A stretch of 64,000 nucleotides of DNA from Vulcanimicrobiota bacterium (GTDB lineage: Bacteria > Vulcanimicrobiota > Vulcanimicrobiia > Vulcanimicrobiales > Vulcanimicrobiaceae): NCBI GenBank assembly GCA_003168375.1, contig PMSI01000001.1:868001-932000 (forward strand), read 5' to 3'. Numbering within the stretch: the first letter of the stretch is position 1; every line of letters starts with the position of its first letter. The notes beneath the pieces were generated by a model, which had not been told where the DNA came from, did no database searches, and saw only the letters and a list, made by a program, of their open reading frames with translations. Below, piece by piece: positions 1 through 64,000 of the stretch. A program made the translations under genes and the position numbers.

Positions 1-65
1 CGCTCCGAGATGAGGTGGGCACGGAGCGTCTCCTGCGGCGCGACCGTTTGGGTCGTGTTCGTCAT
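1..65 (-). CDS. 5' end of an unidentified gene (runs off the window)
   Basis: An ATG on the minus strand at 65-63 is preceded by a strong ribosome binding site (GAGGAGG, about 9 nt upstream). It opens a frame that runs without a stop to the window edge, giving only 21 residues (MTNTTQTVAPQETLRAHLIS and on). This is too short to assign to a family. It is divergent from imuB, with about 100 bp between the two starts, so the two promoters must lie back to back there. Confidence 0.6.
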   Translation of the reverse strand, partial: MTNTTQTVAPQETLRAHLISE

Positions 66-166
66 AGGTCTACGCCTCCTCATCACGCGCGGGCGGGACT
101 GTGGCTAGAGTACGTCATCCACCTCGGAATAGTCAACTGCATGCCACATTTCGCGAGCTAATCTGA

Positions 167-1726
167 ATGCCGGCCGTCTGCGTTTGGATCCCGGCGTTCC
201 GGCTCGCCGTCGCGCGGCTGACGAACGCCGGCCCTTCGACAGGCTCAGGACAGGCTGTCGACCTCGACGCCCCGCTGATCCTCGCCGACCGGGTCGAGCG
301 CGGGCGCGTGGTGGACTGCACGCTGACCGCGGCCGCGCTCGGGGTGCGGCCCGGGATGACGCTCGTGCAAGCACAGGCCGTCGCGACCGACGCGCGGACC
401 GTCTTCGACGATCCGGCCGCCGACACGCGCGTGTGGGCCGAGGTGCTCGAGGCGCTCGACGCGGTCTCGCCGATCGTCGAGGACGCCGGCCTCGGGCGTG
501 CGTTCCTCGAGATGCACGGGATCGCCGGTGATCCGGCTGCCTGGCTCGGCGCAGTGCGCGGCGCGCTCGCTCCCCTTCGACAGGCTCAGGGTGACAAAGG
601 CCTTCCGGTGCGGGTCGGGCTCGGGCCGAACCGGTTCGTCGCGCACGCCGCGGCGTCGTGCGGCGACGGCGTCGTCTGCGACCGGGATCCGGCAGCCTTC
701 CTCGCCCCGCTGCCGCTCGATCTGCTCGCCCAGGGCGACAACGGTGCAATGGACGACCGCATCCGCGAGCGCCTGCGGCTGCTCGGAGTGAACACGCTGG
801 GCGGCCTCGCCGCGCTCCCGCACGGTCCGTTCGTGCGTCGCTTCGGGATCGAGGCGGCCGCCTGGCACGACCTCGCTCGCGGCATCGATGACCGCCCGCT
901 CAAGCCGCGCGCGCGTACGCTGCGGGTCGATCGCGTGCTCTACGGCGAGGGCGAGGCGAGTTCCGAAGAGCAGGTGCTGTTCGCGCTCCGCACGCTGGTG
1001 GGCTGGGTCGTCGACGATCTCTGCGCGGCGGGGAAGCGCGCGGGCCGGCTCGTGCTGCAGCTCGACTGCGAAGACGGCGAGACGCGCGAGCTGACGACGC
1101 GTGTCGCGCAGCCGACCGCGGTTCCTCGCGCGCTGTTCGAGCTGTTGCGCGCACGGCTCGAAGGGATCGTCCTGACCGCTCCGGTCGTCGGGTTGCGCCT
1201 CGTCGCCGAGGAGCTCGCGAGCGGCGGCGTCGCGCTCTCGCTGTTCGCGGCGAGCGTCCCCGACCCGGACGCGATCGGCGTCGTGCTCGCGCGGCTCGAC
1301 GCCGCGCTCGGCGAAGGCAAGGCGCTTCGCGCGCGCATTTGCGATGGATCGCGCATCGAACGGCGCTTCACGTTCGAGCCGTTCACCCTCGACACGCTCG
1401 CCACGTCCTTCGACACGCTCAGGACAGGCGCGCAGCCGGAACAGACGCAGCTCGCCGCAGCGGCGACGCTGCAGCTGCGCATCGTCACGCCGCGTCCGGT
1501 CAAGGTGCGCGTGATCGACGGCGCGCCGCGGTTCGTCGGCTCGCCTTCGCAACACGTCGTCGACGTCGCCGGGCCGTGGCGCGTCGAAGAAGGCTGGTGG
1601 GCGGCGGCGACCGGTGAGGGCGCGCCGCTCGTCCGCGACGAGTACGATCTCTACCTCGACGACGGCGCGCTGCTGCGGATCGCGCGCGAAGGGGACCAGT
1701 GGAGCATACGCGGCATCTACGATTGA
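167..1726 (+). CDS. imuB: ImuB-like inactive Y-family DNA polymerase homologue
   Basis: 519-residue Y-family (DinB/UmuC) protein of the ImuB type. ImuB is the non-catalytic adaptor of the ImuA-ImuB-DnaE2 mutasome and links DnaE2 to the beta clamp for damage-induced lesion bypass. The N-terminal motif that normally carries the first metal-binding aspartates (DMDAF-like) reads WIPAF, and the second acidic motif reads SPIVEDAG rather than SxDE, which fits a catalytically dead member. The polymerase core spans roughly residues 1-340, followed by a less conserved C-terminal half. ATG at 167 gives the expected family N-terminus but has no clear Shine-Dalgarno. Three copies of the dispersed repeat are translated in frame (near residues 22-29, 136-142 and 414-419). 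No imuA is visible; dnaE2 lies 12.8 kb downstream on the same strand. Confidence 0.88.
   Translation: MPAVCVWIPAFRLAVARLTNAGPSTGSGQAVDLDAPLILADRVERGRVVDCTLTAAALGVRPGMTLVQAQAVATDARTVFDDPAADTRVWAEVLEALDAVSPIVEDAGLGRAFLEMHGIAGDPAAWLGAVRGALAPLRQAQGDKGLPVRVGLGPNRFVAHAAASCGDGVVCDRDPAAFLAPLPLDLLAQGDNGAMDDRIRERLRLLGVNTLGGLAALPHGPFVRRFGIEAAAWHDLARGIDDRPLKPRARTLRVDRVLYGEGEASSEEQVLFALRTLVGWVVDDLCAAGKRAGRLVLQLDCEDGETRELTTRVAQPTAVPRALFELLRARLEGIVLTAPVVGLRLVAEELASGGVALSLFAASVPDPDAIGVVLARLDAALGEGKALRARICDGSRIERRFTFEPFTLDTLATSFDTLRTGAQPEQTQLAAAATLQLRIVTPRPVKVRVIDGAPRFVGSPSQHVVDVAGPWRVEEGWWAAATGEGAPLVRDEYDLYLDDGALLRIAREGDQWSIRGIYD
232..249 (+). repeat. Dispersed repeat copy 1 (inside imuB)
   Basis: Exact core CCCTTCGACAGGCTCAGG followed by ACAGG. 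It is translated in the imuB frame as PSTGSGQ, in a spot between conserved blocks of the N-terminal domain. Confidence 0.9.
573..595 (+). repeat. Dispersed repeat copy 2 (inside imuB)
   Basis: Core CCCTTCGACAGGCTCAGG plus the GTGAC extension seen at other copies. It is read in a different phase from copy 1, giving LRQAQGD. Confidence 0.9.
1407..1428 (+). repeat. Dispersed repeat copy 3, degenerate (inside imuB)
   Basis: CCTTCGACACGCTCAGGACAGG, with a C for the usual A/G in the middle. It is read in a third phase as SFDTLRTG, so all three forward phases of the element are used within one gene. Confidence 0.7.
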
Positions 1727-1771
1727 ACCGATGGCGGGTGGGACCGGCGGCACAAACGGGCACGATGGACC

Positions 1772-2275
1772 ATGCACGCCGCCGGGACCCTGACGATCCG
1801 CTCCGCGGACGAGGACGATCTGCCGGCGATCGCCGCGATCCTCAACGCGGCAATCGCAACGCGCATCGCGACGGCCCAGCTCGAGCCGGTCGACCTCGCC
1901 GACCGCCGGGCATGGCTGCAAAGCCACGACGCCCGCCATCCCGTTTGGACGGCGATCGACGAGAGCGGGGTCGCGGGCTGGCTCAGCGTGCTCCCGTGGT
2001 CCGAGCGCGCGGCCTACGACGGTACCGCGGAACTCAGCGTCTACGTGTCGCCGGACCGCCACGGCGGCGGTATCGGCCGCAAGCTGCTGCGTCATGCGAT
2101 CGCCGAGGCGCCGCGGCTCTCGATCGAAGCCTACGTCGCGCGGATCCTGACGAACAATCCCGCCAGCTTGCGGCTCTTCGAGCGCTTCGACTTCCAGCGC
2201 TGGGGCGTCATGCGCGGTGTCGCACGTCTGGACGGCGCGCTGCGCGACGTCGCGATCCTCGGCCGGCACGTGTGA
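1772..2275 (+). CDS. GNAT family N-acetyltransferase (phosphinothricin-acetyltransferase-like)
   Basis: 167 residues, the usual length of the PAT/MnaT branch of the GNAT superfamily, which acetylates amino groups of amino-acid analogues with acetyl-CoA. The N-terminus (IRSADEDDLPAIAAILNAAI) and the segment AELSVYVSPDRHGGGIGRKLL match the family, the latter being the acetyl-CoA pyrophosphate loop (Q/RxxGxG/A type). ILTNNPASLRLFERFDF is the usual C-terminal motif. ATG at 1772 is the first start giving this N-terminus; it lies 45 nt after imuB. The substrate cannot be deduced. Confidence 0.85.
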   Translation: MHAAGTLTIRSADEDDLPAIAAILNAAIATRIATAQLEPVDLADRRAWLQSHDARHPVWTAIDESGVAGWLSVLPWSERAAYDGTAELSVYVSPDRHGGGIGRKLLRHAIAEAPRLSIEAYVARILTNNPASLRLFERFDFQRWGVMRGVARLDGALRDVAILGRHV

Positions 2276-2336
2276 GCGTGCCCCTGCCTCGATAGCGCAC
2301 AGGCGCGCCCGAGCAAGACCGGGTACAGAGACCGGG

Positions 2337-2786
2337 ATGGACCCGCTGGACCCGATCGACGCCGACGACGACGAGGATGATGACGACGACGAGCTCTCCC
2401 CACCGCAATTCTATCTGACGACGTTCATCCCGCGGCCGGCGTGGTACGAGCTCGAGATCGACGACGCGACCGCGTTCCTGCAGAACCGGGTCGCCCAGCT
2501 CAACGAAGCCTTCGTCGAAGAAGACGAGGGTGTCATCTGGGCCTATCGCTATCACGTGATGGAGCGCGCGCGCGAGGTCGACGCCGTCGTGCTGCTGTGG
2601 ATGATCACCTCCGACGAGGCGCTCGAGACGCTCGAGAGCACGCTGCGCCGCTCCGACGTGAACACGTACTTCGACTGGAGCGTCATCGGCGGACCGCAGA
2701 ACAACGCGCCGCAGGACATCCTCGGCGCGTTCATGGCGACGCTGATCCCCGAGCCCGAAGAACACCCCCGCCCAAGCCAGAACTAA
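2337..2786 (+). CDS. Small acidic protein of unknown function
   Basis: 149 residues, not recognised. The first 20 residues are an acidic run (DADDDEDDDDDE). A compact, probably globular segment follows (about 22-145) with no signal peptide or membrane helix. It is rich in aromatic and acidic residues and contains motifs such as YLTTFIPRPAWYELEIDD and NTYFDWSVIGG. The frame could be extended upstream to 2217, but that would overlap the acetyltransferase. ATG at 2337 gives a clean start 61 nt after that gene. Confidence 0.65.
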   Translation: MDPLDPIDADDDEDDDDDELSPPQFYLTTFIPRPAWYELEIDDATAFLQNRVAQLNEAFVEEDEGVIWAYRYHVMERAREVDAVVLLWMITSDEALETLESTLRRSDVNTYFDWSVIGGPQNNAPQDILGAFMATLIPEPEEHPRPSQN

Positions 2787-2813
2787 ACCGTCAGCTCGTG
2801 TATGTCACCCTGA

Positions 2814-2836
2814 CCCTTCGACAAGCTCAGGATGAC
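2814..2836 (+). repeat. Dispersed repeat copy 4 (3' end of aldo/keto reductase)
   Basis: CCCTTCGACAAGCTCAGG plus ATGAC. On the minus strand it supplies the last residues (PSTSS) and the stop codon of the aldo/keto reductase. Partial inverted copies (GTCACCCTGA, GTCGAAGGGT) flank it. Confidence 0.9.
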
Positions 2837-3804
2837 GTCGAAGGGTCGAACGGGGCGACGGGGGCGAGGATCTCGTCCATCGCGCGGAAGATCTCGGGAT
2901 CGACGTCGAGATCGGCGGCGGCGACGTTGTCGTCGACTTGCTCCGGCCGCGTCGCGCCGACGATCACCGACGAGACGACGTCTTCACGCAGGCACCATGC
3001 CAGCGCGAGCTGTGCGAGGGTGCAATGCGCGCGCTCGGCGAGCGGTCTGAGCCGCTGCACGGCGTCGAGCACCGGCTGCGTGAAGTAGTCCTCCATCATG
3101 TCTTTGGCGCGGCCCGCGGCGCGCGAGCCGGCCGGCGGGTTCGACGCATCCGTGTACTTCCCGCTGAGGATCCCCATCGCGAGCGGCGACCACACGACGT
3201 TGCCGAGACCGTACTGGCGGCAGGTCGGGAACACGCGCGGTTCGACGCGCCGCCACAGCGCGCTGTACTGCGGCTGGTTCGAGACCGGCTCGGCCCAGCC
3301 GCGCGCTCGCGCCAGGTTCACCGCGGCGGCGATCTGGTCGGCGTTCCACTCACTCACGCCCCAGTACAGAATCTTGCCGGCCCGCACCAGATCGTCCATC
3401 GCCTGCGCGGTCTCCTCGAGCGGCGTCGTGACGTCGTAGCGATGGCACTGATAGAGGTCGACGTAATCGACGCCGAGGCGGCGCAGCGAGGCGTCGATCT
3501 GCTCGCGCACGTGCTTGCGGGAGAGGCCGCGATCGTTCGGGCCGTCGCCCATCGGAAAATACACTTTCGTCGCGAGCACGATCGAGTCGCGCCGGAAATC
3601 GCGGATCGCGCGGCCGACGACCTCTTCGGCGCGGCCGCGCGCGTAGACGTTCGCGGTGTCGAAGAACGTCACACCGCGCTCGTACGCGCGCACGATGCAG
3701 GCCCGCGCCGCATCCTCCTCGACGCTGCTGCCGTAGGTCAGCCACGAGCCCAGCCCGACCGAGGAGATCTTGACGCCCCAGCGTCCGAGGTTCCGATATC
3801 GCAC
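2827..3804 (-). CDS. Aldo/keto reductase
   Basis: 325-residue NADPH-dependent aldo/keto reductase of the (beta/alpha)8 type, closest in pattern to the Kv-beta/YghZ-like group. The catalytic tetrad is visible: Asp in FFDTANVYARG, Tyr in the same segment, Lys in IVLATKVYF and His in YQCHRYD. SNQPQYSALWRRVE and VVWSPLAMGILSGKY are typical cofactor-barrel segments, and SSVIVGATRPEQVDDN is the adenosine-phosphate-binding end. GTG at 3804 gives the canonical opening RYRNLGRWG; an in-frame ATG at 3873 would add 23 residues foreign to the family. The last residues and the stop come from the dispersed repeat. Confidence 0.88.
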   Translation of the reverse strand: MRYRNLGRWGVKISSVGLGSWLTYGSSVEEDAARACIVRAYERGVTFFDTANVYARGRAEEVVGRAIRDFRRDSIVLATKVYFPMGDGPNDRGLSRKHVREQIDASLRRLGVDYVDLYQCHRYDVTTPLEETAQAMDDLVRAGKILYWGVSEWNADQIAAAVNLARARGWAEPVSNQPQYSALWRRVEPRVFPTCRQYGLGNVVWSPLAMGILSGKYTDASNPPAGSRAAGRAKDMMEDYFTQPVLDAVQRLRPLAERAHCTLAQLALAWCLREDVVSSVIVGATRPEQVDDNVAAADLDVDPEIFRAMDEILAPVAPFDPSTSS

Positions 3805-3871
3805 CAAGCTCAGATACCCGTTCCGACCCGCCGTGCCTTTCGAGACCGTCCGAAATGGGAACGAACCCCGC

Positions 3872-4051
3872 ATGAACGATGGGGACGAACCGGACGACGT
3901 ACTCGCGGACGCGGACACCGACGAGCAGGGCTTGATCAACCCGGGCAGCGACCAGGTGGACGTCGGCCGCGATGACGACCCCACCGCAGGCGCGTCGGAT
4001 ATCGGCGGGCGAGCGGGCGACCCCGACGACGACGCGGAGCCCGGGCCGTAG
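3872..4051 (+). CDS. Short acidic protein of unknown function
   Basis: 59 residues from ATG 3872, divergent from the aldo/keto reductase. About a third of the residues are Asp or Glu, with many Gly and Pro. No domain, signal peptide or membrane helix is seen, and it looks intrinsically disordered. It stops 23 nt before the lipid kinase start, so it could be the first gene of that operon. Being short and compositionally biased, it could also be a chance frame. Confidence 0.35.
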   Translation: MNDGDEPDDVLADADTDEQGLINPGSDQVDVGRDDDPTAGASDIGGRAGDPDDDAEPGP

Positions 4052-4074
4052 CCGAGCACCAGCCGCCCAGCGAG

Positions 4075-4959
4075 GTGGTGGTCGTCGTCAACCGGCAATC
4101 GCGCCGCACCTCGCACGATCTCGAGCGCGTTCACTCGCTGCTGCGCGCGCACGGCGTGCAGGTCGCGGCGTTTCACGTCGCGGCCGATCACGACGAGCTT
4201 CGGCGCCACGTCAAGCGCGCGGCGAAAGCCGGCGCGCCGGCGATCCTGGTCGGCGGCGGCGACGGCTCGATGGCGCATGCGGTCGACGCGCTCGCGCACC
4301 GCAGGTCGGTGCTCGGCGCGCTCCCGCTGGGGACCGGAAACAGCTTCGTCCGCTCGCTGGGATTCGATCCGCACGATCTCGAGGCCGCGGTCGCGGCGGT
4401 TGCGCGGGGAACGGTCGGACGCATCGATCTCGGCCGCGTCAACGGCACCTACTTCGCGAACTTCGCGACGATCGGTCTCTCCTCGGAGATCGCCGCCGCG
4501 ACGCCGACCTCGGTGAAGAGCTGGTCGGGGCCGCTGGCATACGCGCTCGCGGCCGTGCGGCCGCTGTTCGCGCACAAGGCGTTCCGCGCCCGGATCCGCT
4601 GGCGAGGCGGGCGACTCGACCTGCGCACCGAGGACATCATCGTCGCCAACGGCCGCTTCTTCGGATCGACGCCGGTGACGGCCGACGCTTCGCTCGTCGA
4701 CGGCCGACTCGCGCTCTTCACCACCAACGATCCCACCCGGATCGGCGCGCTGCGAACCTACATCGCGTTCGGGCTGCATCGGCAGGCGACGCTGCGGGGC
4801 GCACATGCGGTCAGCGCGGCGAAGTTCGAGATCCGCACCCGCGCGCAACAGTGGATCAGCGTCGACGGCTCGCTGCTCGAGAAGACCCCGGCACGCTTCC
4901 GCGTCGCGCGCGAAGCGCTGCGCGTCTACCTCCCGGAGCACGGCGTTGCGCACGGCTGA
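4075..4959 (+). CDS. Diacylglycerol-kinase-family lipid kinase
   Basis: 294 residues, YegS/BmrU/DagK type, phosphorylating a lipid (diacylglycerol, sphingosine or similar) with ATP on the cytoplasmic membrane face. The nucleotide-binding motif is LVGGGDGSMAHAVDAL (residues about 59-74), followed by LPLGTGNSFVRSLG, the standard GTGN motif. The C-terminal beta-sandwich includes FATIGLSSEIAAAT, VANGRFFGSTPVTADASLVDG and WISVDGSLLEKTP. GTG at 4075 opens directly into the first beta strand (VVVVNRQSRRT). A PAP2 phosphatase starts inside its 3' end, so the two are translationally coupled. Confidence 0.88.
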   Translation: MVVVVNRQSRRTSHDLERVHSLLRAHGVQVAAFHVAADHDELRRHVKRAAKAGAPAILVGGGDGSMAHAVDALAHRRSVLGALPLGTGNSFVRSLGFDPHDLEAAVAAVARGTVGRIDLGRVNGTYFANFATIGLSSEIAAATPTSVKSWSGPLAYALAAVRPLFAHKAFRARIRWRGGRLDLRTEDIIVANGRFFGSTPVTADASLVDGRLALFTTNDPTRIGALRTYIAFGLHRQATLRGAHAVSAAKFEIRTRAQQWISVDGSLLEKTPARFRVAREALRVYLPEHGVAHG

Positions 4960-5578
4960 CGCGCTGGAATCGCGGCTCTGGCTCGCAGCGCTGCTGTGCG
5001 CGCTCGCGACCCTCGCGATCGGGGCGGTCGTCGCGAACCGGCCGCCCGTGCGGATCGATGTCGAAGCCGCCGCGCTGCGCGGCGGCGCGGTCCCGACGGC
5101 GCTCTTCTTCACCGCGCTCGGACGCTGGCCGGCGCTGATCGGCCTGGGGGCCGTCGCCGCCGGCATCGCATTGTCCGTCCGCACCGGGCTCAGCGCCGTC
5201 GCCGTGCTGCTCGCGGCGCAGGCCCTTTCGCAGGCGGCGAACATGCTGCTCAAGCTCGGATTTCATCGCGCTCGCCCGGACGCGTGGCTGCAGATCCGCG
5301 AGACCGACCTGTCGTTTCCGAGCGGTCATGCGGTGAGCGCGGTCGTGCTCTTCGTCGGCTTCGCGCTGCTCGTATGGCACGCGCCGCTGCCGCGGCCCCT
5401 CGCCGCCGTGTTCGTAGCCGCGCTCCTCGTGTGTGCGGTCGGGATCTCGTGGTCGAGGCTCGCGCTGGGCGCGCATTATCTCACCGACGTGGTTGGCGGC
5501 TTGCTGTTCGGCGCCGCGTTCCTGTGCGCGGCGCTCGCGATCATCCTGCGCTTCACCTCCGCCGCAAACGCGCAGTAG
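4946..5578 (+). CDS. PAP2 family lipid phosphatase
   Basis: About 210 residues with five to six membrane helices. The three phosphatase motifs are complete: KLGFHRARP (KxxxxxxRP, about residues 104-112), PSGH (about 126-129) and SRLALGAHYLTD (SRx5Hx3D, about 170-181). The family removes phosphate from phosphatidate, PGP or undecaprenyl diphosphate at the outer face. TTG at 4946 is the likely start: GGAG lies 7 nt upstream and it overlaps the lipid kinase by 14 nt. Next to a diacylglycerol-kinase homologue, the pair could interconvert a phospholipid and its dephosphorylated form. Confidence 0.86.
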   Translation: MRTADALESRLWLAALLCALATLAIGAVVANRPPVRIDVEAAALRGGAVPTALFFTALGRWPALIGLGAVAAGIALSVRTGLSAVAVLLAAQALSQAANMLLKLGFHRARPDAWLQIRETDLSFPSGHAVSAVVLFVGFALLVWHAPLPRPLAAVFVAALLVCAVGISWSRLALGAHYLTDVVGGLLFGAAFLCAALAIILRFTSAANAQ

Positions 5579-5587
5579 CGTTTTTTT
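5566..5587 (+). terminator. Probable intrinsic terminator after the PAP2 gene
   Basis: A short stem AAACGC/GCGTTT with loop GCAGTA overlaps the PAP2 stop codon and runs into seven T residues (5581-5587). It sits between two convergent genes 9 nt apart. The stem has only six base pairs, so efficiency is uncertain. Confidence 0.55.
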
Positions 5588-6451
5588 CTACACCGACTCG
5601 ATCAGCTCGATGAGCCGCGGGTAGACCAGCTCGGTGCGCGCCTGCGGGATCGCCGGCTCGATGATGTCGTGGACCTCGGGCAGCCCGTGCAGCACGACGT
5701 GCTCGTACGCGACGCCGCGCGTGCGCAGCGAGCGGAAGCGGCGCGCCGCATGGGCGTTGTTGACGACCGGTTCGCGACCGTTGAGGACCAGGATCACCCG
5801 CCGCCCGTGAACCGTGGAACCGCCCGGCACGACGCCGATCTCGGTCGAGATGCGCAGCGACTCGCCGAGCGCGCGGGTGGCGAATCGCGGGTAGCCGTGC
5901 GTCGGCGGCTGCGCCTCTTTGCTGCGCGGGTCCCACCAGCCGAACGCATTCGGTGCGCTGCGCAGAAGCGCACCCAGCGCGTCGTTCGTTCCCGCGGGAA
6001 ACTCGCGCAGCCCGCAGAACGGCGCGATCGCGATCCCGGTGTCGATCCGCGTGCGCGCTGCCAGCCAGCCTGCCAGCGTCGCGCCGACCGAGATCCCGAC
6101 GACGACGACCCGCTCGGCGCACAGCGCCCCGACGACCACGGCCTGCAGCGCCGCAGTCTCGAGATCGCTCGCGCGCATCTTCGCGATCGCGTCGGTCATG
6201 CGATCGCCATAGCCGTGATACGGCATGCGGGGCACGATCGCGGCGTGTCCCCGCGCGTGCAGCAGCGGTGCGAGGCGATCGTACTGCACCGGACTGTTCG
6301 TCAGCCCGTGCAGCAGCACGACGGCGACCGGCGCGACGCCGTCGCCGATCCACCAGCGTGTGCCGTACCGCGGATCGACCTCGGGATCGGCGCGCTCCTG
6401 CGCGACGATCGTCTCGAGCAGTGCGCGCGCCTTGGCGATCCGCGGTTGCAT
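5588..6451 (-). CDS. Alpha/beta-hydrolase (carboxylesterase/monoacylglycerol-lipase-like)
   Basis: 287 residues. LLHGLTNSP is the oxyanion-hole segment, GISVGAT the nucleophile elbow with serine, and LPEVHDIIEP carries the catalytic histidine; the acid is probably in the LNGREPVV region. No signal peptide is seen. The pattern fits serine esterases or lysophospholipases of the thermostable carboxylesterase type. ATG at 6451 shares a base with the end of the YqeG-like gene, so the three genes from 7847 down to 5588 form one coupled unit. Its association with lipid-kinase genes suggests a lipid or ester substrate, which is inference. Confidence 0.82.
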   Translation of the reverse strand: MQPRIAKARALLETIVAQERADPEVDPRYGTRWWIGDGVAPVAVVLLHGLTNSPVQYDRLAPLLHARGHAAIVPRMPYHGYGDRMTDAIAKMRASDLETAALQAVVVGALCAERVVVVGISVGATLAGWLAARTRIDTGIAIAPFCGLREFPAGTNDALGALLRSAPNAFGWWDPRSKEAQPPTHGYPRFATRALGESLRISTEIGVVPGGSTVHGRRVILVLNGREPVVNNAHAARRFRSLRTRGVAYEHVVLHGLPEVHDIIEPAIPQARTELVYPRLIELIESV

Positions 6452-6948
6452 CAGGCCCGCGGCACGCCGCGCAACAGGAGCTGCTCGACCCAGCGCAGCG
6501 GGCGCGTGTTCCACGGATCGTGTCGGACGAGCGGGTCGACCAAGATGACGTCGAGTCCGGCCAGCTTCGCGCCGAGCACGTCGGTGAAGAGCTGGTCGCC
6601 GATCACGACCGCCTCGTGTGCGGCGAGCTGCAGCAACTGCAGCGCACGGCGAAAGCCGGCGGGCAGCGGTTTGCGCGCGTTCGGAATGCACGGCACATCG
6701 AGGTCCTTCGCGATCTCCAAGGCCCACGGTGTTCCGTTGTTGGTGAGGACGACGACGCGCACGCCGGCTTCCTTCGCCCGCGCCACCCAGCGCGCATCCT
6801 CTTCGAGCGGAGCCAGCGTGCGGAATCCGACCAGCGTGTTGTCGAGGTCGACGATCGCACCGCGAATCCCGCGCGCGCGCAGCGCGAACGGATCGATGTG
6901 ACTTATCCCCTGCGCGTACAGCTTCGGCCTGATGAAGTCCAGGATCAC
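6451..6948 (-). CDS. YqeG-family HAD phosphatase
   Basis: 165 residues. HAD motif I is DLDNTLVGF (about residues 36-44), motif II TNNGTP, and motif III GDQLFTDVLGAKLAG. This is the YqeG/Gep4 family, whose yeast member dephosphorylates phosphatidylglycerophosphate to phosphatidylglycerol. FIRPKLYAQGI is the characteristic N-terminus (PKxY). GTG at 6948 overlaps the TGA of the upstream lipid kinase (GTGA), so the two are translationally coupled. A PGP-phosphatase role fits the surrounding lipid genes but is not proven. Confidence 0.85.
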   Translation of the reverse strand: MILDFIRPKLYAQGISHIDPFALRARGIRGAIVDLDNTLVGFRTLAPLEEDARWVARAKEAGVRVVVLTNNGTPWALEIAKDLDVPCIPNARKPLPAGFRRALQLLQLAAHEAVVIGDQLFTDVLGAKLAGLDVILVDPLVRHDPWNTRPLRWVEQLLLRGVPRA

Positions 6949-7847
6949 CGAATGTTCCCCGCGGCGCCGGGTGGGACGAGGACGGTGATCGCTCGGTTTT
7001 CGATCGTGAACTCGGCGGGAAGGCGCGCGACGCTCTCGCCGTCGGCGTAGACATGGTGGCGCCGCCCGTGGACCGAGCGCACGACGAAGCGGCGGCCGCG
7101 CACCGCCGTCGTATCCGGCGCGTGCGGGAAGCGCCGCACGGCGACCGCGAGCAGGATCCCCAGCGTGTGCCACCACGCGCGCACGTCGATCGAGTACAGC
7201 CAAAGCAGCCCGTCTTCGAGGCTCGCCTCCGGATTGTCGACGACACCGCCGAAGCGGTAGCTGTTGGCGACCGTGAGCTGCAACGCGCGCACGGTCCGCG
7301 TGCTCCCGTCGTCCGACTCGATCTCCAGATGCATCGGCCGCGCCCAGCGCAGCGCTCGCAACGTGGTGACCGGAATCGCGAGCATCCCGAGCCGGCGCTT
7401 CACCTCGCCGGTCTGCAGCCGGGTCACGCGCGTCGAGAGCCCCAGCGAGGCCTCGTTGAGATAGCGCACGCCGTTGACGCGGCCGACGTCGAGCTGAACC
7501 GGCACGCCGACGTCGATCAGCGCGGCGACGGCGGCCGGATCGGCCGGTACGCCCAGCGTACGCGCCAGCTCGTTGAACGTGCCGAGCGGGAGGATCACCA
7601 GCGGCAGCTTCGTCTCGACCAGGCCGTCGATCGCCGACAGCAGGGTCCCGTCACCGCCGCCGACGACCACCGCCTCGACGTCGCCCCGGTGCGCGCGGAT
7701 CGCCGCCGACAGCTCGCCGGGCGGCATTTCCTTCGCGATCTCGACGACCTCGTGGCCGCGCGCGCGGATCGCAGCCGCGGCGCGGTCGCGCGCCTCCCGC
7801 CCGCGGCGCGCGCGCGAGTTGACCGCGAGGAGAACGCGCTTGGCCAT
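6945..7847 (-). CDS. Second diacylglycerol-kinase-family lipid kinase
   Basis: 300 residues. VVGGGDGTLLSAIDGL is the nucleotide-binding motif, and LPLGTFNELARTLGV is the GTGN-like motif with Phe-Asn in place of Gly-Asn. C-terminal sandwich motifs include YLNEASLGLSTRVTRL and VDNPEASLEDGLLWLYSIDVRAWW. A basic N-terminus (MAKRVLLAVNSRARRGREA) forms the first strand. ATG at 7847 is the family start. First gene of a minus-strand unit with the YqeG-like phosphatase and the hydrolase. It is a divergent paralogue of the kinase at 4075, not a duplicate. Confidence 0.86.
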   Translation of the reverse strand: MAKRVLLAVNSRARRGREARDRAAAAIRARGHEVVEIAKEMPPGELSAAIRAHRGDVEAVVVGGGDGTLLSAIDGLVETKLPLVILPLGTFNELARTLGVPADPAAVAALIDVGVPVQLDVGRVNGVRYLNEASLGLSTRVTRLQTGEVKRRLGMLAIPVTTLRALRWARPMHLEIESDDGSTRTVRALQLTVANSYRFGGVVDNPEASLEDGLLWLYSIDVRAWWHTLGILLAVAVRRFPHAPDTTAVRGRRFVVRSVHGRRHHVYADGESVARLPAEFTIENRAITVLVPPGAAGNIR

Positions 7848-7908
7848 ACGCCCTGATGTACCCGCGGCGGGCGGCGAACGAACGCGCCTCGCCGAAACCG
7901 GGTCCGCG

Positions 7909-8826
7909 ATGGCACGAGAGTTCGAGATCGTTTGGGTCGACGCGTTCACGACGACGCCCCTGACCGGCAACGCCTGCGCGGTCGTGCTCGACGCGCGCGG
8001 CCTCGACGATGCGGCGATGCAAGCGATCGCGCGCGAGACGAACCTCTCGGAGACGAGCTTCGTCTTTCCCGGCGAAGGCGAGGCCGACTTCGTCGTGCGC
8101 TACTGGACGCCGGGCGGTGAGATCCCGCTCGCCGGACATCCGACGATCGCGACCACGCACGCGCTGTACGAGCGCGGTGCGCTGCCCGCCGGCCGCGACA
8201 TCGTACGCTTGAAGATGCCGGCCGCGCTGATCCCGGTGACGATCCGGCACGGCACGCCGACGACGTACGCGATGTCGCAACCGCCGCCGGAGTTTCTCGC
8301 CCCGTTCCCGCGCGCCGACGCGGCCGCGGCGCTGCGCTTGCGCGAGGACGACCTGCTCGCCGGCGTCACGCCGCAGACGGTCAGTACGGGAACGCCGCAG
8401 CTGATGATCGCGCTGGCTTCGCGCGATGCGCTCGACCGCGCCGAACCCGATCGCCGGGCGCTGTTCCGCGATCCGCGCCGCGACTGGTTCTCCGTGCACG
8501 TCTTCGCCCGTGCCGATGACCCTTCGTGTCACCCTGAGCTTGTCGAAGGGTCAGGGCAGGCTGTTGCGCTCGTCGCGCGGCACTTCGCCGACTTCGGCGA
8601 CGTGATCGAGGACCCGTTCACCGGCTCGGCGACCGGCGGGATGGCGGCGTACTGCGCGCGGTACGAGATCGTGCGCGAGCGCGCGTACGGCGTCGCCCAG
8701 GGGATGCACGTCCATCGCCCCGGCCACGCGCAGGTCGAGGTGGGCGGCGATCCGCCGTACGAGATCGGGCGCATCACCGTTGCCGGCCCGGCGGTCACGG
8801 TGCTGCGCGGAACGCTGCGGTTGTGA
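7909..8826 (+). CDS. PhzF-family isomerase/epimerase-like protein
   Basis: 305 residues, diaminopimelate-epimerase fold duplicated. ETNLSETSFVFP carries the conserved Glu used as general acid/base in PhzF; GEIPLAGHPTIATTHAL and VIEDPFTGSATGGMAAY are the paired phosphate-loop-like motifs. PhzF itself isomerises dihydro-3-hydroxyanthranilate in phenazine synthesis, but most genomic homologues lack that pathway and have unknown substrates; no other phz gene is here. Repeat copy 5 inserts about ten residues (CHPELVEGSGQ, about residues 207-217) into a surface region. It converges on the ABC ATPase gene with a 32-nt 3' overlap. Confidence 0.87.
   Translation: MAREFEIVWVDAFTTTPLTGNACAVVLDARGLDDAAMQAIARETNLSETSFVFPGEGEADFVVRYWTPGGEIPLAGHPTIATTHALYERGALPAGRDIVRLKMPAALIPVTIRHGTPTTYAMSQPPPEFLAPFPRADAAAALRLREDDLLAGVTPQTVSTGTPQLMIALASRDALDRAEPDRRALFRDPRRDWFSVHVFARADDPSCHPELVEGSGQAVALVARHFADFGDVIEDPFTGSATGGMAAYCARYEIVRERAYGVAQGMHVHRPGHAQVEVGGDPPYEIGRITVAGPAVTVLRGTLRL
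8533..8550 (-). repeat. Dispersed repeat copy 5 (inside the PhzF-like gene)
   Basis: CCTGAGCTTGTCGAAGGG (inverse orientation), preceded by GTCAC. It is translated as PELVEG. A fragment CCCTTCGTGTC just upstream suggests a partial second unit. Confidence 0.9.
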
Positions 8827-10237
8827 TGCGATTCCCGGCGACGACGCACTCGCGGCGCACGAACGCCGGCAGATCGTCGTCGTGGTGGGAGATGACGATC
8901 ACCGTCGTTCCGCCGGCCGCGAGATCGGTCAGAATCGCGCGCAGCGTCTCGCGGAACTGCTCGTCGAGCCCGCTCCAGATCTCGTCGAGGATCAGCACCT
9001 CCGGCCGGTTCACGAGCCCGCGCGCGATCAAGACTTTCCGCCGCTCGCCGAACGAGAGCATGAGAAAGCGGCGCGCGCGAAGATGGTCGAGCCCCAACCG
9101 GCGCATCAGCTCGACCGCGTCGGCGCGCCGCGACGCGTCGGGCGCGAGCATGATACCGATGCTCGAGGCATAGCCCGAGCACACGACGTCCTCGGCGGTC
9201 GGGTTCACGTCGTACGCGGTTTGCAGCTGGTCGGAGACGTGCGCGATGCGCCGTTTGAGCTCCCAGAGATCGAACGGGCCGCGCTCGCCGAACCGCACGA
9301 CGTCCGCACCGTACGCGGCAGGCACCGTGCCGGCGATGAGTTCTGCGAACGTGCTCTTCCCCGAACCGTTCTCGCCGCGAATCACGGTGTGTTGGCCGCG
9401 CCGCAGCGACCAGTCGATCCCGCGCAGGACGAGGTTTTCGCCGCGGTAGACGTCCGCGCCGCGAATCGCGACGAGCGGTTCGTCGTCCACGGGCGTCGCG
9501 GCAGGCCGCCGCTCGGGCCCGGCCCGCAGACGTGCGGACCGGGGAGGACCGTCGCCCAGCACGGCGATCCGCCCGCCGTCGAGCACCGCGTGCGCGTTCG
9601 TCGTCTCGGGGAGGTCGCCGGTGCGATGGGACGCGCACACGACGTGCGTCGTCCCGGCGACGCGGGCGAGAAACGCGAGCAGCTCGCGTCGCATCCGCCG
9701 GTCGAGCCCGTTGGTGAACTCGTCGAGCACCAGGACCCGAGGCGAACGAACGAGCGCTCGCGCGACGAGCAGGACGCGCAGCTCCCCGAACGAGAGTTCG
9801 CGCACCGGACGCGCGGCGATCGCGTCCAGGCCGAAGCGGTCGACGAGGGCGTCGGCCCGCTCGCGCTCCGAGGGGTCGAGCCCGCGCGGAAGGTACACGG
9901 AATCGTGCAGCCCGGTCGCAATCAGCACGCGGCCGGAAAAGCTCAGGTCGAGCCGCGTGTAGCGCTCCTGCAGTTCGGGGGAGACGTAGCCGATGCGCGG
10001 GGCCGCGGCAGCGACCGGCTGCTCCGCCCCGTCGAGCGCGTACCTGCGCACGCCGCCGTCGGGATCGATCCAGCGGTCGCCGCGAATCACGCCCAGCAGC
10101 GTGCTCTTTCCGGAACCGTTCGGGCCCACGATCGCCCACTGCTGTCCCGGGCGCAGCGTCCAGGAAACGTCGTGCAGAACGTGACGCCCGTCGAGATGGA
10201 CGTTCACGCGCTCGAGCTCGATCAGCGGGCGCGGCAT
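8795..10237 (-). CDS. ModF-like ABC protein with two ATPase domains
   Basis: 480 residues made of two ABC ATPase modules and no membrane segment. Walker A: GPNGSGKST (about residue 39) and GENGSGKST (about 283). Signatures: LSFGELRVLL and LSFGERRKVL. Walker B: VLVLDEFTNGLD and VLILDEIWSGLD. The LSFGE signature and domain spacing match ModF/PhrA, a soluble molybdate-operon-associated ABC protein of unclear function; it is not an importer ATPase. ATG at 10237 starts 42 nt from the divergent arginase-like gene. No modABC is visible, but a MOSC protein is present at 58 kb. Confidence 0.83.
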   Translation of the reverse strand: MPRPLIELERVNVHLDGRHVLHDVSWTLRPGQQWAIVGPNGSGKSTLLGVIRGDRWIDPDGGVRRYALDGAEQPVAAAAPRIGYVSPELQERYTRLDLSFSGRVLIATGLHDSVYLPRGLDPSERERADALVDRFGLDAIAARPVRELSFGELRVLLVARALVRSPRVLVLDEFTNGLDRRMRRELLAFLARVAGTTHVVCASHRTGDLPETTNAHAVLDGGRIAVLGDGPPRSARLRAGPERRPAATPVDDEPLVAIRGADVYRGENLVLRGIDWSLRRGQHTVIRGENGSGKSTFAELIAGTVPAAYGADVVRFGERGPFDLWELKRRIAHVSDQLQTAYDVNPTAEDVVCSGYASSIGIMLAPDASRRADAVELMRRLGLDHLRARRFLMLSFGERRKVLIARGLVNRPEVLILDEIWSGLDEQFRETLRAILTDLAAGGTTVIVISHHDDDLPAFVRRECVVAGNRITTAAFRAAP

Positions 10238-10279
10238 CGTGCGGCGGTTTCTCGCCTCCGCCGCCGAAGACCGCCCGCC

Positions 10280-11041
10280 GTGCGACGCATCCTGGTTCCG
10301 TATCACCACGCCGAGGCGCTGCCGAAGATGGCGGACGCGTTCGCCGCCGACGATGCGGTGATCGTCTCGAAGGGGCCGGCCGGCGCGATGGTCACGCGGT
10401 TGTACGACCAGGTCGCCGCCCGGGTCGCGGCAAGCACCGAACCGGCCGTCGTCGCGAGCGGCGACTGCACGACGGCGCTCGCGACGGTGGCAGGATTGCA
10501 GCGGCGCGGTTTGTCGCCGAGCGTGATCTGGCTCGACGCGCACGGTGATTTCAACACGCCGCGCACGACGCGCAGCGGATACCTCGGCGGAATGGCGCTG
10601 GCCATGCTCGTCGGTCGCGCGGGTGCGCAGCTCACGCGAGCGATCGGCTTGCGTGCGGTTCCCGAAGATGCGTGCATGCTCGCCGGCGCACGCGATCTCG
10701 ATCCGCTCGAGCGTGCGCTGCTCGACGCATCGGCGGTGCGGCGTATCGACGACGTCGCCGCGCTCGCGCGCGCATCGCTACCGCCTTCACCGTGGTACGT
10801 GCATCTCGACGTCGACGTCATCGATCCGTCGGAGCTGCCGCCGCTACGCTTCCCCGCGCCCGGCGGGCCGAGCGCGAGCGCGGTCGCCGAAGCGCTGCGA
10901 GCGCTCGCATCGCGCGGTACGATTGCAGCGCTCGGCCTTGCCTGCACGTTCGCGCCGGAAACGTTCGCCGGGGTCGATCCGCTCGAACGCATCCGACCGC
11001 TCGTCGATGCGGCGCTCGGCTCGTCCTCGAACACGACATAA
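10280..11041 (+). CDS. Arginase/agmatinase-fold protein
   Basis: 253 residues of the ureohydrolase superfamily, which hydrolyses guanidino or formimino groups using a binuclear Mn centre. Metal motifs are DAHGDFN (DAHxD, about residues 86-92) and HLDVDVIDP (about 175-183). The first ligand motif, normally GGDHS, is SGDCTTAL, so the first His ligand is replaced by Cys. The protein is also shorter than typical arginases (about 300). GTG at 10280 gives RRILVPYHHAE as the opening; 42 nt separate it from the divergent ModF-like gene. The substrate is unknown. Confidence 0.8.
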   Translation: MRRILVPYHHAEALPKMADAFAADDAVIVSKGPAGAMVTRLYDQVAARVAASTEPAVVASGDCTTALATVAGLQRRGLSPSVIWLDAHGDFNTPRTTRSGYLGGMALAMLVGRAGAQLTRAIGLRAVPEDACMLAGARDLDPLERALLDASAVRRIDDVAALARASLPPSPWYVHLDVDVIDPSELPPLRFPAPGGPSASAVAEALRALASRGTIAALGLACTFAPETFAGVDPLERIRPLVDAALGSSSNTT

Positions 11042-11104
11042 AGCAACGGCGCGCGCGCGCCGATACCTGAGTACACGCTCTCGGCATCCAAGGAAGGATT
11101 CATC

Positions 11105-11731
11105 GTGCGCGTCATCACTTGCATTCTCGCAGCGCTCGTTGCAACGTCATCTGCGGCATTCGCCGATCAGCCGTTGCGTCACGTCGAGTACGCGGTTACC
11201 ACGAACGTCGACGGCCGCGCGTCGACCTCGCGTTTGCTGCTCGACCTCGTCGGCACGACGAACGATCGCGGCATCTCGCTCACCATCGCCGAACCCGGCG
11301 TCGCGGATCCGGTGCGCGTCGACGTCGATGCGCGCGGCGTCGTGACGATCGCGATGGCAAGCGACGGGCCGCTCTCGCCCGAGGCGAAGATGCTGGTCTA
11401 CTTCTTCGCGCTGGGCGCGCAGAACATGACCGGTCTCGGCCGGGGCGATGAGTGGGCGGCCGACGGCGCGACCGGCGACGGCGCGCAACACCGCACCCGC
11501 TTTCGCGTCGTGCGCATCCCTGGCGAGGGCCGGCTCGACATCTCGTTCACGCGCGACCTCGACCTGGGCGGCGAGCACGCCGGCTATCGCGGGCACCTGC
11601 TCTACGACGCGTTCAAGGTCGTCCCGCTTTCGGTCGACGCGCGGGGCGAGGTCCAGGCAAACGAGCTCGGCGTCCAGCGGACGCACGAGGTCCGGCTCGC
11701 CTTGACACTGGTCAAGGACTCGCAGCCCTAG
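11105..11731 (+). CDS. Exported protein of unknown function
   Basis: 208 residues beginning with a typical signal peptide (MRVITCILAALVATSSAAFA, cleavage after AFA). The mature part is predicted beta-rich, with no recognised domain and no lipobox. GTG at 11105 is chosen because AAGGAAGG lies about 10 nt upstream. It is likely periplasmic or surface-exposed. A 16-bp GC palindrome (GGCGCGCGCGCGCC type, near 11048) lies in the gap after the arginase-like gene. Confidence 0.7.
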   Translation: MRVITCILAALVATSSAAFADQPLRHVEYAVTTNVDGRASTSRLLLDLVGTTNDRGISLTIAEPGVADPVRVDVDARGVVTIAMASDGPLSPEAKMLVYFFALGAQNMTGLGRGDEWAADGATGDGAQHRTRFRVVRIPGEGRLDISFTRDLDLGGEHAGYRGHLLYDAFKVVPLSVDARGEVQANELGVQRTHEVRLALTLVKDSQP

Positions 11732-11778
11732 GCTTCAGCGGCAACCCTTGAGGGTCGGCTACTGTTAGTAAGTCCGTA

Positions 11779-12669
11779 ATGCCCGCTCAGACCGCCACCA
11801 CCCGCTCGCTCACTCGCGTGATCACCGCCGTCGCCACCCTCGAAGGCGGCGGCTTCCTGGTGCACCGCCCGCTTCCGACCCGCGCCGTCGAACAGGTCGA
11901 CCCGTTCTTGCTGCTCGACGAGATGGGTCCGATGGACCACGGCCCCGGCGAAGCCGAAGGCGCGCCGGACCATCCCCACAAGGGCTTCGAGCTGATCACC
12001 TATCTGCTGGCCGGCGAGATGGAGCACCTCGACTCGCACGGCAACCACGGGATCCTGCGGGCGGGCGACGCGCAGTACATGCTCGGCGGAGCGGGGCTCG
12101 TCCACTCGGAGATGCCGAGCGAAGCGTTCCTGCGCAGCGGCGGGCACCGGCACGGTTTCCAGATCTGGGTCAACCTGTCGAAGGCCGACAAGGCGCTCGC
12201 GCCGAGCTACAAAGACGTCCCGTCCGACACGATCCCGGTCGCGCGGCCGTCCGAGGGCGTCACCGCACGTGTCCTCGCGGGCGAGGTCTTCGGTGTACGC
12301 GGCCCGGTTCACACCGTGACGCCGTGGTCGTACGTGCACGTGACGCTCGCCCCCGGTGCGCGCGTCGAACAGCCCGTCCCACGCGGTTGGACCGCGACGG
12401 CGTACGTGTTCGGCGGCGCCGGCAGCATCGGCACCCGCGAGGTGCGGCGCGGCGACTACGCCGTCTTCGCCGACGACGGCGAAACGATCGCGCTCGAGAA
12501 CACCGGCACCGAACCGCTCGACGCGCTGCTCCTCTGCGCCCGTCCGATCGCGGAGCCGATGGTGCGCTATGGCCCCTTCGTGATGAACTCGATCGACGAG
12601 ATCCAGCGCGCGTTCGAGGACTACCGCGCCGGCCGCTTCGGCGAGATCAAACCGATCGTCGCGGAGTAA
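11779..12669 (+). CDS. Pirin family protein
   Basis: 296 residues, bicupin pirin. The N-terminal cupin carries the metal-ligand set in DHPHKGFELITYLLAGEMEHLDSHGNHG (within about residues 58-88) and GGAGLVHSEMP. The C-terminal cupin includes YVFGGAGSIG. Pirins are Fe-binding proteins; some, such as YhhW, have quercetinase activity. No neighbour indicates a pathway. ATG at 11779; the gene converges on the TonB-C-like gene with a 9-nt gap. Confidence 0.9.
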   Translation: MPAQTATTRSLTRVITAVATLEGGGFLVHRPLPTRAVEQVDPFLLLDEMGPMDHGPGEAEGAPDHPHKGFELITYLLAGEMEHLDSHGNHGILRAGDAQYMLGGAGLVHSEMPSEAFLRSGGHRHGFQIWVNLSKADKALAPSYKDVPSDTIPVARPSEGVTARVLAGEVFGVRGPVHTVTPWSYVHVTLAPGARVEQPVPRGWTATAYVFGGAGSIGTREVRRGDYAVFADDGETIALENTGTEPLDALLLCARPIAEPMVRYGPFVMNSIDEIQRAFEDYRAGRFGEIKPIVAE

Positions 12670-12678
12670 CCGCGAGGC

Positions 12679-13422
12679 TCAGAAGCTCACCGTCAAGACA
12701 TAGTCGGCTTCGAGCTTCGTGCAGTTGAACACCGTGGTCGCGTACCGCGTCCGGCGCGCTGCGTCGAGCGCCGCAACGTCGAGATGCGAGGCGCCGGTCG
12801 AAACGACGATACGGGTCGCAATGACCTGATCGTTGGGGTCGAGCGTGACCAGCACCTCGGCCTTGCGGCCCGCACCGTCGGCCACCATCGATCGCGCGAC
12901 GCTGATCGCATGCGCGCTCGCGTTGCGTTCGGGGCAGGTATGGCGCAGCATGACGGGCGGCGGCGCGTCTTGGACGGGAAGCCCGGCGACGGCGGCGCGC
13001 AACGTGTCGTCGGCGTCCTCGGGTGCGGCGTTCGGCGCGACCCACGGGATCAGCGTCTCGCGGCAGACCGGCCGTGCCGGCGGGTCGAGTGAGGTCACGA
13101 TCGCCGCGTCGATCGCGACCGGACGCGGAAACCGGACGACGACCGGGACTGCGTCGCCGTGCGAACCGTCGCGCTCGCGCGCGAAGGCGCGGAACGGAAC
13201 GGCATAGCGCAGGTCGCCCGCATACAGCGCGGTGCTTCCGGAGATCGTTCGCGACGGGCCGCCGGTCCAGAACGCCAGCGCAACCCGGGTCGCGTCGATC
13301 CGTCGCACCGCGAGCCCGACGTCGCACGCGTCGGCCGGCGCCGGGGGCGCGTCCACCGCGGCGGCGGATGCCGCCGGGATCGATGCCAGCAAGGCCAGCG
13401 CGAGGACCGCGAAGGAGCGCAC
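12679..13422 (-). CDS. Exported protein with a TonB-C-like C-terminal domain
   Basis: 247 residues starting with a signal peptide (MRSFAVLALALLASIPAASA). The last 75 residues have the TonB C-terminal pattern: EVLVTLDPNDQVIATRIV, then SHLDVAALDAARRTRYAT, then YVLTVSF. Unlike TonB proper, there is no retained N-terminal anchor and no long Pro-rich linker, and the domain has paired Cys (HTCPE, FNCTK) that may form a disulphide. It is probably a soluble periplasmic protein. It follows the nucleotidyltransferase gene by 24 nt on the same strand, so it may be co-transcribed. Confidence 0.65.
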   Translation of the reverse strand: MRSFAVLALALLASIPAASAAAVDAPPAPADACDVGLAVRRIDATRVALAFWTGGPSRTISGSTALYAGDLRYAVPFRAFARERDGSHGDAVPVVVRFPRPVAIDAAIVTSLDPPARPVCRETLIPWVAPNAAPEDADDTLRAAVAGLPVQDAPPPVMLRHTCPERNASAHAISVARSMVADGAGRKAEVLVTLDPNDQVIATRIVVSTGASHLDVAALDAARRTRYATTVFNCTKLEADYVLTVSF

Positions 13423-13446
13423 TGCGACAGCGTTCGACTCGACCCC

Positions 13447-14013
13447 CTACAGTCGCTGCTTGCGCAGTGCCTTGAAGAGCGCCTCGACGCGTTTTCGTTC
13501 GTAGACGGGAGTTTCTTTGAGTTCCAACTCCGTCCAGGCTCGAAGCGCGTCGAGATCGATGCTGTCGCGCTGCGCCCGCGCGACGCTGACCGCAGTTGTC
13601 AATCCGGAGTAGTCGTTCCACGCGAGATAGTGCATGAACCGGTCGCGGACCGCGTCGAGCGCGCTGATCACGTGCAGGAGCTCGTGACCGCGTTTGACCG
13701 TTCTCCACTCCGTTATGAAGTCGCGCCCAATCGCTAACGGTCCCGGCGGAAAATCAACGCTCCATTCGGTGGCGAGCTCGTGTACGTAGATGCGGCCTTC
13801 CCTCCGGAAGCCAAGCCGGGCAAGAATCGGAGATACTTCGGCCAGCGGGATGTCGACGGTCATGACAAAGTCTGCGTCGGCCGACATATACGCTTCAGGG
13901 GCGTAGAACGTCGCCGCACTTCCTCCGCAGAGGATCGCCGTGATGCCGGCCGCGTCGAGCGCGGTGCACACGACGAATGCACCGTCGATCAGCGACGAGT
14001 CGGCCCGAATCAT
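13447..14013 (-). CDS. Nucleotidyltransferase-like protein (putative toxin of a TA-like pair)
   Basis: 188 residues. The N-terminal half shows the minimal nucleotidyltransferase pattern: ILCGGSAATFYAPEAYMSAD followed by ADF, i.e. the GG/S motif and a DxD metal pair (about residues 29-52). VDFPPGPLAIGRDFI fits the third acidic strand. The C-terminal part (about 110-188) is helical and charged. Its ATG overlaps the stop of the upstream winged-helix gene by four bases (ATGA), the arrangement typical of toxin-antitoxin operons with nucleotidyltransferase toxins. No HEPN partner is present. A toxin role is inferred from context only; an RNA-modifying housekeeping role is also possible. Confidence 0.65.
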   Translation of the reverse strand: MIRADSSLIDGAFVVCTALDAAGITAILCGGSAATFYAPEAYMSADADFVMTVDIPLAEVSPILARLGFRREGRIYVHELATEWSVDFPPGPLAIGRDFITEWRTVKRGHELLHVISALDAVRDRFMHYLAWNDYSGLTTAVSVARAQRDSIDLDALRAWTELELKETPVYERKRVEALFKALRKQRL

Positions 14014-14345
14014 ATTTTCTTTCCTGGACGGCGAGGGCGCTGTCGCACCTTCGCCGCGATATTTCGGATATCGGGGTCCCCCTCTGCGAGCCGTTCGAGG
14101 AGCGCACGGAACTCCGACGCGGCATACCAGCGACGATCGAGCTCGACCAGTCGCGTGCGACCGACCAGGCGCGACGCGACGACACCAAGATCTTGCAAAG
14201 CCATGACGGCGTTTTGCACGGAGATGAGATGCGCTTCTAGCAAGGTCGCGATCTGGCGAGGATAGGCCGGTTCGACCAAAACCAGCAGTTTCAGAATCCG
14301 CTCTCGCAGTCGCGAGCCGAATAGGGAATCCTCGCGAGTCGCCAT
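14010..14345 (-). CDS. Winged-helix DNA-binding protein (putative antitoxin/autoregulator)
   Basis: 111 residues. SLFGSRLRERILKLLVL is the opening helix seen in helix-turn-helix regulators linked to nucleotidyltransferases. The recognition region is QIATLLEAHLISVQNAVMAL and the wing is VVASRLVGRTRLVELDRRWY. The C-terminus is basic (RQRPRRPGKKI). It is coupled to the nucleotidyltransferase by a 4-nt overlap. The ATG at 14345 lies about where transcription should start (see promoter), with no ribosome binding site, so the mRNA is probably leaderless. The inverted repeat over the promoter suggests autorepression. Confidence 0.68.
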   Translation of the reverse strand: MATREDSLFGSRLRERILKLLVLVEPAYPRQIATLLEAHLISVQNAVMALQDLGVVASRLVGRTRLVELDRRWYAASEFRALLERLAEGDPDIRNIAAKVRQRPRRPGKKI

Positions 14346-14348
14346 ATA

Positions 14349-14410
14349 GACTATTTTAACATAGTTTCATAACCAATTCAAAGTAGTCGTATGACTATGT
14401 TAAAACAGTC
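14349..14410 (-). promoter_or_regulatory. Promoter and inverted-repeat operator of the winged-helix/nucleotidyltransferase pair
   Basis: On the minus strand TTGAAT (14381-14376) and TAAAAT (14358-14353) are separated by exactly 17 bp, a near-consensus sigma-70 promoter. Two 17-bp arms, GACTATTTTAACATAGT (14349-14365) and ACTATGTTAAAACAGTC (14394-14410), are inverted with one mismatch. The inner arm covers the -10 box and the outer arm lies upstream of the -35. The segment is strikingly AT-rich for this genome. Repression by the adjacent winged-helix protein is inference. Confidence 0.75.
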
Positions 14411-14487
14411 AATACCATCCTCCACAGCTGCATCGTACGGTCGCTGCCCCGCCCCGTACCATGATCGTACCGTCGTCCGGCGGGAAT

Positions 14488-14501
14488 CGAACACGTGTTC
14501 G
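14488..14501. promoter_or_regulatory. LexA (SOS) box of Gram-positive/actinobacterial type upstream of dnaE2
   Basis: CGAACACGTGTTCG is a perfect 14-bp palindrome. It fits the mycobacterial CGAAC-N4-GTTCG box and, apart from the last base, the Bacillus consensus CGAACRNRYGTTYC. It ends 17 bp before the dnaE2 ATG at 14519, the position expected for repression of an SOS polymerase gene. The GTG at 14495 lies inside it and is therefore not the likely start. Confidence 0.8.
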
Positions 14502-14518
14502 GGTATCACCTCAGTCCG

Positions 14519-17500
14519 ATGCCCGACCCCGAGTATGCCGAGCTCCACTGCTGGTCGAACTTCAGCTTCCTCGAGGGCTCCACGCACCCCGAGGAGCTGG
14601 TCGAGCACGGAACGCAGCTGGGGCTGCGCGGGATCGCGCTGACCGACCGCGACGGGCTCTACGGCGCGGTGCGGTTCGCGAAGCACGCCGCAACCGCGGG
14701 CTCGTTCGCGGCGCTCTGCGGCGCCGAGCTGACGCTGGAGTCCACCGACGCCGAGCCGATCAGGTGTCACCCTGAGCCTGTCGAAGGGCGCCCCGCCCGG
14801 CCGGCCAAGGAGGTGCCGACCGACACCCCGCGGCTCGTTCTGATCGCGGCCGACAAGACCGGCTTCGGCAACCTCGCGCGCTTGATCTCGACCGCGCAGC
14901 TCCGCGGGCGCAAGCGCGACGCGCGGCTGCGGCTCGACGATCTCGAGGGGCGGACGGCCGGGCTGATCGCGCTCTCCGGCGGCCGCAACGGCGTGGTGGA
15001 AAAGGCGCTGCTGCGGCGCGACACCGACGCCGCGGTCGCCCTCGGCGCGCGCCTGCGCGACCTCTTCCCGGGACGCTTCTATCTCGAGCTGCAGCATCAC
15101 GTGCGGCCGGAAGATGCGGCGCTCATTCGCGCGCTGGTGCGGCTCGCGATGCGGCTCGACGTTCCGTACGTCGCGACCAACGGCGTCGCGTACGCGACGC
15201 GCGAGGACGCGCGGCTGTGCGACGTGCTGACCTGCGTGAAGTACACGACGGCGCTGCAGAACGCGGGGACGCTGCTGCGCCCGAATCACGAGCACCATCT
15301 CAAGACGCCGGCGCAGATGGCGCGGCTGTTCGCCGAGTTTCCGCTCGCGATCGCGAACACGCTGGCAATCGCCGAGCACTGTACGTTCCGGCTCGACAAG
15401 CTGCACGGCGAGTTTCCGCTCTACTCGATCCCCGCCGGCGAGACGTCGGCGCAGTCGTATCTGCGCACGCTCGTGTACCAGGGCACGCGAGAGCGGTACG
15501 CGCAGCCGCTCGATCCCAAGGTCGAGCGCCAACTGGAGTACGAGCTCGGGATCATCGCGCGGATGGATCTCGCCGGCTACTTCCTGGTGGTGTGGGACAT
15601 CGCGAACGCCGCGAAGCGGCTGGGCGTCCTCGCGCAAGGACGCGGTTCGGCGGCGAACTCGGCGGTCTGCTACGCGCTCGGGATCACCGCGATCGATCCG
15701 GTCGCGAGCGGGCTGCTCTTCGAGCGCTTTCTGAGCGAGGAGCGCGGCGAGGTCCCCGACATCGACATCGACTTCGCGCACCAAGACCGCGAGCAGGTGA
15801 TCCAGTACGTCTACGAGCGCTACGGGCGCGAGCACGCGGCGATGGCGGCCGAAGTGATCACCTACCGCACGCGCTCGGCGATCCGCGACGTCGGCAAAGC
15901 GCTCGGGTTGACGCTCGGCCAGGTCGATGCCGTCGTGCGCGAGTACGACGCGCGCGAATCGCTCGCCGGCGCGGTCGGCGCCGTGCACGATACGGCCAAA
16001 CCGATCCCGCACTCCGTCGCGAAGCGGCGCGACCTCGATGCGGGCTCGAACGTTTTTCACTCGCGTAACAACGACGCGCCGGCGGCGACCCCGGGCCGTT
16101 CGCTCGTCCCCGGCTTCGGGGATGCCGACGAGTACTTCGGTCGCGACCCCGATCCGCAGATCCGCGGTCCGGTCGGCGGCGCGCTCGGCACGATGCTGCT
16201 GACGATCTGCCGGCGTATCGACGGCTTCCCGCGGCACATGGGGATCCACAGCGGCGGAATGGTGATCACGCGCTCGCCGCTGGTCGAGGTCGCACCGGTC
16301 GAGTGGGCGACGATGCGCGACCGCACCATCGTGCAATGGGACAAGGACGACCTCTCCGACTTGGGTCTCATCAAGATCGATCTGCTCGGACTCGGGATGC
16401 TCTCGCTGCTGCGCGACGCGTTCGCGCTTCATCGCCGGCGCTACCCCGAGCGCGGTCCGCTCTCGCTGAACGACATCCCGCCGGACGACCGCCCGACGTA
16501 CGAGATGCTGCAGCGCGCCGATTCGATCGGCGTCTTTCAAGTCGAGTCGCGCGCGCAGATGTCGATGCTGCCGCGCTTGAAACCGCACTGCTTCTACGAC
16601 CTCGTGATGCAGGTCGCGATCATCCGGCCGGGGCCGATCCAAGGCGACATGATCCACCCGTTCCTGCGCCGCCGCAACGGCCAGGAGCCGGTGACGTATC
16701 CGCATCCCAAGCTGAAGCCGATCTTGGAACGGACGCTCGGCGTCCCGCTCTTCCAAGAGCAGGGGATGCGCATGGCGATGGAAGCGGCCGGATTCAGCGC
16801 GGGGGAAGCGGATCGTCTGCGCCGCGCGATGGGGCACAAACGCTCGCGCGAGCGGATGGCCGAGCTCTATCCACCGCTGGTGGAGGGAATGGTGCGGAAC
16901 GGCATCCCGCGCGAGGACGCCGATAAGCTCTTTCACATGCTCGAAGGCTTCGCTGACTACGGCTTCCCCGAGTCGCACGCGGCCTCGTTCGCGCTGCTCG
17001 CCTACGCGTCGGCGTACGTGAAGTGCCACGAGCCGGCGATCTTCTGCGCGGCGATCCTCAACGTGCAGCCGATGGGTTTCTACTCGACCGAAGTGCTCGT
17101 CAACGACGCGCGCCGCCACGACGTCGTGGTGAAGCCGATCGTCGTCAACGAGAGCGAGTGGTGGAGCTTCGTCGACAGCGACGGCGCGCTACGGCTGGGG
17201 TTCCACCTCGTGCGCGGAATGGGCGAGGTGCAGCGCAGCCGGCTGGAACGCACGCTGACGCATGGAGACCGCGAGTTCTCCGATCTGGTCGATTTTGCGC
17301 GCCGTACCGAGCTCGAGCGTGACGCACTGGAGAACCTCGCCGCGGCCGGCGCGTTCGTGCGGTGGTTTCCGACGCGGCGCGAAGCGATGTGGGCGCTGCG
17401 CGGCCTCGACGAGCGCGAGGCACGCGGCGAGCTCGGGCGTGCGATGGAGATCGTCGACGAGCCCGAACCCGCGTTACCCGCGCTGAGTGCGGTCGAACAG

Positions 17501-17902
17501 ACGACGCTCGACATTCACGCGACCGGCGTGAGCGACGTGCAGCCGATCGCGCACGTGCGCTCTTTCCTCGACGCGCAGAACGTCCTCGCCGCGAGCCGTC
17601 TGCCCGCGATGCCGCAGAACCTCGTCTGCAAGATCGGCGGCCTGGTGATCACACGCCAGCGGCCGGGCACCGCGAAGGGGTTCGTCTTCCTCACCATCGA
17701 GGACGAGACGGGTCTGGTAAACGTGATCGTGCGCCCGGACGTCTACGAGCGCTATCGCCGCACGATCCGCGGCTCGCAGTGCCTGATCGTCGAGGGCGTG
17801 CTGCAGAAGGAGCAAGGCTGCATCGACGTGATCATGAAACGCTGCTGGAGCCTCGACGCCCACGGTACGACCGAGAAGGTGCGCGCCCGGAACTTTCACT
17901 AG
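14519..17902 (+). CDS. dnaE2: Error-prone DNA polymerase DnaE2
   Basis: 1,127 residues, C-family polymerase of the DnaE2 (ImuC) branch, the translesion polymerase of the SOS mutasome. A PHP domain opens the protein (YAELHCWSNFSFLEGSTHPE; the usual HCHSNFS has Trp for the second His). The polymerase active site is VPDIDIDFAHQDRE (about residues 412-425); GFPRHMGIHSGGMV and MDLAGYFLVVWDI are typical. The C-terminal OB fold (LVNVIVRPDVYERY) ends in the family signature RARNFH. About 60 residues (roughly 480-545, AVHDTAKPIPHSVAKR onward) appear inserted before the GFPRH motif. Repeat copy 6 is translated near residues 84-90. ATG 14519 is preferred because the upstream GTG lies in the LexA box. 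No clear Shine-Dalgarno. Confidence 0.93.
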   Translation: MPDPEYAELHCWSNFSFLEGSTHPEELVEHGTQLGLRGIALTDRDGLYGAVRFAKHAATAGSFAALCGAELTLESTDAEPIRCHPEPVEGRPARPAKEVPTDTPRLVLIAADKTGFGNLARLISTAQLRGRKRDARLRLDDLEGRTAGLIALSGGRNGVVEKALLRRDTDAAVALGARLRDLFPGRFYLELQHHVRPEDAALIRALVRLAMRLDVPYVATNGVAYATREDARLCDVLTCVKYTTALQNAGTLLRPNHEHHLKTPAQMARLFAEFPLAIANTLAIAEHCTFRLDKLHGEFPLYSIPAGETSAQSYLRTLVYQGTRERYAQPLDPKVERQLEYELGIIARMDLAGYFLVVWDIANAAKRLGVLAQGRGSAANSAVCYALGITAIDPVASGLLFERFLSEERGEVPDIDIDFAHQDREQVIQYVYERYGREHAAMAAEVITYRTRSAIRDVGKALGLTLGQVDAVVREYDARESLAGAVGAVHDTAKPIPHSVAKRRDLDAGSNVFHSRNNDAPAATPGRSLVPGFGDADEYFGRDPDPQIRGPVGGALGTMLLTICRRIDGFPRHMGIHSGGMVITRSPLVEVAPVEWATMRDRTIVQWDKDDLSDLGLIKIDLLGLGMLSLLRDAFALHRRRYPERGPLSLNDIPPDDRPTYEMLQRADSIGVFQVESRAQMSMLPRLKPHCFYDLVMQVAIIRPGPIQGDMIHPFLRRRNGQEPVTYPHPKLKPILERTLGVPLFQEQGMRMAMEAAGFSAGEADRLRRAMGHKRSRERMAELYPPLVEGMVRNGIPREDADKLFHMLEGFADYGFPESHAASFALLAYASAYVKCHEPAIFCAAILNVQPMGFYSTEVLVNDARRHDVVVKPIVVNESEWWSFVDSDGALRLGFHLVRGMGEVQRSRLERTLTHGDREFSDLVDFARRTELERDALENLAAAGAFVRWFPTRREAMWALRGLDEREARGELGRAMEIVDEPEPALPALSAVEQTTLDIHATGVSDVQPIAHVRSFLDAQNVLAASRLPAMPQNLVCKIGGLVITRQRPGTAKGFVFLTIEDETGLVNVIVRPDVYERYRRTIRGSQCLIVEGVLQKEQGCIDVIMKRCWSLDAHGTTEKVRARNFH
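14771..14788 (-). repeat. Dispersed repeat copy 6 (inside dnaE2)
   Basis: CCTGAGCCTGTCGAAGGG, preceded by GTCAC. It is translated as PEPVEG within the PHP domain region, in the same phase as copy 5. Confidence 0.9.
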
Positions 17903-17913
17903 ATGGACGGTCG

Positions 17914-18336
17914 ATGGCTTCGATCGAGTTCCGGTGCGGCAGGTGCAAGCAGCTCAAAGACGTCCGGACGCTGCGCGCCTCGATCTGTCCGGAGTGCCGC
18001 GCCGACGACGAACGTGCCGCGACGGACGCGGTGGACGCTGCTGCGGCGCAGCGACGGATCTATCAGGAGAGGCTCGCGCGCGGGCCGCACTACCACGGAG
18101 CGCTCGAGACGTGGACGCCGGCCGATCCTGCGTTGCTGCCGGACGGCGAGCATTTCGTCTGTCCGAGCTGTCACCGTGCGGCTCACCTCGTGCACGATCT
18201 GCAGCACCGCTGGAGCAAGACGCCGTATCCGATCCCGACCAAGAAGACGGTCTGCGACGCGTGTCACCGCAAGGATGCCGACGACGACCAGTCCGAGCGC
18301 GCGACGTGGCGCAATCGCTTCAATCGCGAGCGCTGA
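17914..18336 (+). CDS. Small four-CxxC zinc-ribbon protein
   Basis: 140 residues with four CxxC knuckles: CGRC (about 9), CPEC (about 25), CPSC (about 86) and CDAC (about 112), enough for two zinc ribbons separated by a charged helical linker (YQERLARGPHYHGALETW). Neither enzyme motif nor membrane segment is seen; the C-terminus is basic (RATWRNRFNRER). The ATG lies 11 nt after the dnaE2 stop, so it is very likely co-transcribed from the LexA-controlled promoter and could be a damage-induced nucleic-acid-binding factor (inference). Confidence 0.7.
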   Translation: MASIEFRCGRCKQLKDVRTLRASICPECRADDERAATDAVDAAAAQRRIYQERLARGPHYHGALETWTPADPALLPDGEHFVCPSCHRAAHLVHDLQHRWSKTPYPIPTKKTVCDACHRKDADDDQSERATWRNRFNRER

Positions 18337-18340
18337 AACG

Positions 18341-19120
18341 TTACGGCGACGCGGCGGCGCGCTTCCAGAGCTGCCAGGCGCGGTCGATCAGTCCGGTGAC
18401 GGTCTGCGAGGCGTTGCTCGCCTCCTCCGCGTTGAGATAGGTCGGGCGTCCGCCGAGCCGGAGCGCTTCGGACTGCAGCTGGGCGTCTTGTCCCGTGTAA
18501 TAGGCGCGAAAGACCGCTTCGGGGATCGAGGTTCCGACCACGACCATGCCGTGGCCGCGCATCAGCGCGATATTGGCGCTTCCCAGCGTCCGCGCGAGCG
18601 CATCGCCGAGCGGATTCGTCTTCACCAGCAAGTCCGTCGCCGGACCGCCCGCGTCGCGGATCTCGAACACCGGAGCGCCGGCGCCGATGAACGAGGCGAG
18701 GTGGAAGACCGGCTGCAGCTTTACGGTCGAGACCCCGAACGGGATCACCGCGGGGGTGTGCGCGTGCACGACCGCCTTGACATCGGGCCGCGCTTTGTAG
18801 ATCGCGCCGTGGATGAAGCGTTCGAGAAAACTCGTGCGGCCGGTGGCGTTGAGCGCGTTGCTGTCGAGGTCGTAGGTCAGGATGTCGGCGGCGGTCACCA
18901 GCGCCGGTGCCATGCTCCGGGAGAGCCAGTACTGGTTCGCGTTCTGCGGATCGCGCGCGCTGACGTGGCCGAAGCCGTCCACCACGTTCTCGTGCGCGAG
19001 GATCCGGTTTGCCGCGACCAGGTCGTCGATCGTCGCGACGGGGGCGTCGGCGGCTCGCGCGGGCGCCGCGGCGGCGAACGACGCGGCGAGGACGCCGAGA
19101 AGAAACAGCGGTCGGTCCAT
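18341..19120 (-). CDS. Exported class II aldolase/adducin-fold protein
   Basis: 259 residues. A signal peptide (MDRPLFLLGVLAASFAAAAP to about residue 24) precedes a class II aldolase domain. Zinc-ligand motifs are present: AVVHAHTPAVIPF (HxH) and ALMRGHGMVVVG (the third His). FGHVSARDP and SFLERFIHGAIY are the substrate-phosphate and helical segments. Cytoplasmic relatives (FucA, AraD, MtnB) act on sugar phosphates; an exported form is unusual, so the substrate is unlikely to be a sugar phosphate. ATG 19120 has GGAAGG about 7 nt upstream. Divergent from the next gene by 92 bp. Confidence 0.85.
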   Translation of the reverse strand: MDRPLFLLGVLAASFAAAAPARAADAPVATIDDLVAANRILAHENVVDGFGHVSARDPQNANQYWLSRSMAPALVTAADILTYDLDSNALNATGRTSFLERFIHGAIYKARPDVKAVVHAHTPAVIPFGVSTVKLQPVFHLASFIGAGAPVFEIRDAGGPATDLLVKTNPLGDALARTLGSANIALMRGHGMVVVGTSIPEAVFRAYYTGQDAQLQSEALRLGGRPTYLNAEEASNASQTVTGLIDRAWQLWKRAAASP

Positions 19121-19212
19121 GGACGCGCCTTCCGCGGTGAAGGCCCCACTCCTCGCCCAGGCCGAAGCATCCGACCTCCCGTCCGCGGACGGCCCTAGCT
19201 CGAGGAGGCTTC

Positions 19213-19629
19213 ATGAAGCGATTCGTTGCCGCGCTCGCCGCGGCGCTGCTCACCACCGCCGCGGCGTCCGCGCAGACCCCCGGCGATCCGGGGGCCGGCA
19301 CACAGCGCGGCATCGAGGAGGTCAACAACTCGGGTCAGGTCGGGACGGTGACCCTGTTCAACGGCGGTGCCAACACCCGCGTCCTCGTCGAGCTCCACGG
19401 AACGATCCCGGGCCGCGGGCAGTCGGTGCGCTTCTATCGCGGTCCCTCGTGCGACGATATCGGCTCCAGCGGGCCGGCGTACTATCTAACCGACATGAAG
19501 GACGGCGCCTCGCGCTCCGTCGTCAAAGCGCCCGAGGACAAGCTGCTCTCGGGCAATTACAACGTCGTCGTCTTCTCCACGAACGCGGCCGGTTCGCGCG
19601 CCACCGCCTGCGGCCACCTCTACCAGTGA
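19213..19629 (+). CDS. Small exported protein of unknown function
   Basis: 138 residues with a signal peptide (MKRFVAALAAALLTTAAASA, cleavage near AQT) and a beta-rich mature part. The core TVTLFNGGANTRVLVELHG and the two Cys (SCDDI, TACGHLY) suggest a single disulphide-stabilised beta-sandwich. No enzyme motif. GAGGAGG lies 6 nt upstream of the ATG, one of the best ribosome binding sites in the window, suggesting high expression. Its stop codon is in frame with the HAD gene that follows. Confidence 0.7.
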   Translation: MKRFVAALAAALLTTAAASAQTPGDPGAGTQRGIEEVNNSGQVGTVTLFNGGANTRVLVELHGTIPGRGQSVRFYRGPSCDDIGSSGPAYYLTDMKDGASRSVVKAPEDKLLSGNYNVVVFSTNAAGSRATACGHLYQ

Positions 19630-19668
19630 CGCGCACGCCTGCGTGGTTCCATCAGTATCTCACCTGAC

Positions 19669-20379
19669 CTGAGCCGGGTCGAGGCGCTGGTCTTCGACGT
19701 CTTCGGGACGCTCGTCGACTGGCGGACCAGCTTGATCGAAGACCTGACCGCGTTCGGTTCCGAGCGCGGTCTCATCGTCGATTGGCCTGCGCTGGTGGAC
19801 CGTTGGCGCGGGATGTACATGCCCTCGATGGACCGCGTTCGCCGCGGCGAGCGGCCGTGGACCTCGCTCGACGTGCTGCACCGGGAGTCGTTCGACGCGC
19901 TCGCCGACCAGTTCAACATCGCCGCCGCGCTCGACGGGGACGCGCGCCGCTGGTGCGTCGACCGCTGGCACCGGCTGCGGCCGTGGCCGGACGCCGTCGC
20001 CGGGCTCACGCGGCTGCGCACGCGCTACATCCTGGGCACGCTTTCGAACGGCAACGTGCGGCTGCTCGCGGATCTCGCGAAGAGCGCACCGCTGCCGATG
20101 GACGTGATCTTTTCGGCGGAGCTGTTCCGTCACTACAAGCCCGATCCCGAAGCCTACCGCGGCGCAGTCGAACTGCTCGCAACGACACCGGACCGCGTGA
20201 TGCTGGCCGCCGCGCACAACGGCGACCTGAAAGCGGCCGCGTCGACGGGGATGCGCACGGCGTTCGTCGCGCGCCCGACGGAATACGGTCCCGAACAGAC
20301 GCACGATTCGGTCGCTGCGCCGGAGATCGATCTCGCCGTGCGCGACCTCGGCGAGCTGGCGGACCGCCTCGGTGCGTGA
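19669..20379 (+). CDS. Haloacid-dehalogenase type II family hydrolase (non-ATG start)
   Basis: About 236 residues. Motif I is LVFDVFGTLVDW with the nucleophile Asp, motif II LSNGN, the lysine segment HYKPDPEAYRGA, and the last motif LAAAHNGDLKAA; this is the L-2-haloacid dehalogenase branch. The frame has no ATG, GTG or TTG between the upstream in-frame TGA (19627) and motif I. CTG at 19669 gives the usual short lead (LSRVEALVFDV). The ATG at 19732 would delete the nucleophile. It is followed 15 nt later by the acyl-CoA-synthetase-like gene. The substrate could be a haloacid or any small phosphate ester. Confidence 0.78.
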   Translation: MSRVEALVFDVFGTLVDWRTSLIEDLTAFGSERGLIVDWPALVDRWRGMYMPSMDRVRRGERPWTSLDVLHRESFDALADQFNIAAALDGDARRWCVDRWHRLRPWPDAVAGLTRLRTRYILGTLSNGNVRLLADLAKSAPLPMDVIFSAELFRHYKPDPEAYRGAVELLATTPDRVMLAAAHNGDLKAAASTGMRTAFVARPTEYGPEQTHDSVAAPEIDLAVRDLGELADRLGA

Positions 20380-20394
20380 GCGAAGGGGCGCGGG

Positions 20395-21897
20395 ATGACG
20401 CGCTCGGTCCTCGACGCCCTCGACGCGCACGCCGCCGCACGGCCCGATGCGCTCGCGCTCGACGGCGTCTCGTACGCGCAGCTGCGCGACGCCTCGCTGC
20501 GCGTCGCGGCGCGCCTGCGCGACGCCGGGCTGCGTCCCGGCGACCGGCTCGCCGTCTATGCCGAGAACCGGCCCGGGTTCGTGTACGCGTACCTCGGCGG
20601 CTTGCGCGCCGGCGCGGTCGTCGTCACGGTGAACGTGCTGTACCGGAGTTCGGACCTGCAGCACATCCTGACCGACGCGACGCCGACCGTCGTCGCCGTC
20701 TCCGAGGCGAGCGCGCAGTTCGTCTCCGCGCAGGACGGTCGCGCGATCGTGCAGCTAGCGGACGTCGAGCGCTGGGCGCACGACGACGCGATCGCACCGC
20801 TCGCCGGCGCGCCCGCGCCGCAGCCGGACGACGGAGCGATCCTGATCTACACCAGCGGCACCACCGGCCGTTCGAAGGGCGCGCTGCTGACCCACGGCAA
20901 CCTCGGCGCGATCGCCGACGCGCTGGTCGAGGCGTGGCGCTGGACGGCGTCCGATACGCTGCTGCTGTCCCTGCCGCTGTTCCACGTCCACGGTCTCGGT
21001 GCGGGGCTGAACGGAACGCTGGTCGCCGGCGCGCGCGTGCTGCTACGCGAGCGCTTCGAGGCGCAGCCGGTCGTCGCGTCGCTCGCCGCCGGCGAGGCGA
21101 CGATGTTCTTCGGCGTCCCGACCATGTACGTGCGCATCCTCGAACAGGCGGCGCCGGGGGTGCGGTTCGACCGCGTGCGGCTGTTCGTCTCGGGCTCGGC
21201 GGCGCTGCCGGCGAGCGTGCACGAAGAGTTTGCCCGGCGCTTCGGCGTCTCGATCCTCGAACGCTACGGCTCGACCGAGTTCGGGTTCGCCCTCAGCAAC
21301 CGCTACGAGGGACCGCGCCACGCCGGTACGGTCGGTTTCCCGCTGCCGAAGGTCGAGGTGCGGCTCGGCGATCCCGCGACCGCCGCCGACGTCGCGCCCG
21401 GCGAGGCGGGCGAGATCCTGGTCCATGGGCCGAACGTGTTCAAGGCGTACTGGCGCAACGACGCAGCGACGGGCGCGGCGTTCGCGCACGACGCGCAGGG
21501 CCGCCGCTGGTACAAGAGCGGCGACCTGGCGACCTTCGACCCGGAGCGCGGCTACACGATCAACGGCCGCTTGAAAGAGCTGGTGATCAGCGGCGGCTTC
21601 AACGTCTACCCGATCGAGGTCGAGGACGAGCTGCTGCGCATCCCCGGGATCCGCGCCGCGGCCGTCATCGGGCAGCCCGACCCTGCGCGCGGCGAGATCC
21701 CGGTCGCGTTCGTCGAGACCGGTGAGGGCTTCGACGCGGAGCGCGCGCTGGCGACGTTGCGCGAGCGGCTCGCGAGCTTCAAGGTACCCAAGCACCTGTA
21801 TCTTATCGACGCGCTGCCGCGCAACGCGATGGGCAAAGTCGAGAAGCCGCGCCTGCGCGAGCTGCTCACGGCTAGAGTCCCAGGTAGGCTTTCTTGA
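20395..21897 (+). CDS. AMP-forming acyl-CoA synthetase, malonyl-CoA-synthetase (MatB)-like
   Basis: 500 residues, ANL superfamily. The P-loop is LIYTSGTTGRSKGALLTHGN (about residues 150-169), the A5 motif ILERYGSTEFGFALSNRYEG, then GTVGFPLPKVEVRLG, the hinge KSGDLATFDPERGYTINGR and the catalytic lysine near the end in PRNAMGKVEKP. Length and the segment after the A5 motif match MatB, which makes malonyl-CoA from malonate for fatty acid or polyketide synthesis. ATG 20395. Its 3' end overlaps the convergent livF by 26 nt. Confidence 0.83.
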   Translation: MTRSVLDALDAHAAARPDALALDGVSYAQLRDASLRVAARLRDAGLRPGDRLAVYAENRPGFVYAYLGGLRAGAVVVTVNVLYRSSDLQHILTDATPTVVAVSEASAQFVSAQDGRAIVQLADVERWAHDDAIAPLAGAPAPQPDDGAILIYTSGTTGRSKGALLTHGNLGAIADALVEAWRWTASDTLLLSLPLFHVHGLGAGLNGTLVAGARVLLRERFEAQPVVASLAAGEATMFFGVPTMYVRILEQAAPGVRFDRVRLFVSGSAALPASVHEEFARRFGVSILERYGSTEFGFALSNRYEGPRHAGTVGFPLPKVEVRLGDPATAADVAPGEAGEILVHGPNVFKAYWRNDAATGAAFAHDAQGRRWYKSGDLATFDPERGYTINGRLKELVISGGFNVYPIEVEDELLRIPGIRAAAVIGQPDPARGEIPVAFVETGEGFDAERALATLRERLASFKVPKHLYLIDALPRNAMGKVEKPRLRELLTARVPGRLS

Positions 21898-22576
21898 TCT
21901 CGTCGCTCGCGAGCAGCTCGGCACGGGTTCCGCTGCTGACGACGCGTCCGGTCTCGACGACGTAACCGCGGGTCGCGATCTCCAGCGCCTGGAGCACGTT
22001 CTGCTCGACGAGCAGTACGGTCGTCCCCGCCGCGTTGATGCGCCGGATCGTCTCGAACAGCTCGGTGACGATGATCGGCGCGAGCCCGAGCGACGGCTCG
22101 TCGAGCATGAGCAGGGACGGTTTGCTCATCAGGCCGCGCGCGATCGCGACCATCTGCTGCTCGCCGCCGGAGAGCGTCCCCGCGATCTGAGCGCGGCGTT
22201 CGGCGACGCGCGGAAAGAGCCCGAAGACATACTCGAGCGAGCCGCGCACGTCGGCCCGCGCGCGGCGCGGGTACGAGCCGAGCAGCAAGTTGTCCTCGAC
22301 GCTCATGTCGGGCCACAGCCGGCGGCCTTCGGGGACGTGCGCGATTCCGAGCTCGACGACGCGCGCCGAGGGCGCCCGGTCGATGCGCTCTCCACTCAGC
22401 ACGATCGTTCCCCCGCGCACGGGAACGGTGCGCGAGATCGCGCACAGCAGCGTCGTCTTGCCGGCTCCGTTCGCGCCGAGCAGCGTGACGATCTCGCCCT
22501 GCTCGACGCGCAGCGAAACGTCCCACAGCACCTGCACGTCGCCGTAAGCGACGGCGAGTGCGTTCACCTCAAGCAT
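21872..22576 (-). CDS. livF: Branched-chain amino-acid-type ABC transporter ATPase LivF
   Basis: 234 residues, the usual LivF length. Walker A GANGAGKTT, signature TLSGGEQQMVAIARGL, Walker B LLMLDEPSLGLAP, switch His replaced by the LivF-typical VEQN (LLVEQNVLQAL). IAHVPEGRRLWPDMSVEDNL is the diagnostic Q-loop region. ATG at 22576 overlaps livG by 8 nt. Last gene of the minus-strand transporter operon (26367 to 21872). Confidence 0.93.
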   Translation of the reverse strand: MLEVNALAVAYGDVQVLWDVSLRVEQGEIVTLLGANGAGKTTLLCAISRTVPVRGGTIVLSGERIDRAPSARVVELGIAHVPEGRRLWPDMSVEDNLLLGSYPRRARADVRGSLEYVFGLFPRVAERRAQIAGTLSGGEQQMVAIARGLMSKPSLLMLDEPSLGLAPIIVTELFETIRRINAAGTTVLLVEQNVLQALEIATRGYVVETGRVVSSGTRAELLASDEIKKAYLGL

Positions 22577-23309
22577 GCGCCGCCGTTCCGAGATACGCGC
22601 TGACGACACGCTCGTCGGTCAGCACGGCGTCGGGATCGCCCTCGACGATCTTGCGTCCCTCGACCAGCACGACGATACGCGAGCACACACCGCGCACCGC
22701 GCGCAGGTTGTGCTCGACCATCACGATCGTCGTCCCGCGTTCGCGTACCGTTCGCACGAGATCGAGGGTGCGATCCGTCTCGGTCGGGTTCAGACCGGCG
22801 AGCACCTCGTCGAGCAGCAGCACCTTGGGGCGCGTTGCGAGCGCACGCGCGATCTCGAGCCGTTTGTGTCCGCCCAGCGTGAGCGATCGCGCCGGCGACT
22901 CGGCCCGATCGGCGAGGCCGCACACCTCGAGCTCTTCCATCGCGGCGGCGCGTGCGCCGCCGCGGCCGCGCGGGCGTGGTCGGTGTCCGAAGAACGCGCC
23001 GACCATCACGTTTTCAACCACGCTCATGTCGCGGAACGGCCGCACGATCTGGTGCGTGACGGCGACGCCGGCGACGCAGATGTCGTGCGCCGAGCGGCCG
23101 GTGATCGGACGGCCGTTGAACGTGACGGTGCCCGCCGTCGGTCGCATGACGCCGGAGATGAGCCGAAACAACGTCGACTTTCCCGCGCCGTTCGGCCCAA
23201 TCAAGCCGCAGATCTCGCCGCGCTCGATCGCGATGTCGACGCCGTCGACGGCGATCAAACCCCCGAACCGTTTGGTCAGGCCGCGGCCTTCGAGGATCGG
23301 GTCAGCCAT
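22569..23309 (-). CDS. livG: Branched-chain amino-acid-type ABC transporter ATPase LivG
   Basis: 246 residues. Walker A GPNGAGKST, LivG-type Q-loop region VAVTHQIVRPFRDMSVVENV, Walker B VLLLDEVLAGLNPTETD and switch His in MVEHNLRAV. The signature is LTLGGHKRLEIARAL, within the loose range of LivG. The ATG at 23309 overlaps livM by 8 nt. With LivF it forms the ATPase heterodimer of the importer. Confidence 0.92.
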   Translation of the reverse strand: MADPILEGRGLTKRFGGLIAVDGVDIAIERGEICGLIGPNGAGKSTLFRLISGVMRPTAGTVTFNGRPITGRSAHDICVAGVAVTHQIVRPFRDMSVVENVMVGAFFGHRPRPRGRGGARAAAMEELEVCGLADRAESPARSLTLGGHKRLEIARALATRPKVLLLDEVLAGLNPTETDRTLDLVRTVRERGTTIVMVEHNLRAVRGVCSRIVVLVEGRKIVEGDPDAVLTDERVVSAYLGTAAHA

Positions 23310-24243
23310 CGGGCACCGTCACGGCCGGCGGCTTGCGCATCCTGCGGATCCGGTCGGCGATCCCGAGGATGCCGCGCGGCTCGAAGACGACGATCGCGAT
23401 CAGCAGCACCCCGAACGCGAGCAGGTCGACGTTGGCGAGCGTCGCCGCCAGCTGTTCGCGGATGAACGTGTAGATGACGGCACCGATCAGCGGGCCGGTC
23501 ACCGTGCCGAGCCCGCCGATGATCGGCATGATCACCAGCGCGATCGAGGTCGAGAAGCCGAACACGGAATCCGGGCTGACGAACAGGTAATGCAGCGCGT
23601 AGACGCTCCCCGCGACGCCGAGGATGCACGCCGAGAGGAAGAGTGCCTGGGTCTTCGCGACGGTCGTCGCCACGCCGAGCGTCTCGGCGGCGTCCGTGTC
23701 CTGGCGCACCGCGGCCAGGGCGTAGCCGAACCGCGAGGCGCGGATCCATGCCGCGAGGCCGACGGCGGCGACCAGCAGCGCGAGCGCCGCGAAGTACTGC
23801 AGCAGCAGCGGCGGCGCGCTCGACAGCGTCAGCCCCGAAACCCCGCCGGTCAGCGAGGACCAGTTGCGCGCGATCAGACGCGTCGCCTCGCCGATTCCGA
23901 TCGTCGCGATCGAGAAGTACGGGCCGCGCAACCGGAACGCGGGGATCCCGATCACCAGCGAGTACGCGCCGGCGAGCAGCGCCGAGACCGGAACCGATAT
24001 CCAGAGCGAGATGCCGTTCTGCGTCATGATCGCCGTCGCGTACGCGCCGATCCCCAAGAACGCCGCGTGCCCGAACGAAACCTGGCCCGCGAAGCCCCCG
24101 ACCAGATTCCACGCCGTCGCCATCGCGCCGTACAGGAAGATCAGGAACAGCACGTCGAGCGCGTACTCGGCGTGCGGCGCGACGAACGGGACCGCGATCA
24201 ATGCCGCGATCGCGATCGCGGCAAACGCCGCGTTCCTAGCCAC
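23302..24243 (-). CDS. livM: Branched-chain amino-acid-type ABC transporter permease LivM
   Basis: 313 residues with about nine hydrophobic helices. WNLVGGFAGQVSFGHAAFLGIGAY is the hallmark LivM segment (about 45-68), followed by FRLRGPYFSIATIG. The coupling loop is ALAAVRQDTDAAETLGV, and IIGGLGTVTGPLIGAVIY lies near the end. GTG at 24243 overlaps livH by 8 nt. Confidence 0.92.
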   Translation of the reverse strand: MARNAAFAAIAIAALIAVPFVAPHAEYALDVLFLIFLYGAMATAWNLVGGFAGQVSFGHAAFLGIGAYATAIMTQNGISLWISVPVSALLAGAYSLVIGIPAFRLRGPYFSIATIGIGEATRLIARNWSSLTGGVSGLTLSSAPPLLLQYFAALALLVAAVGLAAWIRASRFGYALAAVRQDTDAAETLGVATTVAKTQALFLSACILGVAGSVYALHYLFVSPDSVFGFSTSIALVIMPIIGGLGTVTGPLIGAVIYTFIREQLAATLANVDLLAFGVLLIAIVVFEPRGILGIADRIRRMRKPPAVTVPDG

Positions 24244-25111
24244 GGCGCAGCGACCGCAGCGTTCCGACGATCCCCTTCGGAAGCGCGACCAGGACGACGA
24301 CCAGCACGACGAACGAGATCAGATCCTGCATCGACGCGGGCATGTACCGCACGCCGAACGCCTCGGCGATCGCCAGCGCGACCGAACCGAACGCGACGCC
24401 GACGATCGAATCGAGTCCGCCCAGCACGACGATGCAGAACGACTTGAGCGAGAGCACGCGCCCGAAATCAGGCGTGAACGAGAACAGCAGCGAGAGCAGC
24501 GAGCCGCCGAAGCCTGCCAGCGCGATCCCGATCCCGAACGCGATCCCCATCACGCGATCGACGTCGACGCCGACCAGCCGCGCCGCGTCGCGGTCCTGCG
24601 CGGTCGCGCGGATCGCCCGGCCGAGGTACGTGCGGGTGAGAAACAGCTGCAGCGCGATCAGGCTGAGGACGCCCATCGCGAACACGTACAGCCGCGGGAT
24701 CGAGAGCTGCAGCCCGCCGAGCTTGACGGTCGACTCGATGAACGAGTTCTCGATCGAGCGCGTGTCGCCGGTCCAGATGACGTAGGCCAGGTTCTGCAGC
24801 ACGAGCCAGACGCCGAACAGTAGCAGCAGCGAGATGATCGGCTCGGAGCCGAGAACGCGCCGCACGAGCGTGCGCTCCAGCCCGACCCCGATCAGGAAAA
24901 AGACGGGGATGATCACCAGCGGCGCGAGCAGCGGGTCGACGTGGTAGGCGGTAAAGAGCCACCACGTCACGTACGCGCCCAGCATCAGGAACCCGGCGTT
25001 GGCGAGGTTGATGATCTTCAGCACGCCGTAGATGAGCGCGAGACCGTACGACATAGCGGCATACAGCCCCGCGACCAGCAGCGCGGAGATCAGGGTCGAG
25101 AGGGTGTCCAG
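24236..25111 (-). CDS. livH: Branched-chain amino-acid-type ABC transporter permease LivH (non-ATG start)
   Basis: About 291 residues, the normal LivH length, with about eight membrane helices. GLALIYGVLKIINLANAGFLMLGAY is the family N-terminal signature (about residues 25-49), IRATAQDRDAARLVGVDVDRV the coupling loop, and SFCIVVLGGLDSIVGVAFGS is typical. No ATG, GTG or TTG occurs in frame at the required position: CTG at 25111 (DTLSTLISALLVAGLYA follows) is the only sensible start, 11 nt after the stop of the binding-protein gene, with AGGCGG 7-8 nt upstream. The first ATG would remove the first membrane helix. Confidence 0.88.
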   Translation of the reverse strand: MDTLSTLISALLVAGLYAAMSYGLALIYGVLKIINLANAGFLMLGAYVTWWLFTAYHVDPLLAPLVIIPVFFLIGVGLERTLVRRVLGSEPIISLLLLFGVWLVLQNLAYVIWTGDTRSIENSFIESTVKLGGLQLSIPRLYVFAMGVLSLIALQLFLTRTYLGRAIRATAQDRDAARLVGVDVDRVMGIAFGIGIALAGFGGSLLSLLFSFTPDFGRVLSLKSFCIVVLGGLDSIVGVAFGSVALAIAEAFGVRYMPASMQDLISFVVLVVVLVALPKGIVGTLRSLRRG

Positions 25112-25122
25112 GAGTGCGCCGC

Positions 25123-26367
25123 CTAGGATCCCGGCACAGGCAGGACCGCCTCGCCGGTCTTCTCGGCGTGCGGGTAGACGATCACGGTCTTGCCGTCGGG
25201 CAGGTTCTCGGTCACGACGAAGGGCGCTTCGATCTGCCCGTCCGCCGGGAACTTGATGTGCCCGCCGGGCAGCACCGTGTCGCGAATGTCGATGTGACGC
25301 AGCGTCTCGACCAGTTTCGCCTTGTCGACCGAGCCGGTCTCGGTCAGCGCGATGTACAGCGTGCGCGCCGTCTCGTACGGGAGCGCCGAGTACCACTCGG
25401 TGTTGAGCTTGGGATACGCCTTGGCCCACTTGTCGTCGAACGCCTTGACCGCGGCGTTCGGGATTGCCTGATTCCACCACGACGCGGCGACGATGTAGTC
25501 GGCGCTCTTCCCGAGCGCGTCGCGACCCTTCTTGTCGGGCCCGCGCGCGCCGTACGTGATGTAGGCGTGGTGCATCCCGGCTTGGGTGTATTGGCGCTGC
25601 ATCGTGATGTAGTCATCGAGGTGCGCGTCCGCCATGAACGCGTTCGCGTTCGTCGCCTTCACCTTTTGGAGCAGCGGCGTGAAGTCTTTGCCGTGCAGGT
25701 CGAACGCCTCGTTCATCACGATCTGGAAACTCTGCGGCTTCGCCTTCGCGCGCTGCGCGAGACCCCTGGCGAAATCTTGCCCGTGCGGCGTGTTCTCGAA
25801 CACGACGGCCATGCGCAGCGGCTTCGGCAGCTTCTTCGCCGCCTGCATCTCCTCGATGAAGTCGCACTCGGTGTACGCGAGGTTTTCGATCGACGCGAGC
25901 AGGCTGAAGATCGTTTTGAAGCCGCGCTTGTAAATCGCCGACGCCGCCCCGCCGCCGCCGACGTACGGGATCTGGTGCTGGTTCGGGACGACGGTCTGCG
26001 CTTGGACGAGATCGGTCGAATAACCGCCCAGCATCGCATCGACGTGATCCTGCACCGCGAGGCGCTCGTACAAGTTGCGCGAGGTCGCGGCGTCGGTCTT
26101 ATCATCGTAGATGATCAGCTTGACCGGGATCTTCCGGCCGTACGTGCGGAGCTCGACGCCGCCGTGGTCGTTGATCTCCTTGGTCGCCAGCTCGTATGCC
26201 GCCTTGTAATAGGTCCCGACCGTGCTCTCCTCGCCGGTCAAGGGCAGGACGGCGCCGACGACGACCTCCGTCGGCCCGTTGTCGGCATGCGTCGCGACGG
26301 GCGTGGCCGCGGCGACGACGCTGCAGGCGACCGCGGCGGCCGCAAGGGCAAGGAAGGAATGTCGCAT
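25123..26367 (-). CDS. Periplasmic substrate-binding protein of the Liv-type transporter
   Basis: 414 residues. A signal peptide (MRHSFLALAAAAVACSVVAA, to about residue 29) is followed by a type I periplasmic-binding fold: VVVGAVLPLTGEESTVGTYYKAA at the first strand, IIYDDKTDAATSRNLYERL, and MLGGYSTDLVQAQTVV. The Cys in the signal region lacks a proper lipobox, so it is probably a free periplasmic protein. The ligand (branched-chain amino acids, amides or aromatic acids) cannot be read. GGAGG lies 9 nt before ATG 26367. First gene of the operon, divergent from the yhaO-like gene by 84 bp. Confidence 0.9.
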   Translation of the reverse strand: MRHSFLALAAAAVACSVVAAATPVATHADNGPTEVVVGAVLPLTGEESTVGTYYKAAYELATKEINDHGGVELRTYGRKIPVKLIIYDDKTDAATSRNLYERLAVQDHVDAMLGGYSTDLVQAQTVVPNQHQIPYVGGGGAASAIYKRGFKTIFSLLASIENLAYTECDFIEEMQAAKKLPKPLRMAVVFENTPHGQDFARGLAQRAKAKPQSFQIVMNEAFDLHGKDFTPLLQKVKATNANAFMADAHLDDYITMQRQYTQAGMHHAYITYGARGPDKKGRDALGKSADYIVAASWWNQAIPNAAVKAFDDKWAKAYPKLNTEWYSALPYETARTLYIALTETGSVDKAKLVETLRHIDIRDTVLPGGHIKFPADGQIEAPFVVTENLPDGKTVIVYPHAEKTGEAVLPVPGS

Positions 26368-26437
26368 ACGCGATCCTCCGGCTACGATGCTTGGTCCCGG
26401 CCTCATACCCGGAGCCCGGCTTTTCCCCTGCCGGTGG

Positions 26438-26451
26438 CGAACAAGCGTACG
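26438..26451. promoter_or_regulatory. Possible degenerate LexA box at the start of the yhaO-like gene
   Basis: CGAACAAGCGTACG matches the Gram-positive-type pattern CGAACRNRYGTTYG at all but one specified position (A for T). It abuts the ATG at 26452. A match of this quality can occur by chance in 64 kb, so this is only suggestive. Confidence 0.3.
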
Positions 26452-27555
26452 ATGGGCGCAAAGACGACGATCGTGCATGCGGCCGACGTCCACCTCGAGA
26501 CCGCGTTCACCGAGGTGCGCGGCGGCGCGCGCCGCCGCGCCGCGCTGGCCGACGGATTCGTGCGCATCGTCGACCTCGCGCTCGAACGGCACGCCGACGC
26601 CTTGACGATCGGCGGGGACTTGTACGAAGCCGAGCGCGCCGGGCCGCAAACCGCACGCTTCGTCTTCGCGCAGCTCGCACGCTTTGGCGGGCCGGTGTTC
26701 GTCGCGCCCGGGAATCACGATCCGTACTCGGCGCGCGCCCTGTACGCACGCGACGATTGCCCGCCGAACCTGCGCGTCTTCGCCGAGCCGGCGTGGACCT
26801 CGTATCCGCTCGCGGACGGCGTGACGATCTACGGGTTCGGGCACGCGCCGGCCGAGCCGGGACGGCCCTTCGCGAACGCACGCTTCGACCGGCCCGGGGT
26901 GCGGCTCGCGCTGGTCCACGGCAGCGACGAAGACCGCTGTCCGCCGGGGAAGCGCGCCACCGCCCCGTTCACCCTCGCCGAGATCGTCGCGTCCGGCGCG
27001 ACCTGCGCGCTGACCGGGCACTATCACGGCGGCACGGTCGTGCGCGACGAGGCCGGCGTACCACGGCTGGCCTATCCCGGGTCGCCTGAGCCGATCAAGT
27101 TCGGCGAACGCGGCGCGCACGGAGCGCTCGTCGTCACCGTCGAGAACGGGCAGGTCGCGTTCGAGGCGGTCGAGCTCGCACGCACGCGGCTCATCGATCT
27201 CGACGTTCCGCTCGCCGACGCGGCGAGCGAGCACTTCGTCCTCGGCGCGCTCGAAGCGGCGCTCGCGCCCTACGGCCGCGACGACTTTCTGCGCGTGCGC
27301 CTGGTCGGCACGATCGCGCCCGGGACGCGCGTCGACCGCGACCTGATCGCCGACCGATTCGGCAGTGCGGTCGGCGCGATCGAGATCGCCGACGACACGA
27401 TCGCCGCCGACTACGCGGGGATCGCGCGCGAACCGAACGTGCGCGGCCGCGCCGTCGCCGATCTGCTCGCCCTCGCGGACGCCGGCGACGCCGATGCGCG
27501 CGCCGCGCTGCGCCTGACGGTGGAGGCGTTCGCCGGCAGCGAGCTGCGCCCGTGA
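26452..27555 (+). CDS. SbcD/YhaO-like DNA repair exonuclease (metallophosphoesterase)
   Basis: 367 residues. Phosphoesterase motifs in order: HAADVHLETAF (DxH), IGGDLYEAERAG (GD), VAPGNHDPYSA (GNHD), ALVHGSDE and CALTGHYHGG (GHxH), the binuclear-metal nuclease centre of Mre11/SbcD. The C-terminal 120 residues would form the capping domain. ATG 26452 is used; an in-frame GTG at 26434 is possible. Its last bases overlap the ATPase gene (ATGA-type junction, 4 nt), as in sbcD-sbcC and Bacillus yhaO-yhaN. Length and partner resemble YhaO more than SbcD. Confidence 0.85.
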   Translation: MGAKTTIVHAADVHLETAFTEVRGGARRRAALADGFVRIVDLALERHADALTIGGDLYEAERAGPQTARFVFAQLARFGGPVFVAPGNHDPYSARALYARDDCPPNLRVFAEPAWTSYPLADGVTIYGFGHAPAEPGRPFANARFDRPGVRLALVHGSDEDRCPPGKRATAPFTLAEIVASGATCALTGHYHGGTVVRDEAGVPRLAYPGSPEPIKFGERGAHGALVVTVENGQVAFEAVELARTRLIDLDVPLADAASEHFVLGALEAALAPYGRDDFLRVRLVGTIAPGTRVDRDLIADRFGSAVGAIEIADDTIAADYAGIAREPNVRGRAVADLLALADAGDADARAALRLTVEAFAGSELRP

Positions 27556-29960
27556 AAGTACGTTCGCTCCGCATCGACGGTTTCGGACGGCTCGCCGATC
27601 GCACGTTCGCCTTCGGACCGGGGCTCAACGTCGTCGTCGGGCCGAATGAGGCCGGGAAGTCGACGCTCGCTGCGGCGATCGTCGCCTCGCTCTACGGCCT
27701 GCAGCGCGGCGAGAAGGATCGCTGGCGCCCGTGGACAGGCAGCGCCTACGCGACGGCGCTCACCTACGAGACCTCGGACGGCGCGGCATGGGAAGTCCAC
27801 CGCGCGCTCGAGCGCGACACGAAAGGCGTGCGCATCTTCGACGCCGGCGGCGCGGACGCGGCGGCGCGGCTCGGCCTGGGGAAGACGCGCAATCCCGGCG
27901 ATGTCCACCTGCAGATCCCGCTGGAGGTCTTCCTGCAGACGGCTTGCGTGCGGCAGCACGCGATCGCGCTCGAAAGCGGCGCCGCGGGCGAGGTTTCAAC
28001 CGCGCTCGCGCAGGCGCTCGGCGGCGGCCCGAAGGAAGACGCGGCGCTCGGCGCGCTCAAGCGGCTCGATGAAGCGCAGCGCGAGCACGTCGGAACCGAG
28101 CGCGCGCACAAGAACGTCCCGCTGCGGCGGTTGCGCGATCTGGAAGCGGAGCAAGTCCGCGCGACCGAAGATGCGCGCGCGGCGCTGGAGCGGCTCACCT
28201 CGCTGCGCGAAAAGATCGTCTCCGCACGCACGCAGCGCGATCGCGACGCCGCCGCCGCGTCCGAGCTGGACCGCCGCATCCGCACGCTGCGCGCCGCGCG
28301 CGTGCGCGCCCGGCTCGATGCGCTCAAAGAGTATCGCGACGAGCTCGCGACGCTGCAGGCCGCGCGCGGAGCGTTCGACGACGTCGCGACCTTCGCCGCC
28401 GACCGGGTCGCGGCGCTCGACGACGCGTACCATTCCTGGCGCTCCTCCGACAGCGTCGCCGAGGCGGCGGCACGCGGCGTCGCCGAGGAGGCGCTGACGG
28501 CCGGCGAATGCGACGAGCTCGCCGCGCGCCGCCGGGACGCCGGAACGTTCGACGACGCTGCGTTCGACGCGCTACGCGCGGCCTGCACCCAGGCCGAAGC
28601 GGCGCGCGCGCGCGCCGCCGCCGCCGCGAGCGAGGCCGCGGCCGCACGCCGCGACGGCGGTGGTGGCCGCTCGCTGGCCGGCGGGCTCGTCGCCGCCGCG
28701 CTCGCCGGAACGATCGTCGACGTGGGCGTCGCGATCGCGCATCTCTGGCTGTGGACGGCGGTCGCGAGCGCGATCGCGCTCGTCCTCGCGCTCGCTGCGT
28801 TCGCCGGCGCACGCTCGCGCGCGGCACGCCGGCGTGAGGCCGACGCGCGGCAGCGCGTCGCCGACGCGGCGCTCGACGACGAGGGTACCGCGGCGAACGC
28901 GGTGGCACGCGTCCTCGAACCGCTTGGAATCGCGACGATGGACGAGCTCGGGCATCGCCGCGAGCGCTTGCGGGCGCTGACCGCGCGCGAGCAGGCCGCG
29001 CAGAAGACGGAGGCGCGCGCGCACACCGCGCGCGAGGCCGCGCGGGCCGAAGGCGCCCGCTTCGACGAGCTGGCCGATGCGCTCGTCCCCGACGTTGCGG
29101 GTGAGCGCGATGCGCGGCGCGCCGCGGCGGGCCGGCGCGCCGCACGGCGCCGCGAACGCGACGGGCTCGACGCGCGGCTCGCGATGCTGGCGATGCAGCG
29201 GAGCAACATCCTCCACGGCGACGACGACTACGCGCTGCAGGCTGAATACGACGCGCTGCTGGCAGCCGGTGCCGAACCCGCGGTGCAAGACGATCCGCAG
29301 ACGCTGCGCAAGCTCGAAGCCGAACGGGCGGAGCTCGACGGCCGCGCGCGCGATGCCCAGCTTTCGGTTGCGACGCTCGACGGCGAGTTGCACGCCGGCG
29401 AGGACAGCGTCGCCGACATCGCGGCACTCGACGAAGAGCTCGCAGCGACGCGTGGCGAGATCGCGCGGCTCGACGCGTTCGACCGGGCGCTGAAGCTCGC
29501 GCGCAAGACGATCGACGCGCGCAAGGACGAGGCGCACCGCGCGTTCGCGCGCCGGCTCGAGGAGTATAGCGCCGGCGTCCTCGGCGCGATCACCGGCGGC
29601 CGGTACGGCGAGGTGCGGCTCGATCCGGCCACGCTCGCGATTCGCGTGCGCGTCCCCGAGACCGGCGCGATCGAAGAGCTCGACAAGCTCTCCGCCGGAA
29701 CCCGCGATCAGATCGCGCTCGTCGTCCGCTTCGCGACCGCGCGGATGTTCGCCGAAGGGCTCGAGACCCCGCCGCTGCTGCTCGACGATCCCTTCGCGTT
29801 CTGGGATGCGGAGCGCGTCGCACGCTGCCTCCCCGTGCTCGTCCACGGCGCGCGGGGCGGGCAGTGCATCCTCTTCACCGCCAGCCCCGAGCTCGCCGCT
29901 GCCGCAGCGGCCGCCGGCGCGACGACGATCGAGTTGTCGGCGGCGCTCGCAGCACGCTGA
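27552..29960 (+). CDS. SbcC/YhaN-like AAA ATPase with a central membrane segment
   Basis: 802 residues, start GTG 27552 (VKVRSLRIDGFGRLADRTF). Walker A is VVGPNEAGKSTLAAAI (about residues 32-47), followed by the RecF/Rad50-type N-terminal lobe. Two coiled-coil stretches (about 190-375 and 430-660) are interrupted by a hydrophobic hairpin of about 45 residues (376-420) reading as two membrane helices. The C-terminal lobe holds the signature LSAGTRDQIALVVRFATARM and Walker B PLLLDDPFAFWD. A Rad50-like ATPase with membrane helices in the coil is the YhaN arrangement. The overlapping nuclease gene upstream is its partner. Confidence 0.85.
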   Translation: MKVRSLRIDGFGRLADRTFAFGPGLNVVVGPNEAGKSTLAAAIVASLYGLQRGEKDRWRPWTGSAYATALTYETSDGAAWEVHRALERDTKGVRIFDAGGADAAARLGLGKTRNPGDVHLQIPLEVFLQTACVRQHAIALESGAAGEVSTALAQALGGGPKEDAALGALKRLDEAQREHVGTERAHKNVPLRRLRDLEAEQVRATEDARAALERLTSLREKIVSARTQRDRDAAAASELDRRIRTLRAARVRARLDALKEYRDELATLQAARGAFDDVATFAADRVAALDDAYHSWRSSDSVAEAAARGVAEEALTAGECDELAARRRDAGTFDDAAFDALRAACTQAEAARARAAAAASEAAAARRDGGGGRSLAGGLVAAALAGTIVDVGVAIAHLWLWTAVASAIALVLALAAFAGARSRAARRREADARQRVADAALDDEGTAANAVARVLEPLGIATMDELGHRRERLRALTAREQAAQKTEARAHTAREAARAEGARFDELADALVPDVAGERDARRAAAGRRAARRRERDGLDARLAMLAMQRSNILHGDDDYALQAEYDALLAAGAEPAVQDDPQTLRKLEAERAELDGRARDAQLSVATLDGELHAGEDSVADIAALDEELAATRGEIARLDAFDRALKLARKTIDARKDEAHRAFARRLEEYSAGVLGAITGGRYGEVRLDPATLAIRVRVPETGAIEELDKLSAGTRDQIALVVRFATARMFAEGLETPPLLLDDPFAFWDAERVARCLPVLVHGARGGQCILFTASPELAAAAAAAGATTIELSAALAAR

Positions 29961-29969
29961 CCGCGACGA

Positions 29970-30794
29970 TCAGCCGGAGACGGCGGTCGCGGCTCGCAGC
30001 ACGTCGATGAACGTGCGCGCGAAGGTGTACACGTCGCCGGGCCAACGTGCCGAGACGTAGTTTCCGTCGCGCACGACCCAGGCCGGCCGCGCGTCGCTCG
30101 CGCTGTCGCGGGCCAGCCCCGACGTCTTGAGCGCGTAGTCCGGCGCCGAGCGCGGCACGTCGAGAAAATCGCCGGGCGACGCGAGCGCGCGCGTCACCTC
30201 GGCCTGGACGCTGCAATAGCCGGCCGGATCGTTCGATCCCTCGCTGTACGTGCGGTAGTAGTTCGGGTCCCAAAACCGCGCGATGCGGCCGAGCCTCCAC
30301 GCGCTGCGTTCGAGCGACCAGGTCAGCGCGGTCGTCGTGCGCCCGCGCAGCACCGATGCACCGCTCGCGGACCGCGCGCGCGCCGCGAGCACGACGCCGT
30401 GACAGATCGCGCCGACCGGCTTGCCGCTCTCGAAGAACGCCGCAACGAAGCGTTGCAGCACCGGGCTTTCGAGGTACTCGCGCATCCCGCGCGCGCGGTG
30501 CCCGCCGGGCAGCACCAGGCCGTCGTACGCTTCAGGCTGCAGCTGGGCGTAGGCGACCGGCGCGCGGAACGCCGGGTCGGTGACGAGCGCGCGGTACGCG
30601 GTGCGCGCGGCGCGGTTGGCGCGCAGCAGCCATCCCAACGCCGTCAGTCCGCGTCCGTCGAGCATGATGGGATCGCCGGCCGCCGGCGCGCCGTCAGGCG
30701 TTGCGAAGGTGACCTCGACGCCCGCGCCCCGCAACACCGACCAGCTGACCGCGACCTCCGAGGGGTCGAAGTCCAGCTTCGGCAGCGGGATCAG
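29970..30794 (-). CDS. DJ-1/PfpI family protein (non-ATG start)
   Basis: About 274 residues. The nucleophile elbow is GAICHGVVLAA (Cys, about residue 129), with GLVLPGGHRARGMREYL upstream and a GNYVSARWPGDVYTFAR C-terminus, as in ThiJ/PfpI glyoxalase- or protease-like proteins. The conserved opening VLIPLPKLDFDPSEVAVSW lies upstream of the first GTG (30737). The frame between that GTG and the peroxiredoxin stop (30812-30810) contains no ATG, GTG or TTG. CTG 30794 is used here; ACG 30803 or 30806 is an alternative. The gene is directly downstream of the peroxiredoxin and probably co-transcribed, which fits a stress role. Confidence 0.75.
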   Translation of the reverse strand: MIPLPKLDFDPSEVAVSWSVLRGAGVEVTFATPDGAPAAGDPIMLDGRGLTALGWLLRANRAARTAYRALVTDPAFRAPVAYAQLQPEAYDGLVLPGGHRARGMREYLESPVLQRFVAAFFESGKPVGAICHGVVLAARARSASGASVLRGRTTTALTWSLERSAWRLGRIARFWDPNYYRTYSEGSNDPAGYCSVQAEVTRALASPGDFLDVPRSAPDYALKTSGLARDSASDARPAWVVRDGNYVSARWPGDVYTFARTFIDVLRAATAVSG

Positions 30795-30809
30795 GACGCG
30801 CGTCGTGCC

Positions 30810-31358
30810 CTATTTCTTGGCGGCGAGCGCCTTGAGCGCGTCGAGCGTGTTGTCGACGTGTTTCGCCGGATCGAGGCTGGTGTACGCATAGGCGATCGTC
30901 CCGTCTTGGGCGATCACGTACGAGGTGCGGTTCGCGTAGCCGGGGGCGAGCGAGGCGTCGTACTGCTTGGCGACCTTCAACCCGGGGTCGGACGCGACCA
31001 GGAACGCCGACCGGCACTCCTCGGTCGAGAACTTCTTCTGCGTCTCGATGTCGTCGCCGCTGACGCCGATCACTTGCGCGCCGAGCTTCTTGTAGTCGCC
31101 GACGTGTTCGGAGAACATGTGCGCCTCGACGGTGCAGCCCTTGGTGAACGACTTCGGGAAGAAGTACAGCACGACCGGACCCTTCGCCAGCGCGGCCTTG
31201 AGATCGACCGTCGCAACGTCGCCGCCCTGTGCGGCCTGCAGCGTGAAATCCGGGGCCTTGACGCCTTGCTCGAGGTGGGCGAAGGCGTGCCGCGCGCCCA
31301 TCCACATGACGCCGGCAACGACCGCGAGGGCGACCAACGTCAGGGCAACCTGTCTCAT
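30810..31358 (-). CDS. Membrane-anchored Bcp-type peroxiredoxin
   Basis: 182 residues. An N-terminal hydrophobic helix (RQVALTLVALAVVAGVMWMG) anchors or exports it, followed by an AhpC/TSA domain: GVKAPDFTLQA, then YFFPKSFTKGCTVEAHMFSE with the peroxidatic Cys, then VIGVSGDDIETQKKF and a resolving-type Cys in EECRSAF. It reduces hydroperoxides in the periplasm or at the membrane. ATG 31358 has GGAG 8 nt upstream; the in-frame GTG at 31367 lies within that Shine-Dalgarno and is less likely. Confidence 0.87.
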   Translation of the reverse strand: MRQVALTLVALAVVAGVMWMGARHAFAHLEQGVKAPDFTLQAAQGGDVATVDLKAALAKGPVVLYFFPKSFTKGCTVEAHMFSEHVGDYKKLGAQVIGVSGDDIETQKKFSTEECRSAFLVASDPGLKVAKQYDASLAPGYANRTSYVIAQDGTIAYAYTSLDPAKHVDNTLDALKALAAKK

Positions 31359-31453
31359 GAACCGCACTCCTGCACCTCTCTGCGGACGCCGCGGGCGTCG
31401 CCTCCAGCACGCTGACGCACGATCGTGAAGAAAGTCTAAACCCCGGCGAGCCT

Positions 31454-32602
31454 CTAGAGCCCGATTTGCCTTGCAATCACGAGCCGCTGGATCTCGTTGG
31501 TCCCTTCGCCGATCTCGTTGATCTTCTGATCGCGGTACATCCGCGACACGGGGTATTCGTCCATGAACCCGTAGCCCCCGTGGATCTGTACCGCCTCGTT
31601 GACGACCCGCCGCGAGACCTCGCCTGAGAACAGCTTCGCCACCGAGGCGCTCAGCTCGAAGGGCCGGCCGTTATCCTTCTCCCAGGCGGCTTTGAGGACC
31701 ATCAGCCGGGCGTGCTCGATCTCGGTCACCATATCGGCGAGCTTGAACTGGATCGCCTGGAACTTCGAGATCGGCTGCCCGAACTGGTGGCGCTCCTGGG
31801 CGTACTTGAACGACTCGTCGTAGGCGCCCGTCGCCAGGCCGACCGAGAGCGCCGCGACCGAGATGCGGCCGCCGTCGAGGACGGTGAGGAAGTTCTTCAA
31901 CCCCTTACCCCGCTCACCGAGCAAGTTCTCCTCCGGGACCACCGCGTCGGCGAAGGAGAGCTCGCGCGTGTCGGACGCCCGCCAGCCCATTTTGCGGTAC
32001 TGCTTCGAACGGGTGAAGCCCGGGGTGTCCTGCGGGACCACGATCGTCGAGATCTCCGAGCGGCCGCCCGGGCCGCGCCCGGTGACCGCGGTGATCGTCG
32101 TGCCGCCGGTGATCTCGGTCCCGCTGTTGGTGATGAACGCTTTGGTCCCGTTGATCACCCAGGTACCGTCCCGCAACTCGGCCCGGGTCTGGGTCCCGGC
32201 CGCATCGCTGCCGGCACCGGGCTCCGTCAGGCCGAAACCCCACAGCTTTTCGCCCCTTGCTAGGGGGACGAGGAACTCTTCCTTTTGCTTTTCAGTGCCG
32301 AAGAGAAAGAACGGCGACGCCCCGAGCGAGACGTGAGCGGCCAGCGTGATCGCGGTCGACGCATCCGCCCGGGCGATCTCCATTACGGCGAGCGCATAGC
32401 TGACCGTATCGGCTCCGGCGCCCCCGTATTTCTCCGGGAAAGGCAAGCCCATCAATCCGAGCTCGGCCATCTTCCGAACCAGCTCGTACGGAAACCGCTC
32501 TTCGCGGTCGTTGTGCTCTGCCTGCGGCGCGACTTCGTCGCGCGCGAACTCGCGGCACAGGTCCCGGATCGCTTTCTGCTCGTCGCTGAGATCGAAGTTC
32601 AT
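31454..32602 (-). CDS. Acyl-CoA dehydrogenase
   Basis: 382 residues, the standard short-chain-type length. FAD-binding segments WGFGLTEPGAGSDAAGTQT and WVINGTKAFITNSG are canonical. The catalytic base Glu is in INEIGEGTNEIQRLVIARQI at the C-terminus, and AVQIHGGYGFMDEYPVSRMYRD is the family signature. It oxidises acyl-CoA to enoyl-CoA and passes electrons to ETF; the chain length is not readable. ATG 32602 gives NFDLSDEQKAIRDLCREFA, the usual start. The gap of 95 nt to the peroxiredoxin holds a GACGCC-CGC-GGCGTC hairpin. Confidence 0.92.
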   Translation of the reverse strand: MNFDLSDEQKAIRDLCREFARDEVAPQAEHNDREERFPYELVRKMAELGLMGLPFPEKYGGAGADTVSYALAVMEIARADASTAITLAAHVSLGASPFFLFGTEKQKEEFLVPLARGEKLWGFGLTEPGAGSDAAGTQTRAELRDGTWVINGTKAFITNSGTEITGGTTITAVTGRGPGGRSEISTIVVPQDTPGFTRSKQYRKMGWRASDTRELSFADAVVPEENLLGERGKGLKNFLTVLDGGRISVAALSVGLATGAYDESFKYAQERHQFGQPISKFQAIQFKLADMVTEIEHARLMVLKAAWEKDNGRPFELSASVAKLFSGEVSRRVVNEAVQIHGGYGFMDEYPVSRMYRDQKINEIGEGTNEIQRLVIARQIGL

Positions 32603-32674
32603 GTCCTGCCAAAGGTATGATCCACGGCCCGCCCAATACCTGTTCAACCCCAACGCCGGAGCGCCGTCCTACCC

Positions 32675-33385
32675 ATGATCAGACTCCACGGCGTTTCGCT
32701 CGTGTACCCGAACGGCACACGAGCGCTCGACGACGTCGATCTCGAGATCGAGAAAGGCAGCTTCGTATTTCTCGTCGGCCACTCGGGCACCGGGAAATCG
32801 TCGTTGCTGAAGCTGCTGTATCGCGAGGAGCTGCCGAGCGGCGGCGAGGTCGTCGTCGACGGCGTGCGCGTCGACACGCTGCGCCGCGGTAAGGTGCCGA
32901 AGCTGCGCCGCAACATCGGCGTGGTGTTCCAAGACTTCAAGCTGCTCTCGCACAAGACGGTGTGGGAGAACGTCGCGTTCGCGCTGCAGGTCACCGGGAC
33001 GCGCACGCGCGACGTGATGCGCATGGTGCCGCGCGCGCTCGACCTGGTCGGGCTCTCGCACAAGAGCCGGATGTTCCCGAGCGAGCTCTCCGGCGGCGAG
33101 CAGCAGCGCGCCGCGATCGCGCGCGCGCTGGTCGGCAACCCGAAGCTGCTGCTCTGCGACGAGCCGACCGGAAATCTCGATCCGTCCAACACGACCGAGA
33201 TCATGGAGCTGCTCCAGCGGATCAACCTCAAGGGCACGACCGTCGTGGTCGCGACCCACAACCAGGCCGTCGTCGACCGGATGCGCCGGCGCGTCGTACG
33301 CCTGGAGCACGGACGCATTCTTCACGACGATGAGCGAGGCTACTATTTCCGTGGACTGGGGCAGACTGCGGTTCTTCCTGGGTGA
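32675..33385 (+). CDS. ftsE: Cell-division ABC ATPase FtsE
   Basis: 236 residues. Walker A GHSGTGKSS, FtsE-specific IGVVFQDFKLLSHKTVWENV, signature LSGGEQQRAAIARAL, Walker B LLLCDEPTGNLDPSNT, switch His in VVVATHNQAVVDRM. FtsE with FtsX forms the type VII ABC complex at the divisome that activates a periplasmic murein hydrolase. ATG 32675. ftsX starts 56 nt inside its 3' end. The upstream gene is divergent, with 72 bp available for both promoters. Confidence 0.94.
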   Translation: MIRLHGVSLVYPNGTRALDDVDLEIEKGSFVFLVGHSGTGKSSLLKLLYREELPSGGEVVVDGVRVDTLRRGKVPKLRRNIGVVFQDFKLLSHKTVWENVAFALQVTGTRTRDVMRMVPRALDLVGLSHKSRMFPSELSGGEQQRAAIARALVGNPKLLLCDEPTGNLDPSNTTEIMELLQRINLKGTTVVVATHNQAVVDRMRRRVVRLEHGRILHDDERGYYFRGLGQTAVLPG

Positions 33386-34220
33386 GGTTCTCACGAACTT
33401 CACCCGTAACGCCGGCATGCAGTTCACCGCGATCGGGACGGTCGCGGTCACGATCGTGCTGCTCGGCGCGTTCCTGTACGTCCGGGAGACGATCCAGACG
33501 TTCGGGACCGGCGTCCTTTCGCAAATCGAGATCGCCGTCTACCTGAAGGACGACGTCGACGACGCCAAGGCCAAGGAGCTCGCCTCGAAGCTCGCGGGCG
33601 ATTCGCGCGTGGCGTCGGCATCCTACGTTCCGAAGCGCGAGGGGCTCAAGCGGATGAAGGCGGTCCTCAAGGACATCGACACTTCGCTGCTCACGACGAA
33701 CCCGCTGCCGAACATGTACAAGGTACGCGTCAAGGATCCCGATAGCGTGCAGAACGTCGCCGCGTGGATCGCCAAAGACCCGCGCGTCGCGAAGGCCGAC
33801 TATGCCGCCGATACGGTGCAGAAGCTGCTCAAGACCGCGGCGGTGCTGGGGCGCGCCGGGATCGCGCTGATCGCGTTGCTTTCGATCTCCGCGGCGATCG
33901 TGATCGCGAACACGATCCGGCTGACGGTCTTTGCGCGGCGCCGCGAGATCGCGATCATGCAATTAGTGGGTGCCACGAACATGTACATCCGGATGCCGTT
34001 CATCGCCGAAGGGATGCTCGCCGGCGTGCTGGGCGCCGCCGTGGCGATCGGGGTCCTGGCGCTCGCCGAACATCAAGTCGTGCCGAAGCTCGCCGCGACG
34101 CTGGCGTTCGTCACCTTCCGGGTGAACGAGTCGACGCTCTCGGTCGAGTTGCTGGCGGTCGGCGCCGCGGTCGGACTGATCGCGTCGTGGGTCAGCGTGG
34201 GGCGCTACCTCCGAACGTGA
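33330..34220 (+). CDS. ftsX: Cell-division permease-like protein FtsX
   Basis: 296 residues with four membrane helices: one near 27-50, then a large extracytoplasmic domain (about 60-165, QIEIAVYLKDDVDDAKAKEL onward) and three C-terminal helices. IMQLVGATNMYIRMPFIAEGM is the FtsX signature before the third helix. It has no substrate pathway; it transmits ATPase motion to a peptidoglycan hydrolase outside. It overlaps ftsE by 56 nt and shares one base with the M23 gene, so all three are translationally coupled. Confidence 0.93.
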   Translation: MSEATISVDWGRLRFFLGEVLTNFTRNAGMQFTAIGTVAVTIVLLGAFLYVRETIQTFGTGVLSQIEIAVYLKDDVDDAKAKELASKLAGDSRVASASYVPKREGLKRMKAVLKDIDTSLLTTNPLPNMYKVRVKDPDSVQNVAAWIAKDPRVAKADYAADTVQKLLKTAAVLGRAGIALIALLSISAAIVIANTIRLTVFARRREIAIMQLVGATNMYIRMPFIAEGMLAGVLGAAVAIGVLALAEHQVVPKLAATLAFVTFRVNESTLSVELLAVGAAVGLIASWVSVGRYLRT

Positions 34221-35572
34221 TGCAGCCCTCGCCGCCTGCCGGGCAGACACCGACGATCCTGGTGGTCGACGATGACGCACGTTTGCGGATCGGCGAACGC
34301 GCGGCGCTGGCAAAAAAAGAAGCGAAGCGCCGCCGCGGCTTGCGCTGCGGTGTCAGCCTGAGCTTGTCGAAGGGCTCGCTCGCTGCGCTCGCGATCGCGC
34401 TCGTCGCGCTCGTGCCGAGCGCGGTTCTTAGCAAGAGCCACATCGACGACAAGATCCGGCAGCAGAAGGCGCACCTCCATGCCGTGCACGAGAAGCTGCA
34501 CGTGAAGCGCGCGGCGCTCGACCAGGCGCGCGCGCGGGTCGGTTCGATCCAGGCCGAGCTGAACGACACGAATCACAACATCGCCACCGTCAACGGCCGG
34601 CTCGGCGAACTTCAGGGCCGCATCGTTTCGACGCAGCGCAAGCTCGCCTGGAACCGCTTCCAGCTCGACGCCGCGAAGGCGACGCTCACGCGCCATCAAG
34701 ACGCGCTGAACCGCCGCTTGGTGGACGCGTACGAGCACGGCGATCTCGGCTACGTCGACGTGCTGCTGCGCGCGCAATCGTTCGGCGACTTCGTCGAGCG
34801 CTGGAACGACGTGCGCTACCTGATCAAGGCCAACGAGTCGACGATTCGCGCGCGCAGGGCCGACCAGGCGAAGGTCGTGGCGATCGAGACGGGCCTGCTC
34901 GGCGTACAGTCGGAGCTGCGCGGGGAGGAGGCGCAGGCGCGCCAGCAACGGCTCGCCCTCGACGGGCTCGCAGCGCAGCGAACGCAGCTCCTGGGTGCGG
35001 CGGACGCCGAGCGCGCACAGACGCAGCATGAGGTCAACGAGCTCGACGAGGAGACCGCCGAGGCCGAGGCTCAGCTCGAGGTGCTGATCCGCCAGAAGCA
35101 GGAAGAAGAGGAGCGCCGCCGCGCAGAGGAGCGGCGCGCGCGCCAGCTCGCCGGCGAGCAGCTCCCTCCTGAGCCCGGCGCGCCGGGCCAGTTGATGTGG
35201 CCGGCCTCGGGCCGGATCACCTCGCCGTTTGGGATGCGCAACAACCCTGTGACCCACGTCTTCCGGCTCCATGCCGGGATCGACATCGGCGTCGCAAGCG
35301 GCACCACGGTCGCCGCGGCAGCCGACGGGCGGGTCATCGTCGCCGGCTGGGACGACGGCGGCTGCGGGAACATGATCGTCCTCGACCACGGCGGCCGCCT
35401 CGCGACCCAGTACTGCCACCTCTCCCACATTTTCGTGGGCGTCGGGCAGGACGTGCAGCGCGGCCAGGCGATCGCCGCGTCCGGTTCGACCGGCAATTCG
35501 ACCGGTCCGCACCTCCACTTCGGCGTGCGGGTCAACGGCCGTCCCGTCGATCCCATGTCGTATCTGCGGTAG
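34220..35572 (+). CDS. EnvC-like M23 murein peptidase with a response-regulator-like leader
   Basis: 450 residues from ATG 34220. An export helix (LAALAIALVALVPSAVLS, about residues 54-71) is followed by a long coiled coil (about 75-310) and a C-terminal LytM/M23 domain. The zinc ligands are intact: HAGID (HxxxD) in RLHAGIDIG and HLHFGV, so it is probably an active endopeptidase, unlike degenerate E. coli EnvC. Coiled coil plus position after ftsX fit an FtsEX-controlled hydrolase. Oddly, residues 12-23 (TILVVDDDARLR) read as the start of a response-regulator receiver domain, then the frame passes AKKEAKRRRG and repeat copy 7. CTG 34307 or the TTG inside the repeat could be the functional start. 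Confidence 0.85.
   Translation: MQPSPPAGQTPTILVVDDDARLRIGERAALAKKEAKRRRGLRCGVSLSLSKGSLAALAIALVALVPSAVLSKSHIDDKIRQQKAHLHAVHEKLHVKRAALDQARARVGSIQAELNDTNHNIATVNGRLGELQGRIVSTQRKLAWNRFQLDAAKATLTRHQDALNRRLVDAYEHGDLGYVDVLLRAQSFGDFVERWNDVRYLIKANESTIRARRADQAKVVAIETGLLGVQSELRGEEAQARQQRLALDGLAAQRTQLLGAADAERAQTQHEVNELDEETAEAEAQLEVLIRQKQEEEERRRAEERRARQLAGEQLPPEPGAPGQLMWPASGRITSPFGMRNNPVTHVFRLHAGIDIGVASGTTVAAAADGRVIVAGWDDGGCGNMIVLDHGGRLATQYCHLSHIFVGVGQDVQRGQAIAASGSTGNSTGPHLHFGVRVNGRPVDPMSYLR
34357..34374 (-). repeat. Dispersed repeat copy 7 (inside the M23 peptidase gene)
   Basis: CCTGAGCTTGTCGAAGGG, preceded by GTCAG. It is translated as LSLSKG immediately before the export helix, in a phase different from copies 5 and 6. 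Confidence 0.9.
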
Positions 35573-35700
35573 GTCACAGGCCGCTCCAAGTGCTCGGCGT
35601 CAGGGTTAGAGCCTGATGGGCTGATGGAACAAAACTTCCATCGAGCGGGTTCAATGGGAATACCGACTCGCCGCCCCGAGTACACCCGAAGGACCGCCGT

Positions 35701-37113
35701 TTGACCGCCCGCACCCGCTTGTTGTCCGCCGCCCTCGTCGTGGCGGTCGCCGCCTTCGGCGGCGCCGTCTATGCCGAGCGCGCCACCGCGTCGCCCGATT
35801 CGGGGCAGCGGATCGTCCTGGGCTCCGGCCCGCAGATCGTCGGGCTCGACGTGGCGACCCTCCTGGGCCGCGGCGATCCGCAGCGCCAGATGCTGGAGCT
35901 CGCCTACGAGCGGGTCGAGCACGCATACTACAAGCCGGTTGCCGACCAGCTGATGATCGTCGGCGAGCAGAAGGCGCTCACCGCCTACCTGAAAGCCAAG
36001 AAAGTCGCCGATCCGCAAGTCCCCAAGAGCATGGCGACCGGCGATCGCACGCGAGATCTTGCGATCCTCGAACGGACGCTGACCGCGGTGCAGACGCGCT
36101 ACGCGGACCTCGCGCCCAAGACCACGTATACGCAAGTCGCCCTCGTCGGAATGCTGGGCGGGCTCGGCGATCCGTACACCACCTATCTCTCGCCGCAAGA
36201 GATCCGGAGCCTCGACGAACAGCTGCGCGGCGGTAACTTCGGCGGCATCGGCGTCTACATCGTCAAAGACCAGAAGACCGGCTCGATCGTCGTCGACCCG
36301 ATCGAGGGTAACCCCGCGATCAAAGCCGGAATCCATCCGGGCGACGTGATCGTGGCGGTCGACGGTAATTCGACGATGTCGCAATCGCTCGACGCGGTCG
36401 AGCGCGAGATCCGCGGACCGCTCGGCAGCGTCGTCTCGCTCACGCTGAAACGCCACGGTAGCGATGCGGCGACAGTGGTGCGCGTCACGCGGGCCGAGAT
36501 CCACGTTCCGTCGGTGCGCGCCAAAGTCGAAAACGGGATCGAATACGTGCGCCTGCAAGACTTCGGGACGACCTCGGCGGAGGAAGTGCGCGCGGCGTTC
36601 CTCGACGGGAAGAAGCACAACGTCAGCGGGTACATCCTCGACCTGCGCAACAACGGCGGCGGTCTGCTCGACGCAGCCGTCGACATCTCGAGCCTGTTCA
36701 TCGCGCAGGGGACGATCGTCTCGACGATCGACCGCGCGGGCAACCGCGACGTTCGCAGCGCGAGCGGCAGCGCGATCGACACCAAGCCGCTCGTCCTGCT
36801 CGTGAACCGCTACACCGCGAGCGCCTCGGAGATCACCGCCGGCGCGGTTCAGGACTACGGCGTCGGGACGCTCGTCGGCGAGAAGACCTTTGGGAAGGGC
36901 GTCGTGCAGAGTCTCTACACGCTCCCCGACAAGGGCGCGCTCAAGATCACGACCGCCCGCTACGTCACCCCCAAGGGACGCGACATCCACCACAAGGGGA
37001 TCGTCCCCGACGTCATCGTGACCCAACGCGTCGACCTGCCGATCATCGACACGCCGGCCGACAAACAGCTCAGCGCAGCCAAGAAGATCATCGAAAGCAA
37101 GAGTACCGACTGA
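35701..37113 (+). CDS. S41 C-terminal processing peptidase (CtpA-like), first of two
   Basis: 470 residues. An N-terminal signal/anchor (about 7-25) precedes an S41 N-terminal helical region, a PDZ domain (GGIGVYIVKDQKTGSIVVDP to GDVIVAVDGNS, about 180-260) and the tail-specific protease domain. The catalytic Ser is in NRYTASASEITAGA and the Lys in GEKTFGKGVVQSLYTLP; YILDLRNNGGGLLDAAVDIS is the substrate-binding strand. It cleaves exported proteins at their C-termini, often in control of murein hydrolases. TTG 35701 has AAGGA about 8 nt upstream. 128 bp separate it from the M23 gene. Confidence 0.9.
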   Translation: MTARTRLLSAALVVAVAAFGGAVYAERATASPDSGQRIVLGSGPQIVGLDVATLLGRGDPQRQMLELAYERVEHAYYKPVADQLMIVGEQKALTAYLKAKKVADPQVPKSMATGDRTRDLAILERTLTAVQTRYADLAPKTTYTQVALVGMLGGLGDPYTTYLSPQEIRSLDEQLRGGNFGGIGVYIVKDQKTGSIVVDPIEGNPAIKAGIHPGDVIVAVDGNSTMSQSLDAVEREIRGPLGSVVSLTLKRHGSDAATVVRVTRAEIHVPSVRAKVENGIEYVRLQDFGTTSAEEVRAAFLDGKKHNVSGYILDLRNNGGGLLDAAVDISSLFIAQGTIVSTIDRAGNRDVRSASGSAIDTKPLVLLVNRYTASASEITAGAVQDYGVGTLVGEKTFGKGVVQSLYTLPDKGALKITTARYVTPKGRDIHHKGIVPDVIVTQRVDLPIIDTPADKQLSAAKKIIESKSTD

Positions 37114-38516
37114 TGAAACGCCGCCTCCTTCCCCTCGCCCTCGCCGCACTGCTCGCACTCGCCACCGCCCGCGTTCCGGCTGCGACCGCCGCCGGACCCG
37201 CGCTCACGATGCAGCAGACCGAAGAGATCGTCGCGAGCTACACGCATCTGACCGCCGAATTCTACAAGAAGGTCGACCGGCAAGCGGCGCTCGACGGCGC
37301 GCGCACGTCGATGGTCGACTACTTGAAGAAGCATCACGTCGCGAACGCGGCCCTGCCCACGCTGCACGCGAGCGACGACGATGTCACGAACGTCGAAGCG
37401 CTCAACCGCGAGGTCGCGACCGCGGTCTCCGAGTACGCCTCGAAGCTCGAGCCGGTCGAGTCGATCTCGCCCTCCTCCCAGATCACGTACGCCGCGATCT
37501 CGGGCGTCCTCGGCTCGGTGAAAGACCGCTACACGGTGTTCCTGAGCCCGAAGGAATACGCGGCGCTCAACGAAGGGCTCGACGGTACGTCGTTCGGCGG
37601 CGTCGGCGTTTCGTACAGCATCGATGAGAAGACCCACTTGCTGCGCATCGAGAACGTCGTCCTCGACGGCCCGTCGGACAAAGCCGGCTTGCAGTCGGAC
37701 GACGTGATCACCGCGGTCGACGGAAAGCCGATCGCGCAGATATTCGACGGCGTGACGACGCTCGAGGCGCAGCAGAAACGCGTCTCGCAGGTGCTTCGCG
37801 GCGATCCCGGGACGCGCGTGCGGCTGGCGGTCGAACGCGACGGTAAGAGCCTCGGGCTGGTGACGATCACGCGCGAGACGATCCATCAGCCGAGCGTCAG
37901 CTCGAAGATGCTCCCCGGCAGCATCGGCTACGTCGACCTCGCCGTGTTCGGACAGACGACCGCTCAGGAGCTCAGCACCGCGCTCAAGCGCCTCGACTCG
38001 CAGGGCGCGAAAGCGTACGTCCTCGATCTGCGCTACAACGGCGGCGGCTACCTAAACGCCGCAGTCGACGTCGCGTCGAAGTTCATCTCGACCGGGCCGA
38101 TCGTCAGCGTGCAGTCACGCGCCGGCACCGACACCGAGTACGACGCGGAGAACACGGCGATCGCGCCGCGCCCGCTCGCCGTGCTGGTGAACGAGTACAC
38201 CGCGTCGGCGTCGGAGATCACCGCCGGTGCGATCCAGGACAGCGGCGTCGGAACCCTCGTCGGAACGAAGACCTTCGGCAAGGGCGTCGTGCAGACGATC
38301 TTCCCGATGCGCGACGGTTCGGCGGTGAAGATTACCACCGCGCGCTACTTCACGCCGAAGGGCCGCGACATCAACGCCGTCGGGATCGAGCCCGAGATCA
38401 AGAGCGCGCTCGCGAAGGACCAGAAGATCCGCCGCGGCGACATCGCCCAAGACCCGCAGCTGGTCGCCGCGGTGAACTTCATCAACGGCCGCATCGCGCA
38501 GGTGGGCTCGCACTAA
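37113..38516 (+). CDS. S41 C-terminal processing peptidase (CtpA-like), second of two
   Basis: 467 residues, same architecture as its upstream neighbour but clearly diverged. Signal peptide (MKRRLLPLALAALLALATAR), PDZ domain (GGVGVSYSIDEKTHLLRIEN to DDVITAVDGKP), and catalytic Ser in NEYTASASEITAGA with Lys in GTKTFGKGVVQTIFP. AYVLDLRYNGGGYLNAAVDV is the conserved strand. The ATG overlaps the TGA of the first protease (ATGA), so the two are produced together. The pair probably arose by an old tandem duplication. Confidence 0.9.
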   Translation: MKRRLLPLALAALLALATARVPAATAAGPALTMQQTEEIVASYTHLTAEFYKKVDRQAALDGARTSMVDYLKKHHVANAALPTLHASDDDVTNVEALNREVATAVSEYASKLEPVESISPSSQITYAAISGVLGSVKDRYTVFLSPKEYAALNEGLDGTSFGGVGVSYSIDEKTHLLRIENVVLDGPSDKAGLQSDDVITAVDGKPIAQIFDGVTTLEAQQKRVSQVLRGDPGTRVRLAVERDGKSLGLVTITRETIHQPSVSSKMLPGSIGYVDLAVFGQTTAQELSTALKRLDSQGAKAYVLDLRYNGGGYLNAAVDVASKFISTGPIVSVQSRAGTDTEYDAENTAIAPRPLAVLVNEYTASASEITAGAIQDSGVGTLVGTKTFGKGVVQTIFPMRDGSAVKITTARYFTPKGRDINAVGIEPEIKSALAKDQKIRRGDIAQDPQLVAAVNFINGRIAQVGSH

Positions 38517-38552
38517 GGCGAACCCACCGCGCGGCGGACCGTCGTGCGGGCT

Positions 38553-39119
38553 TTAGGGAGCGGGTGACGCGGCCGGCGCCGCGGGGGCTGCAGGTGCGGC
38601 GGGAGCCGGTGCGTTCGCCGCTGCGGCGGCCGCGTTCGCCACGGCGGTCGCCTCGTCGATCACGAGCGCGTTGAAAACGGTCTCCGATGCGATCGAGACG
38701 TCGTCGCCGCGGATCCAGCGCGTCGTGAAGAACGCAAGCGCCTTGCGTTGCTTTCCGTCCGCCTCCACACGACCCGCGAGCGGGACGTTCTGCCCCGACA
38801 CCGCACGCGTGCTGACCGCGACGATCTTCAAGTTGCCTTCGTGCCCGTTGATCCCGGCGATCCCGGCGAGATCGACGCGTCCGACGGCGGGGGTGTCCTT
38901 CGCGATCACGGTCTTCCCGTCGATCTGCACGTCCTCGGCAACCACGAGCGCGACCGGGTCACCGGTGCGAGTACGGTTGCTCGAAACGGCTTGCTGAAGG
39001 TGGACTTTGACGACGGTGCCCGGCACGATCGCCGGCGCGGGTGCGTCGGCTGCCGACGCGGCGGTCACGGAAAGCGCGACGAGCGCCGCCGCGGCGGCGA
39101 GACGATTGAAATAGGCCAT
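38553..39119 (-). CDS. Exported protein with an Ala/Pro-rich C-terminus
   Basis: 188 residues. Signal peptide (AYFNRLAAAAALVALSVTAA) and a mature domain with repeated beta-strand motifs (VVKVHLQQAVSSNRTRTGDP, VALVVAEDVQIDGKTVIAKD). This pattern resembles the small exported beta-barrel proteins that keep conjugation-like TrbI/VirB10 fragments, but it is not diagnostic. The tail (about 160-188) is a low-complexity Ala/Pro run. ATG 39119 is preferred; a GTG at 39143 would add eight polar residues before the signal peptide. It follows the RNase E/G gene on the same strand. Confidence 0.6.
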   Translation of the reverse strand: MAYFNRLAAAAALVALSVTAASAADAPAPAIVPGTVVKVHLQQAVSSNRTRTGDPVALVVAEDVQIDGKTVIAKDTPAVGRVDLAGIAGINGHEGNLKIVAVSTRAVSGQNVPLAGRVEADGKQRKALAFFTTRWIRGDDVSIASETVFNALVIDEATAVANAAAAAANAPAPAAPAAPAAPAASPAP

Positions 39120-39148
39120 GGTGTGGTTCTCACGAAAACGCACAAAGT

Positions 39149-39170
39149 GCCGGTCCTAGAAAGGACCGGC
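39149..39170 (-). terminator. Perfect 8-bp hairpin between rng and the exported-protein gene
   Basis: GCCGGTCC and GGACCGGC pair perfectly around a six-base loop. On the minus strand it lies about 130 nt after the RNase E/G stop and about 30 nt before the next start. Only a weak T-rich stretch follows (ACTTTGTGCGTTTTC), so it may be a weak terminator or an mRNA-stability element. Confidence 0.45.
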
Positions 39171-39300
39171 TCGAGCCGCTGAGCGTGCGGCGTGCCGCCT
39201 CGTTCCTCGCCGGGCGCTGCAATCCCGGGTGGCTTTGTCCGAATCTGTTCGGTCGTCGAGCGCGCTCAGGTCCAGAGCGCCCAACGCCACGTCGTGAGGC

Positions 39301-42300
39301 TCAGCGTTTCTTCCGAGCCGTCGTCGCCTTCTTCGCGGCGGACGCCTTGGGGGCGCTCGTCGCTTTTTTCGCACCGGCTGCGGCTTTGCTCGCGCCGGCC
39401 TTCTTCGCGCTCTCCGTGCTCGCCGGCGCTTTTTTGGCGGCGGTCGCGCGCGCAGCCGGGGTCTTCTTCGCCTTCGCGGGGACTGCCGGCGTCGCGGGCG
39501 CGGTCGTTTTGCGCGCGCGCGCCGTCGACTTCACCGCCGGTGCTGCCGGCGCCGTAGCGACGGGCTCGGCGGCCTCGGGACCGCGCTTGCGCGGTCTCGC
39601 GCGGCGCGGCACTGCGCCGGCCGACGCGGCCGCAGGCCGGGTCTCCACGGCGGGCGCGGGCAGTGCCCGGACCGGCGCGGCTGCTTCGAGCTGCCCAGCG
39701 CGGGCCGGGGCTTCGCCCCCGGCGCCGGAACGCCGGCGGCGGGTGGGTCGCGCGGCCTTCACCGACTCGGACAGCGGCGGCGGTGCGCTGATGACCTTCG
39801 GCGGGGCTTCGATCGCGACGTCCCCGCGCTTGCGGTTCCACGGTGCGATCGCGCGCGACGGCACCGGGGGCGCGGTCTCTCCGGTCGCGTGGGCGCCACC
39901 CTCGGCGTCGACGCGGAAGATGTGGCGGTCCGGGACCGCTTGCTGCTGCGGCCGCGCGTCGGTACCGGCGGCGGCAACGGCACCCTGCCCTGAGCTCGTC
40001 GAAGCGTCGGCTCCGGCACCACCGCGACCACGGCGGCGACGACGGCGGCGGCGGCGCTTGCGCTCGCCGTCAGCGCCTTCGGCAAGGACGGCCGCGCCGG
40101 GCTGCACGGCGACGGCCTCGTCGTCATCCTCGTCCTCGTCGGCCTCGAGCGTCGCGACCGCGCCGGCCGGCCGGCGGACCGGTGCGGTGGCGCCGGCAGG
40201 CTGCCCTGAGCTCGTCGAAGGGTCGGCCGTGCGACCGCCGCGGCGGCGGCGGCGACGGCGCCGGCGGGCGCCATCTTCGGTCTCGTGCTCGGGCTCGCCG
40301 TTCGACGCGACGCTCGCGGCGGGCGCGGGGCGCGCGGCCGGCGGCGGCGGGCCGGCGGTCCCGATGCGATCGCCCGAGAGCTTCTCGCCGGGCAGGACGC
40401 CGCTGAGGCGACCCGAGAGCGATTCGCCCGGAAGGAGCGCGACCGCGCCGTCGGCGGCCTTCTGCGCGGTCGTCTTCGGTCCGGCTTTCTTCGCGGCGAC
40501 CTCTTCGGTCGTCGAGATTCCGATCGAAGTACGCTCGCCGAGGCCCTTCTCGGCCTCCTCGGCCAGGGCACGCAACTCGGCGGCCTGCTCGGCTGCGGTC
40601 AGCTCGCGCTTGCGACCGCGACCACCGCGACGGCGCTTCTTCCCGCGGCCTTCTCCGATCGCCGTCGCCGCCTCGACCGGGCTGCGCGGCTCGGCCAGGA
40701 TGTCGCTGCCGTCGACGTCGAGGATCTTGATCTTGATCGTCTTCCCGCCGGCGTTCGCCGCGTTCTCGACCTCGATCAGGCGCCCGGCGACGATCGCAGC
40801 GGCCGAGGTCGCGTTGGGCAGCCGCAGGGTCAGCAGTTCGACCTCGAACTCGTCGCCGACGCGAATCGGCGCCAGCGTCGGGATCTTGTCGTCGCCCCAG
40901 ATGATCCGTGGGCGCTCCGGATGGACCGCCGGATCGACGAAGACGTCGATCTGCGTGCCGACGCGCTCGGCGAGCGCAACCCGCTCGTCCTCGTACCAGT
41001 ACTCGGCCTGCGCCGCGACCTGCGGCGAGGCGGCGATGTGGACGTGCTTCGCAGCTTGTCCTGAGCTTGTCGAAGGGCTGCGGTCTCCCAAAATCTCGCG
41101 GAACGCGCCGATCGCGACCGACTCCGGCGACATGACGCTGCCGAGCCCTTCGCAGGTCGGGCATTTGCCGCGCAGCTGCTGGCCGAGGTCTTTGCCGACG
41201 CGTTTGCGCGTGAACTCGAGCAGTCCGAGCGGTGAGAACGATTGGATCGTCGAGCGCGTGCGGTCCTTGCGCAAGCCCTCTTGCAGCGCGGTGATCACGC
41301 GGTTGCGATCGTGCTCCGACGACATGTCGATGAAGTCGCAGACGATGATCCCGCCGATATCGCGGAGCCGAACCTGGCGCGCGACTTCGGTCGCGGCCTC
41401 GACGTTCGTGCGCACGATCGTATCGTCGAGGTTCTTCCCGCCGGTGAACTTGCCGGAGTTCACGTCGACGACGGTGAGCGCTTCGGTCGACTCGATGACG
41501 ATCGAACCGCCCGACGGCAGCTTCACCGTCGGCTTCATCAGCCGCGCGATCTCTTCATCGATCTTGAAATCGGCGAAGAGGCGCTTGCCGTGTTCGTAGT
41601 ACTTGATGCGGTCGACGTACTGCGGGCCGAGGAGCCGCATGAAATCTTTGACGTTCTCGGTCTCGGTCTCGTCGTCGAGCCAGACGTGGTCGACGTCGGG
41701 CGTGATGAAATCCCGGGCCGTCTTATAGACCAGGTTCATGTCCTTGTGCAGGAGCGCCGGCGCCGGAATGCGTTTGTACTGCTCGAGGATGCCGTGCCAC
41801 ATCCGGATCAGAATGCCGAGGTCGGCGATCAGCTCGGCGTTCGAGACGCCGCCGGCGGCCGTGCGCACGACGGTCGCCATGCCATCGGGACGGATCGCCT
41901 TCATGATCGTCTTGAGGCGGTTGCGTTCGTCAGTGGACTCGATCTTGCGCGAGACGCCACTGAATTTGCCGGTCGGCATCAGGATCAGGTAGCGGCCGGG
42001 GAGTGAGATGTTGGTCGAGACGCGTGCACCCTTGAGACCGCGCGGCTCCTTGACGATCTGCACCAAAACGTCGTCGCCGCGGCTCACCTTCTCGGTGATC
42101 GTGTAGCCGCTGCGTCCCGAGGTGACCTCGACGTCCCCGATGTTCAGGGGCGTCTTATTGATGTCGTCGACGTACAGGAACGCGTTCCGCCCCAGGCCGA
42201 TGTCGACGAAGCTCGCGCCCATCCCGGGCAGGACGTTGACGACCTTGCCTTTGTAGATGGAGCCGATGACCCGCTCTTCGCGCTCGACGTAGATTTCCGC

Positions 42301-42372
42301 GAGACGACCGTCCTCGAGGATCGCGACGCGGTTCTCCCACGGATCGCTCGAGATCAGGATGTCGGTGGGCAA
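39301..42372 (-). CDS. rng: Ribonuclease E/G with a long basic tail
   Basis: 1,023 residues. The catalytic half (about 1-430) has an S1 domain (GSIYKGKVVNVLPGMGASFVDIG), catalytic-Asp segments TVVDVNSGKFTG and GIIVCDFIDM, and the zinc-link KCPTCEGLGSV. The C-terminal half is low-complexity: Arg-rich blocks (KRRRRRRRRRGRGG type, two sites), then a Lys/Ala/Pro tail from about 945 (AKKAPASTESAKKAGASKAA) like histone H1. Such tails bind RNA and partners in RNase E. Three copies of the dispersed repeat are translated (about residues 431, 717 and 789) as STSSGQ. TTG 42372 opens PTDILISSDPWENRVAILE, the canonical N-terminus. mRNA and rRNA processing is the expected role. Confidence 0.92.
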   Translation of the reverse strand: MPTDILISSDPWENRVAILEDGRLAEIYVEREERVIGSIYKGKVVNVLPGMGASFVDIGLGRNAFLYVDDINKTPLNIGDVEVTSGRSGYTITEKVSRGDDVLVQIVKEPRGLKGARVSTNISLPGRYLILMPTGKFSGVSRKIESTDERNRLKTIMKAIRPDGMATVVRTAAGGVSNAELIADLGILIRMWHGILEQYKRIPAPALLHKDMNLVYKTARDFITPDVDHVWLDDETETENVKDFMRLLGPQYVDRIKYYEHGKRLFADFKIDEEIARLMKPTVKLPSGGSIVIESTEALTVVDVNSGKFTGGKNLDDTIVRTNVEAATEVARQVRLRDIGGIIVCDFIDMSSEHDRNRVITALQEGLRKDRTRSTIQSFSPLGLLEFTRKRVGKDLGQQLRGKCPTCEGLGSVMSPESVAIGAFREILGDRSPSTSSGQAAKHVHIAASPQVAAQAEYWYEDERVALAERVGTQIDVFVDPAVHPERPRIIWGDDKIPTLAPIRVGDEFEVELLTLRLPNATSAAAIVAGRLIEVENAANAGGKTIKIKILDVDGSDILAEPRSPVEAATAIGEGRGKKRRRGGRGRKRELTAAEQAAELRALAEEAEKGLGERTSIGISTTEEVAAKKAGPKTTAQKAADGAVALLPGESLSGRLSGVLPGEKLSGDRIGTAGPPPPAARPAPAASVASNGEPEHETEDGARRRRRRRRRGGRTADPSTSSGQPAGATAPVRRPAGAVATLEADEDEDDDEAVAVQPGAAVLAEGADGERKRRRRRRRRRGRGGAGADASTSSGQGAVAAAGTDARPQQQAVPDRHIFRVDAEGGAHATGETAPPVPSRAIAPWNRKRGDVAIEAPPKVISAPPPLSESVKAARPTRRRRSGAGGEAPARAGQLEAAAPVRALPAPAVETRPAAASAGAVPRRARPRKRGPEAAEPVATAPAAPAVKSTARARKTTAPATPAVPAKAKKTPAARATAAKKAPASTESAKKAGASKAAAGAKKATSAPKASAAKKATTARKKR
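39989..40006 (-). repeat. Dispersed repeat copy 8, degenerate (inside rng)
   Basis: CCTGAGCTCGTCGAAGCG, two differences from the core. Read on the minus strand as STSSGQ in the disordered C-terminal half. Confidence 0.8.
40205..40222 (-). repeat. Dispersed repeat copy 9 (inside rng)
   Basis: CCTGAGCTCGTCGAAGGG, one difference from the core. Read on the minus strand as PSTSSGQ. Confidence 0.88.
41060..41077 (-). repeat. Dispersed repeat copy 10 (inside rng)
   Basis: CCTGAGCTTGTCGAAGGG, exact core. Read on the minus strand as PSTSSGQ just after the catalytic half of RNase E/G. Confidence 0.9.
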
Positions 42373-42623
42373 ATTGGTAACTGGCCTCTCTCGGACGTTG
42401 GCGGCCGTCGTCCGCGCACATCGCGACGACGCATGCGCGTCATCGAGCGGGCGCCGCGGGCGGCTGCTTCGTCCCTCTCAAAAAGTATCGTGAAAACTGC
42501 TGAACGCACCCAGACGATCCAACGCCGTACCCTCCGGCTCGGCGCAATCGCCCCTCGGATGCTATCGGGGACGGAGTTCAGGAAGCCCTCAGGATGGTCC
42601 TTTGCTGCGGCGAAAGCGGCAGC

Positions 42624-42946
42624 GTGACGAGTAGCAGGGCAGCCTTTCGCTGGCTTTGGGCCGGACAGACGGCAAGCATGCTGGGCACCGCGATAAGCAG
42701 CCTCGCGATCCCTACCTACGCGATCGTCGTCCTGGGCGCGGCACCGTTCGCCGTCGGCCTGCTTCAAGCGGTCCAGTTCGCAGCGTTTCCGGTCCTCTGC
42801 TCGGCGGCGCGCTCGCCGGCGCGATCGGAATCGTGCCCACGCTGGTCGTCGGCACCCTCGTCACGTTCTGCGCGATTCCGTGGCTGCTCACCGCCCCGAT
42901 CCGCGCACTGCGCGCCGATCCGCTCAGCGAAGCGCCGGCGGCATGA
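42624..42946 (+). pseudogene. MFS transporter remnant with internal deletion and frame change
   Basis: From GTG 42624 the first 58 codons read as the N-terminus of a major-facilitator permease (FRWLWAGQTASMLGTAISSL, then FAVGLLQAVQFAAFPVL, about two helices). At about 42795-42800 the MFS reading jumps to another frame: GPLLGGALAGAIGIVPTLVV then WLLTAPIRALRADPL, the typical last helix and C-terminus, ending at TGA 42946. Some 300 central residues are missing. Neither frame alone can make a transporter. It ends exactly where the convergent 69-residue gene ends. Confidence 0.8.
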
Positions 42947-43156
42947 TCACTCGTCCGTGATGTCGTCGGCCGAGTCCGGATAGCCGGCCAGCTCGTCGAG
43001 CGCGATCCTCAGCCGCTGCTTCACCAGCTCGACGCGGCTACCCGCGCCGGCCTCGCCGCCGAACGCCTTCGCCCGCACCGCAACTTCCGTCGCCAGTGTC
43101 TCCACCTCACGCGAGATCGCCTCGAGCCGTTCCAGCGGCATGATCTCGTCGGCCAT
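42947..43156 (-). CDS. Small helical protein of unknown function
   Basis: 69 residues, not recognised. It looks mainly helical (PLERLEAISREVETLATEVA, then SRVELVKQRLRIALDELAG) with an acidic end. AGGAG lies 6 nt before ATG 43156, and the gene follows rodA by 9 nt on the same strand, so it is the likely last gene of the min-rodA operon. No membrane helix. Confidence 0.65.
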   Translation of the reverse strand: MADEIMPLERLEAISREVETLATEVAVRAKAFGGEAGAGSRVELVKQRLRIALDELAGYPDSADDITDE

Positions 43157-43165
43157 GTAGTTCTC

Positions 43166-44284
43166 CTATGCGCGGCGGGCGGCGTCGCCGAAGACGAGCC
43201 TGTCTTTCTGCAGGACGATGTTGATCAGGATCCCGACCGCGATGTAGTCGGTCATCAGCGCGCTGCCTCCGTACGACATGAAGGGCAGCGGGATCCCGGT
43301 GATCGGCATGATCCCGATCGTCATCCCGACGTTGACGACGATGTGGAACGCGAGCATCGCGACGAGGCCGACGGCGAGCAGAACCCCGAAGCGGTCTTTG
43401 GCCGCCAGCACGGCGCGCATCGCGGCGCCGATCGTGATCGCGTACAGCGCGAGCAGCACGATCGCGCCGGCGAATCCCGCCTCCTCACCGACCGCGGTGA
43501 AGATGAAGTCGCGCGAGTTCTCCGGGACGAACGCGAGCTGCGTCTGCGTTCCGTGGAACAATCCTTTCCCGAACCACTCGCCGCTGCCGACCGCGATCTG
43601 CGACTGCTTGAGGTTGTAGCCGACGCCTTGCGGATCGAGCTTCGGGTCGAGAAACACCATCAGGCGCGCACGCTGGAACGGCTTGAGGATGTGCTCGCTG
43701 GCGAGCACGTACGCCGCGGCCGACGCGACGCCGCCGACGTACAATCCGAAGTCGATCAGATTCGGGAGTCCGAAGTAGAGCTCGGCGCTGAGGATCGCGC
43801 CGATCACCAGCGTCGTCCCGAGATCCGGTTGCTTCAAGATCAGCACCGCCGGGATCGCGACCGCGACGAGCGGGAGCCACAGTTCCTGGATCTTGCGGAA
43901 GCTGCCGCGACACAGCAGCGCCGCGATCGAGATCGCCAGCACGACCTTCGCCGGCTCGGAGGGCTGGAATTGGAACGGGCCAAGCTGGATCCAGCGCGCC
44001 GCACCGAGCGCCGAGTGTCCCTTGAACCCGATGAAGACCAGCAGCGCGACCGTGACGATGTACAGCGGCAGCGCCCACCTCCGCCAGATGCGGTAGTCGA
44101 TGAACGCCGTGCCGAGCATCAGGCCGATCCCCACCGCACCGTACAAAAGCTGTTTGCGCCACTCGTCGGCCGCGTAGTGGTTGTGCAGCGTCGCCGAGCG
44201 GATGAAGACGATCCCCAGCATCGTCACGAGGACCGGCGCGATCGCGAGCGGCCAGTTGAAGCGAGTGTACCAGGGGCGTTCCAC
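43166..44284 (-). CDS. rodA: Rod-shape-determining peptidoglycan polymerase RodA
   Basis: 372 residues, about ten membrane helices, SEDS family glycosyltransferase that polymerises lipid II during elongation. ARWIQLGPFQFQPSEPAKVV and GIPLPFMSYGGSALMTDYIAVG are the SEDS signatures; the catalytic-Asp region is KQPDLGTTLV. QRARLMVFLDPKLDPQGVGYN and VGSGEWFGKGLFHGTQTQ favour RodA over FtsW. GTG 44284 starts 36 nt after minE. Being in the min operon ties elongation to division-site selection. Confidence 0.92.
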   Translation of the reverse strand: MERPWYTRFNWPLAIAPVLVTMLGIVFIRSATLHNHYAADEWRKQLLYGAVGIGLMLGTAFIDYRIWRRWALPLYIVTVALLVFIGFKGHSALGAARWIQLGPFQFQPSEPAKVVLAISIAALLCRGSFRKIQELWLPLVAVAIPAVLILKQPDLGTTLVIGAILSAELYFGLPNLIDFGLYVGGVASAAAYVLASEHILKPFQRARLMVFLDPKLDPQGVGYNLKQSQIAVGSGEWFGKGLFHGTQTQLAFVPENSRDFIFTAVGEEAGFAGAIVLLALYAITIGAAMRAVLAAKDRFGVLLAVGLVAMLAFHIVVNVGMTIGIMPITGIPLPFMSYGGSALMTDYIAVGILINIVLQKDRLVFGDAARRA

Positions 44285-44320
44285 TGCGGCGTCTCTTCGG
44301 CGCGGGGAGGGGCGCCCCGC

Positions 44321-44707
44321 TTACGTCGCCGGTGCCGCGGTGCTCCCGGTGAGATTCTTGCGGCGCTTGCGCCTCGGCGGGCGCGGAGCGGCGCCCGGGA
44401 CCGGATCCGGGTCTCGCGCAGGCGGGGGCGGCGGCGCGGGGGGCGGCGCCGGGCGCGAGCGCATCGAGAGGATCGGGATGTTGGCGAGCATCGCGACCTG
44501 CTTCTCCCGCTGCTCGAAGGTGACGTCGCAGTTCGCGACGTCGACCTCGCAGTAGCGCGAGATCACCTCGAGCAGATCGTGCTTGAGCGCCTCGACGACG
44601 TCGGGCGCGAGCGAGAGATGATCGGAGAGCAGGACCAGCCGGAGACGCTCCTTGGCGGTCGCGCTGCTGGCCGGCTTCCCGAAGAAGCGCTGGATGAATT
44701 CGAACAC
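44321..44707 (-). CDS. minE: MinE topological specificity factor with a proline-rich extension
   Basis: 128 residues; MinE is normally about 80-95. The MinD-stimulating and dimerisation regions are present (TAKERLRLVLLSDHLSLAPD, ALKHDLLEVISRYCEVD, NIPILSMR, about residues 17-84), and the N-terminus FEFIQRFFGK is the membrane-targeting helix. From about residue 85 a Pro-rich and then Arg/Lys-rich tail follows (APPPAPPPPPAR, PPRRKRRKN). GTG 44707 overlaps the minD stop by one base (TAGTG). Confidence 0.88.
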   Translation of the reverse strand: MFEFIQRFFGKPASSATAKERLRLVLLSDHLSLAPDVVEALKHDLLEVISRYCEVDVANCDVTFEQREKQVAMLANIPILSMRSRPAPPPAPPPPPARDPDPVPGAAPRPPRRKRRKNLTGSTAAPAT

Positions 44708-45543
44708 TATTTCCGGCCCCCGAAGAGCTTTTCGAAGAGCGACTTCTCGCGCGGGATCTCCGGCACGCCGGTCAGCGTTCCGGTGAGGCGCTGCGCGATC
44801 TGCCGATACGACTCGCCGACCGGCGAGGCGGGGTCGAGCGCGACCGGCTCGCCGCGGTTGGTCGAGACGATCACGTCGGGCGCGTCCTCGATCACGCCGA
44901 GCAGCGGCAGCCGCAAGATCCCGTTGACGTCCTCGACCGAGAGCATCTTGCCCTTGCGCACCATCGCAGGACGCAGGCGGTTGACGATCAGCTTCACGTC
45001 CCGGCCGTCACCGAGCAGTCCGACGACGCGGTCGGCGTCGCGCACTGCCGACACCTCGGGGGTGCACACGATGATCGCCTCGTCGGCCCCGGCGATCGCG
45101 TTGGCGAAGCCTTTCTCGATCCCGGCCGGACAGTCGATCAGCACGTAGTCGAAGCGGTCGCGCAGCGCGGAGATGAGGTCGCAAAACGCGGCGGTGTCGA
45201 CGTCGTCCTTCTCGCGCGTTTGCGCCGCAGCGAGCAGCCGCATCGTCGGCACGCGCTTGTCGGTCACCAGCGCGTCGTCGAGCGTGACGTGGCCTTCGAG
45301 CACGTCCAGCACGTGATGGCGCACGCGCGCCTCGAGTCCGAGGACGATGTCGAGGTTGCGCAAACCGACGTCGGCATCGACCAGCACGACCGACGCGCCG
45401 AGCGCGCCGAGCGCTGCGCCGGTGTTCGCCGTCGTCGTCGTCTTGCCAACCCCGCCTTTCCCGCTCGTCACCACGATCGCGCGGCCACGCTTGCGCGGCA
45501 CCGCGCTCGCCGCAGGCGCCTCCTGTTGCAGCATCTCGTGCAT
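44707..45543 (-). CDS. minD: MinD, second paralogue (next to minE)
   Basis: 278 residues. Deviant Walker A SGKGGVGKTTTTANTGA, switch I GLRNLDIVLGLE, Walker B YVLIDCPAGIEKGFANAI. The C-terminal membrane-targeting helix KSLFEKLFGGRK is complete. An N-terminal extension of about 20 residues (HEMLQQEAPAASAVPRKRGR) is absent from the other copy. AGGAG lies 7 nt before ATG 45543. Directly coupled to minE, it is the most likely MinE-responsive copy. Confidence 0.9.
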   Translation of the reverse strand: MHEMLQQEAPAASAVPRKRGRAIVVTSGKGGVGKTTTTANTGAALGALGASVVLVDADVGLRNLDIVLGLEARVRHHVLDVLEGHVTLDDALVTDKRVPTMRLLAAAQTREKDDVDTAAFCDLISALRDRFDYVLIDCPAGIEKGFANAIAGADEAIIVCTPEVSAVRDADRVVGLLGDGRDVKLIVNRLRPAMVRKGKMLSVEDVNGILRLPLLGVIEDAPDVIVSTNRGEPVALDPASPVGESYRQIAQRLTGTLTGVPEIPREKSLFEKLFGGRK

Positions 45544-45611
45544 CAATCAACTCCTTTTTGCCGCCCGCAGCGCAGCGAGGACGGGGTAGGGTTCGCGGTA
45601 CGCGAATCCAT

Positions 45612-46397
45612 CTAACTCGCCTTTCCGAAGAAGCGCGCGAAGAACCCGGGTGCGCCGAAGGTGGTGAACGGAACGATCTCGCCCTCGAGCCGGCGCGCGA
45701 TCTTGTCGTAGACCGCCGCCAGGCGCGACTCGGTCTGCAGCACGATCGGCTCGCCTTTGTTGGTCGAGTCGATCACCTCTTCGTCGTCGGGGATGATCCC
45801 GAGCAGCTCGGCCGAGAGGATGTCGGTGACGTCGTCGACCGAGAGCATGTCGCCGCTGCGCACCATCTCCGGACGCAGGCGGTTCACGATCAGGCGCAGC
45901 GGAAGACCGCGTTCCTGCAGCTTGCCGATCACGCGGCTGGCATCGCGAATCGCGCTTACCTCGGGGGTCGTCACGACGATCGCCTCGCTCGCGCCGGCGA
46001 TCGCGTTGCGGAAGCCGTGCTCGATCCCGGCCGGACAGTCGATCAAGACGTAGTCGCAGATCTCGCCGAGCTGCCGCACCACGTCGGCGAACTGCAGCTC
46101 GGTGATCGCGGTCTTGTCGCGCGTCTGCGCCGCCGGGAGGATCGAGAGGTTCTCCAGCCGCTTGTCCTTGATCAGCGCCTGACGGAGCTGACAGCGCCCT
46201 TCGACCACCTCGACGATGTCGAACACGATCCGCTTCTCGACGCCCAGCACGAGGTCGAGGTTGCGCAGGCCGATATCCGCGTCGACCAGCACGACACGAT
46301 GACCGCGCTTCGCGAGCACGGCCCCGAGATTCGCGGTGGTCGTCGTCTTCCCGACGCCACCCTTGCCGGAAGTCAGAACGATGCGCCTGGCACTCAT
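45612..46397 (-). CDS. minD: MinD, first paralogue (next to minC)
   Basis: 261 residues, the usual MinD length. Deviant Walker A TSGKGGVGKTTTTANLGA, GLRNLDLVLGVE, Walker B YVLIDCPAGIEHGFRNAIAG, and a shorter, more hydrophobic C-terminal helix (GFFARFFGKAS). The ATG overlaps the minC stop by four bases, so it is coupled to minC and may be the MinC-recruiting copy. The two MinDs share most motif residues, but they have different N-termini and membrane helices and are clearly separate proteins. Confidence 0.9.
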   Translation of the reverse strand: MSARRIVLTSGKGGVGKTTTTANLGAVLAKRGHRVVLVDADIGLRNLDLVLGVEKRIVFDIVEVVEGRCQLRQALIKDKRLENLSILPAAQTRDKTAITELQFADVVRQLGEICDYVLIDCPAGIEHGFRNAIAGASEAIVVTTPEVSAIRDASRVIGKLQERGLPLRLIVNRLRPEMVRSGDMLSVDDVTDILSAELLGIIPDDEEVIDSTNKGEPIVLQTESRLAAVYDKIARRLEGEIVPFTTFGAPGFFARFFGKAS

Positions 46398-47236
46398 AGG
46401 GCTTGCTGTTCCTTTCGGAGATCGGCGTCGGCGAAGGGGACGACGAGGATGCGCTCGTCGACGATCGAGGCATGCTCGGGACCGCGCGGCTTCAACCCCG
46501 CGTCGCTGGTCGCGATCAGCGTCGCGATGCGCAGCTGGGTCGGCGCGAGCTCGAGTGCGATCACGCGCGAAGCTCGGTCGCCCTGCGCGCCCGCGTGCGC
46601 GACGCCGCGCAGCGCGCCGAACACGACGATGTCGCCGGAGGCGACGAGCTCGGCCCCGGGATTCACGTCGCCGATCACCACCAGGTTGCCGAGGTTGTGC
46701 AGCGCCTGTCCGCCGCGCAGCGTGCCGCGATGGTACAGGGTCGAGACGCCGACGGCGAGCGCGCGGGCGGGCTGCGGCAGGGCGACCCCCGCCGGTGCCA
46801 CGACGCTCGCCGGCATCGGGGTGCCGTCCTGGCGCCGGCGGACCATGTCTTGTCGCGCACCGGCGAAATCAGCGACGAGCGAGCGCGCTTCGTCCGAGAG
46901 GCGCACGTCGCGGGCGGCCGGCCGGCGCGGAAGCGCCGCGACCTCGGCCGCGGTCGCCGAGCCGAGGTAGGCCAGGTCGAGCTCCGCGACGATCCCGGCG
47001 ATCCCGTCGACCCCGCTCACCCCGTCGAGCGTGATGCCGTACTCCGCCAGCGCGTCGCGGAACGCCGCGATCTCGGTCGCGGGCGGTTCGAGAATACCGA
47101 GATTGGCGACCGCCCGGCTGCCGCGATAGAAGTCGGGCTTCGCGTCGAATTGCCCGCGCAGCTCTTCGACGGCGGCGCCGAGGGCGCGGTCGACCGCGAT
47201 CTCCAGATTGCGGCCGCGACCGCGAACGATACTCAT
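46394..47236 (-). CDS. minC: Septum-site-determining protein MinC
   Basis: 280 residues. The N-terminal FtsZ-inhibiting domain (about 1-110) is divergent. The C-terminal beta-helix has the MinC pattern: TLYHRGTLRGGQALHNLGNL, VVIGDVNPGAELVASGDIVV, FGALRGVAHAGAQGD and the QLRIATLIA strand (about 165-250). A linker of about 60 residues lies between. ATG 47236 is chosen because GGAAGGG lies 6 nt upstream. First gene of minC-minD-minD-minE-rodA. Confidence 0.88.
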   Translation of the reverse strand: MSIVRGRGRNLEIAVDRALGAAVEELRGQFDAKPDFYRGSRAVANLGILEPPATEIAAFRDALAEYGITLDGVSGVDGIAGIVAELDLAYLGSATAAEVAALPRRPAARDVRLSDEARSLVADFAGARQDMVRRRQDGTPMPASVVAPAGVALPQPARALAVGVSTLYHRGTLRGGQALHNLGNLVVIGDVNPGAELVASGDIVVFGALRGVAHAGAQGDRASRVIALELAPTQLRIATLIATSDAGLKPRGPEHASIVDERILVVPFADADLRKEQQAL

Positions 47237-47437
47237 CGGCGTCCCTTCCAGACCATGATCGCCCGCGGTTCCGATGTCCCGGAACGCGGCCCTGCGCGTT
47301 CCACACGGAATGCACGGGAAAGTTCGGTTGTCCACACACAATCCTCAGGTTTGTGCGTTACTAGTGGAGAGTTCCGGACTTCCGTCGAACCGGAAGACCC
47401 CGGCCCCGACCGGTCGAACCGCCCCCGAGGACACCCC

Positions 47438-49453
47438 ATGCCGCTCCGCCGCATCGTCGTCATCGCGCTTAGTATCGCGATGCTCAGTGCCACCATCCCG
47501 GCACCCGTGCTCGCGCTCCCGACCTCGACCGAGGTCAATATCGGGAAAGAGTACGACAAGCAGATCACCGACACGAACGTGATCGTGACGGACCCGCTGC
47601 TCAACCAGTGGGTCAACGACATCTCGAACAAGCTGTGGGCGCAGACCGCGCGCAAGGACGTCCCGTACTCGATCAAGATCCTGGACGTCTCCGATATCAA
47701 TGCCTTCTCGACGCTGGGCGGCTACATCTACATCAACGAGGGAACGCTGGACTTCGTCCAGAGCGACGATGAGCTGGCCGGGATCATCGGTCACGAGACG
47801 GGTCACATCGAGCGCCGCCACGCCGTGACGTCGAACAACAAAGCGTCGATCCTCAACGTGCTGTTCGGCGTGGCGTCGCTGTTCTCGCCGTTCCTGTACC
47901 GCTTCGGTCAGATCTTCCAAGCCGGGGCCCTCGCCCGCATCTCGCGCGACGACGAGAACGAGGCCGACAAGTACGGTCTCATGCTGATGGCGCGCGCCGG
48001 CTACGATCCGGACGCGATGCACTCGTTCATGGCGCACCTCGGCGCGCTCGACCTCGAGAGCCACGACCTGGTCTCGAAATACCTCGCCGATCACCCCGAC
48101 TCGAAGAAGCGGCTCGCAAACTTGAACGGCGATCCGGAGCTCAACCCGCAGCTGCGCACCGACGACCAGCGCGTCGCCCAGGCGATCCACGACTTCGACA
48201 CCGGGCGTTACAACATCGCGGCGATGAAGTTCTCCGACGTGCTGAAGCGGCGTCCCGACGACGCGACCGCGCGCTTCCAGCTCGGCCAGTCGCAGCTCGC
48301 GCTGGGCCAGCTCTCGAAGGGCGAACAGAACCTCGCCGCGGCCGCCGAGAAGGTCTCGCCGCAAGCCAAGGCGCTCGCCGACGTGCGCATCAAAGCGCTT
48401 CGCGACGCGGAGCGGCGCATGAACCTGATGCACCCCGATCTGGAGCCGCTGCGCGCGCAGATCGCAACCGGTTTGGCGAACGAGACGCAAGCCTCGACGG
48501 CGATCGGCACGCGCCGCAAGGAAGGCGTCGACCAGATCAAGTCGCTCCGCGGGCGTATCCAGAACATCGTGTTCGGCATGCCCGACCTCTCGCGCATACA
48601 GCCCCGCAAAGACTCGCGTCTCGACACGCTGGTGCACAACATCAACACGATGTCGAAGTCGCTCGACACCGCGACGAACAAGGCGTCCGAGACGATCGGC
48701 GGCGTCGGTTCGCTGGAGCGCAACAAAGAAGGCGGCCTGCTCAAGGAGAACGCGGACATCCTCAACGAGCTGCAGGCACCGCTGAAGCTCGACAACCCGC
48801 CGCCGCAAGCGCTCTCGACGTTCCCCGCGTACCCGCGGATGCTCGCATCGGTCGGCGCCGCCGACGCCGACATGGTGCGCGGCGTCGATGCGGCACGCGC
48901 GTCGCTCGCGATGCTCGACATTGGGCTCGGCGACCTTGACCTGTTCGTGCAGGAGCTGCGCCACACGAACTTCGACGGCACCGGCGACATCGCACTGTCG
49001 GATTACAAGCGGCTGGAGCCGGTGATGACGAAGGCCGTCGACTCGTTGAACAAGGCTGCAGTCGGCGCGACGCAGGCCTCGCAGCTCTTCAACATGGCCC
49101 GCTGCCGCCAGCTCGAGACCCGGATCGACATGCTCGGGCTGCAAGAGTCGCCGGACCGCTACGCGACGTTCCAGCACGCGCTCGACGTGCGCTTCCACAC
49201 GAAGGGGGTCGACTATGTCGACCTCGCGCGCCAGGATCTGACGCCCGGCCAGGTCGCCGCGGCGGTGATCGTCGGCGCCGACACGAACGCCGCCGCGCCG
49301 GCGATCCTCGCCGAGGCGAAGGCGACCGGGAAGAGCGTCATCGACCTCGCCAACGCGCGCGGGATGTACGCGCAGTCGCTGGAGATCTTCCTCGGCCTGG
49401 TCTATCTCGACTACACGGACGACCCCGACAAGGAAGCGCGCGGCCGGACGTAA
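47438..49453 (+). CDS. Exported M48 metalloprotease with TPR-like C-terminal region
   Basis: 671 residues. Signal peptide (RRIVVIALSIAMLSATIPAP). The M48 domain (about 35-220) has the zinc motif IIGHETGHIERRHA (HExxH) and the downstream Glu in DDENEADKYGLMLMARAGYD. The rest is helical: a TPR-like part (YNIAAMKFSDVLKRRPDDAT) and a coiled region to the C-terminus, as in BepA/YfgC but longer. BepA acts in outer-membrane protein quality control. GAGGA 7 nt before ATG 47438. The 200 bp to minC contain two 6-bp hairpins. Confidence 0.87.
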   Translation: MPLRRIVVIALSIAMLSATIPAPVLALPTSTEVNIGKEYDKQITDTNVIVTDPLLNQWVNDISNKLWAQTARKDVPYSIKILDVSDINAFSTLGGYIYINEGTLDFVQSDDELAGIIGHETGHIERRHAVTSNNKASILNVLFGVASLFSPFLYRFGQIFQAGALARISRDDENEADKYGLMLMARAGYDPDAMHSFMAHLGALDLESHDLVSKYLADHPDSKKRLANLNGDPELNPQLRTDDQRVAQAIHDFDTGRYNIAAMKFSDVLKRRPDDATARFQLGQSQLALGQLSKGEQNLAAAAEKVSPQAKALADVRIKALRDAERRMNLMHPDLEPLRAQIATGLANETQASTAIGTRRKEGVDQIKSLRGRIQNIVFGMPDLSRIQPRKDSRLDTLVHNINTMSKSLDTATNKASETIGGVGSLERNKEGGLLKENADILNELQAPLKLDNPPPQALSTFPAYPRMLASVGAADADMVRGVDAARASLAMLDIGLGDLDLFVQELRHTNFDGTGDIALSDYKRLEPVMTKAVDSLNKAAVGATQASQLFNMARCRQLETRIDMLGLQESPDRYATFQHALDVRFHTKGVDYVDLARQDLTPGQVAAAVIVGADTNAAAPAILAEAKATGKSVIDLANARGMYAQSLEIFLGLVYLDYTDDPDKEARGRT

Positions 49454-49485
49454 CCAGGCTCGGCCGGTCGGGGTAGGAGCGTACT

Positions 49486-50496
49486 GTGAACGCTGCCTCG
49501 GCCGCCGCAGCCTTCGAGCGTCTGCGCGGCTCGCTCAATACCGGAGCCGTCCACGCGGGCGCCCGCCGTCCGTTCAAGTTCTTCATGTGCGGCGACCCCG
49601 GGCTGCTCGGCGAGCTGCGGGCGATCCTGCTCGCGGGCCATGAGGGTGACTCGATCCCGTTCGAGGCAGCCGCCGCGTTCGAGACCCTCGATTTGCAGCG
49701 TAACGTCGACACGACCGACGCCCGGGCCGTCATCTGCGTCGCCCGGGCCGGCGACCGCGGCTCGCTCGGGCTCGACAAGCTCGCGCCTCTCCGCCTGCCC
49801 GTGCTGGTCCTGGTCGTCGACCGCGACGTGACCGCGCCGAGCGGGCCGGTGCAGGCTCCGGGGCCGGGCGGCGTCGAGGAGTACGTCGTCGACCGGCTCG
49901 CGCTCGACGTGCTGCGCGGCCGCTTCCTGCCGCACCTGATCGACTGTTGCAAGGGTATCGAAGTCGCGGTCGGGCGCAGGCTGCCGCCGCTGCGGGATAC
50001 GGTCGCCGCCAAGCTGACGCGCGACGCCGCGATGGCGGCGCTCAAGGTCGCGGGCGCGAGTGCGCTGATCGATCACGTGCCGATTCTGGGGATCGTGCTG
50101 GGCGCATTCGCCTCGGGCGCCGATATGTTCGCGATCACCGGGATCCAGATGAACCTGATGCTCAACATCGGCGCGACCTACGGCCGCGATCCCGACCTCT
50201 CGCAGATGTGGGCGCTGCTGCCGGTCGTCGGCGGCGGGTTCGGCTGGCGCGCTCTCGCGCGCGAGCTCTCGGGCTTCATCCCGGTCGGCGGAGTCTTCAT
50301 CAAGGCGGCGATCGCGTACGCCGGGACGGTGGTCGTCGGCGAAGGCGTCGCGTTCTTCTATCGCAACGGCCGGCAGATGGGGGTCGAGGACGCGTCGCGC
50401 GTCTACGACGACGCCAAGGCATCGGCGATGACGTTCGCGCGCGAGATCCTGACGCGTTTCCGCGGCAGCGGCGGGAACGGCGACCCGAAGAGCTAG
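49486..50496 (+). CDS. DUF697-like membrane protein of unknown function
   Basis: 336 residues. The N-terminal 130 residues form an alpha/beta segment with GTPase-like topology (FKFFMCGDPGLLGELRAIL, RLPVLVLVVDRDV) but no usable P-loop. The C-terminal half resembles the YcjF/DUF697 membrane module: LIDHVPILGIVLGAFASGAD, then MNLMLNIGATYGRDPD, then FIPVGGVFIKAAIAYAGTVVVGEG (three to four hydrophobic stretches). GTG 49486 has AGGAG about 7 nt upstream. It follows the M48 gene by 32 nt and is probably in the same operon. Looks like a Ras-like/DUF697 protein whose GTPase half has degenerated. Confidence 0.65.
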   Translation: MNAASAAAAFERLRGSLNTGAVHAGARRPFKFFMCGDPGLLGELRAILLAGHEGDSIPFEAAAAFETLDLQRNVDTTDARAVICVARAGDRGSLGLDKLAPLRLPVLVLVVDRDVTAPSGPVQAPGPGGVEEYVVDRLALDVLRGRFLPHLIDCCKGIEVAVGRRLPPLRDTVAAKLTRDAAMAALKVAGASALIDHVPILGIVLGAFASGADMFAITGIQMNLMLNIGATYGRDPDLSQMWALLPVVGGGFGWRALARELSGFIPVGGVFIKAAIAYAGTVVVGEGVAFFYRNGRQMGVEDASRVYDDAKASAMTFAREILTRFRGSGGNGDPKS

Positions 50497-50512
50497 CCGG
50501 CGCGCGACGCGC

Positions 50513-51235
50513 TCAGGGGCGGGTGACGAACTCCAGCAGCGACTCGTCGTCCAGGTGCGCGTACGAGGCCAGTAACGTCGGACGAATGCGCTCGGCGAGC
50601 TGCGCGGCGAGGCGGGCGCGCGCCGTACGGTCGAGACCGGCGCGGCGCGCGAGGAAACGCTCGATCAGGACGCGATCGCCTTCGGCGAGCCCCGTGTCGG
50701 CGCGCAGCCGCCGCGACAGGTAGGCGTCGAGATCGGGGACGGCGTCGGCGCGGTCGCGCACGACGATCGTCCCGGCCGCGAAATCGCCGAGCCGCTTGTT
50801 CTCCTTCGAGATCAGCGCGCTGATCGCGGAGAGCGTGTACCCGCCAAGCGCGACCTCGGCGATCCGCACCAGATTGCGGATCACCGCGGCGCCCGGATCG
50901 ATCGGGAAACCGCCGTCGCGGACGACGCGCAGCCCGAGCGCGCGCTTCCCCGGTGTGCGGCCGGACCACCAGGTCTCGAAGACGATGAACCAGCCGAAGA
51001 AGATCACGAAGAACGCTGCGACCGCGAGCGCGATCAGCCAGGCGCCCAGGTTCTTGCCGAACGCGAACCGCGCGATCAGCGGCGAGATGAGCGCGTAGGC
51101 GACGAGCAATACGATGACGACCACGAACTGCGCGAGGACGTCGAGGCTGACCGCCAGGAACCGGCTGCCGAGCCCCGCCAGCTCGTACCGGATCTCGACC
51201 GCCTCCCCCGTCCTCACGTCAACGCTGCGCTCCAC
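50513..51235 (-). CDS. RDD family membrane protein
   Basis: 240 residues. GLGSRFLAVSLDVLAQFVVV is the RDD first helix with Arg and Asp, followed by a second helix (FVIFFGWFIVFETWWSGRTP) and GKRALGLRVVRDGG, the RDD signature. The last 80 residues are a soluble extension. GTG 51235 gives ERSVDVRTGEAVEIRYELAG, the usual lead for this group. RDD genes next to spoIIM-like and moxR/DUF58 genes are common, but the function is unknown. Only 22 bp separate it from the divergent spoIIM-like start. Confidence 0.8.
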   Translation of the reverse strand: MERSVDVRTGEAVEIRYELAGLGSRFLAVSLDVLAQFVVVIVLLVAYALISPLIARFAFGKNLGAWLIALAVAAFFVIFFGWFIVFETWWSGRTPGKRALGLRVVRDGGFPIDPGAAVIRNLVRIAEVALGGYTLSAISALISKENKRLGDFAAGTIVVRDRADAVPDLDAYLSRRLRADTGLAEGDRVLIERFLARRAGLDRTARARLAAQLAERIRPTLLASYAHLDDESLLEFVTRP

Positions 51236-51257
51236 GCGGGCGATGTACGCGACCGGG

Positions 51258-52283
51258 ATGCGAACGTCCCGGCACGAAGTCTTCCGGATGCGGGAGCGGC
51301 GGTTTGTGGCGGCGCGGCGTGCGCGCTGGGACCGGCTGGCGGCGCTGGTCGACCGAGCGGCGGGGAAGGGAGTGCGGTCGCTGTCGGCGGGCGAGATCGA
51401 CGAGCTCGCGCTGGCGTACCGCGCTGCGACCAGCGACCTCGCCGTCGCGCGCACGCGCGGTGAAGACCCGGTGATCCTCGATCACCTCAACCGCCTCACC
51501 GCGCGCGCCCACTCGGTGGTCTACGTCGCGACCGCGCGCACCGGGTGGCACCGCTTCGTCGACTTCGTCGTGCGCGGATTTCCGCGCGAGGTGCGCCGTT
51601 CGTGGGCCCCGATCGTCTTCTGCGCGGTGGTGACGATCCTGTCGGCGTTCGTCGCGTACGGCTCGGTCGCCGCCGATCCCGCGAACGCCCGCGCGCTGCT
51701 CCCCGGGATGCAGCTTCCGCGCGTCACCAAGGCACTGCACGACTCGAACTTCGGGTTCGACCGCGCGGACTCGCCGGCGGTGGCCTCGATGGTCATCACC
51801 AACAACGTCCGCGTCGCTGCGATCGCGTTCGCCGGCGGGATGACCGGCGGGCTGCTCACCGGCTGGATCATCTTGACCAACGGCCTGATGGTCGGCGCGC
51901 TGGCTGCGCTCTACGCGCACGCCGGCTTCGGCCCCGATTTCTGGGCGACGATCGCTCCGCACGGCGTGATCGAACTGACCGCGATTCAGATCGCCGGCGG
52001 CGCCGGGCTCGTGCTCGCGGGCGGCTATCTCCGGCCGGGCCGCGCGCGGCGCGTCGATGCGCTGACCCTCGCCGCGCGGCGCGCCGGAACGCTCGTGCTC
52101 GGCGTCGCGCTGCTCCTGTGCGTGGCCGGCACGATCGAGGGCTTCATCTCGCCGCAGCGGCTGTCGATCCCCGTCCGCGCCGCCGTCGGCGCGATCACCG
52201 CGATCGCGTTGCTGGCGTACCTCCTCGGAGCCGGTACGCAGCGCGACGAACCCCGGACCGGCGAGACGCCTCTCCCCTCATAA
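51258..52283 (+). CDS. SpoIIM-like (stage II sporulation protein M) membrane protein
   Basis: About 341 residues. A helical cytoplasmic region (about 1-110, RRFVAARRARWDRLAALVDR) is followed by about six membrane helices: RRSWAPIVFCAVVTILSAFV, then ASMVITNNVRVAAIAFAGG and GPDFWATIAPHGVIELTAIQ, the SpoIIM/DUF95 signatures. There is no sign of other sporulation genes; DUF95 proteins are widespread in non-sporulating bacteria. Starts at 51243, 51258 and 51288 are all possible, none with a clear Shine-Dalgarno. Convergent with the DUF58 gene, 6-nt overlap. Confidence 0.83.
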   Translation: MRTSRHEVFRMRERRFVAARRARWDRLAALVDRAAGKGVRSLSAGEIDELALAYRAATSDLAVARTRGEDPVILDHLNRLTARAHSVVYVATARTGWHRFVDFVVRGFPREVRRSWAPIVFCAVVTILSAFVAYGSVAADPANARALLPGMQLPRVTKALHDSNFGFDRADSPAVASMVITNNVRVAAIAFAGGMTGGLLTGWIILTNGLMVGALAALYAHAGFGPDFWATIAPHGVIELTAIQIAGGAGLVLAGGYLRPGRARRVDALTLAARRAGTLVLGVALLLCVAGTIEGFISPQRLSIPVRAAVGAITAIALLAYLLGAGTQRDEPRTGETPLPS

Positions 52284-53585
52284 GAGACCGCGCGTCTTCA
52301 CGTCGACGTAGGCGTCGAGCAGGGCGATGGTGAGCTCCGCCGCCGGGACGTCGACGACCAGGATTCCGCGCTCGCGCAGCGCCGCGACGGCACGCGCGCG
52401 CTCGTCGGCCAGCGTCGCCGCGACGGCGGCGCGATAGGCGTCGTCGCTCTCGCGCGGCGTGCGGCGCAGGGCCTGCGCGATCGCCGCGTCGTTCATCAGC
52501 ACGACCAGCACCAAGTGGCGCGTCGTGAGCAGTTTCGCCGCGCCGAGGACCGTGCTCGACGCGACCGGATCGAAGAGGTCGGTGAAGAGCACGACCAAGC
52601 TGCGCCGGCGCAGGGAGTGCTCGATCTCGAGAAACGCGCGCTCGTAGTCGGCCTCTTCGAAGCGCGGCTCGAGGTCGGAGAGCACGTCGGCAAGCTTTGC
52701 GCTGTGCTCCGTCCCGCTCCCCGGCGCGACGCGCGCGAGCACTGTACCGGCGAACGCGACGACGCCGACGCGGTCGGCGGCGAGCCGTGCCATCGCCGCG
52801 ATCGCGAGCGCCGCCGCGACCGCGTAGTCGAGCTTGCGCCGGTCACCGAGCCGCGCGCTCATCAGACGGCCGGCGTCGATCGCGACGACGATCTGCTGCG
52901 CGCGCTCGACCTCGTACTGCGCGACCATCGGCTTGCCGCGCCGCGCCGAAGCCTTCCAGTCGATCGACCGGAACGAGTCGTCCGGCGTGTACTCGCGCAG
53001 GCTGGCGAACTCGCCGCCGGTGCCGCGCCTGCGCAACCGCCGCAGGCCCGATTCGATCAGCTTGGTGCGCGCGACCAGGTCGCCGCTGCGGTCGAGCGCG
53101 GAGAGGTCGGGGAGCACCCGCAGCGCGACGGGCGCGCGAAACGCCCGCCGCAGCTCGACGATGCCGAGCCGCGAGAGGATGCGCGCGTGGTACGACCGGA
53201 GCGCCGTGCGGCCGCGCTCGCGCGGCACGACGCCGAGCGTCACGGTGGCGCGGGCGCGCGGCGGGAGCACGGCGCGCGCCTCGGCGAGATCGATCGCGAG
53301 CCGCTCCGCCGGCGCTTCGACGAGCGCGATACGGCGCTCGGTGTTCGCACGGTTGACGATCTCGTAGGTGAACACGTCGCGTCGCGCGAGCGAGAGGCGC
53401 GGCGGTACGATCCGTTCGATCTGCACCTCGCCCTGCAGCAGCACCGCGTCGAGCGCGATCATCAGCGCGAAGACCGCGAGCGCGATCGCCAGCGCGAACG
53501 GCCATGACGTGAAGCGCGCCAGAACGTACGCCAGCGCCGCGAGGACGAGCAACAGCGTGATCCCTCGCGGCGCGATCCGAGGCAT
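52278..53585 (-). CDS. DUF58 (vWA-like) protein
   Basis: 435 residues. Two N-terminal membrane helices (about 10-48), a beta-rich extracytoplasmic-like segment, and the DUF58 signature FASLREYTPDDSFRSIDWKA (about 200-219), then a vWA-like domain with the MIDAS-like strand IVVAIDAGRLMS and SLVVLFTDLFDP. DUF58 proteins pair with MoxR ATPases. ATG 53585 lies three bases after the moxR stop. Confidence 0.9.
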   Translation of the reverse strand: MPRIAPRGITLLLVLAALAYVLARFTSWPFALAIALAVFALMIALDAVLLQGEVQIERIVPPRLSLARRDVFTYEIVNRANTERRIALVEAPAERLAIDLAEARAVLPPRARATVTLGVVPRERGRTALRSYHARILSRLGIVELRRAFRAPVALRVLPDLSALDRSGDLVARTKLIESGLRRLRRRGTGGEFASLREYTPDDSFRSIDWKASARRGKPMVAQYEVERAQQIVVAIDAGRLMSARLGDRRKLDYAVAAALAIAAMARLAADRVGVVAFAGTVLARVAPGSGTEHSAKLADVLSDLEPRFEEADYERAFLEIEHSLRRRSLVVLFTDLFDPVASSTVLGAAKLLTTRHLVLVVLMNDAAIAQALRRTPRESDDAYRAAVAATLADERARAVAALRERGILVVDVPAAELTIALLDAYVDVKTRGLL

Positions 53586-53588
53586 GTT

Positions 53589-54545
53589 TTATTCTTCCGG
53601 GGCGCGGACGCTCGCGAGGATCTGCGCGATCACCGCGTCCGCAGAGGTCCCGTCGAGCTCGGCCTCGGGACGCACGATGATGCGGTGCGCGAGGACCAGC
53701 GGTGCGACGTTCTTCACGTCGTCCGGCGTCGCGAACGAGCGGCCGTCGAGATAGGCCGCGGACTGCGTCGCGACGATCAGGCCGAGCGCCGCACGCGGGC
53801 TCGCTCCGAGCGCGACATCGGCGGAACTGCGCGTCGCGGCGATGATGTTGTAGACGTAGCCTTGCAGCGATTCCGCGACGTGGATCGTGCGGACGGCTCG
53901 CTGCGCGGCCAGCAGCTCGGCGGCATCGACGACGGCGTCGACGCCCATCGCGTCGAGGTTGCGCGCGTCGAAGCCGGCGACCGCGCGCGCGATCAGCGCG
54001 CGCTCGTCGGCCGGCGACGGATACCCCGTGCGGACGCGCACGAGAAAGCGGTCGAGCTGCGCTTCAGGGAGCGGGTACGTACCTTCGAACTCGACAGGGT
54101 TCTGCGTCGCGCAGACGAGAAACGGCGCCGGCAGCTCGTAGGTGGTGCCGTCGATCGTGACGCTTCGCTCCTCCATCGCTTCGAGCAGCGCGGCCTGCGT
54201 CTTCGGCGGCGTCCGGTTGATCTCGTCGGCGAGCAGGACGTTGCAGAACACCGGCCCTCGGCGCAGCGAGAACGTCGCGCTGCGCTGATCGAACACCGTC
54301 GTCCCGACGACGTCCGACGGCATCAGGTCCGGCGTGAACTGGATCCGCCCGTAGGCGACGCCGAGCAGCCGCGAGATGACCCGCACGGTGAGCGTCTTCG
54401 CCGTCCCCGGAACGCCTTCGATCAGCGCGTGTCCGCCGGAGAGCAGTGCGACGGTCAGCGCGAAGCCGGTGCGCTCACCGCCGACGACGACGCGCGCCAG
54501 TCCCTCTCGCAGGCGTTGCGAAACGTCGGTCGGGGTTGGTTGCAC
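53589..54545 (-). CDS. MoxR family AAA ATPase
   Basis: 318 residues, the standard MoxR length. Walker A LIEGVPGTAKTLTV, Walker B NVLLADEINRTPPKTQAALLEAMEE, sensor segment VCATQNPVEFEGTYPLPEAQLDRF. MoxR proteins act as chaperone-like ATPases with vWA/DUF58 partners. GTG 54545 is chosen for its AGGAG 8 nt upstream. It overlaps the DUF4350 gene by 71 nt. Confidence 0.92.
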   Translation of the reverse strand: MQPTPTDVSQRLREGLARVVVGGERTGFALTVALLSGGHALIEGVPGTAKTLTVRVISRLLGVAYGRIQFTPDLMPSDVVGTTVFDQRSATFSLRRGPVFCNVLLADEINRTPPKTQAALLEAMEERSVTIDGTTYELPAPFLVCATQNPVEFEGTYPLPEAQLDRFLVRVRTGYPSPADERALIARAVAGFDARNLDAMGVDAVVDAAELLAAQRAVRTIHVAESLQGYVYNIIAATRSSADVALGASPRAALGLIVATQSAAYLDGRSFATPDDVKNVAPLVLAHRIIVRPEAELDGTSADAVIAQILASVRAPEE

Positions 54546-55620
54546 GGACGGTCTCCTCTCGGGCGGTTCGGGCCAGGACGGCGACGGCGACGAGCGCATC
54601 GTCGCGGGTCAGCGGTTCGGTTTGCGCGGCGTTCAGACGCACCGCGAGCGCCGCGTTCTCCGGCGTGCGCGGTGCCCGCTCGAGCGAGCGGCGCGCATCG
54701 CGGATCAGCGCGTCGCGCGCATGATCCCGCGCCTGCGCACGCGCGTACAACGCGGCGACGGCGTCGACGAACTCTTCGGAGGTCGGTTCGCGCGCCGGGC
54801 GCAGGCGGACCGCCGGTCCGAGCGGGACGATCCCGTAGGCCAGCCAGAGCAGGCCGGCGAGCGCGGCGATCGCCAGGGCGAGCAGCTCGGGCGGGGTGAG
54901 CGCGCGATACCATGGTTTCTCGACGATGTCGCCGCGTACGGCTTCGTCGAACGCGACGGTGCCGCCCGGCCGGCCGGGTCGCGCGATCAGATACGCCAGC
55001 CGCGCGTCGTCCGCGTGTCCGATCGCACCGTTTTCGAACAGCGTCGCATCCGCGGCGCCGACGACCTCGCCTCGGCCGGAGCGGTAGCGGACGACCAGCG
55101 CCCCGGAGCGGTCGCCGAGCAACTGCTCGACGTGGGCGCCTTTTATGGGGACCAGCCGCTCAGTTCCGCGCGCGTTCAGCGTGGCCACGTACGGCGCCCA
55201 CCCGCCCCGCAGCGGGCCGCGATCGGCGGGCTTGTCCTCGAGCAGCACGCGCTCGCCCTTGACGTCATCCTTGTCCACGCTCGGCGTCTGGCCGATGTCG
55301 ACGAGCCGGCCGCCGCCGCGCACCCATGCACGCAGCGCGTCGCGTTCCGCGGCGTTCCAGCGGTGCTCGAGCGAATCGTCGGGGAACGCGACGACCAGCG
55401 TGTCGATCCCGCTCCCCGCGAGCGCGTCGTGATGCCGCCGGAATCGTTCGACGTGGACGCCCTCACGGGCCAGCAGCTCGTACCACGCACGGTATCCGCC
55501 GAAGCTGAAGTCTCCGCTGGCACGCGTCGCCGCCGCCGGCGGTTCGGTGCGGTAGGCAAACAGCGACGCGGCCAGCAGTGCCAGCAGCGCCAGGCCGGCG
55601 ATGATGTAGTCGCGTCTCAT
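54475..55620 (-). CDS. DUF4350 domain membrane protein
   Basis: 381 residues: N-terminal membrane helix (YIIAGLALLALLAASLFAY), extracytoplasmic DUF4350 region (FGGYRAWYELLAREGVHVER, then ALRAWVRGGGRLVDIGQ and AFDEAVRGD), a second helix (LLALAIAALAGLLWLAYG, about 265) and a cytoplasmic tail. The GATase-like fold lacks a catalytic Cys. The family co-occurs with MoxR, DUF58 and DUF4129. The ATG overlaps the DUF4129 stop by four bases. Confidence 0.8.
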   Translation of the reverse strand: MRRDYIIAGLALLALLAASLFAYRTEPPAAATRASGDFSFGGYRAWYELLAREGVHVERFRRHHDALAGSGIDTLVVAFPDDSLEHRWNAAERDALRAWVRGGGRLVDIGQTPSVDKDDVKGERVLLEDKPADRGPLRGGWAPYVATLNARGTERLVPIKGAHVEQLLGDRSGALVVRYRSGRGEVVGAADATLFENGAIGHADDARLAYLIARPGRPGGTVAFDEAVRGDIVEKPWYRALTPPELLALAIAALAGLLWLAYGIVPLGPAVRLRPAREPTSEEFVDAVAALYARAQARDHARDALIRDARRSLERAPRTPENAALAVRLNAAQTEPLTRDDALVAVAVLARTAREETVRATNPDRRFATPARGTGARRRRR

Positions 55621-56225
55621 GCCGGCGCGATGACCCGGTCGTACGCTTCGCGCATCCGCGCGACCAGCGCCGCATCGACGCCGCGGTCGCCGAACAGCGC
55701 GTCGACCGCGTCACGCGCGAACGCGTCGAAGCTCGCGTCGCGCACCATGCGGCGCCACTCGCCGGGCGTGCGCGCCGCGTCGAAGCGCACGCGGCCGGCT
55801 TCGTCGAGCGCGCGCAGCGCCGACGCCCACAGCAGCGCCGCCGCCTCGTGATGACGTCCGGCGGACGCGGACTCGAGCGCGCGCGCGAGCAGGGTGCGAG
55901 CATCGGCGTCGAAGCCGCTCGCCGCCGGCAGCGCGTCACCGCGCGCACGGCGCCAACGGATGCGCGTCGCGAACCGCGCGACCACGACCGTCACCAGGAC
56001 GACGATCGCGATCAGCACCACGGTGCCGATCACCGTCGTCACCCGGCTGTTGCCGGTGATGTGTTTCAGCGGCTCCGTGATGAGATTCCACAGCTTCTGC
56101 AGCTCGTCGATGACGATCTCGTACCACGATTTCTCGTGAGAACGCTGCGCTGCGCGTTCGAAACGCCCGTCCGCGAGCACGCGCTGAACGACGGCGCGCG
56201 GATCGCCGTGCGGCCAAGGGTTCAC
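55617..56225 (-). CDS. DUF4129 domain membrane protein
   Basis: 202 residues. One membrane helix (TTVIGTVVLIAIVVLVTVVV, about 60-80) precedes the DUF4129 helical domain (DADARTLLARALESASAGRH, then TPGEWRRMV) typical of proteins neighbouring moxR. The amphipathic segment SWYEIVIDELQKLWNLITEP before the helix is also family-typical. GTG 56225 overlaps the upstream stop (GTGA). Confidence 0.78.
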   Translation of the reverse strand: MNPWPHGDPRAVVQRVLADGRFERAAQRSHEKSWYEIVIDELQKLWNLITEPLKHITGNSRVTTVIGTVVLIAIVVLVTVVVARFATRIRWRRARGDALPAASGFDADARTLLARALESASAGRHHEAAALLWASALRALDEAGRVRFDAARTPGEWRRMVRDASFDAFARDAVDALFGDRGVDAALVARMREAYDRVIAPA

Positions 56226-57052
56226 GCCGGCGCCTGTTCCAGCGCGGCCTGCAGATCGGTGCCTTCGCGCCGGTTGCGATAGTCGACGGCGGTAACGAAC
56301 CCCACCGCCGTTCCGAACGGTCCGAAGAGCGAATCCAAAAGCGGCTGGAAGACCCCGGTCAAGGGCTGGCCGGTGAGGGCGGCGATCTGGCGCACCACCG
56401 GCTCGGCGGCAAAGGGCAGCGCGACCGAGCCGATGAGCCATGCCACGCCGAGGAGCCCGCCGCGCCGGAGATCGCCGCTGAGAACTCGTTTGCCGGCAAC
56501 GACCAGCCCGCGGAGCGGGCCTCTCCGCTCGAGGATCGTCGTCGGGTACGCGACCACGACGACGGTGAGGAGCGGAGCAACGAGGAGCAGCACGGGCACT
56601 CCGACCGCCAAGCTCGCAACGATCGCACCTGCGGGTCCGCCCGCCCGACTCCCCAGACCGAACGCAACGAAGGCGAGACCGCCGGTGAGGGCGCTGATGA
56701 GGACAACCCCGACGAAGAAGACCAGATACGCGCCGGCCGACCGCGGAAAGTCACGCACCGCGGCGCCCAGCGACGACAGCATCCGCGTGGACGAGCCGGC
56801 TTCTCCGAACGTACGCACCAGTGCCGCGAACGCGACGGACGAGACCAACACTTCGGCCGCCATCATGCTATAGAATGCACCGTCGTCCACGGGGACGCGA
56901 CCCCGGTTCGCGGCCCGCGTGATGACGCCGGGTGCGGCATCCAGAGCGCTCAGCGCAACGACGACCTGCCAGCGCCGCACGCACAACACGACCGCGCGAT
57001 CGAAGACCTCCGCGATGGTGAGCGGGTGCTCGACGGCGGCGATCGGGTTCAC
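56222..57052 (-). CDS. Multipass membrane protein of unknown function (A)
   Basis: 276 residues with about six hydrophobic helices. It opens with MNPIAAVEHPLTIAEVFDRA, the pattern (LxxxEIFDRA) of a widespread family of integral-membrane proteins related to the glycerophosphodiester phosphodiesterase membrane domain; no enzyme motif is present. GTG start overlaps the upstream stop (GTGA). Together with the next gene it heads the moxR-DUF58 operon. Confidence 0.7.
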   Translation of the reverse strand: MNPIAAVEHPLTIAEVFDRAVVLCVRRWQVVVALSALDAAPGVITRAANRGRVPVDDGAFYSMMAAEVLVSSVAFAALVRTFGEAGSSTRMLSSLGAAVRDFPRSAGAYLVFFVGVVLISALTGGLAFVAFGLGSRAGGPAGAIVASLAVGVPVLLLVAPLLTVVVVAYPTTILERRGPLRGLVVAGKRVLSGDLRRGGLLGVAWLIGSVALPFAAEPVVRQIAALTGQPLTGVFQPLLDSLFGPFGTAVGFVTAVDYRNRREGTDLQAALEQAPA

Positions 57053-57999
57053 GCCGGGACCGGCGGCGTCTCGGGCAGGACCAGGTCGTAGCCCTCACGG
57101 CGGACGCGCGCGTCGACGGCGAACACGACGACGAACGCCGCCACGATCCCTTCGAGCAGGATCGTTCCGGCACCGAAGATCGCGAAATACAGCGCATCGA
57201 CGTGCGTCGCCGCCGAGACGACCGCGGCGACGCCGATCAGCGGTATGCTCCCCACTTGGCTCACCAGGAGCACGACCAGACCGCCGACCACGGTGCGGCG
57301 CTTCATCCCAGGCGCGAATGCTCGCCGCATGCCGATGCCGATCGCCTCGATCGGACTCGCCGTCTCGGTCACGATGGCGACGGCCGAGAGTTCGTACGCC
57401 ATGAGGACGAGGGAACCGATGACGGAGGCCAGTGCGAGGACGAACACCACCCCGATCACGCCGACGACGACGAGCGCAACCGTGGAGTGCAGCGCGGAGA
57501 GCGCGACGACCGCCAGCAGGACGAGCACGTAGACGATGAGGATCGGGATCGCCGCGAACCCGCCGAGCACCAAATACGTCAGCGCCACGAGGATCAGCGG
57601 GAACCACCGCCGCAGCCCGAAGCGGTACGCGTCGCCGATCGACGTTTCCACGCCCGCGTAGGCCCCGGCGAGCAGCGCGACCAGCGCCGCCCACATCACC
57701 GGCCGGACCAGCGCCGCTACCAGGAGCACGATGACGGTGAGCGGACCGGTGCGGTCGTCGCGCGTCATGGCGTCCGCCGCGGCACGCGACGCCGCCGGGT
57801 TTCCGGCCGCGCCCAAGACGCGCGCCATGTCGGCGAACACCTGCCCGGCGTGCGGCGCCGCGAGCGCTTGAAGCACGACGATCGGGACGCTCACCACGGC
57901 GAGGACGGCGACGATCGCGGCGAACCTTCGCACGAAGAGCGTAATCGCACGATCGAGCATCTCGCCCGCACCCAGCGGACGGAGTTCGGTGTTCTGCAC
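57049..57999 (-). CDS. Multipass membrane protein of unknown function (B)
   Basis: 316 residues, about six helices, same family as its neighbour: LRPLGAGEMLDRAITLFVRR at the start, and SPIEAIGIGMRRAFAPGMKR before the last helices. GTG 57999 is the only start that keeps the conserved lead; the upstream extension to 58230 overlaps the MOSC gene on the other strand and looks spurious. First gene of the minus-strand operon reaching down to DUF58; divergent from the MOSC gene by 42 bp. Confidence 0.72.
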   Translation of the reverse strand: MQNTELRPLGAGEMLDRAITLFVRRFAAIVAVLAVVSVPIVVLQALAAPHAGQVFADMARVLGAAGNPAASRAAADAMTRDDRTGPLTVIVLLVAALVRPVMWAALVALLAGAYAGVETSIGDAYRFGLRRWFPLILVALTYLVLGGFAAIPILIVYVLVLLAVVALSALHSTVALVVVGVIGVVFVLALASVIGSLVLMAYELSAVAIVTETASPIEAIGIGMRRAFAPGMKRRTVVGGLVVLLVSQVGSIPLIGVAAVVSAATHVDALYFAIFGAGTILLEGIVAAFVVVFAVDARVRREGYDLVLPETPPVPA

Positions 58000-58041
58000 G
58001 CCGCGGGAGCGTTCGCGTGCCCGCGCCACGAATCCCCGGCG

Positions 58042-58674
58042 ATGGACCTCGGCACGATCGCCGGACTGTGGCGCTACCCCGTGAAAAGCCTCAAGGCCGA
58101 ACCGCTGACGCACGCGAGGATTCTGGCCGACGGTCTCGAGGGCGACCGCACCGCGGCGCTGGTCGTCGAGACGCCGACGCACGCCCGCGCCGGAAAGCCC
58201 TATCGCGGCAAGGAGTCGGCGCAGCTTCATCTGACGAGCGATCCGGAGACGGCGGCGTCCTATGCCGTCGATGCCAAGGTGATGGTCACGCTGGACCGCG
58301 GGCAGCCGCGCTGGTTCGACGCCGGGCCGGTCTCGGTGCTCTTCGACCTCTGGGTTCGCGACGTGGAGGCGCTGGTCGGGGAGGCGCTGGACCCGCTCCG
58401 CTGGCGGCCGAACGTCTACGTCCGCGCGGCACCGGAGTTCACCCGGCGCGAACCCGCGCTGGTCGGCACAACGCTGCGCGCCGGCTCGGCCGTGCTGCGC
58501 GTCGTCGCGACGATCAGCCGCTGCGTGACGCCGACCTACGACGTCGGAACGGGCGAACCGCTCCCGCTCGTCCTGGAGGCGGTCGCGACGCAGCGCGGCA
58601 ACGTCGTCGGCGTCTACTGCGAGGTCGTCACGCCCGGCGAGATCGCGCTCGGCGACGCGCTGCGGGGGGACTGA
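58042..58674 (+). CDS. MOSC domain protein
   Basis: 210 residues. The N-terminal beta-barrel (GTIAGLWRYPVKSLKAEPLT) and MOSC core (WRPNVYVRAAPEFTRREPAL) with the conserved Cys in ISRCVTPTYDVGTGE place it with YcbX/YiiM-type MOSC proteins, which bind molybdenum cofactor and help detoxify N-hydroxylated compounds. It lacks the ferredoxin domain of YcbX. ATG 58042. The only other molybdenum hint in the window is the ModF-like protein at 8.8-10.2 kb. Confidence 0.83.
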   Translation: MDLGTIAGLWRYPVKSLKAEPLTHARILADGLEGDRTAALVVETPTHARAGKPYRGKESAQLHLTSDPETAASYAVDAKVMVTLDRGQPRWFDAGPVSVLFDLWVRDVEALVGEALDPLRWRPNVYVRAAPEFTRREPALVGTTLRAGSAVLRVVATISRCVTPTYDVGTGEPLPLVLEAVATQRGNVVGVYCEVVTPGEIALGDALRGD

Positions 58675-58678
58675 AGAA

Positions 58679-60463
58679 CTACGAAGAGCCCGCGCCGGGA
58701 AGCAGGGACGAGGCGTGGCTCTCGGCGACGAAGATCAGGGCGTCGAAGCGATCGCGCTCTTTGAGCGTGGCGAACAACGCGTTCTGGTTCGCCTCGTCGT
58801 ACAAGGCACCCGGCTCGCGGCTGAGCGTTCCGCCGTCGAGCCACGCCGCCACAGGATCGCCGGGGTGCAGCGCGCGCAGCGAGAGGTAGAGCTCCGGGCC
58901 GATGCCGTTCAGCACCGACTCCAGCGTCCCGGCCGGGGCCGGTGCGACCGTCTGGGAGCCTAAGCGGCCGCCGACCGCAGTGATCGTGCCGCGATCGAAC
59001 GCGAAACCGATGCGGACGTACGACGGCCCGAAATGCTGCCGCAGATGCTCGCCCATCGTCGCGAGCGCCGAGCCGCTGCTTTGCGATGCGATATGCCCGT
59101 TGTGTGCCCACAGCGCGAGCTTTGCCCCCGGGTACCGGGTCTCGGCGAGCCACGTGACGTTCTCCGCCATCGCGGCGTCGCGCGCGGCGAAGCCCCCGTT
59201 CTTGGAATCCGGGTTCAGCGTGATCGCGGCGAACTGCTCGACGACGCGCGCGTCGCGCGCCGTGTCGGCATCGGGGTGCAGCGGCGCGATGAGCCCGGCG
59301 ACCGCGGTGATGCTCGTGCTACAGGTACGCATCGCGTCGGCGGCCATCGCCCGCAGCGCGGTGTCGCCGAGCCGCAAACATGCGTAGCGAGCCTTTACCG
59401 CTTCCCCCGACGCGGCCGAACGTGCCGACGCAAAGCGCTCGACCGCGTCGGCGGCCGGCGCCGCGACCTGCGCGTCGAATCCGGCAAAGTGTAGCGTCTG
59501 GTGCTTGCCGGGTGCCGCGTTGTACGCTCGCATCCACTTCGCGAGCGCGAGCACTTCCTCGGTCTGCCAGGTCCAAAAGTACAAGCTGTGCAGCGCGTGC
59601 GCCGGATCGCCCTCGCCGGTCGTGACGTAGCGCTCCATCTCGCGCGCTTCCGGGAGGTTCGCCTCGAACGCGAACACCGTGACGCCGTGCCGTTCGACGA
59701 GGTCACGGAAGAGCCGGTGCTTCATGCGGAAGAACTCCGCCGTCCCATGGCTCGCTTCGCCGAGCCCGACGATGCGCGCGTTCGCGACATCGCGGTCGAA
59801 CGCGGCGAGGTCGTCGAGCGGCGCCTCGGGGTCGGTGGTGCGCAGCGCCACCGCGTCGCGCCGCAGCGCGGCGTCGACCGCCGTGCGCTGCGCCGGGTCG
59901 AGCGTGCCGGGCGGCTTCGCCCCCGCGGCGGCGGCGGAGAGCGCCGCGCCGATGACCTGCAGGCGCGAATACGTCGACCACATCGTCCCGCTCCCGATCA
60001 GCAGATCGCCGAAGACCAGCCTCACCGCATCGCCGGGCACGTCCATCTCGATCTGCAAGGGGGTCCAGTCGTGGTCGCCGTGCAGCGCTCGATCGCCGCG
60101 GCCGATCTGGGCCGTCATGTTATCGAACCCGCCGATCGCCGAGCCGTCGATGCGCAGCCAGAGCGACGCCGATCCGGCGCCGGCCGTCTTCACCTCGCCG
60201 GCGAGCCGCACGCGCTTGCCGCGGTACGGGGTCGCGTCGAGCGACCATGCCGACGCGCCGAACTCGTCGGACGACGGCGCGAGCGCGGCGATCCGGAGTG
60301 AAGGCCCGCCGGAGCGCCGCTGCGCGGGATCGAGCGCGAACGCATACGAGCTCGGCCCGCCGCCGAACGTCACCCAGCGTGGAATCGCCGCCGCCTCGTC
60401 GGCACGCGCGCCGGTAGCCGACGCGAGCAGCAAGGCGAAAAAGAACGCGATCGTACGCCGCAT
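58679..60463 (-). CDS. Exported erythromycin-esterase family protein
   Basis: 594 residues. Signal peptide (RRTIAFFFALLLASATGARA), then a beta-sandwich N-terminal domain (about 30-180, carbohydrate-binding-like), then the Ere/EreA-type domain: RIVGLGEASHGTAEFFRMKH, VTVFAFEANLPEAREMERYV, KHQTLHFAGFDAQ, and ALWAHNGHIASQSSG with the second His. Family members hydrolyse macrolide lactones, but most chromosomal ones have unknown esters. ATG 60463 has GAGG about 6 nt upstream; GTG 60469 is an alternative. It follows recR on the same strand by 25 nt. Confidence 0.85.
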   Translation of the reverse strand: MRRTIAFFFALLLASATGARADEAAAIPRWVTFGGGPSSYAFALDPAQRRSGGPSLRIAALAPSSDEFGASAWSLDATPYRGKRVRLAGEVKTAGAGSASLWLRIDGSAIGGFDNMTAQIGRGDRALHGDHDWTPLQIEMDVPGDAVRLVFGDLLIGSGTMWSTYSRLQVIGAALSAAAAGAKPPGTLDPAQRTAVDAALRRDAVALRTTDPEAPLDDLAAFDRDVANARIVGLGEASHGTAEFFRMKHRLFRDLVERHGVTVFAFEANLPEAREMERYVTTGEGDPAHALHSLYFWTWQTEEVLALAKWMRAYNAAPGKHQTLHFAGFDAQVAAPAADAVERFASARSAASGEAVKARYACLRLGDTALRAMAADAMRTCSTSITAVAGLIAPLHPDADTARDARVVEQFAAITLNPDSKNGGFAARDAAMAENVTWLAETRYPGAKLALWAHNGHIASQSSGSALATMGEHLRQHFGPSYVRIGFAFDRGTITAVGGRLGSQTVAPAPAGTLESVLNGIGPELYLSLRALHPGDPVAAWLDGGTLSREPGALYDEANQNALFATLKERDRFDALIFVAESHASSLLPGAGSS

Positions 60464-60488
60464 CAACACCTCGATGAGTGGCAGGAGA

Positions 60489-61091
60489 TCACAGCGTGCG
60501 GCGCCCTTCGATCGCGCGCGCCAGCGTGTTCTCGTCGGCGTAGTCGAGGTCGCCGCCGATCGGCAGCCCGTACGCGAGCCGGGTCACGTTGACGCCGCTC
60601 GGCGCGAGCAGCCGCGAGAGGTAGAGCGCGGTCGCCTCGCCCTCGGCGTTCGGGTTCGTCGCGACGATGATCTCGGTGGGCGATTCGGCCGAGACGCGAT
60701 CGACCAGCTCGCGCACGCGCAGTTGTGAGGGCCCGATCCCGTCCATCGGCGATATCAGGCCGCCGAGCACGTGATAGCGCCCGTCGTACGCGGAGGTGCG
60801 CTCGATCGCGAAGACGTCTTTCGCTTCCGCGACGACGCAGATCATCGCCGCGTTCCGGCGCACGTCGGAACAGGTCGTGCACGGATCGTCTTCGGTGATC
60901 GCAAAACAGCGCGAGCACAAGCGCACGCGCTCCTTGAGCGCGACGATCGCGTCCGCGAGAGCGTCGGCATCGGCGCGCGGCCGGTTGAGGAGGTGGAACA
61001 CGAGGCGCGCGGCGGTCTTCGGCCCGATCGTCGGGAGCTTGCTGAACTCGTTGATCAGCGCCTGGACGGGCGCGGCAAGAGCTGAGGAAAT
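60489..61091 (-). CDS. recR: Recombination mediator RecR (probable ATT start)
   Basis: 200 residues when read from ATT 61091, exactly the RecR norm. HhH region ALINEFSKLPTIGPKTAARL (about residues 11-30), zinc knuckle CSRCF ... CTTC, and Toprim motifs ICVVAEAKDVFAIE and NPNAEGEATALYL. RecR loads with RecF/RecO at ssDNA gaps. No ATG, GTG or TTG lies upstream of the HhH motif: the first, GTG 61001, would delete it. ATT 61091 has AGAGG with a 6-nt spacer and lies 9 nt after the ebfC stop codon, which is in frame. ATT is a known rare start (infC). Confidence 0.88.
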   Translation of the reverse strand: MSSALAAPVQALINEFSKLPTIGPKTAARLVFHLLNRPRADADALADAIVALKERVRLCSRCFAITEDDPCTTCSDVRRNAAMICVVAEAKDVFAIERTSAYDGRYHVLGGLISPMDGIGPSQLRVRELVDRVSAESPTEIIVATNPNAEGEATALYLSRLLAPSGVNVTRLAYGLPIGGDLDYADENTLARAIEGRRTL

Positions 61092-61100
61092 GGGGAGCCT

Positions 61101-61403
61101 CTACATTCCGGGGATCTTGAGGCCGCCGGTGACCGAACCCATTCGCTTGGCGGCGAACTCCTCGGCCTTGGCGCGCACGTCGTTGAACGCGGCGACGATC
61201 ACGTCCTCGAGCGTCTCGACGTCGTCGGGATCGACGACGGACCGGTCGAGCGCGATCTTCGTCACGCGAAAATCGCCCGTCATCGTGATCTTCACGGCGC
61301 CGCCCGCGGCGGCGCCTTCGACCGTCGTGCTCTGGATCTCGTCCTGGGCCTTCGCCATCTCTTGCTGCATCTTGCGCAGCTGGTTCATCATCTGGGGATT
61401 CAC
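61101..61403 (-). CDS. ebfC: YbaB/EbfC family nucleoid-associated protein
   Basis: 100 residues. MQQEMAKAQDEIQSTTVEG (about 12-30), VKITMTGDFRVTKIALD and ETLEDVIVAAFNDVRAKAEE are the family core. The dimeric DNA-binding protein is almost always encoded between dnaX and recR, as here. GTG 61403 has GAGG about 8 nt upstream. Confidence 0.93.
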   Translation of the reverse strand: MNPQMMNQLRKMQQEMAKAQDEIQSTTVEGAAAGGAVKITMTGDFRVTKIALDRSVVDPDDVETLEDVIVAAFNDVRAKAEEFAAKRMGSVTGGLKIPGM

Positions 61404-61419
61404 GATCGGTCCTCGTCTC

Positions 61420-63039
61420 TCAAGAGAGTTTTTCGAGCGCGTAACGCATCAAGTCGTCCTGGGCTTCGCCGTCGCCGCCCGCGACGCCGGTCTCGGGCGG
61501 CGTCGCCGCACCGACCGCGAGACGCACGTCGAGCCCGCGGCCGGTGACGTCGGCGATCGCCTTCTTCACCGTCGCGAGGTCTCGCTTGATCACCTCGTGC
61601 GCCATCGGATCGGGGACGCGCAGCGTCAGCACGTCGCCGTCGAGCGCCGCGACGGTCGCACGCGACAAGCCGGCGCGGAGCGAGCCCTTCTCGCCTTCGG
61701 CGCGGGTGCGGATGCTCTGCCAGAGCGTGCGCAGCTTTTGCAGCGTGAGGTCCATCGGCGCGACAGCCGCCTTCGGCGCCGGGCTCGGCTCGGCCGGCGG
61801 CTGCGCAGCGGGTTCCGCACGCGCTTCGGCACGCGGCGCTTCAGCACGCGGCGCTTCGGCGCGGGCTGGTGCCGGCGGCGTCTCCCGCCGCGGCGCCGGT
61901 GCGGCGCCGCCGGCGGTTTCGAGCGCGGCGACCCGCGCAGCGAGCGCGTCCAGGGTCGGGTCGTCACCCTGCAGCACGAAGCGCAGCACCGCGCTCTCGA
62001 GCTCGAGGCGCGCGTTGCCGGAGTTTCGCGCCGCGGCCAGCGCGTCGGCGAGCAGTCGCAGCGCGCGCACCAACCGTGCCTGCGGCGTCGCTGCCGCGCG
62101 CTCGCGAGCGGGCTGCGCGTCGTCCTCGGCGAGATCGCGCGAGAGGAGCTCCGGGTTCACGCGCGCGACGAGCAGGTGGCGGAACTCGGCGATCGTGCTG
62201 CGGATCAGCCCGGTCATGTCGGCGCCCGCATCCGAGCCTTCATCGACGATGCGCAGCGCCGCCGACGCGTCGCCGTCGAGCGTCGCGTCGCGCAGCGCGC
62301 GCGCGAAGGCCCGGCCGGTCTGCCCGAACGCCGCGTCGACCGTCGCCGCATCGACCGGACCGGAGGCGAACGCGGCAACCTGCTCGAGCATCGTCAGCGC
62401 ATCGCGCAATCCGCCGTCGGCGCGGTACGCGATCGCGCCGAGCGCGCCGTCGTCGATCACGATCCCCTCGGCGCCGGCGATCTCGCGCATCCGCGCGATC
62501 ATCACCGGGATCGCGATGCGGCGGAACGCGTAGCGCTGACAGCGCGAGAGGATCGTCGGCGGAAGTGATTCAGGCGCGGTCGTCGCCAACACGAACACCG
62601 CCCACTCCGGCGGTTCCTCGAGCGTCTTCAGAAACGCGTTCGCACCCTCTTTGGTGAGCATGTGCGCCTCATCGATGATGTACACTTTCTTGCGCATCGA
62701 CGACGGCGCGAACTTGACCGCGTCGCGCAGCGCGCGAATCTCATCGATGCCGCGGTTCGAGGCCGCGTCGATCTCGAGCACGTCGAGCGCCGTGCCTTCG
62801 AGGATCGCGACGCAGTTCTCGCACGTGTTGTCGGGGGTCGCGGTCGGGCCGTTCACGCACTCGATGCAGCGCGCGAGGATCTTGGCCGCCGACGTCTTGC
62901 CCGATCCTCGCGGCCCGGAGAACAGGTACGCGTGCGCGAGACGTCCGGTCTCGAGGGCCGTCGTCAGCGTCTTGACCACCGCGTCCTGACCGACCAACTC
63001 GGCGAACGTCCGTGGCCGCCAGGTTCGGTAGAGCGACAC
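61420..63039 (-). CDS. dnaX: DNA polymerase III subunit gamma/tau
   Basis: 539 residues. Walker [16 protein letters not shown] (about 43-57), zinc-knuckle region [19 protein letters not shown], Walker [15 protein letters not shown], and the SRC motif [11 protein letters not shown]. The C-terminal half includes a Pro/Ala linker with repeated [12 protein letters not shown] and a tau-like domain ([20 protein letters not shown]). It loads the beta clamp. GTG 63039 gives [18 protein letters not shown], the universal start; the frame upstream runs into the repeat array and is not conserved. First gene of dnaX-ebfC-recR. Confidence 0.93.
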
Positions 63040-63066
63040 CAATCTGAGATTCGCCCGCCCCGTCAT

Positions 63067-63147
63067 CCTGAGCCTGTCGAAGGGCTGTCGAAGGGCGGCG
63101 AAGGGCTGTCGAAGGGAGGCGACGGACTGTCGAAAGGGCTGTCGAGG
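63067..63147 (-). repeat. Dispersed repeat copy 11 with a tandem array of partial units upstream of dnaX
   Basis: An exact core CCTGAGCCTGTCGAAGGG at 63067-63084 is followed by four or five truncated units (CTGTCGAAGGG, CGGCGAAGGG, CTGTCGAAGGG, GACGGACTGTCGAAAGGG, CTGTCGAGGG). It is the only array in the window and lies in the dnaX 5' region. Confidence 0.85.
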
Positions 63148-63252
63148 GTCGGTTCCGGCCGCCGCAGCGGCCGGCGAGAAACCGCTTACCGGTTCACGAC
63201 GTTTTAAGGAGGACCGGCTAGGGTACCCGGAAGGCACCGGCTTACCATGGTC

Positions 63253-63282
63253 GCAACGCCCGCTTTCCAAGCGAGGCGTTGC
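63253..63282. other. Long hairpin in the dnaX-recQ intergenic region
   Basis: GCAACGCC-CGCTT-TCC-AAGCG-A-GGCGTTGC: 13 base pairs with one bulged A and a three-base loop. No T run follows on either strand, so it is not a classical intrinsic terminator. It lies 38 nt before the recQ ATG and about 215 nt upstream of dnaX; a structured 5' leader is one possibility. Confidence 0.55.
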
Positions 63283-63319
63283 CTGTCATCCGCGGTCGGA
63301 CAGCAGCCGAAGAGGAACG

Positions 63320-64000
63320 ATGGAGACCATACTGGATCTGCGCGGGGCGTTGCGCGAGAAGTTCGGCTACGATCAGTTCAACCCGGGCCAAGAAGAAGTG
63401 ATCGACCGGGTCATGGAGGGTGAGGACGCCCTTGCGATCCTGGCGACCGGGGCGGGCAAGTCTCTCTGCTACCAGCTCCCGGCGCTGCTGATGGACGGGA
63501 CGACCATCGTTGTCTCGCCGCTGATCGCCCTGATGAAGGACCAGCTCGACATGCTCTCCGAGCGTGGCGTCACCGCGACGGCGGCGCTGAACTCGACGCT
63601 CTCCGAGGATCAGGAGTTGTCGGCGATGGCGCGCATCGCGTCGGGTCAGCTCAAGATCGTCTTCGTCACCCCGGAAAAGCTCGAGGACGACGCGTTCGTC
63701 GCGATCCTGCAGGCGCTCACGATCCCGCTGTTCGTCGTCGACGAAGCGCACTGCATCTCGCAGTGGGGGCACGACTTCCGCCCCGCCTACCTCAATCTCG
63801 GCAAGGTGATCCGCCAGCTGCGCAATCCGACGGTGCTCGCGCTCACCGCGACGGCTACACCCGCGGTGCGCGAGGACATCCTGATCCAGCTCGGGATCCC
63901 GCACGTCAAGCCGATCGTCAAGGGGTTCGACCGCCCCAACCTGCGTTATGTCGTGCGCCGCGCCGAGAGCGAAGCCGGAAAGCTCAAGATGCTCAAGGGA
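63320..64000 (+). CDS. recQ: ATP-dependent DNA helicase RecQ (5' part, runs off the window)
   Basis: 227 residues are visible from ATG 63320. Motif 0 and [21 protein letters not shown] and [18 protein letters not shown] (the usual TGxGKS is TGAGKS). Motif Ia [16 protein letters not shown], motif [22 protein letters not shown] (DEAH with the RecQ aromatic loop), motif [17 protein letters not shown], and [10 protein letters not shown]. It unwinds recombination and fork intermediates and belongs functionally with RecR. AGAGGA lies 4-5 nt upstream of the ATG. The helicase C-domain, RQC and HRDC are beyond the edge. Confidence 0.93.

Follow-up and report, generated by a model that had tools for sequence, protein, structure and literature searches.

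The window analysed here, a stretch of 64,000 nucleotides, contains a gene for a haloacid dehalogenase (HAD) hydrolase in which none of the usual start codons precedes the nucleophile motif. Where does its translation begin, and is the missing start an error, a sign of decay or a habit of the lineage? The window is C4:868001-932000 of G000, a draft genome of 4.43 Mb in 7 contigs (97% complete); MAGs of Candidatus Eremiobacterota / WPS-2 are its nearest named relatives. We call a codon near-cognate when it has one mismatch to ATG.

Probable start of the HAD gene and history of its locus

Three features make up the locus.

19213-19629, plus strand: exported-protein gene, with its stop TGA 19627-19629 in frame with and directly before the HAD gene
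19629-19667, plus strand: 3′ remnant of a dienelactone-hydrolase-like gene, TRTPAWFHQYLT followed by the stop TGA 19665-19667
19669-20379, plus strand: HAD hydrolase, a haloacid dehalogenase type II (TIGR01428) of 236 aa, with CTG 19669-19671 as its proposed start

The HAD protein scores 164.7 bits against TIGR01428, above the curated cut-off of 125.4, and motif I (FDxFGT) with the catalytic Asp is present as FDVFGT. The first-pass annotation had stated that ATG, GTG and TTG are all absent between the in-frame TGA 19627-19629 and this motif, and the letters confirm it. After the stop the frame reads R A R L R G S I S I S P D L S R V E A L V F D V F G T, and its first canonical codon is TTG 19732, beyond motif I. 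Nearly all of about 80 homologous HAD loci from other phyla have ATG, GTG or TTG shortly upstream of motif I.

It is extremely improbable that an assembly or sequencing error deleted the HAD start. The genome is a draft of seven contigs, but the congener G004, which is 96% identical and was assembled independently, likewise has no canonical start before motif I and differs at only two bases in the interval from the stop to CTG 19669. Furthermore, the same pattern recurs at recR and rsfS across tens of genomes. The earlier view that such starts are not random error is thus borne out.

CTG 19669-19671 sits 39 nt past TGA 19627-19629, and no Shine-Dalgarno sequence is found before it. ATC 19654 was considered as an alternative start and rejected; G004 has ACC there, so CTG 19669 remains the best candidate, as had been proposed. 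A GTG is found at or adjoining the position of this CTG in the congener loci L006, L009 and L010, and the aligned start position in other congeners is GTG or ATG. The CTG itself is conserved only in G000 and G004. The comparison indicates that HAD translation likely starts at CTG 19669.

The congeners also reveal what stood before the gene. In G001, G002 and G005 HAD is preceded by a gene that ends in QYLT and a stop, or similar, and that we call dienelactone-hydrolase-like from visual inspection of its C-terminal sequence. In G002 and G005 the GTG start of HAD overlaps this stop (GTGA). The place is taken in G000 and G004 by an exported-protein gene unrelated to it, for which Pfam and NCBIfam searches of 19213-19629 gave no match. 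The remnant at 19629-19667 corresponds to the final 12 codons of the ancestral gene together with its stop, matching the C-terminus that ends in AWTRTLSWFRQYLT and a stop in L005, L006 and L009, and its own stop ends one base ahead of CTG 19669. (L005 and L034 are the same G001 contig; L004 and L033 are the same G004 contig, CALEOJ010000352.) The bases at the old junction in G000 and G004 are CCTGACCTGAGC; CTG 19669 is in frame with HAD here and coincides with or adjoins the old GTG. The plus-strand segment 19213-19667 records a gene replacement, in which the exported-protein gene supplanted the dienelactone-hydrolase-like gene and left 12 codons and a stop. The shared ancestor of G000 and G004 would have lost the GTG start of HAD beside the dienelactone-hydrolase-like stop, with the operon rearranged too, and the CTG adjoining the old stop would be the most probable surviving start.

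With such a history the HAD gene of G000 and G004 could be decaying, its operon rearranged, its start lost and its frame open only through recency. The upstream gene was replaced in the same species that lost the ancestral GTG, the CTG has no Shine-Dalgarno sequence, and dN/dS between G000 and G004 is 0.45, a value that comes from few changes and is compatible with relaxed selection. We nevertheless consider decay unlikely. The 236 codons run without stop or frameshift in both species, and against the five other congeners the changes are in excess at third codon positions, with dN/dS of 0.24-0.34. G001 retains the old neighbour in full, and its HAD gene still has no canonical start after the neighbour's stop, so rearrangement is not needed for the loss; the options in G001 are ATC directly ahead of EALVFDVFGT, or a GTG that lies within the neighbour, 23 codons upstream. 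A canonical start is equally absent in pth, mnmE, recR and rsfS. The HAD gene is probably in use, to judge from its open frame and pattern of substitution.

The exported-protein and HAD frames are in phase across the TGA. In principle, HAD synthesis could depend on read-through of TGA 19627, or begin at a distant upstream start and involve a frameshift. Read-through would add a signal peptide to a cytosolic enzyme, and the congeners have no such fusion but a stand-alone start at this place. Read-through from the exported-protein gene was therefore rejected, and this route as a whole is very unlikely.

Proposed near-cognate starts in the window and in the lineage

The first-pass annotation counted four such genes in 64 kb and named only HAD. 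Three more genes of the window match its description, and with them the count fits.

24236-25111, minus strand: livH permease, proposed start CTG 25111-25109; livK stop TAG 25125-25123
29970-30803, minus strand: ThiJ/PfpI-like gene, proposed start ACG 30803-30801; upstream stop TAG 30812-30810
60489-61091, minus strand: recR, with RecR domains, proposed start ATT 61091-61089; upstream stop TAG 61103-61101

The distances from the upstream stop to the start are 39 nt for HAD, 11 nt for livH, 6 nt for the ThiJ-like gene and 9 nt for recR. The probability of at least four such genes among about 55 is 0.002, 0.045 or 0.11 at per-gene rates of 1.0, 2.4 or 3.3%.

From CTG 25111, livH encodes 291 aa with the permease domain PF02653 from residue 8. 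G006 and G001 have the same CTG GAC ACC at this place, preceded by GGGAGG in G006. In the ThiJ/PfpI-like gene the domains PF17124/PF01965 begin 4-10 codons past the upstream stop, and the first codons are ACG CGC GTC in the window, ATG CGC GTG at the same codon in G009 and GAGGAGATCGCAAA-ATC CGC GTC in G010, the last preceded by GAGGAG. The ThiJ/PfpI-like locus of G004 (C394; L147/L154) contains two TGA codons that break its frame, and it is apparently a pseudogene.

In recR, AGAGG lies about 7 nt upstream of ATT 61091. Our comparison of this gene covered 31 family and order members. Nine of ten congeners have ATT or ATC at the aligned codon; several other genera have ATC, CTG or ACG and the rest a canonical codon, at about equal distance ahead of AGPVQALINEF. 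All ten outgroup loci are canonical, and E. coli recR starts with ATG.

The family-wide CTG of rsfS (in G000 at L173:9214-9555, C4:589214-589555) is stronger evidence than the HAD case. Of the 27 family members examined, 26 have CTG and one has ATC, and in most of them an AGGAG/GGAGG-like Shine-Dalgarno sequence precedes the start, usually by 6-9 nt. The sister family has ATG in 3/3 genomes and E. coli rsfS has TTG. Since CTG makes up only 42% of Leu codons here, CTG in 26 of 26 would be unexpected for an internal Leu codon (0.42^26 = 2e-10, with kinship ignored). In Methylobacterium, CTG as the start of rsfS was rejected, as an in-frame ATG lies upstream.

The gene for initiation factor IF3, infC, starts in G000 at ATA (CTGGAGAGCAAGTC-ATA; C4 near 1488100, minus strand) with GGAG upstream. 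Most of the family shares this ATA; the sister family has ATC, the remaining class members that were read have ATT, and one distant genome has ACG. Such class-wide ATA, ATC or ATT starts are as expected for IF3 autoregulation.

For rsfS, recR, the ThiJ-like gene and infC it is clear that the near-cognate codon is conserved or swapped only with other start codons. Switches of one codon between species are also seen in a DUF92 gene (GTG/CTG), in ThiJ (ATG/ATC/ACG) and in a hyuA-like gene (TTG/CTG). Taken together, several Eremiobacterota genes, some of them housekeeping, appear to begin at CTG, ATT, ATC, ATA or ACG.

Genome-wide rates and controls

The scan covered 1.6 Mb of the G000 contig C4 and 400 kb each of G006 and G001. 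Tight same-strand gene pairs were taken in which a coding signal begins right after the upstream stop and no canonical codon occurs within 45 nt, and the matches were curated by eye. The orthologue comparison used a filter on third codon positions; overlapping upstream genes give out-of-frame similarity. Unambiguous starts in the 1.6 Mb of C4 are ATG 317, GTG 260 and TTG 61, and 27% of them have a Shine-Dalgarno match spanning 4 nt or more, compared with 8% inside genes. Outside the subject of starts, the locus L205:12303-12597 gives an Rfam match to 5_ureB_sRNA (68 bits; cut-off 40), which is unexpected in this phylum.

The raw scan gave 16/485 in G000, 8/130 in G006 and 7/106 in G001 (31/721 in sum), of which about 11, 6 and 4 were convincing after inspection (21/721). 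The convincing cases include rsfS, pth (ATC) and mnmE (ACG); in the latter two an in-frame stop lies a few codons before the conserved N-terminus. They also include CTGA overlaps in the hyuA-like gene of two species (TTG in the third) and in the DUF92 gene of G001 (GTG in the other two species).

The high-GC controls were chromids of Methylobacterium, Streptomyces and Variovorax, a small sample of 134 pairs that gave 4 raw matches and 1 after inspection. The excess over these controls is not significant, either raw (31/721 vs 4/134, p=0.34) or curated (21/721 vs 1/134, p=0.12). In an E. coli N-terminomics set, 0/688 mapped annotated starts lie outside ATG/GTG/TTG (PMC13245402). Against this set, at least 13/1326 G000 genes (11 scan cases, recR and infC) give p=0.004, with the two sets built by different methods. 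The genome-wide excess raised by the first-pass annotation is indicated over E. coli, whereas the high-GC controls are too few to establish one statistically over other high-GC bacteria. Its idea of lineage-wide non-ATG initiation holds for at least rsfS, recR and infC.

These numbers bear on whether the phenomenon belongs to this lineage at all. Near-cognate starts could be real at a similar low share in all high-GC bacteria, where they would go unnoticed by gene finders that accept no starts but ATG, GTG and TTG. The raw scan rates are alike, a holA-like gene of Methylobacterium bullatum has a CTGA overlap without a canonical start, Streptomyces has GTC at sigR and ATC at infC (PMC5472188), and non-canonical codons are known from Deinococcus deserti, as far as its citation in PMC3564903 tells. 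The canonical recR and rsfS of the outgroup and sister loci examined speak against it, as does the absence of such starts from the E. coli set. We regard a general high-GC feature as possible, though somewhat improbable. To be noted, the M. bullatum sequence NZ_LR743510.1, labelled a plasmid, bears rsfS near 1398667 as well as the holA-like gene (1013705-1015069, no canonical start near its CTGA overlap), and may be chromosomal.

Initiation machinery, proposed mechanism and meaning

The first-pass annotation had suggested inspection of IF3 and the initiator tRNA. IF3 is encoded by one full-length copy that aligns end to end with solved IF3s, and the initiator-type anticodon stem CGGGCTCATAACCCG has one exact match in G000 and at least one in 36 of the 41 genomes searched. 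With both present, lost proofreading is not indicated, and relaxed proofreading is not seen. The near-cognate start of infC itself suggests that the discrimination apparatus works. ARAGORN predicted a selenocysteine tRNA at C4:548419-548512 (minus strand) of G000.

We favour the reading, at a probability of roughly 0.7, that HAD, livH, the ThiJ-like gene and recR are translated from near-cognate starts that are tolerated in this lineage and in some genes selected. The ordinary initiator tRNA would read CTG 19669 of HAD, CTG of livH, ACG of the ThiJ-like gene and ATT of recR. A Shine-Dalgarno sequence, or else a ribosome that ends translation of the upstream cistron, would bring the 30S subunit to them, and initiation with fMet would proceed at low efficiency, with IF3 keeping the output low. 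The Eremiobacterota lineage would then tolerate weak near-cognate starts, and selection would maintain them at rsfS, recR and infC.

The starts of HAD, livH, the ThiJ-like gene and recR overlap or closely follow an upstream stop, and CTGA overlaps occur elsewhere. Coupled initiation as the common mechanism, which the first-pass annotation had suspected from this, is not supported. The rsfS gene has its own conserved Shine-Dalgarno sequence before CTG, and with several cases so equipped coupling is not general. Ascertainment explains part of the closeness to upstream stops, because a missing start is visible only there. At CTGA stop-start overlaps coupling is plausible; there and at HAD, ribosomes finishing the upstream cistron may supply initiation. 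ATGA and GTGA stop-start overlaps are sites of translational coupling. Several CTGA cases have the equal frame relation, with CTG in place of ATG or GTG.

Near-cognate starts as such are already known. The infC gene starts with AUU or AUC under IF3 autoregulation in E. coli and Streptomyces (PMC5472188). The class-wide infC starts here lie likewise at a conserved place, whereas the usage in this lineage reaches rsfS, recR and other genes. In Streptomyces, the GTC start of sigR is repressed by IF3 (PMC5472188). It resembles the present cases in being conserved in its lineage with a ribosome binding site and differs in codon and genes, and the IF3 repression found for sigR would here be a candidate mechanism. 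Deinococcus deserti, by the account cited in PMC3564903 (Baudet et al. 2010), also has several genes with non-canonical initiation codons in one genome, identified there by proteomics, while ours are predicted from the DNA. In the part of the literature covered by our search, we found no report of family-wide rsfS CTG or recR ATH starts, and nothing relevant on start codons in Eremiobacterota.

A further step would be that rsfS, recR, pth, mnmE and others form a selected, family-wide group of near-cognate genes tuned by IF3, with infC as the sensor and with starts that annotation misplaces. This is a tentative idea, which we consider rather improbable. If it were true, the level of IF3 would set ribosome silencing and part of recombination repair.

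If the favoured reading is right, gene finders limited to ATG, GTG and TTG truncate, extend or miss genes with near-cognate starts. The lineage would offer a natural system for IF3 discrimination as regulation beyond infC and sigR, and for the evolution of near-cognate starts in operons with stop-start overlaps. A whole bacterial family would use a type of start that is usually deemed a curiosity, and a form of gene control that is otherwise rare may be commonplace in this uncultured soil group, the Eremiobacterota.
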